Of a DNA stretch of 44,831 bases, positions 1 to 44,831 are shown in pieces (position 1 is the stretch's first letter; each line of letters begins with the position of its first letter). Origin of the DNA: Acidobacteriota bacterium (lineage in GTDB: Bacteria > Acidobacteriota > Terriglobia > Acidiferrales > UBA7541). The position numbers were made by a program, and so were the translations under genes. The stretch is from NCBI GenBank assembly GCA_003166795.1, contig PMUS01000067.1, positions 16,447 to 61,277 on the forward strand. Direction: 5' to 3'. The notes beneath the pieces were generated by a model. The model saw only the letters and a list, made by a program, of their open reading frames with translations. It did not search any database and was not told where the DNA came from.

Positions 1-245
1 TCGAAATCCTGCGTCATTACCGTCCCGGCCAGATTCTCGGCGCCCAGGATCCGCTGCATCTGCCGCACGATTTCTTCCACACGGATGTCGGAACCCGTGT
101 TGCGCGTGCCGTTGTACCCGGCGAAAAGCAGCTTCAGTTTCTGGCCTGGCTTCCAAGGCTTACCCGTGCCAAGCACGAACTTGAGTTTATTCAGCTCGAT
201 CAGGCTGCTGACCCAGGCCTCGATCGCGACGTCCATATCCATCAT
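1..245 (-). CDS. polysaccharide pyruvyl transferase-like protein (partial, 5' end of gene only)
   Basis: Reading the minus strand from ATG at 245 gives 81 residues that run off the window edge, so only the N-terminus is visible. The segment contains [16 protein letters not shown], which resembles the glycine-rich first strand-loop of the polysaccharide pyruvyl transferase (CsaB/WcaK) fold, where GNxGDE-type motifs occur. The ATG overlaps the TGA of the upstream SDR gene (ATGA, 242-245), which argues for translational coupling and confirms the start. A strongly charged N-terminal helix precedes the motif. By family, such enzymes attach ketal pyruvate to envelope sugars, but several homologues have unknown substrates. 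The family call rests on a short fragment and is tentative; membership of the operon is secure. Confidence 0.6.
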
Positions 246-1423
246 CGCCGTAAGTCCCGCGCGCCGCTCGACCCGGGCGACGCCGCCACCGCCTGCGATT
301 TGCCAGCGCCGTCCGAAGGCCAATCGCGATACTTGTACATGAAATGGTTCTCGCGGCTGAAATGCAGCAGCGGATAGCAGTATTGCGAAAAAGGCACAGG
401 GCTCCGGCCCATTTCCGCCACCACGCGCTGGTTGTCGAACACCGTGTTCCACACCAGGTACGGCAGGAACACCTTCATCAGCTTCGCCAGCCCGCCCACT
501 TTTCCCGCGCCACCCGCCAGCGCGTTGACCATTTTCGACGATGGTCCTTCCAGGCTCGGCACATACATCGGCCCGCGCTTCCCCTGCGCCTTGGCTAGCG
601 CGCCTGTCAATTCCGCGAACGTTTCGGAACCGGTGCCCGACGAAAGATGATAGATCTCGTGAGCCGGCTGCTCTTTCTGGTGCAGCGTCGAGATCGCATC
701 GGCGACGTAATCCACGGGCACGATGTCCACTTTGTCCGTGGAGCGGAAGGGAAGCGCGGGCAGCCCGGCGAGAAACACAAACGCGCGAACCATTTCGAAC
801 TGGTTTGTTTCCGGGCGCCGGCTGTCGCCCAGGACGATGCTTGGCCGGAAAATCGTCCGCGGCACATCCGGGAGTAATTGGCGAACCATGTGCTCGCAGA
901 ATTTCTTCGTGCGCGCGTAGGGATCGTAGTCCGAACGGTTCCAGTCGATGGCCGAATCTTCCTCAACCATTTCGTTCGCCCTGTGCCCTGCAACGGCCAC
1001 GGTGCTGACGTGGCTGAACCGGCGCAGGCCGTGTTCGTCTCGGGCGCGCATCGCCAGTTGAATCACTTCGAGCGTCCCGCGCAGATTCACGTTGAGACAG
1101 CTTTTCTCGGACTTGCGATTCAGCGAGGCGGCGCAGTGGATCACGGAATCCGTGGTCCGCACGAGCTGGCTGTAGTCGTCCTCGGACAATCCGAACCGCG
1201 CCTCCGTCAAGTCACCCAGGAAAATCCGGATGCGGCCATTCAGAAAGGATTCGAGGTGCTGAAAATCCATGTGGAGTTGCAGCGAGCGCCAGAGACGGCG
1301 CCGCGCTTCTTCGGAATCGTGTGCGCGCACCAGCACGTTCAGCGGCTCGGAATGATCCGCGAGCAGGTTCGATGCAACGTGGGCGCCGATGTATCCGGTG
1401 CACCCGGTCAGAAGGATGGCCAC
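242..1423 (-). CDS. SDR / thioester reductase-like NAD(P)-dependent oxidoreductase
   Basis: The 393-residue protein opens with the dinucleotide-binding loop TGCTGYIG (residues 6-13) and carries the SDR catalytic pair as YARTK near residue 168. The central part (GDLT..., [18 protein letters not shown]) matches the NAD_binding_4 (male-sterility/thioester reductase) branch of extended SDRs, which reduce thioester-bound acyl groups or modify nucleotide sugars. The C-terminal ~90 residues are not recognisable. It lies 12 nt downstream of the acyl-CoA reductase gene and overlaps the pyruvyl transferase-like gene by 4 nt, so the three are probably co-transcribed. A role in fatty alcohol, ether-lipid or glycolipid synthesis is an inference from this context; the substrate cannot be told from sequence. 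Confidence 0.75.
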
Positions 1424-1435
1424 GATTTTCGGGTG

Positions 1436-3832
1436 TCAGGGCGTCGTTGCCGGATTTGAACCTGCCGCTCCGGCGGCGCTCGCTTCGGTGCGAGCCGCGA
1501 GAGGCACGCTACGCCTCGGGCGAGCTTCCTGTGGACGGCCCTCGATCAGAGGATAGCACCACTTGCGCAGCGCAGGAATGTGCACGTTGATCCAGTAGTC
1601 CCACCAATCGAGCGAGCGGGCGTCGTAGCCGAATGCAGCGCACTCCTCGGCCGGCAAGGCGGCGCTCAGTCTTTCGATGTTTGCCGCTTCAAACACGTGA
1701 TCGTTATCCAGGATGAACGGTTCGAAAAGCGTCACCAGTTTGATCACTTTTTCCAGTTCGCGCTCCTGCCGCGCCAGCGGCGCCCGTGCGAAGCCCAGCG
1801 GCTCGACGCTTCGGTTGATCGCCTGCACGACCATTTTTTGAGCGGGCGCGGAAAGCCTTTTGTAGCGCGATTTGGAGACGGGGATGGCGTCGAACTTCAG
1901 GCGCACGCGCTGCTGAAAACGGTCCTGCGACCGGTAGAATTTCCTGTGGCCCAGGCCTGTTAGCTCGATGGATCGCCGCATGTCGCAGGGATTCGCCACC
2001 GACGTTGCCAGGTGGTAGACGCGCTCGTGCCTTCGGGCGACCAGCGCAGCCGCGATCAAAGTCATCCCCCGCGAGACGATGTCCACGGGAATCAGGTCCA
2101 GGCACTTGCTCTCATTCGTCGGGAGCTGGCGAAAAAATGTGCCCAGCAGATACGAGAGCGATGCCGATGTGTTCACTCCCTCGTTCCAACCGACGAACGG
2201 CTTCTCAATGGATGATTCGACGATGGACGGCCTCACGATCGCGACCGCAGCGCCGGGCGTAGAGTCCACGTAGCTGCCAATCAGCGATTCCGACAGGCTC
2301 TTTGTGAACGTGTAGGTATTGGGCCAGCCAAGCTCGTTCGCTCGTTTTGTTCCGGCGTCCATCAGGGCCTGCCGCAGCCACCGCGTGCGGTTCTTTCGAA
2401 TCTGGTTATCCAGCGCGACGCCCTGCAAGCTTTTGGACGCCTGCCTTTTGTCGAGCGCTTGACGGCGAAGCTCCTCCGTCACCTCCGCGGACTCCGCGTG
2501 CGCTTCCGTTTCGCGGATCAAGACTTCGAGCGATGCGCACTCCTTCCGCGCGTCGAAATTCGCGATGCCGGCGGGACAGTAGTTATTGGAGAAATCCTCG
2601 AGGATGCGTCCGTCGCGCCGTCCGATGGCGTAACACGTGGAAAGATGCAGAAGGGCGGCACGATCGCACTCGTGCACAAAATGCAGCAGATGGTCCGTCG
2701 CGTGGACGTTCATCGCCAGCGCGTCGCGGAGGTCAGGGTTGAAATCCGTCAGCCCGGCGCTATTGACGATCAAGTCCAGCGACCGCCCCAGGCGCTCCCG
2801 CGCTTCCACCGTCAGTCCGAGCCCGGGTTTGCTCGCATCGCCTGCCACCACCTCTACCCGCTCGCGCAGGAAATCCGCGAACCGGTCGCCGTGCCGCTCG
2901 GCCAGCCGGTCGAAAACGGGTGACTCGGAAACCATGCGTTCAAAACGCTCGAGCGCCGTTGCCGCGCGATGGCCCCGGATCAGCAGATGGACGCGGCCGA
3001 TCTCCGGCAGCTCGGTCAGCAGATTCGCGAGCCAGACCTTACCGATGAAACCCGTGCCGCCGATGAGCAGTATCTGCTTTCCGCGCAATGTCGCGCGCAC
3101 GGAAAGAGGGACGCGATTGTTCTGCGAGTCGAAATGAACCACGGGCACGTCAATCCTCGGCGACGGCCGCTGCGCCGACCGGATCGTTTCGTTCAGTACT
3201 TCTGGTTTTTTCGCGAAGCCAAGGTCGTGCAACAGCTTTGATCTCGCGATCGTCCCATCCGGGCGATCCGTGCGAAGCTTTGCCAATGGGCCGCGCGGGC
3301 GAATCACGGGATCGAGCAGACGCCCGGTGGCGATTCCGTCGCGAAAATCGAGGCGATTGCATAAGATATGCCGCACGCCTAGATGAACGGCGAGGGGCCG
3401 CATGATGTGATCGAGCCCCTGGCTGACGAGCACTACGTCCGCGCCGGACGCGATGACGCGCTGCAGTGCCTCGACGCCGCGCGGCTTCAGGCGCGGCTTC
3501 AGAAAGTACTCGAAAAATTCCTCGCCAAGGAGATCGAGCCGGTCCCGGCTGGTGTGCCGCAGCACCGCGTGCAGCACGCGCGTGGCAAACACCCGGTCCG
3601 AGGCGTAAAGAAACGGCCGTGCGACGGCCAGCACACCCATCGCTCCGCGGCGCGCCCACCGGCCCAGAAAGCTCTGCGCATTCCACGTAAAGAACGCGAC
3701 CGGACGCACGGCGGTTAAGTTCAGCAGACTCCCCTCGACGCGCCAAAAGACAGGGTCGCGCACAGCCGCCGGGGAATCTTGCGTGCGCGCGGGGCCAGCC
3801 GGATTCGACTCCATGAGCTTGGACACAGACAT
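1436..3832 (-). CDS. fatty acyl-CoA reductase with N-terminal degenerate HAD-like domain
   Basis: The 798-residue protein has two parts. Residues ~25-185 look like a HAD-IB phosphatase: the VVLVSQG segment and the HLGVRHILCNRLDF stretch resemble HAD motif II and its following strand. The nucleophile motif reads WRVEGSLL where DxDGTLL is expected, so the catalytic aspartate is missing. Residues ~250-780 are a fatty acyl-CoA reductase of the plant/insect FAR type: GGTGFIG near 258, HLSTCYAIG, and the YTFTK catalytic pair near 505-509, followed by a FAR_C-like tail. FARs reduce acyl-CoA to fatty alcohol with NADPH. Bacterial FARs are usually stand-alone, 500-660 residues, so the fusion is notable. 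It is the first gene of a three-gene minus-strand operon. Confidence 0.8.
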   Translation of the reverse strand: MSVSKLMESNPAGPARTQDSPAAVRDPVFWRVEGSLLNLTAVRPVAFFTWNAQSFLGRWARRGAMGVLAVARPFLYASDRVFATRVLHAVLRHTSRDRLDLLGEEFFEYFLKPRLKPRGVEALQRVIASGADVVLVSQGLDHIMRPLAVHLGVRHILCNRLDFRDGIATGRLLDPVIRPRGPLAKLRTDRPDGTIARSKLLHDLGFAKKPEVLNETIRSAQRPSPRIDVPVVHFDSQNNRVPLSVRATLRGKQILLIGGTGFIGKVWLANLLTELPEIGRVHLLIRGHRAATALERFERMVSESPVFDRLAERHGDRFADFLRERVEVVAGDASKPGLGLTVEARERLGRSLDLIVNSAGLTDFNPDLRDALAMNVHATDHLLHFVHECDRAALLHLSTCYAIGRRDGRILEDFSNNYCPAGIANFDARKECASLEVLIRETEAHAESAEVTEELRRQALDKRQASKSLQGVALDNQIRKNRTRWLRQALMDAGTKRANELGWPNTYTFTKSLSESLIGSYVDSTPGAAVAIVRPSIVESSIEKPFVGWNEGVNTSASLSYLLGTFFRQLPTNESKCLDLIPVDIVSRGMTLIAAALVARRHERVYHLATSVANPCDMRRSIELTGLGHRKFYRSQDRFQQRVRLKFDAIPVSKSRYKRLSAPAQKMVVQAINRSVEPLGFARAPLARQERELEKVIKLVTLFEPFILDNDHVFEAANIERLSAALPAEECAAFGYDARSLDWWDYWINVHIPALRKWCYPLIEGRPQEARPRRSVPLAARTEASAAGAAGSNPATTP

Positions 3833-3954
3833 GGTTGGCAGAATGAACGTGAGTTGCTACGCGCCGAAATTAGCACGCTTCGCTCGCGGCAATCAAGCGA
3901 CCGCCGCGGCACGAATCTCCAGTTTACAGGGAAAGCGAGTTGCAAGCATACAGG

Positions 3955-4588
3955 CCGACGCTCGGGCAGTGGGTCAGTTTCCGATAATGGGTTAGCGGTA
4001 AGTGGCTCACGATTAGGAATATGGCCTGACTACACCGTCTACTTCCAGTGCCAGTTAGGCGACCTGCCCGCTAGGCTCTTTTCGTTGAAGGGTCACAATT
4101 AGGGACAATTGTATTGGAGATCTAGGAAAATGGTCTGGCAAGACTGGCTTTTGGGCTCTCTTTATCTAACTGCGCTGGCAGCTCCGCCTGTGTCCCTGGG
4201 ATTTGCGTGGTGGGGCTGGGCCCGTCAAGCTGGTTTTCAAGATCCCAAATGGCGCGCCATCGTTTTTTTGTCCGGGCTGTTGGCTAGCACTGCCAATTTC
4301 GTGTTGTGGTGGGGCTGGGTAATTTGGCTCCGGTTCCATTTCACCACTGAGTCTTGGAGAGTTCGAGATCCAGTTAGCAATGTCGCTATCTTCTTGCTTT
4401 TCTATTCGATTGTGGCGGCAATAGCGGGCAAAGGCCGGCATCGCGTTCTGATAGGTCTAAGTGGGGTGTTCGCGATCCTTCCATGGATTCCTGTCGGCAT
4501 CCTTTAGCCTTGCCTGCGCTCCTAGCGCCTGCCCTGCTGACTCCCGCTAAACGCATTACCGGAAACTGACCCACTACCGACGCTCGGG
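3955..4588. mobile_element. 610 bp terminal-inverted-repeat element with 12 bp flanking direct repeats
   Basis: The 12 bp sequence CCGACGCTCGGG occurs directly repeated at 3955-3966 and 4577-4588. Just inside lie inverted repeats: 3968-3998 begins AGTGGGTCAGTTTCCG and 4544-4575 is its reverse complement with a few mismatches and one indel over about 31-32 bp. This is the arrangement left by a transposition event: target duplication outside, terminal repeats inside. The interior has no transposase, only the membrane-protein gene at 4130-4507, and looks less GC-rich than its surroundings. A second partial motif (AAGTGGCTCACG near 4000) may be an internal copy of the terminal repeat. It is therefore a non-autonomous element or passenger cassette; the transposase family that mobilised it is unknown. 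Confidence 0.8.
4130..4507 (+). CDS. small membrane protein carried by the terminal-repeat element
   Basis: A 125-residue protein, rich in Trp, Leu and Ala, with about four hydrophobic segments (WLLGSLYLTALAAPPVSLGF, AIVFLSGLLASTANFVLWWG, VAIFLLFYSIVAAIAG, LIGLSGVFAILPWIPVGIL), so probably a polytopic inner-membrane protein. No family is recognised. ATG at 4130 is preferred over the in-frame TTG at 4109 because a GGAGATCTAGGA purine-rich stretch lies just upstream. It is the only plausible gene inside the element bounded by inverted repeats, and its lower GC than neighbouring genes agrees with acquisition from elsewhere. It could be a passenger or could confer some benefit on the element; nothing in the sequence decides this. 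Confidence 0.6.
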   Translation: MVWQDWLLGSLYLTALAAPPVSLGFAWWGWARQAGFQDPKWRAIVFLSGLLASTANFVLWWGWVIWLRFHFTTESWRVRDPVSNVAIFLLFYSIVAAIAGKGRHRVLIGLSGVFAILPWIPVGIL

Positions 4589-4628
4589 AACGAGCTTTCA
4601 CGGGGAACTAACGGAAAAGCTGGAGCGA

Positions 4629-4640
4629 GCCCGCGCGGGC
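4629..4640 (-). terminator. GC-rich palindrome downstream of the catalase gene
   Basis: GCCCGCGCGGGC is a perfect 12 bp palindrome about 30 bp after the catalase stop codon on the minus strand. It could terminate transcription, but no U-run follows it, so the call is weak. Confidence 0.3.
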
Positions 4641-4669
4641 CCGCCCCAGTCTCCCGGGCAGGACAAACT

Positions 4670-6160
4670 CTAGTCCGCGGCGGTCACTTCCTTGGCCTGG
4701 CCGACAACTTCCTCGATCTTCAGACCGAGCCCCTTCGCCACGCCGGTCCCGTACGCAGGATCGGCTTTGTAGAAGTGGCTGATCTGCAGCTCCTGAATGC
4801 GGCGAGGAGCCGCGCCAAGGCTGCCGACAATGTTGCCGACCAGCCGCTGGCGCGCGTCCGGCGTCATCAGACGGAACAGGTCGCCGGGCTGCGAGTAATA
4901 GTCGCTGTCGAGCCGGTGATTGTGACGGTCAACCGAGCCGCTGATCGTCTTCGGCCGTTCCCGATACGCCGGGTCTTCCTTCGGACCGCCGAAGCTATTC
5001 GGCTCGTAGTTCGGCGCCTTGCCCTCGTTTCCGTCGAAGCGCATCGCGCCGTCCCGCGCGTACGTGTGATACGGGCACTGCGGCTTATTTACGGGAAGAG
5101 CGTCGTAATTCACGCCCAGCCGGTAGCGATGCGCGTCCGGATACGAAATCAACCGCGCCTGCAGCATCTTGTCCGGCGAATATCCCATCCCCGGCACGAT
5201 GTTCTTGGGTTCGAAAGCAGCCTGCTCGACTTCAGCGAAATAATTCTCCGGATTGCGGTCGAGCACGAGCTCGCCTATTTCGATCAGGGGGTAATCCTTG
5301 TGCGGCCAAACCTTCGTCAGGTCAAACGGATTGATGTGATACGTCTCCGCTTCCTTCTCCGTCATCACCTGTATGGACACGCGCCATTTGGGAAATTCGC
5401 CCTTGGCGATGGCGTTGAAGAGATCGCGTTGCGCGTAATCGGGATCCTTGCCCTTCATCACTTCAGCGCTTTCGGCGTTGAAGTTCTTGATCCCTTGCTT
5501 CGTCTTGAAGTGGTACTTCACGTAGAACAGCTCGTTCTTGCTGTTGATCAGGCTGAACGTGTGGCTGCTGAAGCCGTCCATGTGCCGATAGCCATCTGGA
5601 GTGCCGCGATCGGAGAAGAGAATCGTCACCTGGTGCAGCGATTCCGGCGAAAGCGACCAGAAGTCCCACATCATCGTGGGCGACTTCAGGTTCGTTTCGG
5701 GGTCGCGCTTCTGGGTGTGAATGAAATCTCCGAACTTCAGCGGGTCGCGAATGAAGAAAACGGGTGTGTTATTTCCCGTCATGTCCCAGTTTCCTTCTTC
5801 GGTGTAGAACTTCAGAGCGAATCCCCGCGGGTCGCGCTCGGTATCCGCGGACCCCTTCTCGCCGCCGACGGTCGAGAAGCGAATGAAAGTCGGCGTGCGC
5901 TTGCCCACGGCGGAGAAAAGCTTCGCCGTCGTGTATTTCGCCACGTCGGGATTGGTGCAGACGAAATATCCGTGCGCGCCGGAACCCTTCGCGTGGACCA
6001 CGCGCTCGGGAATCCTCTCGCGATTGAACTGGGCCATCTTTTCGAAAAGTTGATAATCCTCGAATACGATCGGTCCGCGCGGACCCACTGTGAGCGAATT
6101 TTGGTTGTCTCCGACGGGCCGTCCGGCCGACGTGGTCAGTTTGTCTTTTTCTTCAGGCAT
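4670..6160 (-). CDS. katA: monofunctional haem catalase
   Basis: The 496-residue protein matches small-subunit catalases along its whole length. The distal haem histidine is H56 in [14 protein letters not shown], the catalytic asparagine is N130 in GNNTPVFF, and the proximal tyrosine is Y340 in the R-x-x-x-Y motif RLISY. It disproportionates hydrogen peroxide to water and oxygen in the cytoplasm. The start ATG is preceded by AAAGGAG at good spacing. The gene is divergent from an OxyR-type regulator across a 99 bp region holding an ATAG-N7-CTAT palindrome, so peroxide-dependent induction by that regulator is likely. No C-terminal flavodoxin-like extension is present, so it belongs to the small-subunit clades. 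Confidence 0.97.
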
Positions 6161-6232
6161 GGAAACTCCTTTCAGCCGGAAGGGTAGCCCATTCCCGGGC
6201 TATGCATCCAATATATAGTTCGCATACAATAG

Positions 6233-6247
6233 ATAGGCATAGCCTAT
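6233..6247. promoter_or_regulatory. candidate OxyR half-site, ATAG-N7-CTAT
   Basis: ATAGGCATAGCCTAT between katA and the OxyR-like gene fits the OxyR recognition element ATAG-N7-CTAT exactly. Further ATAG motifs lie upstream at 6215 and 6229, but the second half-site is not well conserved. It is 13 bp before the regulator's start codon, so autoregulation and divergent control of katA are both plausible. Confidence 0.5.
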
Positions 6248-6259
6248 GGGATCAAGCCG

Positions 6260-7177
6260 ATGGAGCTAGATCAACTCCGCTATTTCTGCGCCATTGTGGA
6301 CGCAGGCGGCTTCAGCCGCGCCGCCAGGCAGATTCACGTCTCGCAGCCCTCTCTTTCGCAGCAGATTCGCAAGCTCGAGGACGAACTCGGCGCGCGCCTC
6401 TTCGATCGGCTCGGTCGCTCTGTGCGCCTCACGGAACTCGGACGCGCATTTCTGCCGCATGCTCGCGGCGTCCTTCGCGAACTCGAAGCGGCTCGTGGCG
6501 ACGTCCTCGAGCGAAAGGCTTCCATCGGCGGCACGATTTGCGTCGGTGTGATCCCCACCATCGCCCCGTATTTCCTTCCGCCGCTGCTCACTGCATTCTC
6601 GCGCCAGCATCCCGAGGCGCGAGTGACCGTGGTGGAGGAGATCACCCCGCTGTTGCTCGAAAAATTGCGCGCCGGGGGCGTGGATGCGGCCCTGGTGGCG
6701 CTGCCGCTGCCGGTTCGAAGCCATGAATTCGAAGCGTTGCCGCTGCTGAGGGAAAAGCTCTACGCCGTCTTGCCGAATCGCCATCCCCTCGCGCGCGGCC
6801 CGGCGTTGTCGCTGAGTGATCTGAGTGGGGAACCGTTTCTATTGTTGCGTGACGGTCATTGCTTCCGCGAAACAGCTGTGGCGGCCTGCAAGCGAGCGCA
6901 TCTGAATCCGCAAATCGTATTCGAGAGCGGCCAGTTCAGCAGCATCTTGAGCATGGTCAGCGCGGGGCTGGGTGTATCGGTCGTGCCGGAAATGGCGCTG
7001 GAGAAGCGCCCGGGCTGCCGGTTCGTTCCGCTGGCGGACGAACGCGCCGCGCGCACGATCGGAGCGATTACCCTCCGGGGAAAATCCTCGACGCGCCTGC
7101 AGGAGGCGTTTCTCGCGCATCTTCGCGCATCTTCGCGCGCAAGCGCAGGCGGACCTCCCGCGTTCCACGCAGGCTGA
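6260..7177 (+). CDS. oxyR: OxyR-type LysR-family peroxide-responsive regulator
   Basis: The 305-residue protein has an N-terminal LysR helix-turn-helix (AARQIHVSQPSLSQQIRKLE, residues ~21-40) and a two-lobed periplasmic-binding-like effector domain. The segment LRDGHCFRETAVAAC contains C201 and C210, nine residues apart, matching the peroxidatic and resolving cysteines C199/C208 of E. coli OxyR. By family it forms an intramolecular disulfide on peroxide exposure and activates defence genes. Its divergent partner is a catalase gene, the classic arrangement. The C-terminal tail is rich in Ala, Arg and Ser and carries a short DNA tandem (gcgcatcttc twice near 7118-7137). No strong ribosome binding site precedes the ATG. 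Confidence 0.88.
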   Translation: MELDQLRYFCAIVDAGGFSRAARQIHVSQPSLSQQIRKLEDELGARLFDRLGRSVRLTELGRAFLPHARGVLRELEAARGDVLERKASIGGTICVGVIPTIAPYFLPPLLTAFSRQHPEARVTVVEEITPLLLEKLRAGGVDAALVALPLPVRSHEFEALPLLREKLYAVLPNRHPLARGPALSLSDLSGEPFLLLRDGHCFRETAVAACKRAHLNPQIVFESGQFSSILSMVSAGLGVSVVPEMALEKRPGCRFVPLADERAARTIGAITLRGKSSTRLQEAFLAHLRASSRASAGGPPAFHAG

Positions 7178-7194
7178 CTAGCCCAATTCTCCGC

Positions 7195-9021
7195 TTATCG
7201 GCCGCCGCCGTTTGCCGTTCCCGCTTTCACCCCTGCGATCCAGGAATTCGTTCGCGCATCCAGCACATCCAGAGGCAGCGCTCCTCCGCTCAGCATTTCG
7301 TCGTGAAAGGCCTTGAGGTCAAACTTGTCCCCCAACTGATCCTGTGCACGCTTGCGGAGCTCCAAGATTTTCAGTTGGCCGATCTTGTAGCTCAGGGCCT
7401 GCCCCGGATAGGAAATGTAGCGGTCAACCTCGGCCTGCAAGTCGTCTCCGGTTTCCAGCGAGTGGTCCTTGAAGAACTGGACCATCTGATCGCGCGTCCA
7501 GCGTTTGTAATGAACGCCCGTATCCTCGACAAGCCGGCTTGCACGGAGTTGCTCGCTCGCCAGTCGCTCGAAGTCGCTGGCGGGGTCCTGGTAGAAGCCG
7601 ATCTCTTTCCCCAGCCGCTCGGCGTAAAGAGCCCAGCCCTCGATGTACGCGGTATACGACGCATGCTGCCGGAAGGGCGGAAGCTCGGGCAATTCCTGCT
7701 GGATCGAAAGCTGCAGGTGATGGCCCGGCACGCCCTCGTGATAAGCAATTGCCTCGATCTCGGGCAGCTCGCGATGCTCGAAGTCGCCGGTGTTTACGTA
7801 AACCCTTCCAGGACGCGAGCCGTCTGGCGTCCCTTCAAAATAGCTCGCCGCGGCGGCCTCTTTTTCACGGAACGCCTCGACAGGCACGACCTCAAGTTTG
7901 GATTTCGGAAGCAGCCCGAACAGTTGCGGCAGCTTCGGCTGCATCTGCGCGATGTAATGGCGGTACGCGTTCATGATTTCGTCGCGTGATGTCGCTTTCT
8001 GCTTGGGATCGCTCTGTATCGAGACGGCGTAACTCTTCCAATCCGGAAATCCCTGTTGCTTGGCGATTGCGGTCATCTGCGCTTCGGAGTCCTTCACTTG
8101 CGCCATCCCCAGCTCGTGGATCTGCTCCGGAGTCATGTCCGTCGTCGTCATTTCGCGGACGGCGGCCCGATAGCGCGCGTCGCCGTCGGGCAGCGCCCAG
8201 AGTCCGGGGTCGTCGCGGCCGTTCGGCTCGTATTCTTCCCGCACGAATTGGCTGAGCTTCGCGTACGCAGGACGCACTTCGGTATCGATCGCTTTTACAA
8301 TCGCATCGTGCAAGCGTTTCTGATCCTCGGGTGAAACCGCGGCCGGGAATTTCAGGATCGGAGCGGCAAACGCGCTGGCCTCGCCCGCGGCGGCTGCAAT
8401 CGAATCGCACTGCTTGGCCACCAGTTCCAGCACGAACTTCGGCGGCATCAACTTATCTTTCTCCCCGAGCCGGGCCACTTCGATTATCTGGTCGATCGCG
8501 CGAGGCATCTGGTGCAGCCGTGCCAAATAGTCCTCATAGTGTTTCGAAGTGTCCGCGGGCACGCCGCTCGGGATCTGCGCGAGGCTCAAATGAACTCCGG
8601 TGAACTGGTCGAGCGGCATTTCGTAATCCTTTAGCTCGTCGTCCTCTATGTCTTGGCGCAGTTTGCGCGCGAGAAGAGTCTTATTGAGCTGCTCTTGTTC
8701 GGGGAATCCCGCGGTGTCAATGGCATCCAAGCGCGTCAGGAAGTCCCTAGACGCCTTGTCCTGTCTCATCACCTCCGCGAGGGAGAAGTCATCCACTTTG
8801 TCGTTGTAGCGGTAATCACCGAAGACTGTGGCTGTCAGAGGACTTTCATGCAACTCGTATTCCCACTCCTCGGCGATCAGCTTTTTCAACGCCTCTCTGC
8901 GCTCATCGAGGGCCGCCGGCGTGGACGTACGCCGCGCGTCGGTCTGACCATAGGTCGCGCTACCCCAGACCAAAACGGAGCATACGGTCGCCACGATAAA
9001 TCCGAAACTCTTGAATCGCAT
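7195..9021 (-). CDS. DUF885-family exported metallopeptidase-like protein
   Basis: Starting at ATG 9021 gives 608 residues with a signal peptide (MRFKSFGFIVATVCSVLVWG, cleavage probably after SATYGQ). That ATG has GAGGAA four bases upstream, which makes it better than the GTG-type start 45 nt earlier. The C-terminal half has AYHEGVPGHHLQ, the HExxPGHH zinc-binding motif typical of DUF885, and EGWALYAERLG, which supplies the third ligand region. Such proteins are probably zinc carboxypeptidase-like enzymes acting outside the cytoplasm; the substrate is unknown. The gene stands alone between the regulator (convergent) and the FG-GAP gene on the same strand, with 161 bp before the latter's stop codon. 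Confidence 0.88.
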   Translation of the reverse strand: MRFKSFGFIVATVCSVLVWGSATYGQTDARRTSTPAALDERREALKKLIAEEWEYELHESPLTATVFGDYRYNDKVDDFSLAEVMRQDKASRDFLTRLDAIDTAGFPEQEQLNKTLLARKLRQDIEDDELKDYEMPLDQFTGVHLSLAQIPSGVPADTSKHYEDYLARLHQMPRAIDQIIEVARLGEKDKLMPPKFVLELVAKQCDSIAAAAGEASAFAAPILKFPAAVSPEDQKRLHDAIVKAIDTEVRPAYAKLSQFVREEYEPNGRDDPGLWALPDGDARYRAAVREMTTTDMTPEQIHELGMAQVKDSEAQMTAIAKQQGFPDWKSYAVSIQSDPKQKATSRDEIMNAYRHYIAQMQPKLPQLFGLLPKSKLEVVPVEAFREKEAAAASYFEGTPDGSRPGRVYVNTGDFEHRELPEIEAIAYHEGVPGHHLQLSIQQELPELPPFRQHASYTAYIEGWALYAERLGKEIGFYQDPASDFERLASEQLRASRLVEDTGVHYKRWTRDQMVQFFKDHSLETGDDLQAEVDRYISYPGQALSYKIGQLKILELRKRAQDQLGDKFDLKAFHDEMLSGGALPLDVLDARTNSWIAGVKAGTANGGGR

Positions 9022-9182
9022 AATTTCCTCGAAATTAAATTTTCGTGTCGGAACCGAACGCCGCAAGAAACAGATGCCAACCTACACCAACGCGCCTGCC
9101 GGCAAGCAGTCCGGCGCTCCGGTGCTCGCCAAATATTGGACGTGCCAAACTCGGGAATGCCGTTTTGTTTGTGGGCCGGCCC

Positions 9183-11564
9183 TCAATGCGCGGAATCGCC
9201 GGGCTCCGTCTCCGTGATCGGCGTGCGCGTCCCTCCCGGCACCTGCATCCCGCTCTGCAATATACCTGTAGGCCAGAGCAACTTGATGACGTCAGCCTGC
9301 CGCTCGTTGCCCATGCCGGTCAGAATCTCCGGCGGACCCTGACCGAGATATCCGGAAGCGCCAGTGACTTCCCAGGCCTGCCTCAACGCGCCGGAGAAGA
9401 TATCTACCCGAGTCCCAATTCCGGTCTTGTTGTCCGGATCGCCGCTCAAGGCCAGCTTCAGCCAGCCGTTCTTGTTTCCACCCACATTTTTCAGAAGCAC
9501 CGGCGGCAAATTATTCTGGGTGATCAGCAGATCCGCCGATCCGTCACCGTCGTAATCGAACGCGATCACTCCGCGCGGATTGTGCAGCATGATTTTGTCG
9601 AGGCCGGTCTCATGCGAAACATCGCGAAAACCCGCTGGTCCCTCATTGCGGAAAAGCGCGATTCGGCCTTCGCCCGCAAACGTCTCGCCCACGGCGACCA
9701 GGTCCACCCAGCCGTCGTTATCGTAATCGAGCGCGGCGATCCCCCAGGCGCGCATCCAGGCCGGCACCACGAGCGGGACGCGTTCAAACGATTTTCCCCG
9801 CACGTTTCGCCACACGGTCACGGCGGGCGACGCCCAGTGCGTGAATGCCAGATCCATCCAGCCGTCGTGATCGAAATCGGCCGCCACGACACCCGCCGCG
9901 GGACCCGGCATGCTGATGGCCCATGGGCTCGTGGCGCGAAACGTGCCTTCGCGGGTGTTCACGAATACCGTGGGGAACTTCTGCCAGCCGGTAACAACCA
10001 GATCAATCGCGCGATCGTTGCTCAGATTGCTTCCGACGGCGCCGACCGAAGGTGAGCTGCCGCCAAGTCCCAGCTCTTTCGTCCTGTCCACGAACGTACC
10101 GTTCCCGTTGTTCCGCCACAGGATGTTCCCGGGAGTGGGCGCATCCTCCGGGAACGTAAAAAGGTCGATTTTGGACTCGAGTGGGAAGTTGCTGAACCGC
10201 GTGACGTAAATGTCGAGGTCACCGTCCTGGTCGTAGTCAACGAACGTCACGCCCATCGCGAGGGCAGATGCCCCGTCGCCCGCTTGTTCCACCGGTTGGG
10301 GAATGGGCTGGTCGCCGGCTTGGTTCGCCTGTTGATTTGCCTGGCGAAGCCCCGCGACATCGGTCACGTCCTTAAACGTCCCGTTGCCTTCATTGTGAAA
10401 CAGCGTGATGCCATCTCCTGAGGTGACCGCGAGGTCGGGGTGGCCGTCATTGTCATAATCGCCGACGGCGCAGCCGATCCCCTCGCCGTGGAATTCGAGC
10501 TTCGCCGCTTTCGTCACTTCGACGAACGTCCCCTTGCCAGTATTCCGATAGAGCGCCGCATTCCCTTTGCCATCCGCGTTGACGAGAAAAATGTCGGGCT
10601 TGGCGTCGCCGTCATAGTCGAACACGCAAGCGCCGCTCCCGAGAAAGCTCGCCAGGGTGGATGCGGGGGCTTCGCCGACGGGGATGAGATGCTTGCCGCC
10701 CGGCCGCGCACGAGTCGCGGCCACGGCCGGCGCCAGCGGCAAGCCCGAAATCGAAGTCACGTTGACGAACGTGACCGGAATCGCCGGAGGCACAGGTTCG
10801 GCGGGTGCTGTCATCTCCTGTCCGAACGAATACTTCCCCTGCTCGCCGTAGAGAAAGCGAACCGGCGCGCCCAGTTTTTCATCCGTGATGCGCTGGAACC
10901 GTTCGAGGTGCGCTTTCGCGCCGTCGGCGTCACCCATATGCTGTTCGGCCTGGGAGAGTCCGTACTCTGCCGAGGCATGGAACGGATCAAGCTCGATCGC
11001 CCGTTTGAACGCCGCGACCGCTTCCGCGTATTTCTGCGCCTGCGAGGCGAGATACCCCAGAAAGTATTGGGTACCCGCGTCGTTCGGATCGATTGCCGCC
11101 ACCTTTTCAAAATCCTCGCGAGCGGCGTCGGGGTGCCCCAGAGCCTTTTCGAGCAAGCCGAGGCTGTACCAGGCGCGTATGCTCTGCGGGTCTCTTTCGA
11201 CAGACTTGGCAAGCACCTGTCGAGCGTCGTCGTACCGGCCCATGTTCAGCAGAGCGATTCCCATATTCAGGCAGCCCGTGTCGGAATCCGGGTTCATCAC
11301 GCACCCCGTCTGAAATCGGCCCAGCGCGCCGGGAAAATCGCGCCGGTCCATTAGAGCGAGGCCTAGATTGTTCTCCCGGATCGCCTGAGCCAGTGTCGCG
11401 GCCGGGGGATTCGCCTGGCCCGCGGACGCCGCGATGGCGGGCTTTCGCGCGGCCGGTCGCTTCTTCTGCTGGGCCACGCCGGGGCTCGCGATGCCGCAAG
11501 CCAGCGCTAGCATCGGGACCACGAATTGCACGCGCCGGGCAAATGTTCTATTTGTGGGATTCAT
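9183..11564 (-). CDS. exported TPR / FG-GAP (VCBS) / ASPIC-UnbV protein of the CRTAC1 family
   Basis: The 793-residue protein has a signal peptide (VVPMLALACGIASPGVAQQ), a Lys/Ala-rich linker, four to five TPR units at ~60-240 (for example AWYSLGLLEKALGHPDAARE), and then a series of FG-GAP/VCBS blade motifs (DYDGDAKPDIFLVN, DYDNDGHPDLAVTSG, DYDQDGDLDIYVTR, DFDHDGWMDLAFTH, DYDNDGWVDLVAVG, DYDGDGSADLLITQ), whose Asp-rich loops bind calcium in known examples. The C-terminus (TGIGTRVDIFSG...) is the ASPIC/UnbV domain. The result is a secreted beta-propeller protein likely to bind surfaces, glycans or proteins. CRTAC1-type proteins are abundant in Acidobacteriota. A Pro/Gln-rich insertion (QANQQANQAGDQPIPQP) interrupts one propeller loop. 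No operon partner is evident. Confidence 0.9.
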   Translation of the reverse strand: MNPTNRTFARRVQFVVPMLALACGIASPGVAQQKKRPAARKPAIAASAGQANPPAATLAQAIRENNLGLALMDRRDFPGALGRFQTGCVMNPDSDTGCLNMGIALLNMGRYDDARQVLAKSVERDPQSIRAWYSLGLLEKALGHPDAAREDFEKVAAIDPNDAGTQYFLGYLASQAQKYAEAVAAFKRAIELDPFHASAEYGLSQAEQHMGDADGAKAHLERFQRITDEKLGAPVRFLYGEQGKYSFGQEMTAPAEPVPPAIPVTFVNVTSISGLPLAPAVAATRARPGGKHLIPVGEAPASTLASFLGSGACVFDYDGDAKPDIFLVNADGKGNAALYRNTGKGTFVEVTKAAKLEFHGEGIGCAVGDYDNDGHPDLAVTSGDGITLFHNEGNGTFKDVTDVAGLRQANQQANQAGDQPIPQPVEQAGDGASALAMGVTFVDYDQDGDLDIYVTRFSNFPLESKIDLFTFPEDAPTPGNILWRNNGNGTFVDRTKELGLGGSSPSVGAVGSNLSNDRAIDLVVTGWQKFPTVFVNTREGTFRATSPWAISMPGPAAGVVAADFDHDGWMDLAFTHWASPAVTVWRNVRGKSFERVPLVVPAWMRAWGIAALDYDNDGWVDLVAVGETFAGEGRIALFRNEGPAGFRDVSHETGLDKIMLHNPRGVIAFDYDGDGSADLLITQNNLPPVLLKNVGGNKNGWLKLALSGDPDNKTGIGTRVDIFSGALRQAWEVTGASGYLGQGPPEILTGMGNERQADVIKLLWPTGILQSGMQVPGGTRTPITETEPGDSAH

Positions 11565-11773
11565 GAAGATGATCGCGGTTCGGCGGGCATTCTACCGTAT
11601 CGCGGGGCTTTGCCGCGACGCGTCTGATCGCGTGCCATTTTCCACGCCGTGTTTTGGCCGCCACGGATCCATTCTGTGCAGCCGCTGCTAAGTTCTCTCC
11701 CGCCAGTGCGGCGCTCTCTGGCCACTCATCTGCAATGTTGAGCCCTGCAGGCCCAGCCAGGAAGAGGACGGCC

Positions 11774-11923
11774 ATGGACACTTTTGTCGGATTCGCAGAG
11801 GTAGCAGGAGTAATCATCGCGGCGCTGGGATTGGCGCTCGGGCTCGAATGGGTCGGGCTGTACGGCCTGACCAGCTTGATGCCCGTGCGGAGGGACCACA
11901 CGCGGGATGGGCGTCAATCGTAG
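11774..11923 (+). CDS. small single-span membrane protein (49 aa) upstream of the SPFH gene
   Basis: ATG 11774 follows a purine-rich GGAAGAGGA ribosome binding region. The 49 residues form one long hydrophobic segment (VAGVIIAALGLALGLEWVGLYGL) and a short basic, hydrophilic tail. It lies 91 bp upstream of the SPFH-domain gene in the same direction and could be co-transcribed. No family is recognised. Its small size leaves real doubt, but the ribosome binding site, the membrane segment and the position support a genuine gene. Confidence 0.5.
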   Translation: MDTFVGFAEVAGVIIAALGLALGLEWVGLYGLTSLMPVRRDHTRDGRQS

Positions 11924-12014
11924 GGCAGGAAACGCCCCGGCATGCCAGAGGCGCGCCGGCTGAGCGAACTCTTCGGAGGCGCGCTTGGTCCCCGACGGGT
12001 AGAGGAGGAATGCC

Positions 12015-13502
12015 ATGCTGTTCCTGAGATTCATGTTGATCGCAACCTGTTTCGGCCTGTTTGCGTGTGTCGCGGGCATGGTCCTGTATGACATCTATCT
12101 GGCAGACGAGCTCGACCGGCTCTTGCTGCGGCGCCAGAAGCAGCCTGTGGACGTCGCGCTGCCGGGTGAAATCCCCGCGCCGACCCCACCGGTGGCATCG
12201 CTGCGAATCCGCCGCCAAATCCGGTGGGGCGCCGCCGCGAAGCTCGCCGTCATCGCCGCGATTTCGGGTCTTCTGGGTGTCAGCATTCTGGTGATCCCGG
12301 ACGGATACGCAGGCGTCCGCATCAGCCAGCTTTCGGGCGTGCGCCCCGGAACGCTCTATGCCGGCACTCATCTGATCGTCCCGCTGGTTGACCGCGTTCA
12401 GTTATTCGACATCCGCGACCGAGTTTTCTCGACGACCGCCCTGGCGGTCCGCAACGACAAAATGGAACTACTTGAAGTGCAGGCGCGCGAGGGGCTTTCG
12501 GTTGGCCTCGAAGTGACCGTGCGCTACCGCATCGATCCGACGCGGCTCGCGTTTATTCAGGCGAACGTGCCGCAGCCCGTGGACTCCGAGATTGTCGAGC
12601 CGACTGTCGTCGCCGCGTTTCACGAGGTCGCGCCGAACTACGTGGTGCGCGATCTTTTCTCGACCAAGCGCGAGGAGTTCCGCTCGCGCTCCGCGCAACT
12701 GATCACCACGCGCCTGGGCGGCGACGCCATCGTCGTGAAGGAAGTCCTGCTGAAGAAAGTCGAGCTGCCAGAGGAGTATGCCAGGGGCCTCGAAGACCTT
12801 CTGCTGAAGGAGCAGGAAGATGACCGCACCTCGGTGGACGCCGAGATCGAGCAGAAGAAAGTGGCCATCGCTCAATCGCAAGCCGAGGCCGCGAAAGCTC
12901 GCGAGGTAAAGCGCGCCGAGGGGGACGCGCAAGCGCAGGTGATCATGGCCAAGGCGCAATCGGACGCCATGCAGTACACGCTGCCGCTCAAACAAAAGCA
13001 GATTGAGCAGTCGCGCCTCGAGGCCGAGGCGCGGAAGCAAACGACCATCGAGGACGCCGAAGCCGCCGCGCAGGCCAAGGTAATTGACAGCAAAGCCGAA
13101 CAGCAGCGCCAGGGTTTTCAGGCCGATTCTGAAGCGAATCATATTCGCGTCACGGCGCAGGCCGACCAGGATCGGCAGAAGCTGCTCGCCGATTCAGAAG
13201 CCAACCGCATTCGCGTAACCGCGGAAGCCGAACAAGAGCGCGAAAAATTGCAGGCGGATTCCGAGGCCAATCGGATTCGTCTGACCGCGCAAGCAGAGGG
13301 TGAAGAGATGCAACTGCAGGCGGCCGCGCTTAAGGTCAATCCTCTGCTTGTGCAATTAACGGTGGCGCAGCGGCTTTCCGATCGCGTGCAGATCATGATG
13401 GTGCCGAACGACGGCAAATTTTTCTTCACCAACGATGTGCTGAAGTCAGCCATGGCCAGCGATTCGGGCAGTCTGCTCTCCAAGCCGCTCACGAAACCGT
13501 AG
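12015..13502 (+). CDS. SPFH/band 7 membrane protein with 22-residue coiled-coil repeats
   Basis: The 495-residue protein has two N-terminal membrane segments (residues ~5-27 and ~73-95), an SPFH/prohibitin domain (~95-270: IPDGYAGVRISQLSGV, VTVRYRIDPTRLAFI, LLKKVELPEEY), and a long Ala/Glu/Gln-rich coiled coil. Within the coil, three near-identical 22-residue units begin ADSEANxIR at about 370, 392 and 414; 22 is two hendecads, which suits a right-handed coiled coil. SPFH proteins assemble into ring-like cages that organise membrane domains and proteases. The start is supported by GAGGAGGAAT upstream. The gene follows the 49-residue membrane protein and ends three bases before a strong terminator. 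No NfeD-like partner is adjacent. Confidence 0.88.
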   Translation: MLFLRFMLIATCFGLFACVAGMVLYDIYLADELDRLLLRRQKQPVDVALPGEIPAPTPPVASLRIRRQIRWGAAAKLAVIAAISGLLGVSILVIPDGYAGVRISQLSGVRPGTLYAGTHLIVPLVDRVQLFDIRDRVFSTTALAVRNDKMELLEVQAREGLSVGLEVTVRYRIDPTRLAFIQANVPQPVDSEIVEPTVVAAFHEVAPNYVVRDLFSTKREEFRSRSAQLITTRLGGDAIVVKEVLLKKVELPEEYARGLEDLLLKEQEDDRTSVDAEIEQKKVAIAQSQAEAAKAREVKRAEGDAQAQVIMAKAQSDAMQYTLPLKQKQIEQSRLEAEARKQTTIEDAEAAAQAKVIDSKAEQQRQGFQADSEANHIRVTAQADQDRQKLLADSEANRIRVTAEAEQEREKLQADSEANRIRLTAQAEGEEMQLQAAALKVNPLLVQLTVAQRLSDRVQIMMVPNDGKFFFTNDVLKSAMASDSGSLLSKPLTKP

Positions 13503-13504
13503 AG

Positions 13505-13528
13505 ATTCCAGGCCGGTCTGGAATTTTT
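13505..13528 (+). terminator. rho-independent terminator after the SPFH gene
   Basis: ATTCCAG and CTGGAAT form a 7 bp stem around the six-base loop GCCGGT, followed by five Ts. It begins two bases after the SPFH stop codon. Confidence 0.8.
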
Positions 13529-13577
13529 CGGGTTCGGGCTAGGAACCAGAAAGAAACCGGACCCGCTCGGGAGTAAC

Positions 13578-13649
13578 GCCGGCAAAAACCCTTGCAGGGG
13601 GTTTCGCCAGATGTGTACCAAACGAAGCCCCCGCCGGCGCAACATCTGG
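13578..13649 (+). promoter_or_regulatory. candidate structured leader (stem plus pseudoknot) before the signalling operon
   Basis: A 10 bp stem (13597-13606 with 13623-13632, one G-U pair) is flanked by GCCGGC copies at 13578-13583 and 13633-13638 that can pair with each other. The loop's CCAGATGT (13607-13614) is fully complementary to ACATCTGG at 13642-13649, which would give an H-type pseudoknot 64 nt before the next start codon. I do not recognise a known riboswitch class. It may also be a dispersed DNA palindrome with no RNA role. Confidence 0.35.
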
Positions 13650-13712
13650 GCCGCTTACGAGGTTGTGCTACGATGACTCACGAAGAACGCATTGCCCAAT
13701 TGGCACAAGCCG

Positions 13713-14966
13713 ATGCGGCCGCCCCGCCGAATACTTCTTTCCATCCTGCGCTGTATTCTTGCCGTCTCATTATTCGCCTGCGCCGCAACCCCGTCCTTCG
13801 CGCAAGCGCCCGGCCAGCTTCCCCACGCGTGGAGTGAGGCCGTGTACACCCTGGCGCAAAAAATTGCCGTCGCGCTGGGTTCTACGCACTCGTTTTCGCT
13901 CGACGTCAAGGACGTCTCCCCGGCAGCGCCGGCGGACCTCGAGAATATCCGCCAGACCCTCGAAGATGACGTCGCACTGCGAGGCGCTCGTTCCATCCCG
14001 GCACCCGCCGATGCGCAGGTGCAGGTCACGATCTCGCAGAATCTTGCGGGTTTCGTCCTCGTCGCGGAAATTCGTCGCGGCGACGCCCAGCAGGTAGCGG
14101 TCGTTCCCGTCGCGAGCACGGATGAGCTGCCGCCCCAGCCCGGCCCCGAGCCAGGAATTCAGCGAAAAATTATCTGGCAGCAAGCCATTCCAATTCTCGA
14201 TTTCGCGCAGGTGCCCGCGGACTCGCACCGTGTGCTCTGGTATTTCCTGGAATCGGACCGCCTTGTGGCCTACGAATTCGACGACGGCGCGCAAGTGCTT
14301 CGTGATGCGCAGCCCATTTCCAGGCGTTACACACCGCGCGATCTTCGCGGGCACCTCGTGGCGGCGGATCCGATGCACGTGAGCGCGTTTGTAGGCGGAA
14401 CGCGGTGCGACGGCTCGTGGAATCCCAGCTTTTCGGTGGAATGCCGCGAGAATGCCGGCCAGCAATGGCCGATGGGCACGGTCAGCTGGGCAGCCAACCC
14501 CACGCGAAATTATTTTTCTGGCAGTGTCACTTTTTCAAATGACTTGCAGGCGAAGTTCCCGCCCTTCTTCTCTTCCGCGTCTCCTTCGCCGGAGACGACC
14601 GGGCTAAGTTCTTCCCGGCGAATTGTCGCGGGCCTCGACGGCCAAACGCAGCTCTTCGTGGGCGCCGCTGAACCCGCCTCGAATTTTGACGGCTGGGGAA
14701 GCGACATCGTCTCGATCGCCAGCGGTTGCGGCTCGGCATGGCAGGTCCTGGCGACCGGCGTGGGTGATTGGAGCCAGAAGGACCAGATTCAGCTCTACGA
14801 GATCAGGGACCGCGCGGCGGCAGCCATCGGCCAGCCCATGGAGCTTCCCGGTCCCATTCTGGCGTTCTGGGCGGCCGGTGATGGTAATTCGGCCCGAGTA
14901 GTCTCGCGGAATCTCGAGTCAGGAATGTATGAAGCTTCAATTGTGTCTGTTTCTTGCGGTAATTAG
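13713..14966 (+). CDS. exported protein of unknown function, first gene of the signalling operon
   Basis: ATG 13713 gives 417 residues beginning with a classic signal peptide (RRILLSILRCILAVSLFACA, cleavage near PSFAQA); the in-frame TTG 21 nt upstream would only add hydrophilic residues. No domain is recognised. The mature protein shows alternating beta-rich segments, four cysteines in the last 200 residues and an ETTGLSSSRRIV region, and may be a beta-propeller-like periplasmic or outer-membrane protein. It overlaps the solute-binding protein gene by 38 nt, and all four genes to 19356 overlap, so it should work with the periplasmic binding protein and the kinase, perhaps in sensing. That role is inferred from gene order only. 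Confidence 0.7.
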   Translation: MRPPRRILLSILRCILAVSLFACAATPSFAQAPGQLPHAWSEAVYTLAQKIAVALGSTHSFSLDVKDVSPAAPADLENIRQTLEDDVALRGARSIPAPADAQVQVTISQNLAGFVLVAEIRRGDAQQVAVVPVASTDELPPQPGPEPGIQRKIIWQQAIPILDFAQVPADSHRVLWYFLESDRLVAYEFDDGAQVLRDAQPISRRYTPRDLRGHLVAADPMHVSAFVGGTRCDGSWNPSFSVECRENAGQQWPMGTVSWAANPTRNYFSGSVTFSNDLQAKFPPFFSSASPSPETTGLSSSRRIVAGLDGQTQLFVGAAEPASNFDGWGSDIVSIASGCGSAWQVLATGVGDWSQKDQIQLYEIRDRAAAAIGQPMELPGPILAFWAAGDGNSARVVSRNLESGMYEASIVSVSCGN

Positions 14967-16083
14967 CCTCGCTTTGCTTTGCGCGGGCCGCGTAGAGACG
15001 TCGCGGCGGCCGCGATATGGCGGAACCGTGCGCGTCGAAATTGGCGCGGTCGTTCATTCGCTCGACCCCGCCGGAGCGCCGGCCGATGCTGCCGAGGCCG
15101 CGGCGCGGGAAGAGATCGGCGCGCTGCTTTACGACCAGCGAAATCCTGATGGCACGTTCGTGGGCGTTGCAGGTTCGGGCGCGTTTCACATCGCCGAGTG
15201 GGAGCCGGGCAAGCAACTGACCCTCGCCGCCAACGAAAACTATCGCGGCGGGCGTGCGTTCGTGGACTCGATTGACATCGAGATGGGGCGCGCCTCAAAG
15301 GATCGCCTGCTCGATCTCGAAGTCGGCAAAACGGACTTCGCGGAAATTCCGCCCGAGGAAGCGCGGCGCGCCTCCGAGCGCGGCGTGCGCGTCAGCACTT
15401 CGAAGCCGGAGGTGCTAGTGGCGCTGGTTTTTGTCGCGGGGCGCCGCATTGCGGAAGACGCGCACGCCCGCGAAGCGCTTGCTCGCTCGATTGACCGCGC
15501 CGCAATCGTCAATTTCATTTTGCAGAAGGAAGGCGAGCCGGCCGGTGGATTGCTGCCGCAATGGTCGAACGGCACGGCGTTCTTGTTTTCGACAGCCACG
15601 GACGCAGCCGGCGCAAAGGATTTGTGGTCGCAAATCGGAGGTTCGCCGAGGATTGTGTTGGGATATGATTCGGGCGATTCGCTCGGTCAGGCGATCGCGG
15701 AGCGAATCGCTGTGAATGCGCGGGATGCGGGAATCGGACTTTCGGCGGAGCCGATCGCGAGCCCTGCGGCATCGTCTCCGAAGTACGATGCGCGATTGGT
15801 GCGGCTGCGGATGACGTCGTTTCATCCTCGTGACGCGCTCTCGAGCTTTCAGTCCGCGCTCGCACCGATGGCTGGCCTCGACGCGCCGCCGCTGCCCGTC
15901 GCGGCGTCGTCCGAGCAGATTTACGAACGCGAACGCACTATCGTGAACGGTTGTCGCGTCGTGCCGCTCGTGTGGCTCCCGCGGGTGTACGGTTTGGGCG
16001 CCCGCGTCAGGAACTGGAAAGCGCCGGCGGCTGGCGAAGGCTGGCCTTTTGCCGATGTCTGGCTGGAACAGGAATCACAGTGA
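14929..16083 (+). CDS. shortened family-5 (peptide/nickel-type) solute-binding protein
   Basis: The 384-residue protein has a signal peptide (LQLCLFLAVISLALLCAG) and typical SBP_bac_5 landmarks: RYGGTVRVEIG...LDPAG near the N-terminus, GSGAFHIAEWEPGKQLTL, and AREALARSIDRAAIVNFILQ. Usual members have 500-600 residues; here roughly 100 residues between the LDP motif and the GSGAF segment are missing, so the first lobe is reduced. No ABC permease or ATPase gene is adjacent. It overlaps its upstream neighbour by 38 nt and its stop overlaps the kinase start as GTGA. A sensory rather than transport role, presenting a ligand to the kinase, is a reasonable inference. AGGA four bases before the ATG supports the start. 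Confidence 0.8.
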   Translation: MKLQLCLFLAVISLALLCAGRVETSRRPRYGGTVRVEIGAVVHSLDPAGAPADAAEAAAREEIGALLYDQRNPDGTFVGVAGSGAFHIAEWEPGKQLTLAANENYRGGRAFVDSIDIEMGRASKDRLLDLEVGKTDFAEIPPEEARRASERGVRVSTSKPEVLVALVFVAGRRIAEDAHAREALARSIDRAAIVNFILQKEGEPAGGLLPQWSNGTAFLFSTATDAAGAKDLWSQIGGSPRIVLGYDSGDSLGQAIAERIAVNARDAGIGLSAEPIASPAASSPKYDARLVRLRMTSFHPRDALSSFQSALAPMAGLDAPPLPVAASSEQIYERERTIVNGCRVVPLVWLPRVYGLGARVRNWKAPAAGEGWPFADVWLEQESQ

Positions 16084-17963
16084 CGTTTCGCTCCAAGCTC
16101 TTCTGGGTTTTCACGATCGCGCTGCTGCTGTCTGTCGGAGTGATTGCCGCCGGCGTCACCGTCGTGGCGCGGCGTGCGTTTGACGATTTGAATCGGCAGC
16201 ACAGCGAGGCGCTGGTGGCGCAGTTTGAGGGCGAATTCCAACGCCGCGGGCAGGATGTAGTCCACAGGGTACAGGGAATCGCCGACGCGGAAGGCACCGT
16301 GCGCATGGCGATTGATCTGAGCCGCCCGAAGTCGGACGTCTCCGTTTACGTAAACGACGCACGCGGCGTCTCGCAATCCCATCAGCTCGATTTCCTCGAT
16401 TTTGTCGCCACCGATGGCGCGATTATTTCCTCGAACGAATGGCCTGCGCGCTTCGGCTACAAAATGGACTGGCTGACGCAATCGCAGGACTGGTCGTCGC
16501 TGGGCTCGTTCCTGTTGAAAGTGGACACGCAAGACGGTCCCGCGCTCGGGCTGATGGCCGTTTCGTCGGTTCGTGTGGGCGACCGGGATCTCTTCATCAT
16601 GGGCGGCGAGCGGCTCGGAAAGGATTTTCTGAATTCCCTGGTCCTTCCGGCCGGGATGCGCGCGCTGCTGTATCTGGACCTGGACCCGGCCTTCCAGCCC
16701 ACCAACCTGGTGGACGCGTCGGGCCCCGTCGCGGACGGCGACCGCCTCGCTTCCTTCATCGAGCAGGAGCGCCAGCAGCCCCAGGAGCGAACATTTGAAA
16801 TTTCCTGGACGGCCGACCCAGCAAGCGCGGAGGCGTTTCATGCTCTGCCGCTCTTGGGCCGGCAGAAAGAATTGCTCGGCGTGCTGCTGGTCGGAAGCTC
16901 GCAGCAGGAAGTGGTGAAGCTCGAACAACACATTCGCGATCTCGCGTTGGCGGTGGTGGCGATGGGCTTGTGCTTTGGACTGTTGCTGAGCTGGTGGGGC
17001 GCGGCACGGGTGACACGGCCGGTGCGCAAACTGGCCGAAGGGGCACGCGAAGTCTCGGAAGGGAATTGGGGCGCGCGAGTGGACGTACACGGGCGGCATG
17101 AAATCGGCCAACTCGCCACCGCGTTCAATCGCATGACCACGCAATTGACCGAGCAGCGCGAACAGCTGGTGCAGGCGGAGCGCGTGGCCGCGTGGCGCGA
17201 GCTGGCGCGGCGGCTGGCCCATGAGTTGAAGAATCCGCTCTTTCCGCTGCAAACCACGGTCGAGAATCTTCAGCGCGCGAAGGACCAGAGTCCCGAGCAA
17301 TTCGAAGAAGTCTTCAGGGAATCCACGGGAATCCTGCTCTCGGAAATCGAGCACCTGAAAAACATCGTCGGCCGATTCAGCGATTTCGCGAAAATGCCGC
17401 AGCCGGAGCTCGGCCCCGTCAACGTGAATGACGTGGTCCGCGGCGTTGTGAAACTCTTCGAGGCGCAATTCAGCGCCATGGGACGCCCGCCGATCTCGAC
17501 CGAACTTCACCTGGAAGAAGACCTCCCTCTGATTCAGGCCGATGCGGCGCTGCTGCACCGCGCGATTGAAAATCTGGTGCTGAATGCGATGGACGCGATG
17601 CCTGCGGGCGGCGTCCTGATGTTGCGCACCACGCACGAATCGGGCTACGTAGATCTCGAAGTCTCCGACACTGGCGGCGGCTTGACGCCGGAGGAGTGCG
17701 AGCGCCTATTCACGCCGTACTACACCACGAAGCAGCACGGCACGGGGCTGGGCCTTGCCATCGTGCAATCGGTGGTCAGCGACCACGGCGGGCGCATATC
17801 GGTCGAAAGCGAAACGGGCGTCGGCACCTCTTTCCACATTCGTCTCCCTGCCAAGCCTCCCGCCCGGCCTTCTTACATGCATTCGCAAGACTTGACTGCG
17901 CCGTCCGCTGCCGAGCATTCCGAGGCTATACCGCCCGAGACGCCTCCGAATGAGGGAGCGTAA
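16080..17963 (+). CDS. NtrY-like membrane sensor histidine kinase
   Basis: The start is taken as GTG 16080, which overlaps the preceding TGA as GTGA and begins directly before the first membrane segment (LFWVFTIALLLSVGVIAAGV); ORF sequence upstream of it belongs to the other frame. The 627 residues comprise an extracytoplasmic sensor region (~35-285), a second membrane span (~287-312), HAMP, a HisKA domain with H381 in ARRLAHELKNPLFP, and an ATPase domain with NLVLNAMDAMPAGG, DTGGGLTPEE and GTGLGLAIVQ. The ARRLAHELKNPL signature is that of NtrY-type kinases. Its partner is the sigma-54 activator that overlaps its 3' end. The signal is unknown; the operon suggests the solute-binding protein as a possible input. 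Confidence 0.93.
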   Translation: MTFRSKLFWVFTIALLLSVGVIAAGVTVVARRAFDDLNRQHSEALVAQFEGEFQRRGQDVVHRVQGIADAEGTVRMAIDLSRPKSDVSVYVNDARGVSQSHQLDFLDFVATDGAIISSNEWPARFGYKMDWLTQSQDWSSLGSFLLKVDTQDGPALGLMAVSSVRVGDRDLFIMGGERLGKDFLNSLVLPAGMRALLYLDLDPAFQPTNLVDASGPVADGDRLASFIEQERQQPQERTFEISWTADPASAEAFHALPLLGRQKELLGVLLVGSSQQEVVKLEQHIRDLALAVVAMGLCFGLLLSWWGAARVTRPVRKLAEGAREVSEGNWGARVDVHGRHEIGQLATAFNRMTTQLTEQREQLVQAERVAAWRELARRLAHELKNPLFPLQTTVENLQRAKDQSPEQFEEVFRESTGILLSEIEHLKNIVGRFSDFAKMPQPELGPVNVNDVVRGVVKLFEAQFSAMGRPPISTELHLEEDLPLIQADAALLHRAIENLVLNAMDAMPAGGVLMLRTTHESGYVDLEVSDTGGGLTPEECERLFTPYYTTKQHGTGLGLAIVQSVVSDHGGRISVESETGVGTSFHIRLPAKPPARPSYMHSQDLTAPSAAEHSEAIPPETPPNEGA

Positions 17964-19356
17964 TCCCCCGGTGCCGCTGAAAGCCCACATCCTCATCATT
18001 GATGACGATGCGAACACGCTCGCGTCGCTCGCTCGCGCGTTTCGACTGGCCGGCCATGAAGCGACCGTCTGCGACAATGCTGCGCGCGCGCTGGAACTCG
18101 CGAAGGCCGAGCGCTACGACTTGATCCTCTCCGACGTGGTGATGCCCGGCCGCGATGGCATCGCGCTTCTCGAAGATCTCAAGAATATTGGCGTCGCGTC
18201 GCCCGCGGTGATGATGTCCGGGCAGGCGACCATCGAGATGGCCGTGCGCGCCACGCGGTTGGGCGCTGTGGACTTTCTCGAGAAGCCGATTTCGACCGAG
18301 AAGCTGTTGCTCACGGTGGAGAACGCCGTTCGGCTGGCGCGTCTCGAGCAGGAAAACCGCGATCTGAAGCACCGGCTGGGTCGGCATCAGATTGTGTGGG
18401 CGAGCCCCGCGATGCGCGACGTGATGGCGCAGGTGGAGCAGGTGGCCGCGAGCGAGACGCGCGTTTGCATTCGCGGCGAAACGGGCACGGGCAAGGAGCT
18501 GATCGCGCGCACGCTGCACGAAAAAAGTCCGCGGCACGGCGCGCCCTTTGTTTCGCTGAACTGCGCCGCGATTCCTGCCGAGCTTATGGAATCGGAGCTG
18601 TTCGGGCACGAGAAGGGCTCGTTTACCGGAGCCGCCGCCCGGCATATCGGAAAATTCGAGCAGGCCCATCGCGGAACGCTTTTTCTCGACGAAATCGGCG
18701 ACATGCCGATGTCCATGCAGGCGAAGCTGCTGCGTGTGCTCGAAGAGGGCGAAATCGAGCGCGTCGGCGGCGGAGGACCCTTTGCCGTGGATGTGCGCGT
18801 GGTGGTCGCGACGCACCGCAACCTCGAAGAGCAGGTTCGACAGGCATCGTTTCGCGAGGATCTTTACCATCGAGTGTTCGTGTTTCCGATCGTGCTGCCT
18901 CCGCTGCGCGAGCGCCGCGAGGATATCCGCGTGCTCGCCGAGCATTTCTCGAAACAGCTCGCGGAACAGAATCATTGGAAGCCAAAGAGCTTTTCGCTGG
19001 ATGCGCTCGCGGCGCTGGAGGCCTACTCGTGGCCCGGGAACGTGCGCGAGTTGCGCAACGTAATCGAGCGCGTGCTGCTGTACGCGACCGGCGACGCGGT
19101 GGAGGCAGCCACAATCGCACGAGCCCTGCCGCAGGGCGCGGCGCCTGGCGCCGGATCGGGGTCCGGAGCGCTCGGGGCGGGGACGCTCGCCGGGCGCGTG
19201 GAATCGTTCGAGCGCGAAACGCTGCTCGCCGAACTCAAGCGCAACCGCCATCACATGACCAACACGGCGAAGGCGCTGGGCCTCGAACGCAGCCACCTCT
19301 ACAAAAAGTGCCAGCAGCTTGGAATTGATCTGCGCGCGATCCGCCAAACGGATTAG
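17950..19356 (+). CDS. NtrC/NtrX-family sigma-54-dependent response regulator
   Basis: The 468-residue protein has a receiver domain with D62 as phosphoacceptor (LILSDVVMPG), a sigma-54 activator AAA+ domain (Walker A GETGTGKE, Walker B GTLFLDEIGD), and a Fis-type helix-turn-helix (NTAKALGLERSHLYKKCQQL). The sigma-54 contact loop reads GSFTGA instead of the commoner GAFTGA, a known natural variant. A Gly/Ala/Pro-rich linker joins the AAA+ and Fis parts. It overlaps the kinase gene by 14 nt; an alternative GTG start at 17971 would remove seven residues. It should activate sigma-54 promoters in answer to the kinase; targets are not visible in the window. Confidence 0.94.
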   Translation: MRERNPPVPLKAHILIIDDDANTLASLARAFRLAGHEATVCDNAARALELAKAERYDLILSDVVMPGRDGIALLEDLKNIGVASPAVMMSGQATIEMAVRATRLGAVDFLEKPISTEKLLLTVENAVRLARLEQENRDLKHRLGRHQIVWASPAMRDVMAQVEQVAASETRVCIRGETGTGKELIARTLHEKSPRHGAPFVSLNCAAIPAELMESELFGHEKGSFTGAAARHIGKFEQAHRGTLFLDEIGDMPMSMQAKLLRVLEEGEIERVGGGGPFAVDVRVVVATHRNLEEQVRQASFREDLYHRVFVFPIVLPPLRERREDIRVLAEHFSKQLAEQNHWKPKSFSLDALAALEAYSWPGNVRELRNVIERVLLYATGDAVEAATIARALPQGAAPGAGSGSGALGAGTLAGRVESFERETLLAELKRNRHHMTNTAKALGLERSHLYKKCQQLGIDLRAIRQTD

Positions 19357-19419
19357 GGATTCAAGCGTGGCAATCTAACTAGGTATCGAAACTCCATCTC
19401 GGCTCCCCAACCGAGAGGC

Positions 19420-19532
19420 GTCATTCCGAGGCCCGCATCTTGGGCCGAGGAATCTCTCTTCGTGTGACGCGCTCGCCCGGTCGTCAATCGACGAGAGATC
19501 CCTCGCCCGCAATTGGCGGAATCGGGATGACA
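19420..19532. repeat. inverted pair of palindromic repeats without a gene (type A)
   Basis: The left copy (19420-19462) runs GTCATTCCGAG...GAGGAATCTCTC and the right copy (19492-19532) is its near reverse complement, ending GGGATGACA. They are separated by 29 bp. Each copy has an internal stem. The same pair flanks a GIY-YIG gene at 34455-34841, so this looks like a gene-less derivative of that element. It also sits between the ends of two converging genes, where it could act as a terminator. Confidence 0.75.
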
Positions 19533-19569
19533 CCTCAACAGGGGAGCAGCTTGGGAAACTAACTCGATC

Positions 19570-20220
19570 TCATGCAGTCGCTGCTGGCGTCCGTCGGAAC
19601 AGTTTCCTGAGCAGCAGATGCGTGGGTAAATAAACCACGAACGCCATAAAAAGCCAGCTGATTAGTACGTGAATCGGCGCCGGTCCCCACTGGCGGTGGA
19701 TGAAGGGATCAATAAACGCGTAGTTGATGTTTGTCGCCGGGTCAGTGAACCGCGCGGCAATGAAAAGGGGAAGCGCAATCGCGCATTGCAGCGCCCAACC
19801 GCGCCGGTCGTAGCCGGTCCGGTGCAACGCCCAAAGTAGCAGGACCGGCATCGCGACATGGAATAGCGACAGCAGCCGCACCCACAGAGGGTAGTGCGCG
19901 TCGAAAAGATAGTCCGCTCCGCCTAAGAGAGCTCGCCCGCGAAAGAGCCGCCAGATCGCATCGAGCGCCCAGGATGCATCCACGAGAAGAGACGAAACCG
20001 CCTGGCTTGAAATCAGAAGCGCGCTGTTGGTCCACACCCCAACGCATGTCAGGATCACCGCGATGTCGCAAAGGTGCAGGAAATTTGCCGTGCCCCACGT
20101 CCGCCAATAGGCTGGAATCCAGATCGCGAGCCAGAAGAGCACGGTCCATCGAATCCACGCGGGAAATTTGGTCGGCGATGGCGGAGGCGTGGCCATTTTT
20201 TCAGAGATTTCCGCGGCCAT
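19570..20220 (-). CDS. polytopic membrane protein of unknown function
   Basis: The 216 residues contain about six hydrophobic segments (WTVLFWLAIWIPAYW, FLHLCDIAVILTCVGVW, ALLISSQAVSSLLV, LSLFHVAMPVLLLWALH, ALQCAIALPLFIAARF, VLISWLFMAFVVYLPTHLLL), with little hydrophilic sequence beyond short loops. Conserved-looking residues are Trp, His and Asp in TANFLHLCD and INYAFIDPFIHRQWGP, which suggest a family of integral membrane proteins rather than a chance ORF. I cannot name the family. The start is taken at 20220; MATPPPSPTKFP, eight codons later, is an alternative. It is divergent from the polysaccharide deacetylase and convergent with the NtrC-like regulator. Confidence 0.7.
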   Translation of the reverse strand: MAAEISEKMATPPPSPTKFPAWIRWTVLFWLAIWIPAYWRTWGTANFLHLCDIAVILTCVGVWTNSALLISSQAVSSLLVDASWALDAIWRLFRGRALLGGADYLFDAHYPLWVRLLSLFHVAMPVLLLWALHRTGYDRRGWALQCAIALPLFIAARFTDPATNINYAFIDPFIHRQWGPAPIHVLISWLFMAFVVYLPTHLLLRKLFRRTPAATA

Positions 20221-20288
20221 CGTATCAAATGAAACTGCGCAATCCCATCGGGTAGCGTTTCGCGCGCGGCAATGCGAAAATTTCCACT

Positions 20289-20999
20289 ATGATTTACGAA
20301 ATTCCGGCGCTTTGTGCCGCAGCCGGAGCGTTCGCCGCATGCGGAACATATACGTGGGGCTCCGTGGTGCCATCAGCGCAGCTTTTCGGCCCGACAATTC
20401 GCCGCACCGGCGATGCATCCACGATTGCTCTTACGTTTGATGATGGCCCGAATCCCGCGATTACTCCGCCGCTGCTCGATCTGCTCGACCGCCATCGCGT
20501 CAAAGCCACATTTTTTCTGATTGGCGCGTGGGTTCGCGAAGCCCCGTCCCTGGTGAATGATATTGCCGCTCGGGGCCACGCCCTGGGAAATCACACTCAC
20601 ACGCACCCCTCACTCGCGCTGCGCAGCGGGCGGCGCATTACCGATGAGCTCGACCGGTGCGACGACGCAATCGAATTGGCCACAGCGCAAAGGCCCCGCT
20701 GGATGCGCCCTCCGTTCGGTTTCCGAAGTCCGCTGCTTGACGGAATCGTGCGCCGGCGTGGCGGCGCCGGCGTAGCGATGTGGTCCGCGTGGGCGCGTGA
20801 TTGGAAGCCGCAGCCGGCCGAGCCGGTGATTGAGCGCTTGCGCCGCGCGCGGGGAGGCGATATTGTCCTGCTGCATGACGGCGATCACCGCGTGATGAAT
20901 TCCGATCGCAGCCACACGATTGCGGCGCTCGAATATTGGCTGCCGCGTTGGAAAGATTCTGGAATTCGCTTCGTAACGCTGAACGAGGTGCAGGAATAG
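20289..20999 (+). CDS. polysaccharide deacetylase (NodB homology, carbohydrate esterase 4)
   Basis: The 236-residue protein carries the ordered NodB motifs: TFDDGP with the catalytic and metal-binding aspartates, HTHTHPSL with the metal-binding histidines, RPPFGFRSP, and the C-terminal LLHDGDHR. A hydrophobic N-terminus (ALCAAAGAFAACGTYTWG) could be a signal anchor. Family members remove N- or O-acetyl groups from chitin-like polymers, peptidoglycan or exopolysaccharide. The length is close to the minimal catalytic domain. It is followed after 35 bp by a small zinc-ribbon protein on the same strand, which may be co-transcribed by read-through. Confidence 0.92.
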   Translation: MIYEIPALCAAAGAFAACGTYTWGSVVPSAQLFGPTIRRTGDASTIALTFDDGPNPAITPPLLDLLDRHRVKATFFLIGAWVREAPSLVNDIAARGHALGNHTHTHPSLALRSGRRITDELDRCDDAIELATAQRPRWMRPPFGFRSPLLDGIVRRRGGAGVAMWSAWARDWKPQPAEPVIERLRRARGGDIVLLHDGDHRVMNSDRSHTIAALEYWLPRWKDSGIRFVTLNEVQE

Positions 21000-21034
21000 C
21001 GTTGGTCGGGTAGAATTTAGCAGGGCGGGGGCGA

Positions 21035-21304
21035 ATGGACGAGCGGCGATTTTACGACGAAAAGGAAGAAACCAAGCAGCAGGCGCTGGTCTGCCCGCAC
21101 TGCCGCCAGGACACTACGTTTCCAGTGCGCTGGATGGTGCGGACGAAAAAGTCGCAATGTCCCGCGGGGGCGAATGAAGAGGACAAGAGACAGTTTGCAA
21201 AGGCGCGTTCCTACATGGTCCGCGTGGATAATCTCGCCGCCTGCCGGAACATGAAATGCCGCAAGCGTTTCGACCTAACGGGACAGAGTGTTTTCTTGAT
21301 TTAG
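21035..21304 (+). CDS. small cysteine-rich (zinc-ribbon-like) protein
   Basis: The 89-residue protein begins MDERRFYDEKEETKQQ and has a CPHC pair near residues 20-23, a lone Cys in SQCPAG and a CRNMKC pair near 69-74. Paired cysteines of this kind usually bind one zinc ion. The rest is highly charged with no membrane segment, suggesting a cytoplasmic protein that binds nucleic acid or protein. No family is recognised. A G-rich stretch precedes the ATG. The gene ends 55 bp before the stop codon of the converging hybrid kinase gene. Confidence 0.6.
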   Translation: MDERRFYDEKEETKQQALVCPHCRQDTTFPVRWMVRTKKSQCPAGANEEDKRQFAKARSYMVRVDNLAACRNMKCRKRFDLTGQSVFLI

Positions 21305-21359
21305 GTTTTTCGACGTGCCGCCGCGAGCGCGTTCGCGGTTCCTGCGGGAATATCCAAGC

Positions 21360-23972
21360 CTAACTTTTCACAAGGTCGGTGCGGGGAACTGCCGCGGGCT
21401 GCCCGCTCAATACTTCGCGGATCTTCTGCGAGAGCGCCTTGAGGTTGAAGGGCTTCTGCAAGAATGCGACGCCTCCCTCAAGCACGCCATGGCGGAACAC
21501 AGTATCGTCCGTATAACCCGAGATAAACAGAACCTTCAAGTCCGTTCGTTCAGCCGACAATTTTGTGGCAAGTTGCGGTCCGCTCAGATGCGGCATCACC
21601 ACGTCCGTAATCAGCATGTGGACGGGACCCGGGTGCGCCGCGGCGACTTTCAGCGCCTGCACTCCATCGGAGGCTTCGAGTATGCAATATCCGGCGCCCA
21701 CCAGGTAGTCGCGCACGAGCTCGCGGACGCTCTGCTCGTCTTCCACAAACAGAATCGTTTCCGTTCCGCGCGCGCTTCGCCGTTTCTCTGAATCGGGTAA
21801 GAGCACGTCGAGGTCGGCGCTGACCTGCGGTAGATAAATCTTGAATGTGGTTCCCCGGCCGGACTCGCTGTAAACGTAAATGTATCCGCCGCTCTGCTTC
21901 ACCACGCCGTACACGGTCGCCAGCCCCAATCCGGTGCCCTTGCCCGGCCCCTTGGTCGTAAAAAATGGCTCGAACATGCGCGCTTGCGTCTGGGCATCCA
22001 TGCCGCAGCCCGTGTCGGTAACCGTAAGCATCACGTAGAGTCCGGGCTCGAAGCTCGTGTGCGTCGCGGAGTAGCCGCGGTCGAGCTCCACGTTGGATGT
22101 TTCGATCGTCAATCGTCCGCCGTTGGGCATCGCGTCGCGTGCGTTGACCACCAGATTCAAAAGCACCTGCTCGATCTGGCCCGGGTCCGCCTTCACACGG
22201 CCAAGTTTGCCGCCGGGCACGAACGCCATCTGAATGTTTTCGCCGATCACGCGCGAGAACATCCGGATCATCCCCGCTACCGAGTCGTTCATGTCCATCA
22301 CGCGCGGCTGCAAAACCTGCTTGCGGCTGAAGGCCAGCAATTGGCGCGTGAGCCCCGCGGCCCGGTCGGCGGCCTTTTCCACTTGCTCGACGCTGAGCCG
22401 CAGCGGCGAGGAATCCGGCATGCGCTCCAGAAGCAGCTGCGAGTGGCCCTTTACGACCATAAGCAAATTGTTGAAATCGTGCGCGACGCCCCCGGCGAGT
22501 TCGCCGACGGCCTGCATCTTTTGCGATTGGCGCAATTGGTCCGTCAGGCGCTCGCGCTCGGTGATGTCCAGCGCGACGCCAATCACTCCCTGAATCGCGC
22601 CCTCGCCGTCAAGCAGCGGCTGCACGTGCGATTCGAAGCGCCGGTCCTTCCACGTAACCTCGTACGCCACGGATTGCCCATCAAGCGCTTTTCGGTGCGC
22701 CGCAATCGGCGGAGCGTCATTGTCCTTCGTGAAGAAAAAATCCAGGACCGGCAGGCCGACCGGCTCGAGAGAGCGCAGTCCCAGAGCGTCCAAACCCGCG
22801 CCCATCGCGGATGTGATCACCAGTTGCCCGTCCGTCGTCCAAAGTATCGCGGGCATTTTCTCGACCATCACGGTCAGCCGGACACGCTCCGCGTGCCGCT
22901 CGATTTGACCGATTTCCAGATCCTCGAGCATGCTGTTGATGGTGTCTCCCAAATTGGAGAGCTCATCATGCCCGGAAATATGGAGACGTTTCCCCAGATC
23001 GCCGCTCGCGCCGATTTGTGTGATGTCGTCGCTGAGCTGTCCCACGCGCGAGATCACGAATCGCTCGAGTAGGTACATCGTGACCGCGCCGAACACCATG
23101 CCGGCGGCCAGCAAAAGCAGCAGGAACTGCAGCAGGCTGGTCTGGCCCTGCTCGTAGATTTTTCGCGGCAGCAGCACTCGCAGGATCGCAGCGGGCTGGC
23201 CATAAATGTCGTGCAATTCCTGGTACGCCGCGAGCGAACCGCGCGCATCCGGCCGGATCAAGTCGGGATTTTCATCGGTGATCGTTGCAGCTGCGACGCG
23301 AAAATCGGGCTGCATTGTGGCCGGGTCAATACGCTCGATATCAACCGGCATATGCGTCATTTCCGCCAGGCGCACGGTCTCATCAGCGTCCAGAGACCGC
23401 CCCATGATCATCCGTCCTGCTGACGGCCCATCTGAATTGCTGGTCAGGATTGCGCTGGAATCGATGAGCACCGGCCCTGACGCCAGCATCACGATACCCG
23501 CCACATCGCTCATCTCCCCGGCTTTGCCCAGCAGGGGAGAACCCGCCCGCAAGCGGCTCTCGAGATCCTCCGGGACGGACGCCGTTTTCATCGCGGGCAC
23601 GTTGAAGCCTTTGGAGAAAACCCTGCGGCCGGAACGGTCCAGGACGACGATGAAACTCACTCGAAGTTGCTCGAAGATCCGCGCGGGAAATTCGGACTGA
23701 ACGCGCTCGGGATTCGGTCCGGTGAGGTAGGCGTACGACTGATCCGAGTCTGCAAACTGGTCGGTCGTATGTTGCAGTGTATCAATCTCGTTCATCAGGG
23801 CGCTCGACGCGCGTCCCAGGTTCTCCGTCGCGAAGTCGGCTTCCAGCCGCGAGAAACCGCTTAGCAGCACGGCGCGCGAGAGCACAAAGAGGCCGCCCAC
23901 CAGTCCAATCAGCGCCGCCAGGACGATGAAGAGAGTTTTATTGCGCAGGGATGTCCGCAAGCGAAATCGCAT
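21360..23972 (-). CDS. hybrid sensor histidine kinase/response regulator with CHASE4-like sensor
   Basis: The 870-residue protein has an N-terminal membrane span (TLFIVLAALIGLVGGLFVLS), a CHASE4-like extracytoplasmic domain (~40-260), a second span (LLQFLLLLLAAGMVFGAVTMYL), HAMP, a PAS domain (MPAILWTTDGQLVITSAMG...), HisKA with the histidine in GGVAHDFNNLL, an ATPase domain (NLVVNARDAMPNGG, DTGCGMD, GTGLGLATVYG) and a C-terminal receiver with its aspartate in MLITDVVMPH. The order kinase-then-receiver defines a hybrid kinase whose output protein is not encoded here. It is transcribed away from the VirB10-like gene. By family, CHASE4 senses an unknown extracellular signal. Confidence 0.93.
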   Translation of the reverse strand: MRFRLRTSLRNKTLFIVLAALIGLVGGLFVLSRAVLLSGFSRLEADFATENLGRASSALMNEIDTLQHTTDQFADSDQSYAYLTGPNPERVQSEFPARIFEQLRVSFIVVLDRSGRRVFSKGFNVPAMKTASVPEDLESRLRAGSPLLGKAGEMSDVAGIVMLASGPVLIDSSAILTSNSDGPSAGRMIMGRSLDADETVRLAEMTHMPVDIERIDPATMQPDFRVAAATITDENPDLIRPDARGSLAAYQELHDIYGQPAAILRVLLPRKIYEQGQTSLLQFLLLLLAAGMVFGAVTMYLLERFVISRVGQLSDDITQIGASGDLGKRLHISGHDELSNLGDTINSMLEDLEIGQIERHAERVRLTVMVEKMPAILWTTDGQLVITSAMGAGLDALGLRSLEPVGLPVLDFFFTKDNDAPPIAAHRKALDGQSVAYEVTWKDRRFESHVQPLLDGEGAIQGVIGVALDITERERLTDQLRQSQKMQAVGELAGGVAHDFNNLLMVVKGHSQLLLERMPDSSPLRLSVEQVEKAADRAAGLTRQLLAFSRKQVLQPRVMDMNDSVAGMIRMFSRVIGENIQMAFVPGGKLGRVKADPGQIEQVLLNLVVNARDAMPNGGRLTIETSNVELDRGYSATHTSFEPGLYVMLTVTDTGCGMDAQTQARMFEPFFTTKGPGKGTGLGLATVYGVVKQSGGYIYVYSESGRGTTFKIYLPQVSADLDVLLPDSEKRRSARGTETILFVEDEQSVRELVRDYLVGAGYCILEASDGVQALKVAAAHPGPVHMLITDVVMPHLSGPQLATKLSAERTDLKVLFISGYTDDTVFRHGVLEGGVAFLQKPFNLKALSQKIREVLSGQPAAVPRTDLVKS

Positions 23973-24335
23973 CGTGTAATCCGGCCTAAGGCGCCTTCAT
24001 CTAGTATAGGGGCCACTGGAATCAGCCGCACCAAGGCACCTGCGCGCGTGCTTAGTCGTACACTCCGGCGGCTTTTGCGCCCGCCGCCGGCGCTGCACGG
24101 CAACTCTGGTCGCCGGAGTCGCCGTAGGGGCGCAGTCCGCCGCGGCGGATGCCTGGCTGCGATGCCTGGCATCGCGCGGCATTTTCATCTGTCACGCAGC
24201 TTAGCGGATCGGGACGCGCCGCCGCAAAATCAAGTGGCCAACCGGGCCGCGATGGGATTACCCTGCATGCATCTCGACTTGGATGGAACGCATCTCTTGA
24301 TCTGACGGCGATCCTAGAAGTTTCGAGGAAATCTG
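23973..24335. other. 363 bp intergenic region with stacked inverted repeats
   Basis: This gap between the divergent kinase and VirB10-like genes must hold both promoters, but I see no clear -35/-10 pair. It contains a perfect 9 bp inverted repeat, ACTCCGGCG at 24062-24070 with CGCCGGAGT at 24111-24119, enclosing GGCGGC/GCCGCC hairpins, then a type B dispersed repeat at 24124-24172. No plausible gene was found on either strand. Confidence 0.6.
24124..24172 (+). repeat. dispersed repeat, type B (copy 1)
   Basis: It begins GTAGGGGCGCAGTCCGCCGC, identical over 20 bp to the copy at 31486, and ends GATGCCTGGCAT, close to GATGTTTGGCAT of the other copies. The 49 bp length equals that of the 31486 copy. 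Confidence 0.7.
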
Positions 24336-25208
24336 ATGAACAGCCGCAAGTTTCGCATGCTCCGCGCCGCCCTTCCTGTCCTCGTTCTGGGATGGGCTGT
24401 TCCCGTTTGGTCGCAGGATGGGGGGCCGATACCCCCAGCGCAGAATGCGCCCGCGCCAGCTGCGGCGCCAGCTCCAGCTCCAGCGCCTGCTAGCGCGCCC
24501 GCTTCAACCCTAGCGCCGGCGAGCACACTGGCTCCAGCATCCGTGAGCGCGACCACGAAACCCGCCATGATCGAAGTTCCCGGCGGCACGCACATCCCTC
24601 TGGTGCTGCACAACGCGATTTCCACGCGCAGCGCGCGGCCCGGCGATCCAGTCTATTTCGAGACGCTTTTTCCCATAATGATTGACGGACACGTAGTGAT
24701 TCCCGCGGGCTCTTACATGAGCGGGGAAGTCACCGAAGCGAAGCGGGCAGGACGCGTGAAGGGACGCGCGGAGCTGGGAATCAAATTGACCACAATGATT
24801 CTGCCGAATTCCTACATGGTGGACCTCAACGCCATGCCGAACAGCGCCGGGACGGGCGGCGGTGAGACCGTGAACAACGAAGGAAAAGTGGTGGGCGATA
24901 CCGACAAGGCTTCCGATGCGGGCACGGTGATCAAATCAACCGCCGCCGGTGCGGGCATCGGAGGAATTGCGGGAGGCGCCCGAGGCGCCGGAATCGGCGC
25001 AGGAATTGGAGCTGCCGCCGGGCTTGGCGCGGTGCTGCTGTCCCGCGGCCCGGATGCGGAACTGCCGCGCGGCTCGACTATCGAAGCCGTGATTGACCGA
25101 TCAATTTTTCTCGAGGCGGATAAGGTGCAGTTCACTGCTCCCGGGCAAGCATCCACGCTCCCGGGTCCGTCGAACCGCGAACCCACGCGCACCAAAATCC
25201 CATTTTAA
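24336..25208 (+). CDS. exported VirB10-like protein with glycine-zipper segment
   Basis: The 290-residue protein has a signal peptide (AALPVLVLGWAVPVWSQ), a Pro/Ala/Ser repeat linker (residues ~28-65) and then a core that begins IEVPGGTHIPLVLHNAIST and includes GDPVYFETLFPIMIDGHVVIPAGSYMSGEV, resembling the beta-barrel of TrbI/VirB10 proteins. A Gly/Ala-rich stretch (GAGIGGIAGGARGAGIGAG) follows and looks like a glycine zipper that can insert into membranes. Similar proteins are common in Acidobacteriota without any type IV secretion locus, and none is present here, so a general envelope role is more likely than conjugation. GAGGAA five bases before the ATG supports the start. Confidence 0.65.
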   Translation: MNSRKFRMLRAALPVLVLGWAVPVWSQDGGPIPPAQNAPAPAAAPAPAPAPASAPASTLAPASTLAPASVSATTKPAMIEVPGGTHIPLVLHNAISTRSARPGDPVYFETLFPIMIDGHVVIPAGSYMSGEVTEAKRAGRVKGRAELGIKLTTMILPNSYMVDLNAMPNSAGTGGGETVNNEGKVVGDTDKASDAGTVIKSTAAGAGIGGIAGGARGAGIGAGIGAAAGLGAVLLSRGPDAELPRGSTIEAVIDRSIFLEADKVQFTAPGQASTLPGPSNREPTRTKIPF

Positions 25209-25289
25209 TTTTCTGAGGGCTCCGTTAGTAATCAGCGGAGTGCAATCGTTCGCTAACGAACCCGTGCTACAACTTCATTTGTTTGTCAG

Positions 25290-25342
25290 GGCACGACTTC
25301 AGTCGTGCCGCAACGGCCCCAAACTCGTGCGGCTTCAGCCGC
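25290..25342. repeat. paired CTTCAG hairpin repeats (type C)
   Basis: GGCACGACTTCAGTCGTGCC (25290-25309) is a perfect 9 bp stem with a two-base loop, and GCGGCTTCAGCCGC (25329-25342) is a perfect 6 bp stem with the same TC loop. They lie between the converging VirB10-like and thiO genes, where they could terminate transcription. Confidence 0.7.
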
Positions 25343-25375
25343 TGAGGTGAGAAACGATGAGGTCTCACGTACGTT

Positions 25376-26521
25376 CTAGTGGGCACTCTGCGTTTTCGGC
25401 TTCGGATTGGCGAACCGCAGCGGCGAGTATGCCGACGCATCAAACCCGCCGCGCGCGCCAGTAATCCACTCTCGAACGAGCTTGGCCGTGACCGGCGCTA
25501 GCAGGATTCCGTTGCGGTAGTGGCCGGTGGCGATCAGCAGGCCGTCAATGTCAGTCGGTCCGAGAATAGGAAGATCGTCCGGCGTCCCCGGTCGCAGCCC
25601 CGACCAGATTTCAAGCACTTCTGCGCCAGCGAGCCCCGGTAACAACTCGAGCGCGGCCTCGAATATTTTGCGCATTCCCGCGGGCGTCACGCGCCGTTGG
25701 AATCCCGCCTCTTCCGAAGTGCTGCCTGCGACGATCCTCCCGTCCCGGCGGGGCACCAGGTAGCCTTTGTCGGATCGCAGCACGCGCCGCAAGCTCGCGC
25801 CATCCGGACGCAACGCCATCATTTGCCCTCGGACCGGCCGCGTGGGCGCATTCCGCGCGAGCCACTCGTCCTCCGGTGCGATCTCGTGCGAAAAGCATCC
25901 GGCCGCGACGACCACGTGACCCGCGAAGATCTCGCCGCCGGCTGCGATTACTCCCGTGCACCGATCGTGCTCGCGAATCAACCCTGTGACGCCGCAATCG
26001 CTGCGGAACTCTGCGCCCCTGCTCTGCGCCGCCGCCAACACCGCGCTCATCAATGACCGCGGTTCGGCCGTGCCCTCTTCACAAAGCCACGCAGCGGCGC
26101 GCGCGGCCGGACCGAGTGCGGGCTCCCATTGCCGCGCGGTATCGAGCGTCACTGGCTCAGCGGCCACCCCCAATCGCCGGCACTCGGCGACCCGGCGGTC
26201 GCGATCCGCCTCGCCGCTCGGCGTCGAAAAAATCTCCAGCGTTCCTTCGCGCGCATATCCGGTTGATTGCCCGGATCCGTCTTCGATCGCCGCCACAAAT
26301 TCGGGATACAGTTTCAGGCTTTCGAGCCCCAGCGGCGCTAGGGGATAATCTCGCGCTGAATCCGGCGCGGGTGACAGCATCCCCGCCGCCGCCCACGACG
26401 CTTCACGGCCGGGCTGCTGGCGATCGAGCACGGCCACGCGAAGTTTCGCGCCGGCAAGCTCGAACGCAATCGATGCGCCGATCACGCCGCCGCCGATGAT
26501 GGCAACGTCGAAGGATTTCAC
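25376..26521 (-). CDS. thiO: glycine oxidase ThiO / FAD-dependent oxidoreductase
   Basis: The 381-residue protein has an N-terminal FAD-binding motif (IIGGGVIGASIAFELA) followed by the ThiO-typical PGREASWAAAGMLSP segment, and a C-terminal DAO-fold motif (LRPGTPDDLPILGPT... GHYRNGILLAPVTA). By family it oxidises glycine to iminoglycine for the thiazole moiety of thiamine. The GTG start at 26521 has AGGA seven bases upstream. No other thi gene is adjacent, so assignment to thiamine synthesis rests on sequence alone. It is followed on the same strand, across a short gap, by rimI and tsaB upstream; these may form one transcription unit read tsaB-rimI-thiO. Confidence 0.88.
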   Translation of the reverse strand: MKSFDVAIIGGGVIGASIAFELAGAKLRVAVLDRQQPGREASWAAAGMLSPAPDSARDYPLAPLGLESLKLYPEFVAAIEDGSGQSTGYAREGTLEIFSTPSGEADRDRRVAECRRLGVAAEPVTLDTARQWEPALGPAARAAAWLCEEGTAEPRSLMSAVLAAAQSRGAEFRSDCGVTGLIREHDRCTGVIAAGGEIFAGHVVVAAGCFSHEIAPEDEWLARNAPTRPVRGQMMALRPDGASLRRVLRSDKGYLVPRRDGRIVAGSTSEEAGFQRRVTPAGMRKIFEAALELLPGLAGAEVLEIWSGLRPGTPDDLPILGPTDIDGLLIATGHYRNGILLAPVTAKLVREWITGARGGFDASAYSPLRFANPKPKTQSAH

Positions 26522-26567
26522 GCCACTATCCTAGCAGCAATGCCCGCGGACTGGCCGCTCTCCGAGT

Positions 26568-27011
26568 TCAAGACGATGCAAGCCGCGCGGTCAGGACCAG
26601 CGCGTCCTCGATCGGCGCCGAATAGTAGCGCGGCCGGCGCCCGGTTACCTCAAATCCATTGTGTTCGTAAAATCGCAGCGCAGCGAGATTGGAAGCGCGA
26701 ACCTCGAGAAAGGCTTTTTCGCCCTGAAACGTTGCGCCCCAATCGAGTGACGCTCGAAGGAGCGCCGCGCCGGTCCCGCGGTTCCTGGCGTCCGGCCGCA
26801 CCGCAAAATTCAGTATTTCCAGATCGCCCGCGACGCGGCGTGCCACGATGAACCCGGCGGCTTCGCCTTTCTCCTCGGCGACCCATCCAGTCATGTCGCC
26901 TTCCACCACGCGCGCATAATCCGGCTTGGTCCACTGCGCGATTTCCGGACACGCGGACTGTATCGCCATGATGAAAGGCAAGTCGTGCGTCTCGATCGGG
27001 CGAATGCTCAA
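26568..27011 (-). CDS. rimI: ribosomal protein S18 alanine N-acetyltransferase
   Basis: The 147-residue GNAT protein contains the acetyl-CoA-binding motif (VRPDARNRGTGAALL) and the C-terminal segment AALRFYEHNGFEVTGRRPRYY that is typical of RimI. By family it acetylates the N-terminal alanine of ribosomal protein S18. The start is TTG at 27011, overlapping the tsaB stop as TTGA (27008-27011), so it is translationally coupled to tsaB. The tsaB-rimI pair is a widely conserved arrangement, which supports both names. Other GNAT functions are possible, but the neighbour makes RimI the best call. Confidence 0.85.
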   Translation of the reverse strand: MSIRPIETHDLPFIMAIQSACPEIAQWTKPDYARVVEGDMTGWVAEEKGEAAGFIVARRVAGDLEILNFAVRPDARNRGTGAALLRASLDWGATFQGEKAFLEVRASNLAALRFYEHNGFEVTGRRPRYYSAPIEDALVLTARLASS

Positions 27012-27739
27012 GATTCCTTCGGCGCCTTCCAGTGGAGCTCTGCGTCCGTGCGCCGGACGTAGTTCGCGTCGAGAGTGAGCGAATCCACCACCTCGCCGCG
27101 TTGCGCGCGCAGACAGCCGAGTCGTCCGACATACGGCGCGAGCACGGCCGATACTTCGTCTACTCGAATCCGCCCGCCTGCGGCATGCGCCGTCTCATAT
27201 CGAGACACCGCCCCGGAAATCAGCGCGGGCGCGGGAGTCGCGATTGCGTAGTCGGAGCCACCACCTTGCGCGTGCAACGACTCGATGAACTCTTCCGGCG
27301 TCATAACGCACTCTTCGCCCTCGAGTGCCAATCGGTTTTCACCAGGTTCGGCCGTTCGCCGATATCTTCCAAAATAAACTTGTCCGCGATGGGCATCGAG
27401 GACCGGTACTACCAGCGACAATCCCGAATGCGATTGCGTCGCCACAGCTTCGAGCCCGCTAACTGCCGCGATTGGCTTGCCGTAAACCTCCGCCCAGCCT
27501 TTCACCGCCGCCAGTCCCACTCGCAGCCCTGTGAACGAGCCCGGACCTGCCGCCACCGCGAAAAGATCGAATTCTTCAAGGCGCAGCGAGAGCTCCTTCA
27601 AGAGGAATTCGAGGTGGCGAAACATACGCGAAGAATAAATCTCGTCGGTCCAGGTCGAAACGGTCCCGATCACTTTTTCGTCGCGCAACACCGCCAGGCT
27701 TCCGGCAGGCGAGGAAGTATCGAGGGCGAGCGTCAGCAC
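27008..27739 (-). CDS. tsaB: tRNA threonylcarbamoyladenosine biosynthesis protein TsaB
   Basis: The 243-residue protein shows the ASKHA-type start LALDTSSPAGSLAVL and the signature VAAGPGSFTGLRVGLAAVKG of TsaB. With TsaD and TsaE, TsaB forms the complex that makes t6A at position 37 of ANN-decoding tRNAs. The start is GTG at 27739. A perfect TATAAT hexamer lies just upstream on the minus strand, leaving seven bases before the GTG. The stop overlaps the rimI start. An insertion-like loop (YRRTAEPGENRLALEGEECV) is longer than in E. coli. Confidence 0.92.
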   Translation of the reverse strand: MLTLALDTSSPAGSLAVLRDEKVIGTVSTWTDEIYSSRMFRHLEFLLKELSLRLEEFDLFAVAAGPGSFTGLRVGLAAVKGWAEVYGKPIAAVSGLEAVATQSHSGLSLVVPVLDAHRGQVYFGRYRRTAEPGENRLALEGEECVMTPEEFIESLHAQGGGSDYAIATPAPALISGAVSRYETAHAAGGRIRVDEVSAVLAPYVGRLGCLRAQRGEVVDSLTLDANYVRRTDAELHWKAPKES

Positions 27740-27746
27740 GTGCCCG

Positions 27747-27752
27747 ATTATA
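27747..27752 (-). promoter_or_regulatory. candidate -10 element of tsaB giving a near-leaderless transcript
   Basis: TATAAT on the minus strand ends seven bases before the tsaB GTG codon, so transcription would start at or next to the start codon. No good -35 hexamer is visible (GCAGTT at 17 bp spacing). Confidence 0.4.
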
Positions 27753-27830
27753 GGGCAATCGCCCTGCCAAACTGCCCCAAAAACACCCTATTCCGCCAAC
27801 TTTGATCCTGTACGATTTGATGGGATTAGC

Positions 27831-27860
27831 TTGACGCCGTCGCTCGCATAAGCCTAAGAT
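27831..27860 (+). promoter_or_regulatory. candidate sigma-70-type promoter of carD
   Basis: TTGACG (27831-27836) and TAAGAT (27855-27860) are separated by 18 bp, followed 35 bp downstream by the carD start with GGAGG at 27879-27883. Confidence 0.45.
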
Positions 27861-27894
27861 TTGAAGACGCAGTTCGGGGGAGGAACTCAGACTC

Positions 27895-28416
27895 ATGGAC
27901 TTCAAGCTAGGCGAGAAAGTCGTGTATCCGAACCATGGTGTGGGGCTTATCGAACAGATTAGTTTTGGCAATGTGAACGGCAGATCAGAACGCTTTTACA
28001 TGTTGCGGATTCTTTCGAGTGGCTTGAAGGTGATGGTGCCTCAGGCGAATATCGAAAGCGTGGGGTTGCGACCCATTATCCGCTCAACCCAAGCCGGCGC
28101 AGTTCTTTCCTATCTTGAAAAGGGCCGCTCAGCATCTCATCACGATTGGAAACACCGCTTCAAAGAAAATTCGGACCGCATGCGCACAGGTTCGCTGATG
28201 GAAGTTGCCGCCGTGCTGAAGGGTCTCGTTGCCCTCAGCAGGACCAAGCCGCTCTCCTTCCGCGAAAAAAAGATGCTCGAACGCGCGAAGTATCTTCTCG
28301 TGAGCGAGCTGGCCACGGTGCGCAACACGACCGAACAGACGGTGGAAACCAACATCGTTCGTGCACTGGCAAAAGCCAAGCTCCAGATGCCGGAAGCGAC
28401 CGCGGTACCTGAATAG
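27895..28416 (+). CDS. carD: CarD/CdnL-family transcription regulator
   Basis: The 173-residue protein starts with the RNA-polymerase-interacting domain (FKLGEKVVYPNHGVGLIEQI, then YMLRILSSGLKVMVP) that binds the RNA polymerase beta subunit, and continues with an all-helical C-terminal domain (SLMEVAAVLKGLVALSR...SFREKKMLERAKYLLVSELA). Both parts match CarD/CdnL proteins, which stabilise open promoter complexes, especially at rRNA genes, and are essential in several bacteria. The length is normal. A promoter-like TTGACG/TAAGAT pair lies upstream and a strong terminator lies 26 bp after the stop, so it is probably monocistronic. Confidence 0.93.
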   Translation: MDFKLGEKVVYPNHGVGLIEQISFGNVNGRSERFYMLRILSSGLKVMVPQANIESVGLRPIIRSTQAGAVLSYLEKGRSASHHDWKHRFKENSDRMRTGSLMEVAAVLKGLVALSRTKPLSFREKKMLERAKYLLVSELATVRNTTEQTVETNIVRALAKAKLQMPEATAVPE

Positions 28417-28442
28417 TTTTTTCATTATCTCGTTCGATCTGA

Positions 28443-28483
28443 ACCGGGCGCAATCCGAAGGGGTTGTGCCCGGTGCTGTTTTT
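28443..28483 (+). terminator. rho-independent terminator after carD
   Basis: ACCGGGCGCAA (28443-28453) pairs with TTGTGCCCGGT (28464-28474) over 11 bp with one G-U pair, followed within four bases by TTTTT. The 203 bp gap to hrcA holds only this and the hrcA promoter. Confidence 0.8.
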
Positions 28484-28561
28484 GGGCCGCGGGCGCCGGG
28501 AGGTGCCCGTGTAGTGCCTGCAATGATGTTCCTTCCCCGCGCGTTTTCGTTCGCAGCGAAG

Positions 28562-28590
28562 TTGACGCCGCTCCCCGCGCCGTTTAGAAT
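28562..28590 (+). promoter_or_regulatory. candidate sigma-70-type promoter of the hrcA-grpE-dnaJ operon
   Basis: TTGACG (28562-28567) and TAGAAT (28585-28590) have the ideal 17 bp spacer and lie 30 bp before the hrcA start. No CIRCE inverted repeat (TTAGCACTC-N9-GAGTGCTAA) accompanies it. Confidence 0.65.
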
Positions 28591-28619
28591 TTTATTTTGG
28601 GAATGATTCATAGGAATCC

Positions 28620-29669
28620 ATGAGCCCTACAGTCCTGCAACAGAAGCGGCACCAGCAGATTCTGACCGATGTGGTCCGCGAGTATATCGAGACGGGCGAG
28701 CCCGTTTCTTCGCGCAGCGTCGCGCACCGCCACGTCGAGCCGCTGAGCTCCGCGACGGTTCGCAATGTAATGGCCGATCTCGAGGGAGAGGGCTATCTGT
28801 ACCAGCCGCACACATCCGCCGGCCGCGTTCCCACCGCTGCGGCGTACCGGTTCTTCGTCGAGCAGGTCACCGCGCAGGCTACCGCAAGCCCCGAAGACCG
28901 CCAGTGGATTCGCCGCGAACTCGCCGCGGCGCAGACGCCAGAAGCGGTGATGGAGCGCGCGAGCCATGTCCTCGCCGCGGTTTCGCGTGGGTTGGGAATT
29001 TTTATTTCGCCGCCGCTGGCGAGCAGCGTCGTCGAACATGTGCGATTTCTGCTCGTTCCGGATCGCCGCGTGCTCGTCGTGCTCGTCACCACGGGCGGCG
29101 TCACTCGCGACAAGGTGATTCATCCCGAGCGCGCTTTCAGCCAGGAAGATCTCGACCGCATCGCCACCCACCTCAACCGCCATTACGTCGGCTGGACGCT
29201 CGCGGCTATGCGTGCTGATCTTCGCGCCCAAGTCGAGCGCGATCGTGAGCAATATGGCCGCATCGCCGGCGACGCGCTGATGCTCTGCGATCCCACCGTT
29301 CTCGGCGAAAGCACCGAGCGGCGAATTTACGTCGAAGGCGCCGCGCAAATGGCCTCCGCCGTCGAATTCACCAATCAGGAACAGTTGCGGGAACTGCTCG
29401 AAGCCATCGAGGAGAAGGACCGCCTTATCGCCCTCCTCAGCGGTTGCATCGAGGCGCCCGAGCCGGTGCACGTCGAGCTCGGCCTCGACAAGATGTCGAA
29501 CGCGGGAAAACATCTGGCGCTCGTCTCCGCATCGTATTCCAATAAGGACCAGGTGGGAGCGCTCGGAATTCTGGCGCCCATGCGCATGCACTATGAGCGC
29601 GTGATCACCGCCGTTGCTTTCATGGCACAGTTTTTCTCCGAAAACTCTGACGAACCGAAAAACCCTTGA
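28620..29669 (+). CDS. hrcA: heat-inducible transcription repressor HrcA
   Basis: The 349-residue protein begins with a winged-helix domain (QILTDVVREYIETGEPVSS, then SSATVRNVMADLEGEGYLYQPHTSAGRVPT), the most conserved part of HrcA, and continues with the GAF-like dimerisation region and a C-terminal GILAPMRMHYERVITAV motif. By family it represses groESL and dnaK operons by binding CIRCE, with GroEL as its thermosensor partner. AGGA precedes the ATG. It is followed, with a TTGA overlap, by grpE and then dnaJ; dnaK is not in the window. No CIRCE site was found here, so this operon may not be autoregulated by HrcA. Confidence 0.95.
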   Translation: MSPTVLQQKRHQQILTDVVREYIETGEPVSSRSVAHRHVEPLSSATVRNVMADLEGEGYLYQPHTSAGRVPTAAAYRFFVEQVTAQATASPEDRQWIRRELAAAQTPEAVMERASHVLAAVSRGLGIFISPPLASSVVEHVRFLLVPDRRVLVVLVTTGGVTRDKVIHPERAFSQEDLDRIATHLNRHYVGWTLAAMRADLRAQVERDREQYGRIAGDALMLCDPTVLGESTERRIYVEGAAQMASAVEFTNQEQLRELLEAIEEKDRLIALLSGCIEAPEPVHVELGLDKMSNAGKHLALVSASYSNKDQVGALGILAPMRMHYERVITAVAFMAQFFSENSDEPKNP

Positions 29670-30265
29670 GCGACCACAAAGACAAAGATCGAAAACCGAC
29701 TCCTATTTCTCGCGACGAGGATTCGGCGCAGGAACGCGCAGCCGAGCGCCACGCTGAAGCAGGCGCCGAGTCCGCTCCCGATGAGCTCTCGAAGCTCCTC
29801 GCCGAAAAGCAGGAGCTGATGAACACGCTCGTCCGCCGTCAGGCGGATTTTGAAAACTACCGGAAGCGCGTTGAGAAGGAGCGTCAGCAGGATCGCCATC
29901 GCGGCGTTGAGTCGCTGGTCGAGCACATTCTTCCGGTGCTTGACACGTTCGACCGCGCGCTCGCCGGCCAGAACGATTCCGCCACCGCCGAATATCGCAA
30001 GGGTTTCGAACTGATCCGCCGCCAGCTGTGGGAGGCGCTTGCGAAGCAGGGTCTTTCGCGAATTGAATCGGTGGGCCAGGAATTTAATCCGCATATTCAC
30101 CACGCCATCGAGAGCGTGGAGACGTCCGAGCACTCCGACGGCACCGTCATCAGCGAAATGCAGCCCGGCTATTTGTTTCACGATCGCGTGCTGCGGCCGG
30201 CGATGGTCCGCGTGGCCAGCGCGCCGGAGCCGAAGTCCGCGCACGCCTCCAAGCGCGAACACTAG
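29666..30265 (+). CDS. grpE: nucleotide exchange factor GrpE
   Basis: The start is TTG 29666, overlapping the hrcA stop codon as TTGA, with no Shine-Dalgarno, so it is probably translated by coupling. The 199 residues contain a charged N-terminal region, the long dimer helix (LLAEKQELMNTLVRRQADFENYRKR) and the beta-wing signature ending in FNPHIHHAIESVETSEHSDGTV...PGYLFHDRVLRPAMVRVA. GrpE releases ADP from DnaK so that substrate is freed. The C-terminal 15 residues are basic and not conserved. It lies 33 bp before dnaJ. Confidence 0.95.
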   Translation: MSDHKDKDRKPTPISRDEDSAQERAAERHAEAGAESAPDELSKLLAEKQELMNTLVRRQADFENYRKRVEKERQQDRHRGVESLVEHILPVLDTFDRALAGQNDSATAEYRKGFELIRRQLWEALAKQGLSRIESVGQEFNPHIHHAIESVETSEHSDGTVISEMQPGYLFHDRVLRPAMVRVASAPEPKSAHASKREH

Positions 30266-30298
30266 GCGCCGTCAGCTTTGCTTTTCTGAAAGGGCACC

Positions 30299-31444
30299 AT
30301 GGCGTCCGATACGCAGTCTGACTTTTACGTGGTTCTCGGCGTCGAGCGCGACGCTTCCGCCGACCAGATTAAGTCTGCCTATCGCAAAGCCGCGCTCAAA
30401 TGGCATCCCGACCGCAATCCCGAAAATAAAGAGGAAGCCGAGATCAATTTCCGCATGGCCTCGGAGGCCTATAGCGTCCTTTCCGATCCGCAGAAGCGTC
30501 CGGTGTACGACCGCTTCGGACATGCTGGACTCGCCGGCCGAGGATTCGAGGGCGGCGGCTTCAACTCCGTAATCTTCGAGGAATTCCACGACATTCTCGG
30601 TGATCTCTTCGGCTTCGACCAGGCCTTTGGCGGCAGCGGCCGCCGGGCGCGCGGCGCCGCCCGCGGCCAGCGTGGCGCCGATCTGCGCTACGACATGTCG
30701 CTTAGTTTTGAGGATGCTGCCACCGGCGTAAGCACGAAGATCCGCCTCGTGCGCCGCGAAAATTGCGAATCCTGCAAGGGGACTGGCGCCAAACCCGGCA
30801 GCGGCATGGCTGCTTGCAAGACTTGCGGCGGTCGCGGCCAGATGGCTTACCAGCAGGGATTCTTTTCGATCACGCGCACTTGCCCCGCGTGCCAGGGCGC
30901 GGGTCAGGTGATCCGCGAGGCTTGCGAAACCTGCCGCGGCCAGGCGCGCATCGAACGCGAACGCACGCTCGAAGTCGGCGTGCCCGCCGGAGTGGATTCC
31001 GGCACGCGCCTGCGCATGTCTGGCCAGGGCGAGCCCGGTACGAATGGAGGTCCCGCCGGAGATCTCTATATTTTCCTCGAAGTTAAGGAGCATCCGTTCT
31101 TCGAGCGTCGCGGCGCTGATCTTTACTGTACGATTCCTGTCAGCTTTCCTCAGGCCGCGCTGGGCGGGAAGATCAAGATTCCCACGCTGCAGGGCGAAGC
31201 CGACTTCGAAATTCCCGAGAGCACGCAGTCCGGCCAGATTTTCCGGCAAAAAGGCAAAGGGCTCGCGAATCCGCACGGAGGCCGCGGCGATCTCTACATC
31301 AACATACGTGTCGTGATTCCGTCGAAGTTGTCTCGCGACCAGCGCCGCGCGCTCGAACAACTTGGCCAGACCATGAAAGTCGAAAACAAGCCCGCCGACC
31401 GCTCCTCCAGCTTCTTCGATAAAGTAAAAGATATCTTCGGATAA
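30299..31444 (+). CDS. dnaJ: molecular chaperone DnaJ
   Basis: The 381-residue protein has the J domain with its HPD motif (KWHPDRNPE, near residues 40-48), a Gly/Phe-rich linker, four zinc-finger repeats (CESCKGTG, CKTCGGRG, CPACQGAG and a variant CETCRGQA whose last glycine is lost), and the substrate-binding C-terminal domain. It is therefore a type I DnaJ (Hsp40), which delivers clients to DnaK and stimulates its ATPase. AAGGG before the ATG supports the start. It is the third gene of the hrcA-grpE-dnaJ cluster; the following rsmE gene is separated by 219 bp of repeats, so it may have its own promoter. Confidence 0.95.
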   Translation: MASDTQSDFYVVLGVERDASADQIKSAYRKAALKWHPDRNPENKEEAEINFRMASEAYSVLSDPQKRPVYDRFGHAGLAGRGFEGGGFNSVIFEEFHDILGDLFGFDQAFGGSGRRARGAARGQRGADLRYDMSLSFEDAATGVSTKIRLVRRENCESCKGTGAKPGSGMAACKTCGGRGQMAYQQGFFSITRTCPACQGAGQVIREACETCRGQARIERERTLEVGVPAGVDSGTRLRMSGQGEPGTNGGPAGDLYIFLEVKEHPFFERRGADLYCTIPVSFPQAALGGKIKIPTLQGEADFEIPESTQSGQIFRQKGKGLANPHGGRGDLYINIRVVIPSKLSRDQRRALEQLGQTMKVENKPADRSSSFFDKVKDIFG

Positions 31445-31485
31445 AATCCCGAATGCCGGGTTACCTGAGCAAGTAGCACGGTTTT

Positions 31486-31534
31486 GTAGGGGCGCAGTCC
31501 GCCGCGACGGAAGTCCGCCATGGATGTTTGGCAA
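31486..31534 (+). repeat. dispersed repeat, type B (copy 2)
   Basis: It shares the first 20 bp exactly with the copy at 24124 and ends GATGTTTGGCAA. It lies in the gap after dnaJ. Confidence 0.7.
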
Positions 31535-31581
31535 TGAATTGCCCATTCGTGTTGCGCGCCCGCCATTGGCTCTGGTTTCGT

Positions 31582-31626
31582 CCTCTGCCTCCTTTCCATC
31601 CTTTGCCTCCTCTGCATCCTTTGTCT
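31582..31626 (+). repeat. 9-bp-period pyrimidine tract (type D, copy 1)
   Basis: Five consecutive 9 bp units (CCTCTGCCT, CCTTTCCAT, CCTTTGCCT, CCTCTGCAT, CCTTTGTCT) lie 37 bp upstream of rsmE. The same YTGCNTCCT consensus recurs at 32444-32470 and, on the other strand, at 41179-41223. Confidence 0.75.
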
Positions 31627-31663
31627 TCAGCTGTTTCCTCCTCCTCGCGTTACAATCCCAACC

Positions 31664-32416
31664 ATGCGCCGCCGTTTCTTCGTCGATCGCTTCGAATCGA
31701 ACTCTGCCAATCTTCACGGTGACGCCGCTGAACATCTCGGCCGTGTCCTTCGCGCCGAGCTTGGCCAGCTCTACGAGCTCAGCGACGGCCAGCGCGTCTG
31801 GCTCGCCAAAATCGAGCGCGTGGCGCTCTCAAAGCGCGGCGACAATCGCATCGAGTTCGCTCTGGTCGAACCGCTCCCAGCCCGCGAGCCGGTGCTGAAG
31901 ATCGAACTCCTCCTCTCACTCGTCAAATTCGACCGCTTCGAATGGTGCATCGAGAAGGCCACGGAACTCGGCGCAAGCGAGATCATTCCCCTCGCCGCCG
32001 CGCGCACCGACAAGCCGCTCGCAGCCGCTGCGGCAAAGCGCCTCGCGCGCTGGGAGAAAATCATCCTCGAATCCGCGCAGCAGTCCCGCCGCCTGCGCCC
32101 GCCGGCTATGAACGTTCCTGTCGCCCCGGAAAAAGCCTTCATCGAATCCTCAGCCAGCCCCAAAATCCTGCTCTCCGAAAAGCAAGACGTGCCTTCGCTC
32201 CGCGAAATCCTCAAAAGTCCATTGCCAATCGCGTCCTCCGCCCGCCCCATCGTGGTCGCGCTCGCCATCGGCCCCGAGGGCGGCTGGACGGACTCCGAAA
32301 TCGCCTCCGCTCGCGCTGCAGGCTTCATCGAAGCATCTCTCGGCGAAAACATTCTGCGCACCGAAACCGCCGTTCTCGCTTCCATGGCCATTCTAGGCTT
32401 CGCTCTCGCCGGATGA
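31664..32416 (+). CDS. rsmE: 16S rRNA m3U1498 methyltransferase RsmE
   Basis: The 250-residue protein has an N-terminal PUA-like part (RRRFFVDRFESNSANLHGDAAEHLGRVLR) and a C-terminal SPOUT methyltransferase knot with the motifs IALAIGPEGGWTDSE-like (VVALAIGPEGGWTDSE) and LGENILRTETAVLASMAIL that bind S-adenosylmethionine. By family it methylates U1498 of 16S rRNA in the assembled 30S subunit. No Shine-Dalgarno precedes the ATG; instead a 9-bp-period pyrimidine tract ends 37 bp upstream. Genes for rsmE next to dnaJ are seen in many bacteria, which agrees with this order. Confidence 0.93.
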   Translation: MRRRFFVDRFESNSANLHGDAAEHLGRVLRAELGQLYELSDGQRVWLAKIERVALSKRGDNRIEFALVEPLPAREPVLKIELLLSLVKFDRFEWCIEKATELGASEIIPLAAARTDKPLAAAAAKRLARWEKIILESAQQSRRLRPPAMNVPVAPEKAFIESSASPKILLSEKQDVPSLREILKSPLPIASSARPIVVALAIGPEGGWTDSEIASARAAGFIEASLGENILRTETAVLASMAILGFALAG

Positions 32417-32443
32417 ACCGCCGCCGTCCGAGGAACGCGCGTT

Positions 32444-32470
32444 TTTCTGCCTCCTTTGCCTCCGCTTTGT
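32444..32470 (+). repeat. 9-bp-period pyrimidine tract (type D, copy 2, short)
   Basis: Units TTTCTGCCT, CCTTTGCCT and CCGCTTTGT lie between rsmE and lepB. It is a shortened version of the tract upstream of rsmE. Confidence 0.55.
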
Positions 32471-32483
32471 CGGCGTGGTATAA

Positions 32484-33101
32484 ATGAAATTGCACAGCAT
32501 GCAGGATGATCCTCAACTCGGCTCGCCGGTCCCGCCCGAAAAAGCGTCTCTTCCTCCATTGAGGCGGGAGCTGCGCAGTTGGACCCGCGACCTCGCCGTC
32601 GCCCTTGGCCTGGCCATCGTCATCATGATTTTTCTCTACCAGCCGGTGAAGGTCGAAGGGACCAGCATGAATCCGCTCCTCTCGGATCAGGAGCGCATCT
32701 TCATCAACAAATTTATCTATCGCTTTGAGCCAATCGAGCGCGGCGATGTCATCGTCTTCTGGTATCCTCTGGATCGCTCGAAGTCATTCATCAAACGCGT
32801 GGTGGCCCTGCCGGGAGAAATGATTGAGATTCGCGCCGGTAACGTGTACGTGAATGGCAGGGAACTCCCGGACCAATATGTTCCGGCCGGCTATCTCGAC
32901 GGATCGAACTATGCTGCGCGGCGCATTCCGCCGGGCGAGTATTTCGTGATGGGCGATCATCGCGATAGCTCGAACGACTCGCGCGTTTTCGGTTCGGTTC
33001 CGCGGCAATACATTTACGGCAAAGCGGTGTTCGCGTACTGGCCCGTGGACCACTTTGGGTCGCTCACTTCGTCTTCAACCGTGAGCGCGGCATCGAGATG
33101 A
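32484..33101 (+). CDS. lepB: signal peptidase I
   Basis: The 205-residue protein has one N-terminal membrane segment (DLAVALGLAIVIMIFLYQP), the catalytic serine S61 in EGTSMNPLL and the general base K104 in SFIKRVVALPGE, plus the box E motif GDHRDSSNDSR. These define type I signal peptidase, which cleaves Sec signal peptides on the outer face of the cytoplasmic membrane. The start is ATG 32484 without a clear Shine-Dalgarno; ATG 32499 (MQDDP) is an alternative. The stop TGA at 33099-33101 lies 18 bp before the carA start, so the two genes are probably co-transcribed. Confidence 0.95.
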   Translation: MKLHSMQDDPQLGSPVPPEKASLPPLRRELRSWTRDLAVALGLAIVIMIFLYQPVKVEGTSMNPLLSDQERIFINKFIYRFEPIERGDVIVFWYPLDRSKSFIKRVVALPGEMIEIRAGNVYVNGRELPDQYVPAGYLDGSNYAARRIPPGEYFVMGDHRDSSNDSRVFGSVPRQYIYGKAVFAYWPVDHFGSLTSSSTVSAASR

Positions 33102-33119
33102 CATCTTCTGGAGGACACA

Positions 33120-34367
33120 CTGAACGAGTCCCCCGCAGGTCGCGCGACGCTCGCGCTCGAGGACGGAAGAGTATTTAACGGTCGTGCGGCGGGCGCTCGC
33201 ATCCGTCGTGGCGGCGAAGTCGTTTTTAATACCAGCCTCACTGGTTATCAGGAAGTATTCACCGATCCCAGCTACTCCGGTCAGATCGTCTGCCTGACCT
33301 ATCCCCACATCGGAAACGTGGGCACCAACCTCGATGATGAGGAATCCGGGAAGCCCTACATCGAAGGGCTGATCGTCCGCGAATTCTCGGCGCTCGCTTC
33401 CAACTGGCGCTCCAGCGAAACCGCGCAGGCTTATCTCGAGCGTCACGGCGTCCCGGTCATTGGAGACATTGATACGCGCGCGCTCGTGCGCCATCTGCGG
33501 GAAGTCGGCGCGCTGCGTGGCATCCTTTCGACCGATGACACACCCGCCGATCAGTTGATCGCGGAGGCTCGCGCGCTCCCGACGATGGCGGGCCTGGAAC
33601 TCGCCGGCCGCGTCACCACCGCGAAAAAATACGAATGGACGAAGGGCTCGATTGAGCTCACCGCACCGATTGCCCACGCAGCCGTGGCTTCGAAAGGGAA
33701 CGGTGTACCCGCGGGCGCGGGTAGTTTGGGGACTCGGAGCTTCGCCTCCGAAAGATCCGCCCAGGTGAAGAAAGGTGCTTTAGCGCCTGAGGAACGCCGC
33801 CATCGCGTCGTCGCCTATGATTTCGGCATCAAGCAGAATATCCTGCGGCTCCTGGTAGATTATGGCTGCGACGTTACCGTCGTTCCGGCGAGGACCTCCG
33901 CCGAAGACATTCTCGCGCACAAGCCGAACGGTGTCTTTCTCTCGAATGGGCCGGGCGATCCCGAGCCGGTCACGTACGCCGTCGCGAATATCAAGAAACT
34001 CCTCGGCCGCGTGCCAATCTTCGGCATCTGCCTCGGCCATCAACTCTGCGGCTTGGCTCTCGGCGGCAAGACATTCAAATTGAAATTCGGCCATCATGGC
34101 TCGAATCACCCGGTGAAGAATCTGCGCACGCAAAAAGTCGAAATCACCGCCCAGAATCACGGTTTCTGCGTGGACCCGGAATCGCTCCCATCGAGCGATG
34201 TCGAGGTCACGCACGTGAACCTCAACGATCACACTAACGAAGGCATGCGCCATCGCTCGCTTCCGCTTTTCAGCGTCCAGTATCATCCCGAGGCCTCGCC
34301 CGGCCCGCACGACGCCCGCTACCTGTTTGACGATTTCATCGCGATGATGAAGGACGCCGCGCGATGA
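33120..34367 (+). CDS. carA: carbamoyl-phosphate synthase small (glutaminase) subunit, CTG start
   Basis: The reading frame is open from the lepB stop, and the conserved N-terminal domain ([33 protein letters not shown]) begins right after CTG 33120, which has GGAGG five bases upstream. No ATG, GTG or TTG lies in frame before GTG 33318, which would delete ~66 conserved residues, so CTG is the likely start. The 415-residue protein keeps the class I glutaminase triad: Cys in FGICLGHQL, and His and Glu in [11 protein letters not shown]. It supplies ammonia from glutamine to CarB for arginine and pyrimidine synthesis. The linker between its two domains is about 33 residues longer than in E. coli (33706-33788, see the hairpin insertion). 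carB follows after a 505 bp insertion. Confidence 0.93.
33706..33788. repeat. in-frame hairpin-rich insertion inside carA
   Basis: Three hairpins follow one another within the coding sequence: TACCCG...CGGGTA (33706-33723), TCGGAG...CTCCGA (33734-33751) and AGGTGC...GCGCCT (33773-33788, one G-U pair). They encode the extra ~33 residues in the linker before VVAYDFG. The segment is probably a repeat that has been inserted and kept the frame. Confidence 0.6.
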
Positions 34368-34454
34368 GGAGTGAGGGGGGTGGACGCGCAGCAGAGTCGT
34401 TGACAAAGCCGGCGCCAATACTGCGCCCAACCCAGAAGCCAAAAATAGGCAACC

Positions 34455-34841
34455 TGTCATTCCGAGCCCGTTTTCGCGGGCGAGGAATCTGCTCTTGATA
34501 TGGAACGCCACTACTACATGTATATGATGGCCAGCCTTTCCCGACGGCTTTATGTGGGCGTGACCAATAATCTGTTACGCCGCACCCGAGAGCACGGGGA
34601 GGGACAGATTCCCGGTTTCACGACGCGATACCGTATCCATCGCCTAGTTTATTTCGAGCGCTTTCAATACGTCCGTTCGGCCATTTCCAGGGAAAAGCAG
34701 GTAAAGGGATGGCGACGCTCCCGAAAGGTGTCTTTGATCGAGGCCCAAAACCCCACGTGGGCAGACCTGTCAGAAAGTTGGAAGCCTGCGACCACCGAGC
34801 ATGAGCAGATCCCTCGCCCAAACAGCGGGCTCGGGATGACA
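34455..34841. mobile_element. palindromic repeat pair enclosing a GIY-YIG nuclease gene (type A element)
   Basis: The left repeat (34455-34494) reads TGTCATTCCGAGCCCG...GAGGAATCTGCTC and the right one (34803-34841) is its reverse complement with few differences, so the two ends are inverted. Each can also fold on itself through GCCCG/CGGGC. The space between them holds only the GIY-YIG gene. It sits between carA and carB, normally adjacent. The same repeats occur without the gene at 19420-19532. No target duplication was found. A nuclease-linked mobile or repeat-spreading unit is an inference. Confidence 0.6.
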
Positions 34842-34871
34842 AGTGAGAGGCCCGGAGCGCCCCGTCAATAG
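34500..34871 (+). CDS. GIY-YIG nuclease superfamily protein
   Basis: The 123-residue protein begins with [12 protein letters not shown] and has the paired strands of a GIY-YIG domain, with the motif written as YYMYMM...LYVGVTNNL, then the conserved arginine in [11 protein letters not shown] and [16 protein letters not shown], and glutamate/lysine in [11 protein letters not shown]. It is a minimal stand-alone domain (UvrC/YhbQ-like) with no other DNA-binding part. The start codon lies five bases after the left repeat, and the last ~25 residues are encoded by the right repeat, which means the repeat is part of the gene. It lies between carA and carB on the same strand. Its likely job is single-strand cleavage of DNA, possibly linked to the flanking palindromes. 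Confidence 0.85.
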
Positions 34872-34872
34872 A

Positions 34873-37800
34873 ATGCCGAAACGCACAGACATCAAGAAAA
34901 TTCTGATCATCGGCTCCGGCCCGATCGTCATCGGACAGGCGTGCGAGTTCGACTATTCCGGCACGCAGGCCTGCAAAGCACTGCGCTCCGAGGGCTACGA
35001 AGTCATCCTCGTCAATTCCAATCCCGCGACGATCATGACCGACCCAGAAATCGCGGACCGCACCTATATCGAGCCGCTTGCGAAGGAATATCTCGAAGCC
35101 ATCATCGCCGCCGAGCGGCCCGACGCGCTGCTCCCAACCGTGGGCGGCCAGACCGGCCTGAATCTCGCTGTCGAGCTGGCCGAAGCCGGCATCCTCGAAA
35201 AATACGGCGTCAAACTCATCGGCGCTTCGCTCCGCGCCATAAAAATCGCCGAGGATCGCCTGCTCTTCAAGGACGCCTGCCGCAGGATTGGTCTCGAGGT
35301 TCCGGCATCCGCCGTGGTCAACGAAATTCCCGAGGCCATCAAGCTCGCCGATGAGCTGGGCTATCCCGTGGTCATCCGCCCGTCGTTCACGCTCGGCGGC
35401 ACCGGCGGTTCGATTGCCTACAACCGCGAGGAATTCGCCGATTCTATCGCCCGCGCGCTCGACGCGAGCCCGGTCCGTCAGGCGCTGATCGAGGAGTCCG
35501 TCATTGGCTGGAAGGAATTCGAGCTCGAGGTGATGCGCGATCATCGCGACAATTTTGTCGTCATCTGCTCGATTGAGAATGTGGACCCCATGGGCATCCA
35601 CACCGGCGATTCGATCACCGTCGCTCCCGCGCAAACGCTCACGGACAAGGAATATCAGCGCATGCGCGACGCGGCTGCCGCGATCATTCGCGAAGTCGGC
35701 GTCGAGACGGGCGGCTCGAACATCCAGTTCGGCATTGATCCCGAAACCGGCCGCATGGTCGTGATCGAAATGAATCCGCGCGTCTCGCGCAGTTCCGCGC
35801 TCGCCAGCAAGGCCACCGGTTTTCCGATCGCGAAAATCGCCGCCAAGCTCGCCGTCGGCATGACCCTCGACGAGATTCCCAACGACATCACCCGCAAGAC
35901 GCCTTCGTGCTTTGAGCCGAGCATTGATTACGTCGTCGCCAAGATCCCCAAGTTTCAGTTCGAGAAATTCCCCGGCAGCGAAACTACGCTCACCACGCAG
36001 ATGAAGTCTGTCGGCGAGGTGATGGCCATCGGCCGCACGTTTCAGGAATCGCTCTGCAAGGCCATCCGCTCCCTCGAGCCCAGCACCGCCTGGCGCGCTC
36101 CGGCCGAGGTCACCACCGCGCTTTTGCGCGAAAAGCTCCATGTCCCCGGCCCCGACCGCATCCACTGGCTCTTTGAGGCGCTCGAGCGCGGGATGTCGCG
36201 CGACGAGGTTTGCTCGCTCACCAAAATCGATCCGTGGTTCATTCGCCAGATGGAGGACATGGTCGCGCTCGACCGCCGCGTGGCCGCAAGTTCGTTGCGT
36301 GGCATTTCGCGCGAGCTGCTTCTGGAATCGAAGCGCTCCGGCGCCAGCGACGAAGAGCTGGCCAAATTGTGGAATGTGAAGTCCGCGTCCGTGCGCGCCC
36401 GCCGTCACGAACTCGGCGTGATCCCGGTTTTCAAGCGCGTGGACACCTGCGCCGCCGAATTCGAATCCTTCACGCCGTATCTCTATTCGACGTACGAGGA
36501 AGAAGACGAATCCGGCGCCATGGATCGCCCCAAGGTCGTCATCCTCGGCAGCGGCCCCAGCCGCATCGGGCAGGGAATCGAATTCGATTATTGCTGCTGC
36601 CACGCGGCTCTAGCTCTCAAGGAAGACGGTTACGAGACCGTCATGATCAATTGCAACCCCGAAACCGTCTCGACGGATTACGACACCTCCGATCGCCTCT
36701 ATTTCGAGCCGCTCACTCTCGAAGACGTCCTCGCGGTTCTCGAGCGTGAAAAACCGCAGGGCGTGATCGTGCAATTCGGCGGGCAGACCCCCTTGAACCT
36801 TGCGCTCGAGCTAAAGCGCAACCACGCGAAGATCATCGGCACTGACCCCGAATCAATTGATCTCGCGGAAGATCGCCGCCGCTTCGGTGCGCTCCTCGCG
36901 GAGCTGAATATCCCGCAGCCGCGCGGAGGCACAGCGCTAGCGCCGCAGGAAGCCGTCGCCACCGCGGCCGAGATCGGCCTGCCGGTTCTCGTCCGGCCGA
37001 GTTACGTTCTCGGCGGCCGCGCCATGGTGATCGCGTACGATTTGAAAACCGTCGAGGAATATGTCGCGCAGGCGGCGCAGATCGGTTCAGGTACCGACCC
37101 CAAGCGCCCGATCCTGATTGACCAGTTTCTCGAAGACGCCACCGAAGTTGACGTGGACGCTCTCGCCGATGGCGAAGATGTCGTCATCGGCGGCATCATG
37201 GAGCACATCGAGGAAGCCGGCATCCACTCCGGCGACTCTTCCTGCGTTCTCCCCTCGGTCTCGCTCAAGCCCGAGGTCCTCGCGCGCATTCGCGACTACA
37301 CCGTCCGTCTCGCCCGCGCCCTTCACGTCGTCGGCTTGATGAACGTGCAGTACGCTATCCAGCACGACACGGTGTACGTGCTCGAAGTGAATCCGCGAGC
37401 CTCGCGCACGATTCCGTACGTTAGCAAAGCCACCGGTGTCCCGCTCGCGAAAGTCGCCGCGCGCCTGATGACCGGCCGCAAGCTCAAGGATCTGCATCTC
37501 CCAGTCGTGGACATGAACGGTGTGAAGGAACTCGCCGTCCACGATTTCTACGCCGTGAAGTCGCCCGTGTTTCCGTTCAATAAATTCCGCGGCGTGGATA
37601 CGATCCTCGGCCCCGAGATGCGCTCCACCGGCGAAGTCATGGGCATCTCTTCGACGTTCGGCCTCGCGTTCGCCAAGGCGCAACTCGCCGCCGGCCAGCG
37701 CCTGCCGCTCTCGGGAGTCGTTTTTATCAGCGTTAACGACCATGACAAGCGCCACGTCGCCGCCATTGCCAAGGATTTGGCTGCAGTCGGCTTGAAAATT

Positions 37801-38127
37801 ACCGCAACGCGCGGCACTGCCGCGGCTCTCACGCGCGCGGGCGTTGAAATCGAAGCGGTGTATAAAGTGAATGAAGGCAGGCCGAATATCGTGGACCTGA
37901 TCAAGACCGGCAAAGTGAATCTGGTCATCAACACGCCGCTCGGCCGCGAGTCCTTCTACGACGAAAAATCCATTCGCCGCGCCGCCGTCCGTTACAACGT
38001 TCCCTGCATCACCACTTTATCCGCGGCAAGCGCCGCCGCCCGCGGCATTCGCGCCATGGCCGGCCACGCGCCCGACGTCGCCGCGCTTCAGGATCTCCAC
38101 CGCCGCAAATCCACCGCCGCCACCTGA
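34873..38127 (+). CDS. carB: carbamoyl-phosphate synthase large subunit
   Basis: Starting at ATG 34873 ([23 protein letters not shown]), the 1084 residues cover the full protein: two ATP-grasp halves ([14 protein letters not shown]...GNNIQ-like [27 protein letters not shown], then [17 protein letters not shown]...[17 protein letters not shown]), an oligomerisation region between them and a C-terminal MGS-like allosteric domain ([24 protein letters not shown]). It makes carbamoyl phosphate from bicarbonate, ATP and ammonia passed from CarA. An upstream in-frame ATG-like start would add 10 residues from the GIY-YIG/repeat region and is unlikely. No good Shine-Dalgarno is present, which may reflect the insertion between carA and carB. 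Confidence 0.96.
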
Positions 38128-38154
38128 TCCGTGCCGCCGCAATGCACCGGTTTC

Positions 38155-38190
38155 GTAGAGGCGCAGCACCGCTGCGCCCGGCGCTGATCC
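38155..38190 (+). repeat. dispersed repeat, type B (copy 3, degenerate)
   Basis: It begins GTAGAGGCGCAG and shows GCGCCCGGCGCTGATCC afterwards, matching the middle of the copy at 40000. The 3' GATGTTTGGCAT end is not conserved. Confidence 0.5.
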
Positions 38191-38346
38191 TTTGCGTTGC
38201 GTCGCCCACATGCGATCGATCGTGAGCGCTCAGCCGGAATCCTTCGTTGCCGCCCATCATCCAATGCCATCGGTGCTGAAATCTGACTCTGCCCTCGCCG
38301 CATGTACCGCCGCCCGCTGTTGCCGCTGTCTGGAGCCGCGTGTATC

Positions 38347-40011
38347 ATGACTGCCTCCATGGAGTCCCACTGTATTCCATTCCGCGAAATCCCTCACACG
38401 ACCAAACTCTTCGCGTCCTTTCTTGAAGATTTCGCGCGCGTGTCGTCTTATTATGCTCATCCACCCACTGCCGCGGGTATTGACGCAGCCGCGCGCGAAG
38501 TCCGTCTCGATTCCGCCACGCGTCGCAGCGGCGTGGAAATCCTCCGCGAGCAAAATCAGCGCTTTTCACCGGATGGCAAACTCGATTCCCCGACCGCGCG
38601 CAATCTCGACCGTCTCGCAGCGGGCGCCGTCGCCATCGTCACCGGCCAGCAGGTCGGTCTCTTTTCCGGTCCGGCGTACACCTTTTACAAAGCCGTCTCG
38701 ATCGTCCGGTGCGCTGAGGAAACCACGCGCCGCGGCGCCGACGCCGTCCCGATTTTCTGGCTCGCAACCGAAGATCACGATCTCGCCGAGATCAATCATT
38801 CGTTGTGGAACACGCGCAGCGGCCTCGCGCGTTACGAGTTGCCCGCGAAAGACGCGGATGCCGGCCGGCACGTCGGCGAAGTCGTTCTCGGGGGTGAGAT
38901 CGAGCCGCTTGTAGCAACCGCCGCGCAGACTCTCGAAGGCGCCCACTCCGAGGACGTTGCCCGCGCTCTCCGCGAATCCTATACGCCGGGTGAAAGCTAC
39001 GGCTCGGCGTTCGGAAAGCTCATGGCGCGGCTTTTCGCGGGGCGGGGAATTATCTTCATCGATCCCCTGGACGTTCGTTTCCATCGCCTCGCTGCGCCCG
39101 TTTACCTGCGCGCGCTGGAAGAAACCGATTCGCTCCGCGAAGCGCTGCTCGCGCGTTCGAAGGAACTCGCCGGCGCCGGTTTCCACGACCAGGTCAAGGT
39201 CACGCACGAATCCACGTTGCTCTTTTACAAAGTTGGTGGTCGCCGCGAGCCGCTTCGCAGCCGCAACGGAAAATTCTTTGCCGGCGATGCCGAATTCACC
39301 CGCGATCAGCTCGCCGCAGCGGTCAAGTCCTCGCCGGAATCGTTCACTCCCAGCGCTCTCCTGCGTCCTGTCGTGCAGGACACGCTGCTCCCAACCGCCG
39401 CCTACTTCGGTGGGCCCGCGGAAGTCGCCTACATGGCGCAGACCCAAGTTATCTATCGCAAGATCCTCGGCCGCATGTCCGCGATTCTTCCTCGCGCCAG
39501 TGTCACAATCGTCGAGCCGCCGATCGCGCGCTTCCTGGCGCAGTATGGTCTGGAGATTCGCGATCTTTTCGCCGGGCCGCAGCACCTTCGCGCGAAAATG
39601 GAGCAGAAATCTCTCCCGGCAGCGCTCTCCAGCCGTTTCGACGACAGCGAAGCAGCGATCCGCGCCCTGCTCAAGGATTACGAGGAGCCGCTTGCCCGCC
39701 TCGACTCCACACTTCTGGAAGCCCTTCACGCCTCCGAGCGTAAGATGCTTCATCAGATCGAACAGCTGAAGGGAAAGGTCGCCCGCGCCGAGAATTTCCG
39801 CTCGGGAATTCTCGACCGCCACGAACGCATCCTGCTCGATTCGCTTTATCCCGGCGGCGGTTTGCAGGAGCGCACCCTGTGCGCCCTGCCGCTGCTCGCG
39901 TCAATCGGCCCGAGTCTCCTCGACGATCTCACCGCCCTCGCCTCGCCCACTGAGTCAGCCGGCAGCCATTCCTGCGTCAACCAGCACCACGTCCTTGTCG
40001 TAGGGGCGTAG
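38347..40011 (+). CDS. bshC: bacillithiol biosynthesis cysteine-adding enzyme BshC
   Basis: Starting at ATG 38347 gives 554 residues. The BshC signature GQQVGLFSGPAYTFYKA and the following IFWLATEDHDLAEINH are present, together with the long helical C-terminal part and the LRPVVQDTLLPTAAYFGGPAEVAYMAQ motif. By family it adds cysteine to GlcN-malate in the last step of bacillithiol synthesis. bshA and bshB are not in the window. An upstream in-frame ATG at 38302 would add 15 unconserved residues; ATG 38359 is an alternative. The stop codon TAG at 40009-40011 lies inside a type B repeat (40000-40042), so the last three residues come from the repeat. Confidence 0.93.
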   Translation: MTASMESHCIPFREIPHTTKLFASFLEDFARVSSYYAHPPTAAGIDAAAREVRLDSATRRSGVEILREQNQRFSPDGKLDSPTARNLDRLAAGAVAIVTGQQVGLFSGPAYTFYKAVSIVRCAEETTRRGADAVPIFWLATEDHDLAEINHSLWNTRSGLARYELPAKDADAGRHVGEVVLGGEIEPLVATAAQTLEGAHSEDVARALRESYTPGESYGSAFGKLMARLFAGRGIIFIDPLDVRFHRLAAPVYLRALEETDSLREALLARSKELAGAGFHDQVKVTHESTLLFYKVGGRREPLRSRNGKFFAGDAEFTRDQLAAAVKSSPESFTPSALLRPVVQDTLLPTAAYFGGPAEVAYMAQTQVIYRKILGRMSAILPRASVTIVEPPIARFLAQYGLEIRDLFAGPQHLRAKMEQKSLPAALSSRFDDSEAAIRALLKDYEEPLARLDSTLLEALHASERKMLHQIEQLKGKVARAENFRSGILDRHERILLDSLYPGGGLQERTLCALPLLASIGPSLLDDLTALASPTESAGSHSCVNQHHVLVVGA

Positions 40012-40042
40012 ATCTGCCACGCCCGGCGAAGATGTTTGGCAT
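40000..40042 (+). repeat. dispersed repeat, type B (copy 4), overlaps the bshC stop
   Basis: GTAGGGGCGTAGATC... to GATGTTTGGCAT, 43 bp. The first TAG after GGGGCG is the bshC stop codon. Confidence 0.7.
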
Positions 40043-40182
40043 GACCCCGCCCTTCGAGCGCACTCTCCCCCGCCTTTGCCTTTCGCAACCATCCGTCAAC
40101 TCTTACCTCTAAACTTGCCCCACCCCGCGTGTTAAAATACCGTTTCTTCATTCCGCGAACTCGCCCAGGAGGGCCGCACACG

Positions 40183-41169
40183 ATGAAACTCACGCCGGGA
40201 AAATTGAAGGGCCTGAAAGCCGTATCCAACTCGCGCGACGTGATCGCCGCCGCTGCCATGGACCAGCGCGGATCGCTCAAGAGCGCCATCGCCAAGGATA
40301 AGGGCATAGACAAGGGCGCCGTCACCCCGCAGATGCTGGAGGAGTTCAAGACCGCGGTCGTGAAGGTTCTCACGCCGCATGCGAGCGCCATCCTGCTCGA
40401 TCCCGAATACGGTCTTCCCGCCGCTCTTGCTCGATCGAAAAACGCGGGACTGTTGCTCGCCTATGAAAACAGCGGTTACGACAACACTCGTCCCGGCCGC
40501 CTCCCCGACCTTCTCGACATCTGGTCCGTCCGCCGCCTCGTCGCCGCTGGCGCCGATTGCATCAAGATTCTGCTCTATTACACGCCGTTCGATCCGCCGG
40601 CCGTGAACGAGATTAAGCACGCCTGGGTCGAACGCATCGGCGCCGAGTGCACCGCTTCGGACGTGCCGTTTTTCCTTGAATTGGTTGGCTACGACGAGGG
40701 CGCGGACGAGAAGGACATCGCCTACGCGCGCAAGAAGCCCGATATCGTCGCGCGCGGTATGGCCGAATATTCGAAACCTCAATACGGAGTGGATGTCCTC
40801 AAAGTCGAGGTCCCGGTGAACATGGCCTACGTCGCCGGCGCCAAAGCCTGCAAGGGTGAATCCGCCTACACGCGCGACCAGGCCAAGCAACTTTTCCTCA
40901 AGGCCGCTACCTCGGCCAAGCTGCCGTTCATCTATCTTTCTGCCGGCGTGAGCAACGATGTCTTCACCGAGACTCTCGAGCTTGCCGCCGAATCAGGCGT
41001 CAAATTTTCGGGCGTTCTCTGCGGCCGCGCCACCTGGAAGGAAGCCATCCCGGTCTACGCGAAGCAAGGCGTGAAGGCGCTCGAGGATTGGCTAGGGGAT
41101 CAAGGCGTGAAGAACATCAACAACGTGAACGATCGCTTGAAAGCCGCCAGCCCCTGGTCCAGCTTCTAA
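40183..41169 (+). CDS. lacD: tagatose 1,6-diphosphate aldolase
   Basis: Starting at ATG 40183 gives 328 residues, the normal length. The sequence matches class I LacD aldolases: AAAAMDQRGSLKSAI near the N-terminus, LLDPEYGLPAAL, DCIKILLYYTPFD, PFFLELVGYDEG and the Schiff-base lysine region VDVLKVEVPVN, then FIYLSAGVSNDVF. It splits tagatose (or fructose) 1,6-bisphosphate into dihydroxyacetone phosphate and glyceraldehyde 3-phosphate. AGGAGG lies ten bases upstream. No other lac or gat gene is adjacent, so it may serve general sugar phosphate metabolism. It is followed by a repeat-rich gap before the converging pentapeptide gene. Confidence 0.9.
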   Translation: MKLTPGKLKGLKAVSNSRDVIAAAAMDQRGSLKSAIAKDKGIDKGAVTPQMLEEFKTAVVKVLTPHASAILLDPEYGLPAALARSKNAGLLLAYENSGYDNTRPGRLPDLLDIWSVRRLVAAGADCIKILLYYTPFDPPAVNEIKHAWVERIGAECTASDVPFFLELVGYDEGADEKDIAYARKKPDIVARGMAEYSKPQYGVDVLKVEVPVNMAYVAGAKACKGESAYTRDQAKQLFLKAATSAKLPFIYLSAGVSNDVFTETLELAAESGVKFSGVLCGRATWKEAIPVYAKQGVKALEDWLGDQGVKNINNVNDRLKAASPWSSF

Positions 41170-41178
41170 CTGTGCCGC

Positions 41179-41223
41179 AGGAAGCAGAGGAACCAAAGGA
41201 AGCAGGGGAAGCGGAGGAAAACC
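41179..41223 (+). repeat. 9-bp-period purine tract (type D, copy 3, opposite strand)
   Basis: Units AGGAAGCAG, AGGAACCAA, AGGAAGCAG, GGGAAGCGG and AGGAAAACC follow one another ten bases after the lacD stop. Read on the other strand this is the same YTGCNTCCT tract as at 31582 and 32444. Confidence 0.7.
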
Positions 41224-41238
41224 CTACCTCCGACTATT

Positions 41239-41257
41239 ATTTAGTCTCCGACTAAAT
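41239..41257. terminator. short hairpin between converging lacD and the pentapeptide gene
   Basis: ATTTAGTC and GACTAAAT form an 8 bp stem around TCC. No T-run follows, so it is a weak terminator candidate. Confidence 0.35.
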
Positions 41258-41268
41258 TACCCGGAAAT

Positions 41269-41397
41269 GTCATTCTGGGCGAAGTGGCCGGATTTTTTCT
41301 TGTGCCCCGCTCTTGCGGGACGTCCGGTCACAAGAAAGGGCTCCCAGGTCGACGGTTTGTCGAGCCTGGGTGATTCGTCGAAGAATCTCTCTTCGGC
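41269..41397. repeat. composite hairpin element ending like type A repeats
   Basis: The unit starts TGTCATTCTGGGCG and ends GAAGAATCTCTCTTCGG, like the ends of the type A repeats. In between are nested stems: TTTCTTGTG with CACAAGAAA, CCCGC with GCGGG, and CCCAGGTCGAC with GTCGAgCCTGGG. It lies between two converging genes. Confidence 0.6.
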
Positions 41398-41446
41398 GGT
41401 GCCAACGGGCAGAGTTCCTAACTCCTCAACTTCCGCCGTCCCCGCC

Positions 41447-44400
41447 TCACTTCCCGCACTGCGCCTCAACCTGCGTTTCCATATCCGGATCAAGCACCGC
41501 GCCGCGCCTCGATCTCGCCGAGCACACTTGATTCGCGCTCAACCCCAGTGCACCTCGGAGGTCCGCGCCCTCGAGACTGGTTCCGGTAAGGTCCGCGCCG
41601 TTCAGCACCGTTCCTGTCAGTTCCGCCCCACCCAGATTCGCGCCGCGCAGGTCCGCGTCAATCAGAATGGCGCTTTCCATTTGTGCGCCGCCAAGGTCCG
41701 CCCCGGGCAGCTTCGCCGACCATAGATAAGCGCTCCGAAGATCGGCATGGTCCATGTGCGCGCCGCCCAGATACGATTCGCGCAAGTCCGCTTTCTCCAG
41801 GTTTGCGCGGGTCATCGTAGCGCCCGGCAGCCGAGCCGTGTAAACGCTCGCGCCCTCGAGCCGCGCATCCACCAGGATCGCGTCCGCCAGCGAACAGTAC
41901 GAAAGGTTTGCGTAACGCAGATCCGCGCGGCGAAGATCGGCCCCATCCAGATTCGACCGGTCGAGATTCGTGTGATTCATCTGCGCATGGTCCATCACCG
42001 CAAACCGCATGTTGCTTTGTCCCAGGTCCGCGCTGCGCAGGTCCGCCTCGGACAAGAACGCTCCCTGAAAATCAGCGCGCCATAGATGGGCGTTTGCCAG
42101 AAACACGCCGTACCCCTGAGCGTAGCGGAATTTCGCGCTGTTCTCGCGCAGGCCATCCACCGAAGCGACCTCTTCGTCTGCGCCATTCCAGTTTGCCGGT
42201 CTCCGCGAAATCGATGCCTCCGTCAGATCGGCGTAGGGATCGAACGCCAGCCACCAGAATGCGGTCGGCGCCCATCTTCGTATATTCGCCGCCCCGTACT
42301 GCGGCGCTCGTGTGCGGTCGTGGGGCACTCCCGCGATCGTCCCCGCCGACAGCAGCAACAACACTCCGCCAAGAACGGTCGCCACTGAAATGGGATTGAT
42401 CGCTTTGATCTTTGCGATCAACCGTTGCGTCCACTGTTTCTCGATTGCCCACCGTTCCTGCGCCCGTCCTACTTTCGTCGTGGCGTAGGCGGCAATCCCC
42501 GTCGCAATCACCACCAGCAACGCATGTAGGATGGTGCCGTGGATTTCCAGCCGCGTCAGGTAGCGCGCCCAGAAAAGCAGCAGCGTGGCCGGCACGATCC
42601 AGTACGCCGCCAGCAGCGACACTCCCTTTTCCACCAGTCGCGAGGACGATGGATCGGGGTTCATCCAGCGGAAATGGGTGCGCAGCAATCCCGAGATCAT
42701 TCCTGGCCCGCGATCGCCCAGCGTATGCCCGTCGGGGAAGATGGCCGGCAGCTCCATCACCGCATCCCACAGGCGCTGCAAATGAAAATGAAAAAGCAGA
42801 TAGAGAATGAACAGCGCCACCGGCACGATCAGATACGATTCCGCTGTCGGAAGCGCGGCCGCCGCGGCGCGCGAGTGAAGAAAGGGAATCACAGCGGAAT
42901 CCGTAAGCAGCTGCGTGTCGCGCGTTCTCCAAATTACCAGCCACGAAACCGCGCTCGCCGCTGTCATGGCTCCAAAATAACGAAACGCATTTTGCGATTC
43001 GCGTTGGAATGCGGCAACCGCCTCGAATTCCATCAGCGGCGGCGCCAGCAGTGCGTCTCGCAGGTTTGCGCCCGCGAATTGGCGCGGCACCAGCCCCATC
43101 GCTGTTTCCAGCGACGCGCCCTCCAGGTTTGCGCCCTCCAGATTCGCGCCCACCAGGCACGCCTCCTCCAGATCGGCCCGCACCAGGCACGCGTCGCGCA
43201 GGTCCGCGAGCAGCAAATCCGAGGCTCGCAAATTCGCGTCGTGAAGGTCGGCGAGCCGCAGGTTGACGCTGATCAGGTCCGAAGACTCCAGCTCAGCGCC
43301 GGAAAGATCGGCCCTCTGGCCCATCACGCCGTGCGATTCCACCCATTCGCGATGGCTCGCGAGTTTTTCGTCGAACGCCCAATCCTTGTAAAGCCTCTGA
43401 GGCGCTTCGGGCGCCGATGCGATGGGCCCGATGGACTCCATCGGTGCCTCGGGGATCTCCGCTTGCGAAGGCTCCTCCGGAATCTCCATCGGATTCTCGC
43501 TCGCTTGTCCTCGAGTCGTTGACTCGCGGACCGCGATGTACGGATTTTCGTATGGCCATTGCGATTCATTCGAGCCCAGCCGCCGGATGCTTTGCGCGTT
43601 CTCCGTGGAGGTCCCTATGGGCGTCTCGTCAGCGCCAGCATCGCGCCGCACATCGGAGATAGGCTCCGCGTCGGTGTCAATTCGCGGGGATTCGTAGACG
43701 GCCGACTCTTCCTGCACGTTCTCCGCAACGACCGGCTCGGCGGAGATGTCGGTCGAAACGTCGCCCACCGCGCCGACCCGGGCTCCGTTGAACGCCTGCG
43801 CGAATTCCTCCTCGCGCACCTCTTGATGGATTTCTTCACGCACTTGAGCCCAAAGATCCGGCGCCGCCACCGAGGAAGTTTCCTCGGACGGAAATAATTT
43901 CTCGAGAACGTCGGCGGCGGACGGCAGCGCCTCCGCCGGGATCGGTGGCTCCAGCATTCCCGTGACAACGCTATAATCTACCGCAGCGCGCTCGCCAGGC
44001 TCCTGCGGTTGGGCGTCGCCAGCCGACTCGGCAGCCGATTCCGCCGCCACTTTATCCGCGGCGTCGGCCCGCACTTCGGCCAAAGTTTCCTCGCTTGCTC
44101 CGTTCGTGGAATCCTGCTCGATAGGTATTTGCTTTTCCGGCGTGGTCTTCGGCGGGCGCTTGAAAGTCAGCAATCGCGCTAGTAAGTTTCGCTTTTTCGG
44201 TGCGGCGTTCGCTGGGGGCTCCTCGGCTTTCGGCTCCAAGGGCTTCTCCGGTTGGACAGCAACCTCATCTTCATGCGACTTTTCGACAGCCGGTGGTTCG
44301 GCGAAAAGTTCCGCCAGCGCATCCGCTGCCGGAGGCAGGTTGCTCGCCGGTATCAATCCGTTTGGCGGCTCTCGCAGAGCCATTTCAGCCAAGACAGTCG

Positions 44401-44524
44401 TTACCTGTGCCGCCGCTTCTCCTGACGTGGCCTCGACCGGAGCCTCTTGCACACCCTCATTGGCAGCCTTCGGGCGTTCTTCTCCCTCTTCAGCCGCAAA
44501 TAGACGTTGGAACAGTGGCGCCAC
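41447..44524 (-). CDS. large membrane protein with two pentapeptide-repeat helices
   Basis: GTG 44524 is chosen as start because GAGGGA lies six bases upstream; the in-frame TTG 57 nt earlier lacks this. The 1025 residues have four parts: an acidic, Pro/Ala/Glu-rich, probably disordered region (1-400) with two copies of an IPAxxLPxAADxLxxLF motif near 57 and 193; a first pentapeptide block (A/C-D/N-L-x-x, about 403-480); five membrane segments (~519-730); and a second, longer pentapeptide block (~805-995). Pentapeptide repeats form right-handed quadrilateral beta-helices. If all five segments span the membrane, the two helices lie on opposite sides. Function is unknown. It converges with lacD. 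Confidence 0.85.
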   Translation of the reverse strand: MAPLFQRLFAAEEGEERPKAANEGVQEAPVEATSGEAAAQVTTVLAEMALREPPNGLIPASNLPPAADALAELFAEPPAVEKSHEDEVAVQPEKPLEPKAEEPPANAAPKKRNLLARLLTFKRPPKTTPEKQIPIEQDSTNGASEETLAEVRADAADKVAAESAAESAGDAQPQEPGERAAVDYSVVTGMLEPPIPAEALPSAADVLEKLFPSEETSSVAAPDLWAQVREEIHQEVREEEFAQAFNGARVGAVGDVSTDISAEPVVAENVQEESAVYESPRIDTDAEPISDVRRDAGADETPIGTSTENAQSIRRLGSNESQWPYENPYIAVRESTTRGQASENPMEIPEEPSQAEIPEAPMESIGPIASAPEAPQRLYKDWAFDEKLASHREWVESHGVMGQRADLSGAELESSDLISVNLRLADLHDANLRASDLLLADLRDACLVRADLEEACLVGANLEGANLEGASLETAMGLVPRQFAGANLRDALLAPPLMEFEAVAAFQRESQNAFRYFGAMTAASAVSWLVIWRTRDTQLLTDSAVIPFLHSRAAAAALPTAESYLIVPVALFILYLLFHFHLQRLWDAVMELPAIFPDGHTLGDRGPGMISGLLRTHFRWMNPDPSSSRLVEKGVSLLAAYWIVPATLLLFWARYLTRLEIHGTILHALLVVIATGIAAYATTKVGRAQERWAIEKQWTQRLIAKIKAINPISVATVLGGVLLLLSAGTIAGVPHDRTRAPQYGAANIRRWAPTAFWWLAFDPYADLTEASISRRPANWNGADEEVASVDGLRENSAKFRYAQGYGVFLANAHLWRADFQGAFLSEADLRSADLGQSNMRFAVMDHAQMNHTNLDRSNLDGADLRRADLRYANLSYCSLADAILVDARLEGASVYTARLPGATMTRANLEKADLRESYLGGAHMDHADLRSAYLWSAKLPGADLGGAQMESAILIDADLRGANLGGAELTGTVLNGADLTGTSLEGADLRGALGLSANQVCSARSRRGAVLDPDMETQVEAQCGK

Positions 44525-44831
44525 CGTGAATCCCTCTTTTGCCCTCGAAAAGCCTGAAGATACCCCCGGTCGTCCGAACAACGCGTCCGACCCCGGTCCG
44601 CATTGCGTCTAAACAGGGAAGTAGCGAAAGGCCATCCTCTCGCGATCCTCGTACACCTAAAGTCTACCCTCCGCCAGCATATCGCGGACTCCCTTCGCAA
44701 TCCCCCTGTCCAGGAGTGCAATAGCCGTACAGCTGGCCGCAAGTTAGTGCCGTCGCCCAAAAACCCGTCCCCGGTTTCGTCGAGGCATTTGACTCCGTAA
44801 GGGCCTGCCACGCCGTGCCGCGCCCGGCCAA
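44525..44831. other. 307 bp upstream of the pentapeptide gene, no gene recognised
   Basis: Apart from the rejected TTG extension of the pentapeptide gene, no ORF with codon structure or ribosome binding site was found, and no tRNA or known ncRNA fold was recognised. It must hold the promoter of the pentapeptide gene. Confidence 0.5.

Follow-up and report, generated by a model that had tools for sequence, protein, structure and literature searches.

The window considered here, a 44,831-nucleotide stretch of an Acidobacteriota contig taken as a whole, holds two plus-strand open reading frames that we take to be carA (small subunit of carbamoyl phosphate synthase; its 3' part is listed as the reading frame 33318-34367, with the stop codon at 34365-34367) and carB (large subunit; 34873-38127, with its start ATG at 34873). 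From the carA stop to the carB start there are 505 bp, and this interval is occupied by a plus-strand gene for a GIY-YIG nuclease of 123 amino acids (34500-34871; Pfam PF01541, E 2e-12) together with two tagged hairpins of the REP kind, recognised from their sequence and from folding as single-stranded DNA. The left hairpin lies at 34455-34494 on the plus strand and the right one, inverted and of the same subtype (both carry the tail CTGCTC), at 34803-34841 on the minus strand. A preliminary description of this DNA had placed a GIY-YIG gene between inverted repeats at these positions, and both the sequence and the Pfam match bear this out. The right hairpin lies inside the nuclease reading frame; the proposal that it encodes the C-terminus of the protein holds for part of that C-terminus.

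In the left hairpin, a TGTC tag (34455-34458) is followed by an outer stem of 5 bp (ATTCC at 34459-34463 against GGAAT at 34484-34488), a GA on either side (34464-34465 and 34482-34483), an inner stem-loop with a 6-bp inner stem (34466-34481) and the tail CTGCTC (34489-34494). The right hairpin shares every element of this plan, including the five outer pairs starting with AT and the GA/GA internal loop. The two had been called near-identical, which is right as to plan but slightly too strong as wording, since they are unlike in their loops and, by paired substitutions, in their stems. Folding the repeats as single-stranded DNA confirms that each can form its own stem: the left hairpin folds at -9.3 kcal/mol (z -2.49, with 1 of 200 shuffles equal or better) and the right at -7.7 kcal/mol (z -1.91, 13 of 200), and in both folds the TGTC tag stays unpaired. 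An RNA family was set aside as an identity for the element, the two matches that Rfam gave over 34300-35000 being below threshold and off the hairpins. The window also holds a second pair of tagged hairpins, at 19419-19453 (plus strand) and 19498-19532 (minus strand), which form a gene-less head-to-head dimer with a 44-bp spacer. These belong to the CTCTCTTCG-tail subtype, as found beside the genome's other family nuclease (locus L002), and the pair is flanked by a response-regulator-like gene that ends at 19356 and by a convergent open reading frame (19570-20220, minus strand).

Beyond the window, the 13-mer with which the repeat starts, TGTCATYCYGAGC, occurs 43 times in the 3.9-Mb genome and its reversed control not at all, so the window repeats are not a matter of chance. 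Closure into the GA hairpin is seen at 16 of 30 such sites that were fetched; most of the rest are a second repeat type with the same start, and the others are degraded copies or copies cut by a contig end. This second type (L007, L013, L019, L021 and L023) has a start like TGTCATTCTGAGCGGAGTGACCGGAC and continues to CCCGCTCTTGCGG, so that the start is common to both types and the closing stem is different; we found no nuclease tied to it in the window's genome. The dispersed family as a whole keeps the plan seen at carA-carB, with an unpaired TGTC tag, a stem initiated by AT, usually a GA/GA internal loop, and stems that covary around that loop. Among 216 distinct hairpins near family nuclease genes, picked by tag and outer stem only and with no requirement for GA, 163 carry GA on each side of that loop.

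We quantify the conservation of the fold on an alignment of 58 distinct copies of one length. Pair cells are intact in 94.3% of cases against 79.1% in shuffles, cells changed on both sides number 77 against 21.4, and the covariation score is 0.516 against 0.205; for each of the three, 0 of 500 shuffles was as high. Two cruder measures are less decisive, with 5 pairs showing change on both sides against 3.8 (86 of 500 shuffles as high) and 13 further pair types against 10.2 (11 of 500), and shifting the partner by 1-3 columns lowers all five. The first stem pairs, which are AT, are intact in 48 of 58 copies (columns 4-24) and in 58 of 58 (columns 5-23), where row selection had fixed the pair ends. 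Both window hairpins have the AT stem start, and copies from Novosphingobium and Sphingobium start with GC or AC. The loop is of the GNA form in 43 of the 58 copies. A tandem G.A step and the GCGNAGC minihairpin are both unusually stable in DNA. The tandem-GA hairpin hints that what is recognised is a fold of the DNA and not its sequence. Several alpha-, beta- and gammaproteobacterial copies have a perfect stem instead (for example CGTCATCCTCGGGCTTGACCCGAGGATCCA), with 8-9 bp and a loop of 4-5, where the GA types have 5 bp, GA/GA and then a second stem. Tails in the flanks of family genes vary (CTC 53, CTG 46, CCC 29, CTA 17, CTT 16 and CCA 15 of the 216), and the CCA tail is found at several plasmid loci. 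Some hairpins in the flanks of L040, L042 and L156 have an inner GGAG...CGAC, which would put a second tandem GA step inside the first.

The protein encoded between the hairpins carries the conserved residues of its family, Y8, Y18, G20, R28, H32, E65 and N84. Across 66 sequences, Y18, R28, E65 and N84 are invariant and Y8 nearly so; Tyr, Tyr, Arg, Glu and Asn are the conserved residues with catalytic roles in GIY-YIG enzymes. Pfam finds GIY-YIG in all 66 members and T5orf172 in 10, with no HUH match. A profile built from the 66 matches BH0048 and EF2693 (UPF0213/COG2827; PDB 1zg2 and 1ywl) at E 2.9e-11 and 2e-7, and these are the nearest solved relatives by sequence. The predicted fold (pLDDT 85.5) is likewise nearest to 1zg2 (UPF0213, E 1.9e-4), with the branched-DNA nuclease Slx1 next (E 0.011); we take structure prediction and fold search as support for family membership only. 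On a tree, the family and the weaker GIY-YIG genes of the same genomes are parted by a single change. Scanning the family alignment against NCBIfam gave one weak match and scanning two members against PHROGs gave none, and in the records such genes carry no more specific annotation than 'GIY-YIG nuclease family protein' or 'excinuclease ABC subunit C'.

How general is the arrangement? In 67 genomes of the window's order we read 44 loci of close homologues (E < 1e-20) with their flanks, and 42 have a tagged hairpin within 200 bp of the gene, 32 of them on both sides. The wider set, made up of the best 80 of at least 577 confirmed homologues from a scan of species genomes (21 named phyla, with five loci unplaced), gives 70 of 80, with 46 on both sides. 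For plasmids, 18 regions were read from 32 records; the 12 in the flanking count give 11 with a hairpin and 9 with one on both sides, and of the six further regions five are flanked on both sides and one (L258) is without a hairpin. The same distance applied to other genes gives 2 of 28 for weaker GIY-YIG genes (the top 28 of 44 weaker matches) and 0 of 30 for Y1_Tnp genes (the best gene from 30 of the 55 order genomes with one), with none flanked on both sides. Reversed sequence gives 0 of 136 for the family, 1 of 28 and 2 of 30 for the two controls, and windows 800-1000 bp off the gene contain a hairpin at 2 of 44 and 2 of 80 loci. These figures are the union of our detectors, of which the perfect-stem one works without the AT-start requirement; a first strict detector missed the perfect-stem types, and a stricter combined one still gives 84 of 136 for the family against 1 of 58 for the controls. 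One locus (L147) is on the same contig as another (L048), which reduces the 124 loci of the order and wider sets to 123, and two fragments of a broken gene (G048:C369) were left out.

Flanking is therefore not a trait of GIY-YIG genes in general, given the 2 of 28 among weaker relatives, and Y1_Tnp transposases (the RAYT/IS200 superfamily) are ruled out as partner of the tagged repeats by the 0 of 30. Homologous GIY-YIG genes that lack the repeats had been named as evidence against a link; these exist among the other GIY-YIG genes, which the tree places outside the family, and at the 13 of 136 family loci with no hairpin within 200 bp, and the remaining family loci do have the repeats. Orientation is less uniform than presence, with tags pointing outward at 42 of 73 two-sided loci and the others arranged differently.

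The carA-carB junction can be followed through relatives. Tagged hairpins are present at 6 of 6 carA-carB loci with a nuclease gene and at 1 of 24 without, the 24 including 3 where no carA is seen beside carB; one more genome (G032) has a seventh such unit, by synteny. A gap conserved in all relatives, with no empty sites, had been named as grounds for rejecting insertion, and this is not what we find: element-free junctions occur in relatives, and one genome (G060) has a lone hairpin there. In another (G052), a 3' remnant of the nuclease gene is flanked by a second and a third hairpin. The preliminary description gave the 505-bp gap correctly; its premise that the two genes are normally adjacent does not hold in the order, where gaps without an element run from about 7 to more than 1,000 bp. 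For this reason the gap alone is weak evidence, and we dropped it as proof of insertion. A single ancestral insertion at this site is perhaps not the best reading of the seven loci, since on the family tree, built from a short protein, the carA-carB location needs 4 changes.

The start of carB shows some peculiarities of its own. A truncated copy of the carB 5' end lies directly upstream of the left hairpin in L239 (900-1041; genome G039) and in L226 (955-1026; G001), and G002 retains about 17 bp of an extra carB 5' end. G061, which has no nuclease unit at this site, has a truncated carB 5' copy followed by another insert. Counting the carA-carB gaps of L228 and L215, extra 5' ends are present in three genomes with the nuclease unit and in this one with a different insert, and they give the impression that the start of carB has been hit by insertions more than once. 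The codons for IVIG in carB read [CT]GTCATCGG, like the repeat tag, in the window and in relatives such as G001, and this likeness may make carB a target.

Genomes with two or three family genes permit a fair comparison of repeat subtype with nuclease. The repeats flanking each gene were set against those beside its nearest protein relative elsewhere and against those beside the paralogues of its own genome; for 24 of 25 paralogues from 10 genomes the match to the relative in the other genome was the closer one (Wilcoxon p 1.8e-5, over rows that are not independent). Subtype features were available for 41 of the 44 order loci. Many copies occupy syntenic sites, where they have been inherited in place; synteny was judged on 20 pairs from the available flanks, with five reciprocal rows excluded. 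Where the nearest relative is at a non-syntenic site, 10 of 10 rows agree, one of them marginally (0.61 against 0.60). The window's genome itself illustrates the pattern, its carA-carB copy having CTGCTC tails like the relative in G052 and its second copy (L002) having CTCTCTTCG tails like the relative in G061, both of these pairs being syntenic. Repeat subtype thus tracks the nuclease and not the genome.

The ends of similarity between copies give a complementary view of the unit. Among 145 pairs of non-syntenic copies, most whole-gene DNA alignments end inside the unit, and both hairpins are spanned in 9. Counting from the nearer hairpin end of the two copies, alignments that reach a hairpin stop no more than 5 bp from the hairpin's outer end in one copy in 18 of 22 cases on the left and 22 of 29 on the right, and continue past the hairpin in 4 of 22 and 7 of 29. 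On pSymB of Sinorhizobium meliloti (L246, 1660-1820), a 3' nuclease remnant is enclosed by two CGTC hairpins next to a complete copy of the gene, and seems to have arisen by deletion.

Next we consider whether genomes with the nuclease hold more repeats, counted as 12-mer starts and not as closed hairpins. Within the order, the 28 genomes with the family have 10.5 starts per Mb and the 39 without have 3.8 (p 8.6e-5). The presence of Y1_Tnp also tracks repeat density in the order (7.5 against 2.75 per Mb, p 9e-4), and for that reason co-occurrence alone is not specific; among Y1_Tnp-bearing genomes the nuclease effect nevertheless persists (12.3 against 4.9 per Mb). Over 298 Acidobacteriota genomes, at least 20 copies of the 12-mer are found in 27 of 36 nuclease-bearing and 11 of 262 other genomes (Fisher p 4.5e-22), a comparison in which the cut-off of 20 was picked after viewing the table, counts were read by eye and lineages are not independent. 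The association is present within the class (23 of 26 with the nuclease against 7 of 15 without, p 0.008) and outside it (4 of 10 against 4 of 247, p 8e-5).

The exceptions go in both directions. Two genomes counted as nuclease-free in this table (G324 and G295) each gave a family match in a later profile search, with hairpins on both sides in G324 (412 copies) and no hairpin nearby in G295. That search (E 1e-5) found no nuclease in the repeat-rich genomes G145, G263, G157, G220, G373, G361, G100 and G266, nor in G062, G054 and G066 of the window's order, and gave no more than weak matches in G180 and G045. Repeats can thus persist without the nuclease, as in G145 and G263 and several others; these two belong to one genus, hold 432 and 44 repeat starts with no detectable family nuclease, and may have either a different partner or a nuclease since lost. 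Conversely, among the nuclease genomes with few copies that we examined, G179, G342, G108 and G081 have other tagged types within 400 bp of a family gene, and G272 and G306, like G295, have no hairpin near it. At one further locus (L263), two hairpins lie 72 and 117 bp past one end of the family match.

The repeats resemble a class that is already described. As described by Di Nocera, De Gregorio and Rocco (2013; PMC3733652), CGTC-tagged REPs have an unpaired CGTC or TGTC tag at one end, AT first pairs, a short tail, a dispersed distribution and frequent head-to-head dimers, all as in our repeats. The class also includes CCTC among its tags; its stems are of 8-9 bp with loops of 4-5, a form shown here by the alpha-, beta- and gammaproteobacterial types, and its tails are mostly CCA, the tail of 15 of our 216 hairpins. 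The authors of PMC3733652 state that CGTC/TGTC-tagged REPs "apparently lack a dedicated transposase" and that in CGTC species no tyrosine transposase gene is flanked by CGTC REPs; our repeats share this absence from tyrosine transposase flanks (0 of 30 Y1_Tnp loci), but here a nuclease is tied to them. They differ further in that many have a GA/GA internal loop, which we did not meet in that description as far as it is drawn on here, and in range, our loci coming from 21 named phyla against the five listed by those authors. Species named there as carrying CGTC repeats can be checked directly. In Azospirillum lipoferum and S. meliloti the nuclease gene stands between CGTCAT palindromes (in S. 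meliloti, tag and stem of the nearer right-hand copy are separated by one extra base), and in Novosphingobium aromaticivorans between CGTC-tagged palindromes whose stem starts with GC. A family sequence in Neisseria gonorrhoeae, unannotated in its record and with a start that seems out of frame, lies inside an array of CGTCATTCCC palindromes; the authors equate Neisseria CGTC-1 with dRS3 and place Rickettsia RPE-4 and RPE-6 in CGTC families. The question of what moves CGTC REPs is the one with which that paper closes.

The other obvious comparison is with RAYT (TnpA-REP) systems, their REPtrons and REPINs. The likeness is close, with a small nuclease gene bordered by REPs, matched subtypes, and gene-less REP pairs elsewhere in the genome, but RAYTs are HUH tyrosine enzymes acting with REPs tagged GTAG, whereas the protein here is GIY-YIG, with no HUH (Y1) match in Pfam, and its flanking repeats are tagged TGTC or CGTC. 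Free-standing GIY-YIG homing endonucleases share the catalytic domain and the intergenic position of the gene; the family gene here differs in being bordered by dispersed palindromes. The weaker GIY-YIG relatives of the same genomes differ too, standing apart on the tree and being mostly without hairpins. The suggestion that GIY-YIG-linked palindromic repeats form a parallel to RAYT/REP is thus supported by flanking, by the paralogue subtype match, by the unit ends and by co-occurrence. Our search of the open-access literature, with subscription papers and preprints outside its scope, found no report linking GIY-YIG proteins to REPs. The nuclease-repeat system is real and general, and is of the REP kind with an unrelated class of enzyme, unreported in the open-access literature searched.

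These observations lead us to infer that a second REP system exists, in which a GIY-YIG nuclease takes the place of the HUH one. Our preferred reading, which we consider probable, is that the hairpin-nuclease-hairpin unit is the gene-bearing form of CGTC/TGTC-tagged REPs and that this superfamily has its dedicated enzyme in the small GIY-YIG protein, which would nick the fold and leave host repair to copy it. Wherever DNA becomes single-stranded (on the lagging strand, in repair or in a transcription bubble), a REP would fold to its hairpin, typically a tandem G.A step beneath a GNA-type minihairpin. The cognate nuclease would recognise the fold of its own subtype and nick it at the unpaired TGTC tag or close by. 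Because enzymes of the GIY-YIG class cut DNA by hydrolysis and have no rejoining step, it would fall to host repair to copy the REP, the REP pair or the whole unit into a new site, which resembles homing more than cut-and-paste. Gene-less pairs would result where two REPs lose the gene that separated them. We are more confident that the nuclease works as the functional partner of the REPs than that it moves them. In its broadest form, the proposal would be that there are two independent REP systems, one GTAG/HUH and one CGTC/TGTC, the latter taking in dRS3 and the Rickettsia RPE types (by published assignment) and the tandem-GA hairpins, and driven by nucleases of about 95 residues that read the folded single-stranded hairpin and spread it by nick and host repair. 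We regard this broad form as evenly balanced between true and false.

The same data can be read differently, and the most serious competitor is that the nuclease is a homing parasite that cuts REPs or REP pairs made by something else, its gene being copied in by repair with the REPs as landing sites. A good part of our evidence fits this reading too: homing endonucleases are found among GIY-YIG enzymes, the subtype match and the unit ends fit as well, and repeat-rich genomes without the nuclease exist. Insertion into REPs also has a parallel in other bacteria, where some insertion sequences lie inside them, as for ISPpu9 (PMC8450116). Yet where hairpins are found on both sides each is complete, and not one hairpin split by the gene, and we found no other dedicated enzyme that might make the repeats (among transposases we examined the Y1_Tnp class, 0 of 30 flanked, and the portions of PMC3733652 drawn on here name none). 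Repeat copy number also rises with the presence of the nuclease, though homing could favour repeat-rich genomes. On balance we judge a homing origin unlikely.

It is a good deal less probable that the family is a structure-specific nuclease of DNA repair, now domesticated, whose role is to trim stalled forks or the hairpins of REPs, with the adjacent REPs regulating or terminating its gene. The predicted fold, with UPF0213 (1zg2) and the branched-DNA nuclease Slx1 as its nearest matches, and the syntenic residence of several pairs would suit such a role, as would the discussion of Caulobacter COG2827 genes as repair genes, one with an SOS box (PMC1839093). But regulation leaves unexplained why subtypes match at unrelated sites, why a genome has several diverged copies with different subtypes, and why similarity ends at the hairpins. 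Mere coincidence, or an intergenic niche shared by REPs and small mobile genes, we regard as very improbable. REPs are mostly intergenic (PMC3733652), and co-occurrence is partly common to Y1_Tnp in the order; against this, the same test on other GIY-YIG and Y1_Tnp genes of the same order gave 2 of 28 and 0 of 30, hairpins at carA-carB go with the gene (6 of 6 against 1 of 24), and the paralogue subtype match contradicts a shared niche as well.

CGTC-tagged repeats are widespread short bacterial repeats, and a named nuclease family makes the question of their mover directly testable: matched repeat subtypes can serve at once as substrates and mismatched ones as controls. The family is the leading candidate for the enzyme so far missing from a common class of repeats of unexplained spread. 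If the preferred reading, of a dedicated GIY-YIG enzyme for these REPs, is true, REP systems evolved on two occasions with enzymes that are unrelated, and genes known only by the generic annotations given above gain a function. The neighbourhoods of two plasmid copies may be recorded here: on a Planktothrix agardhii plasmid (L247) the nuclease unit lies between an MmeI-type restriction gene and drmA of DISARM, and on plasmid p3 of A. lipoferum (L245) it splits the suf operon between sufB and sufC, much as the unit in the window stands between carA and carB.
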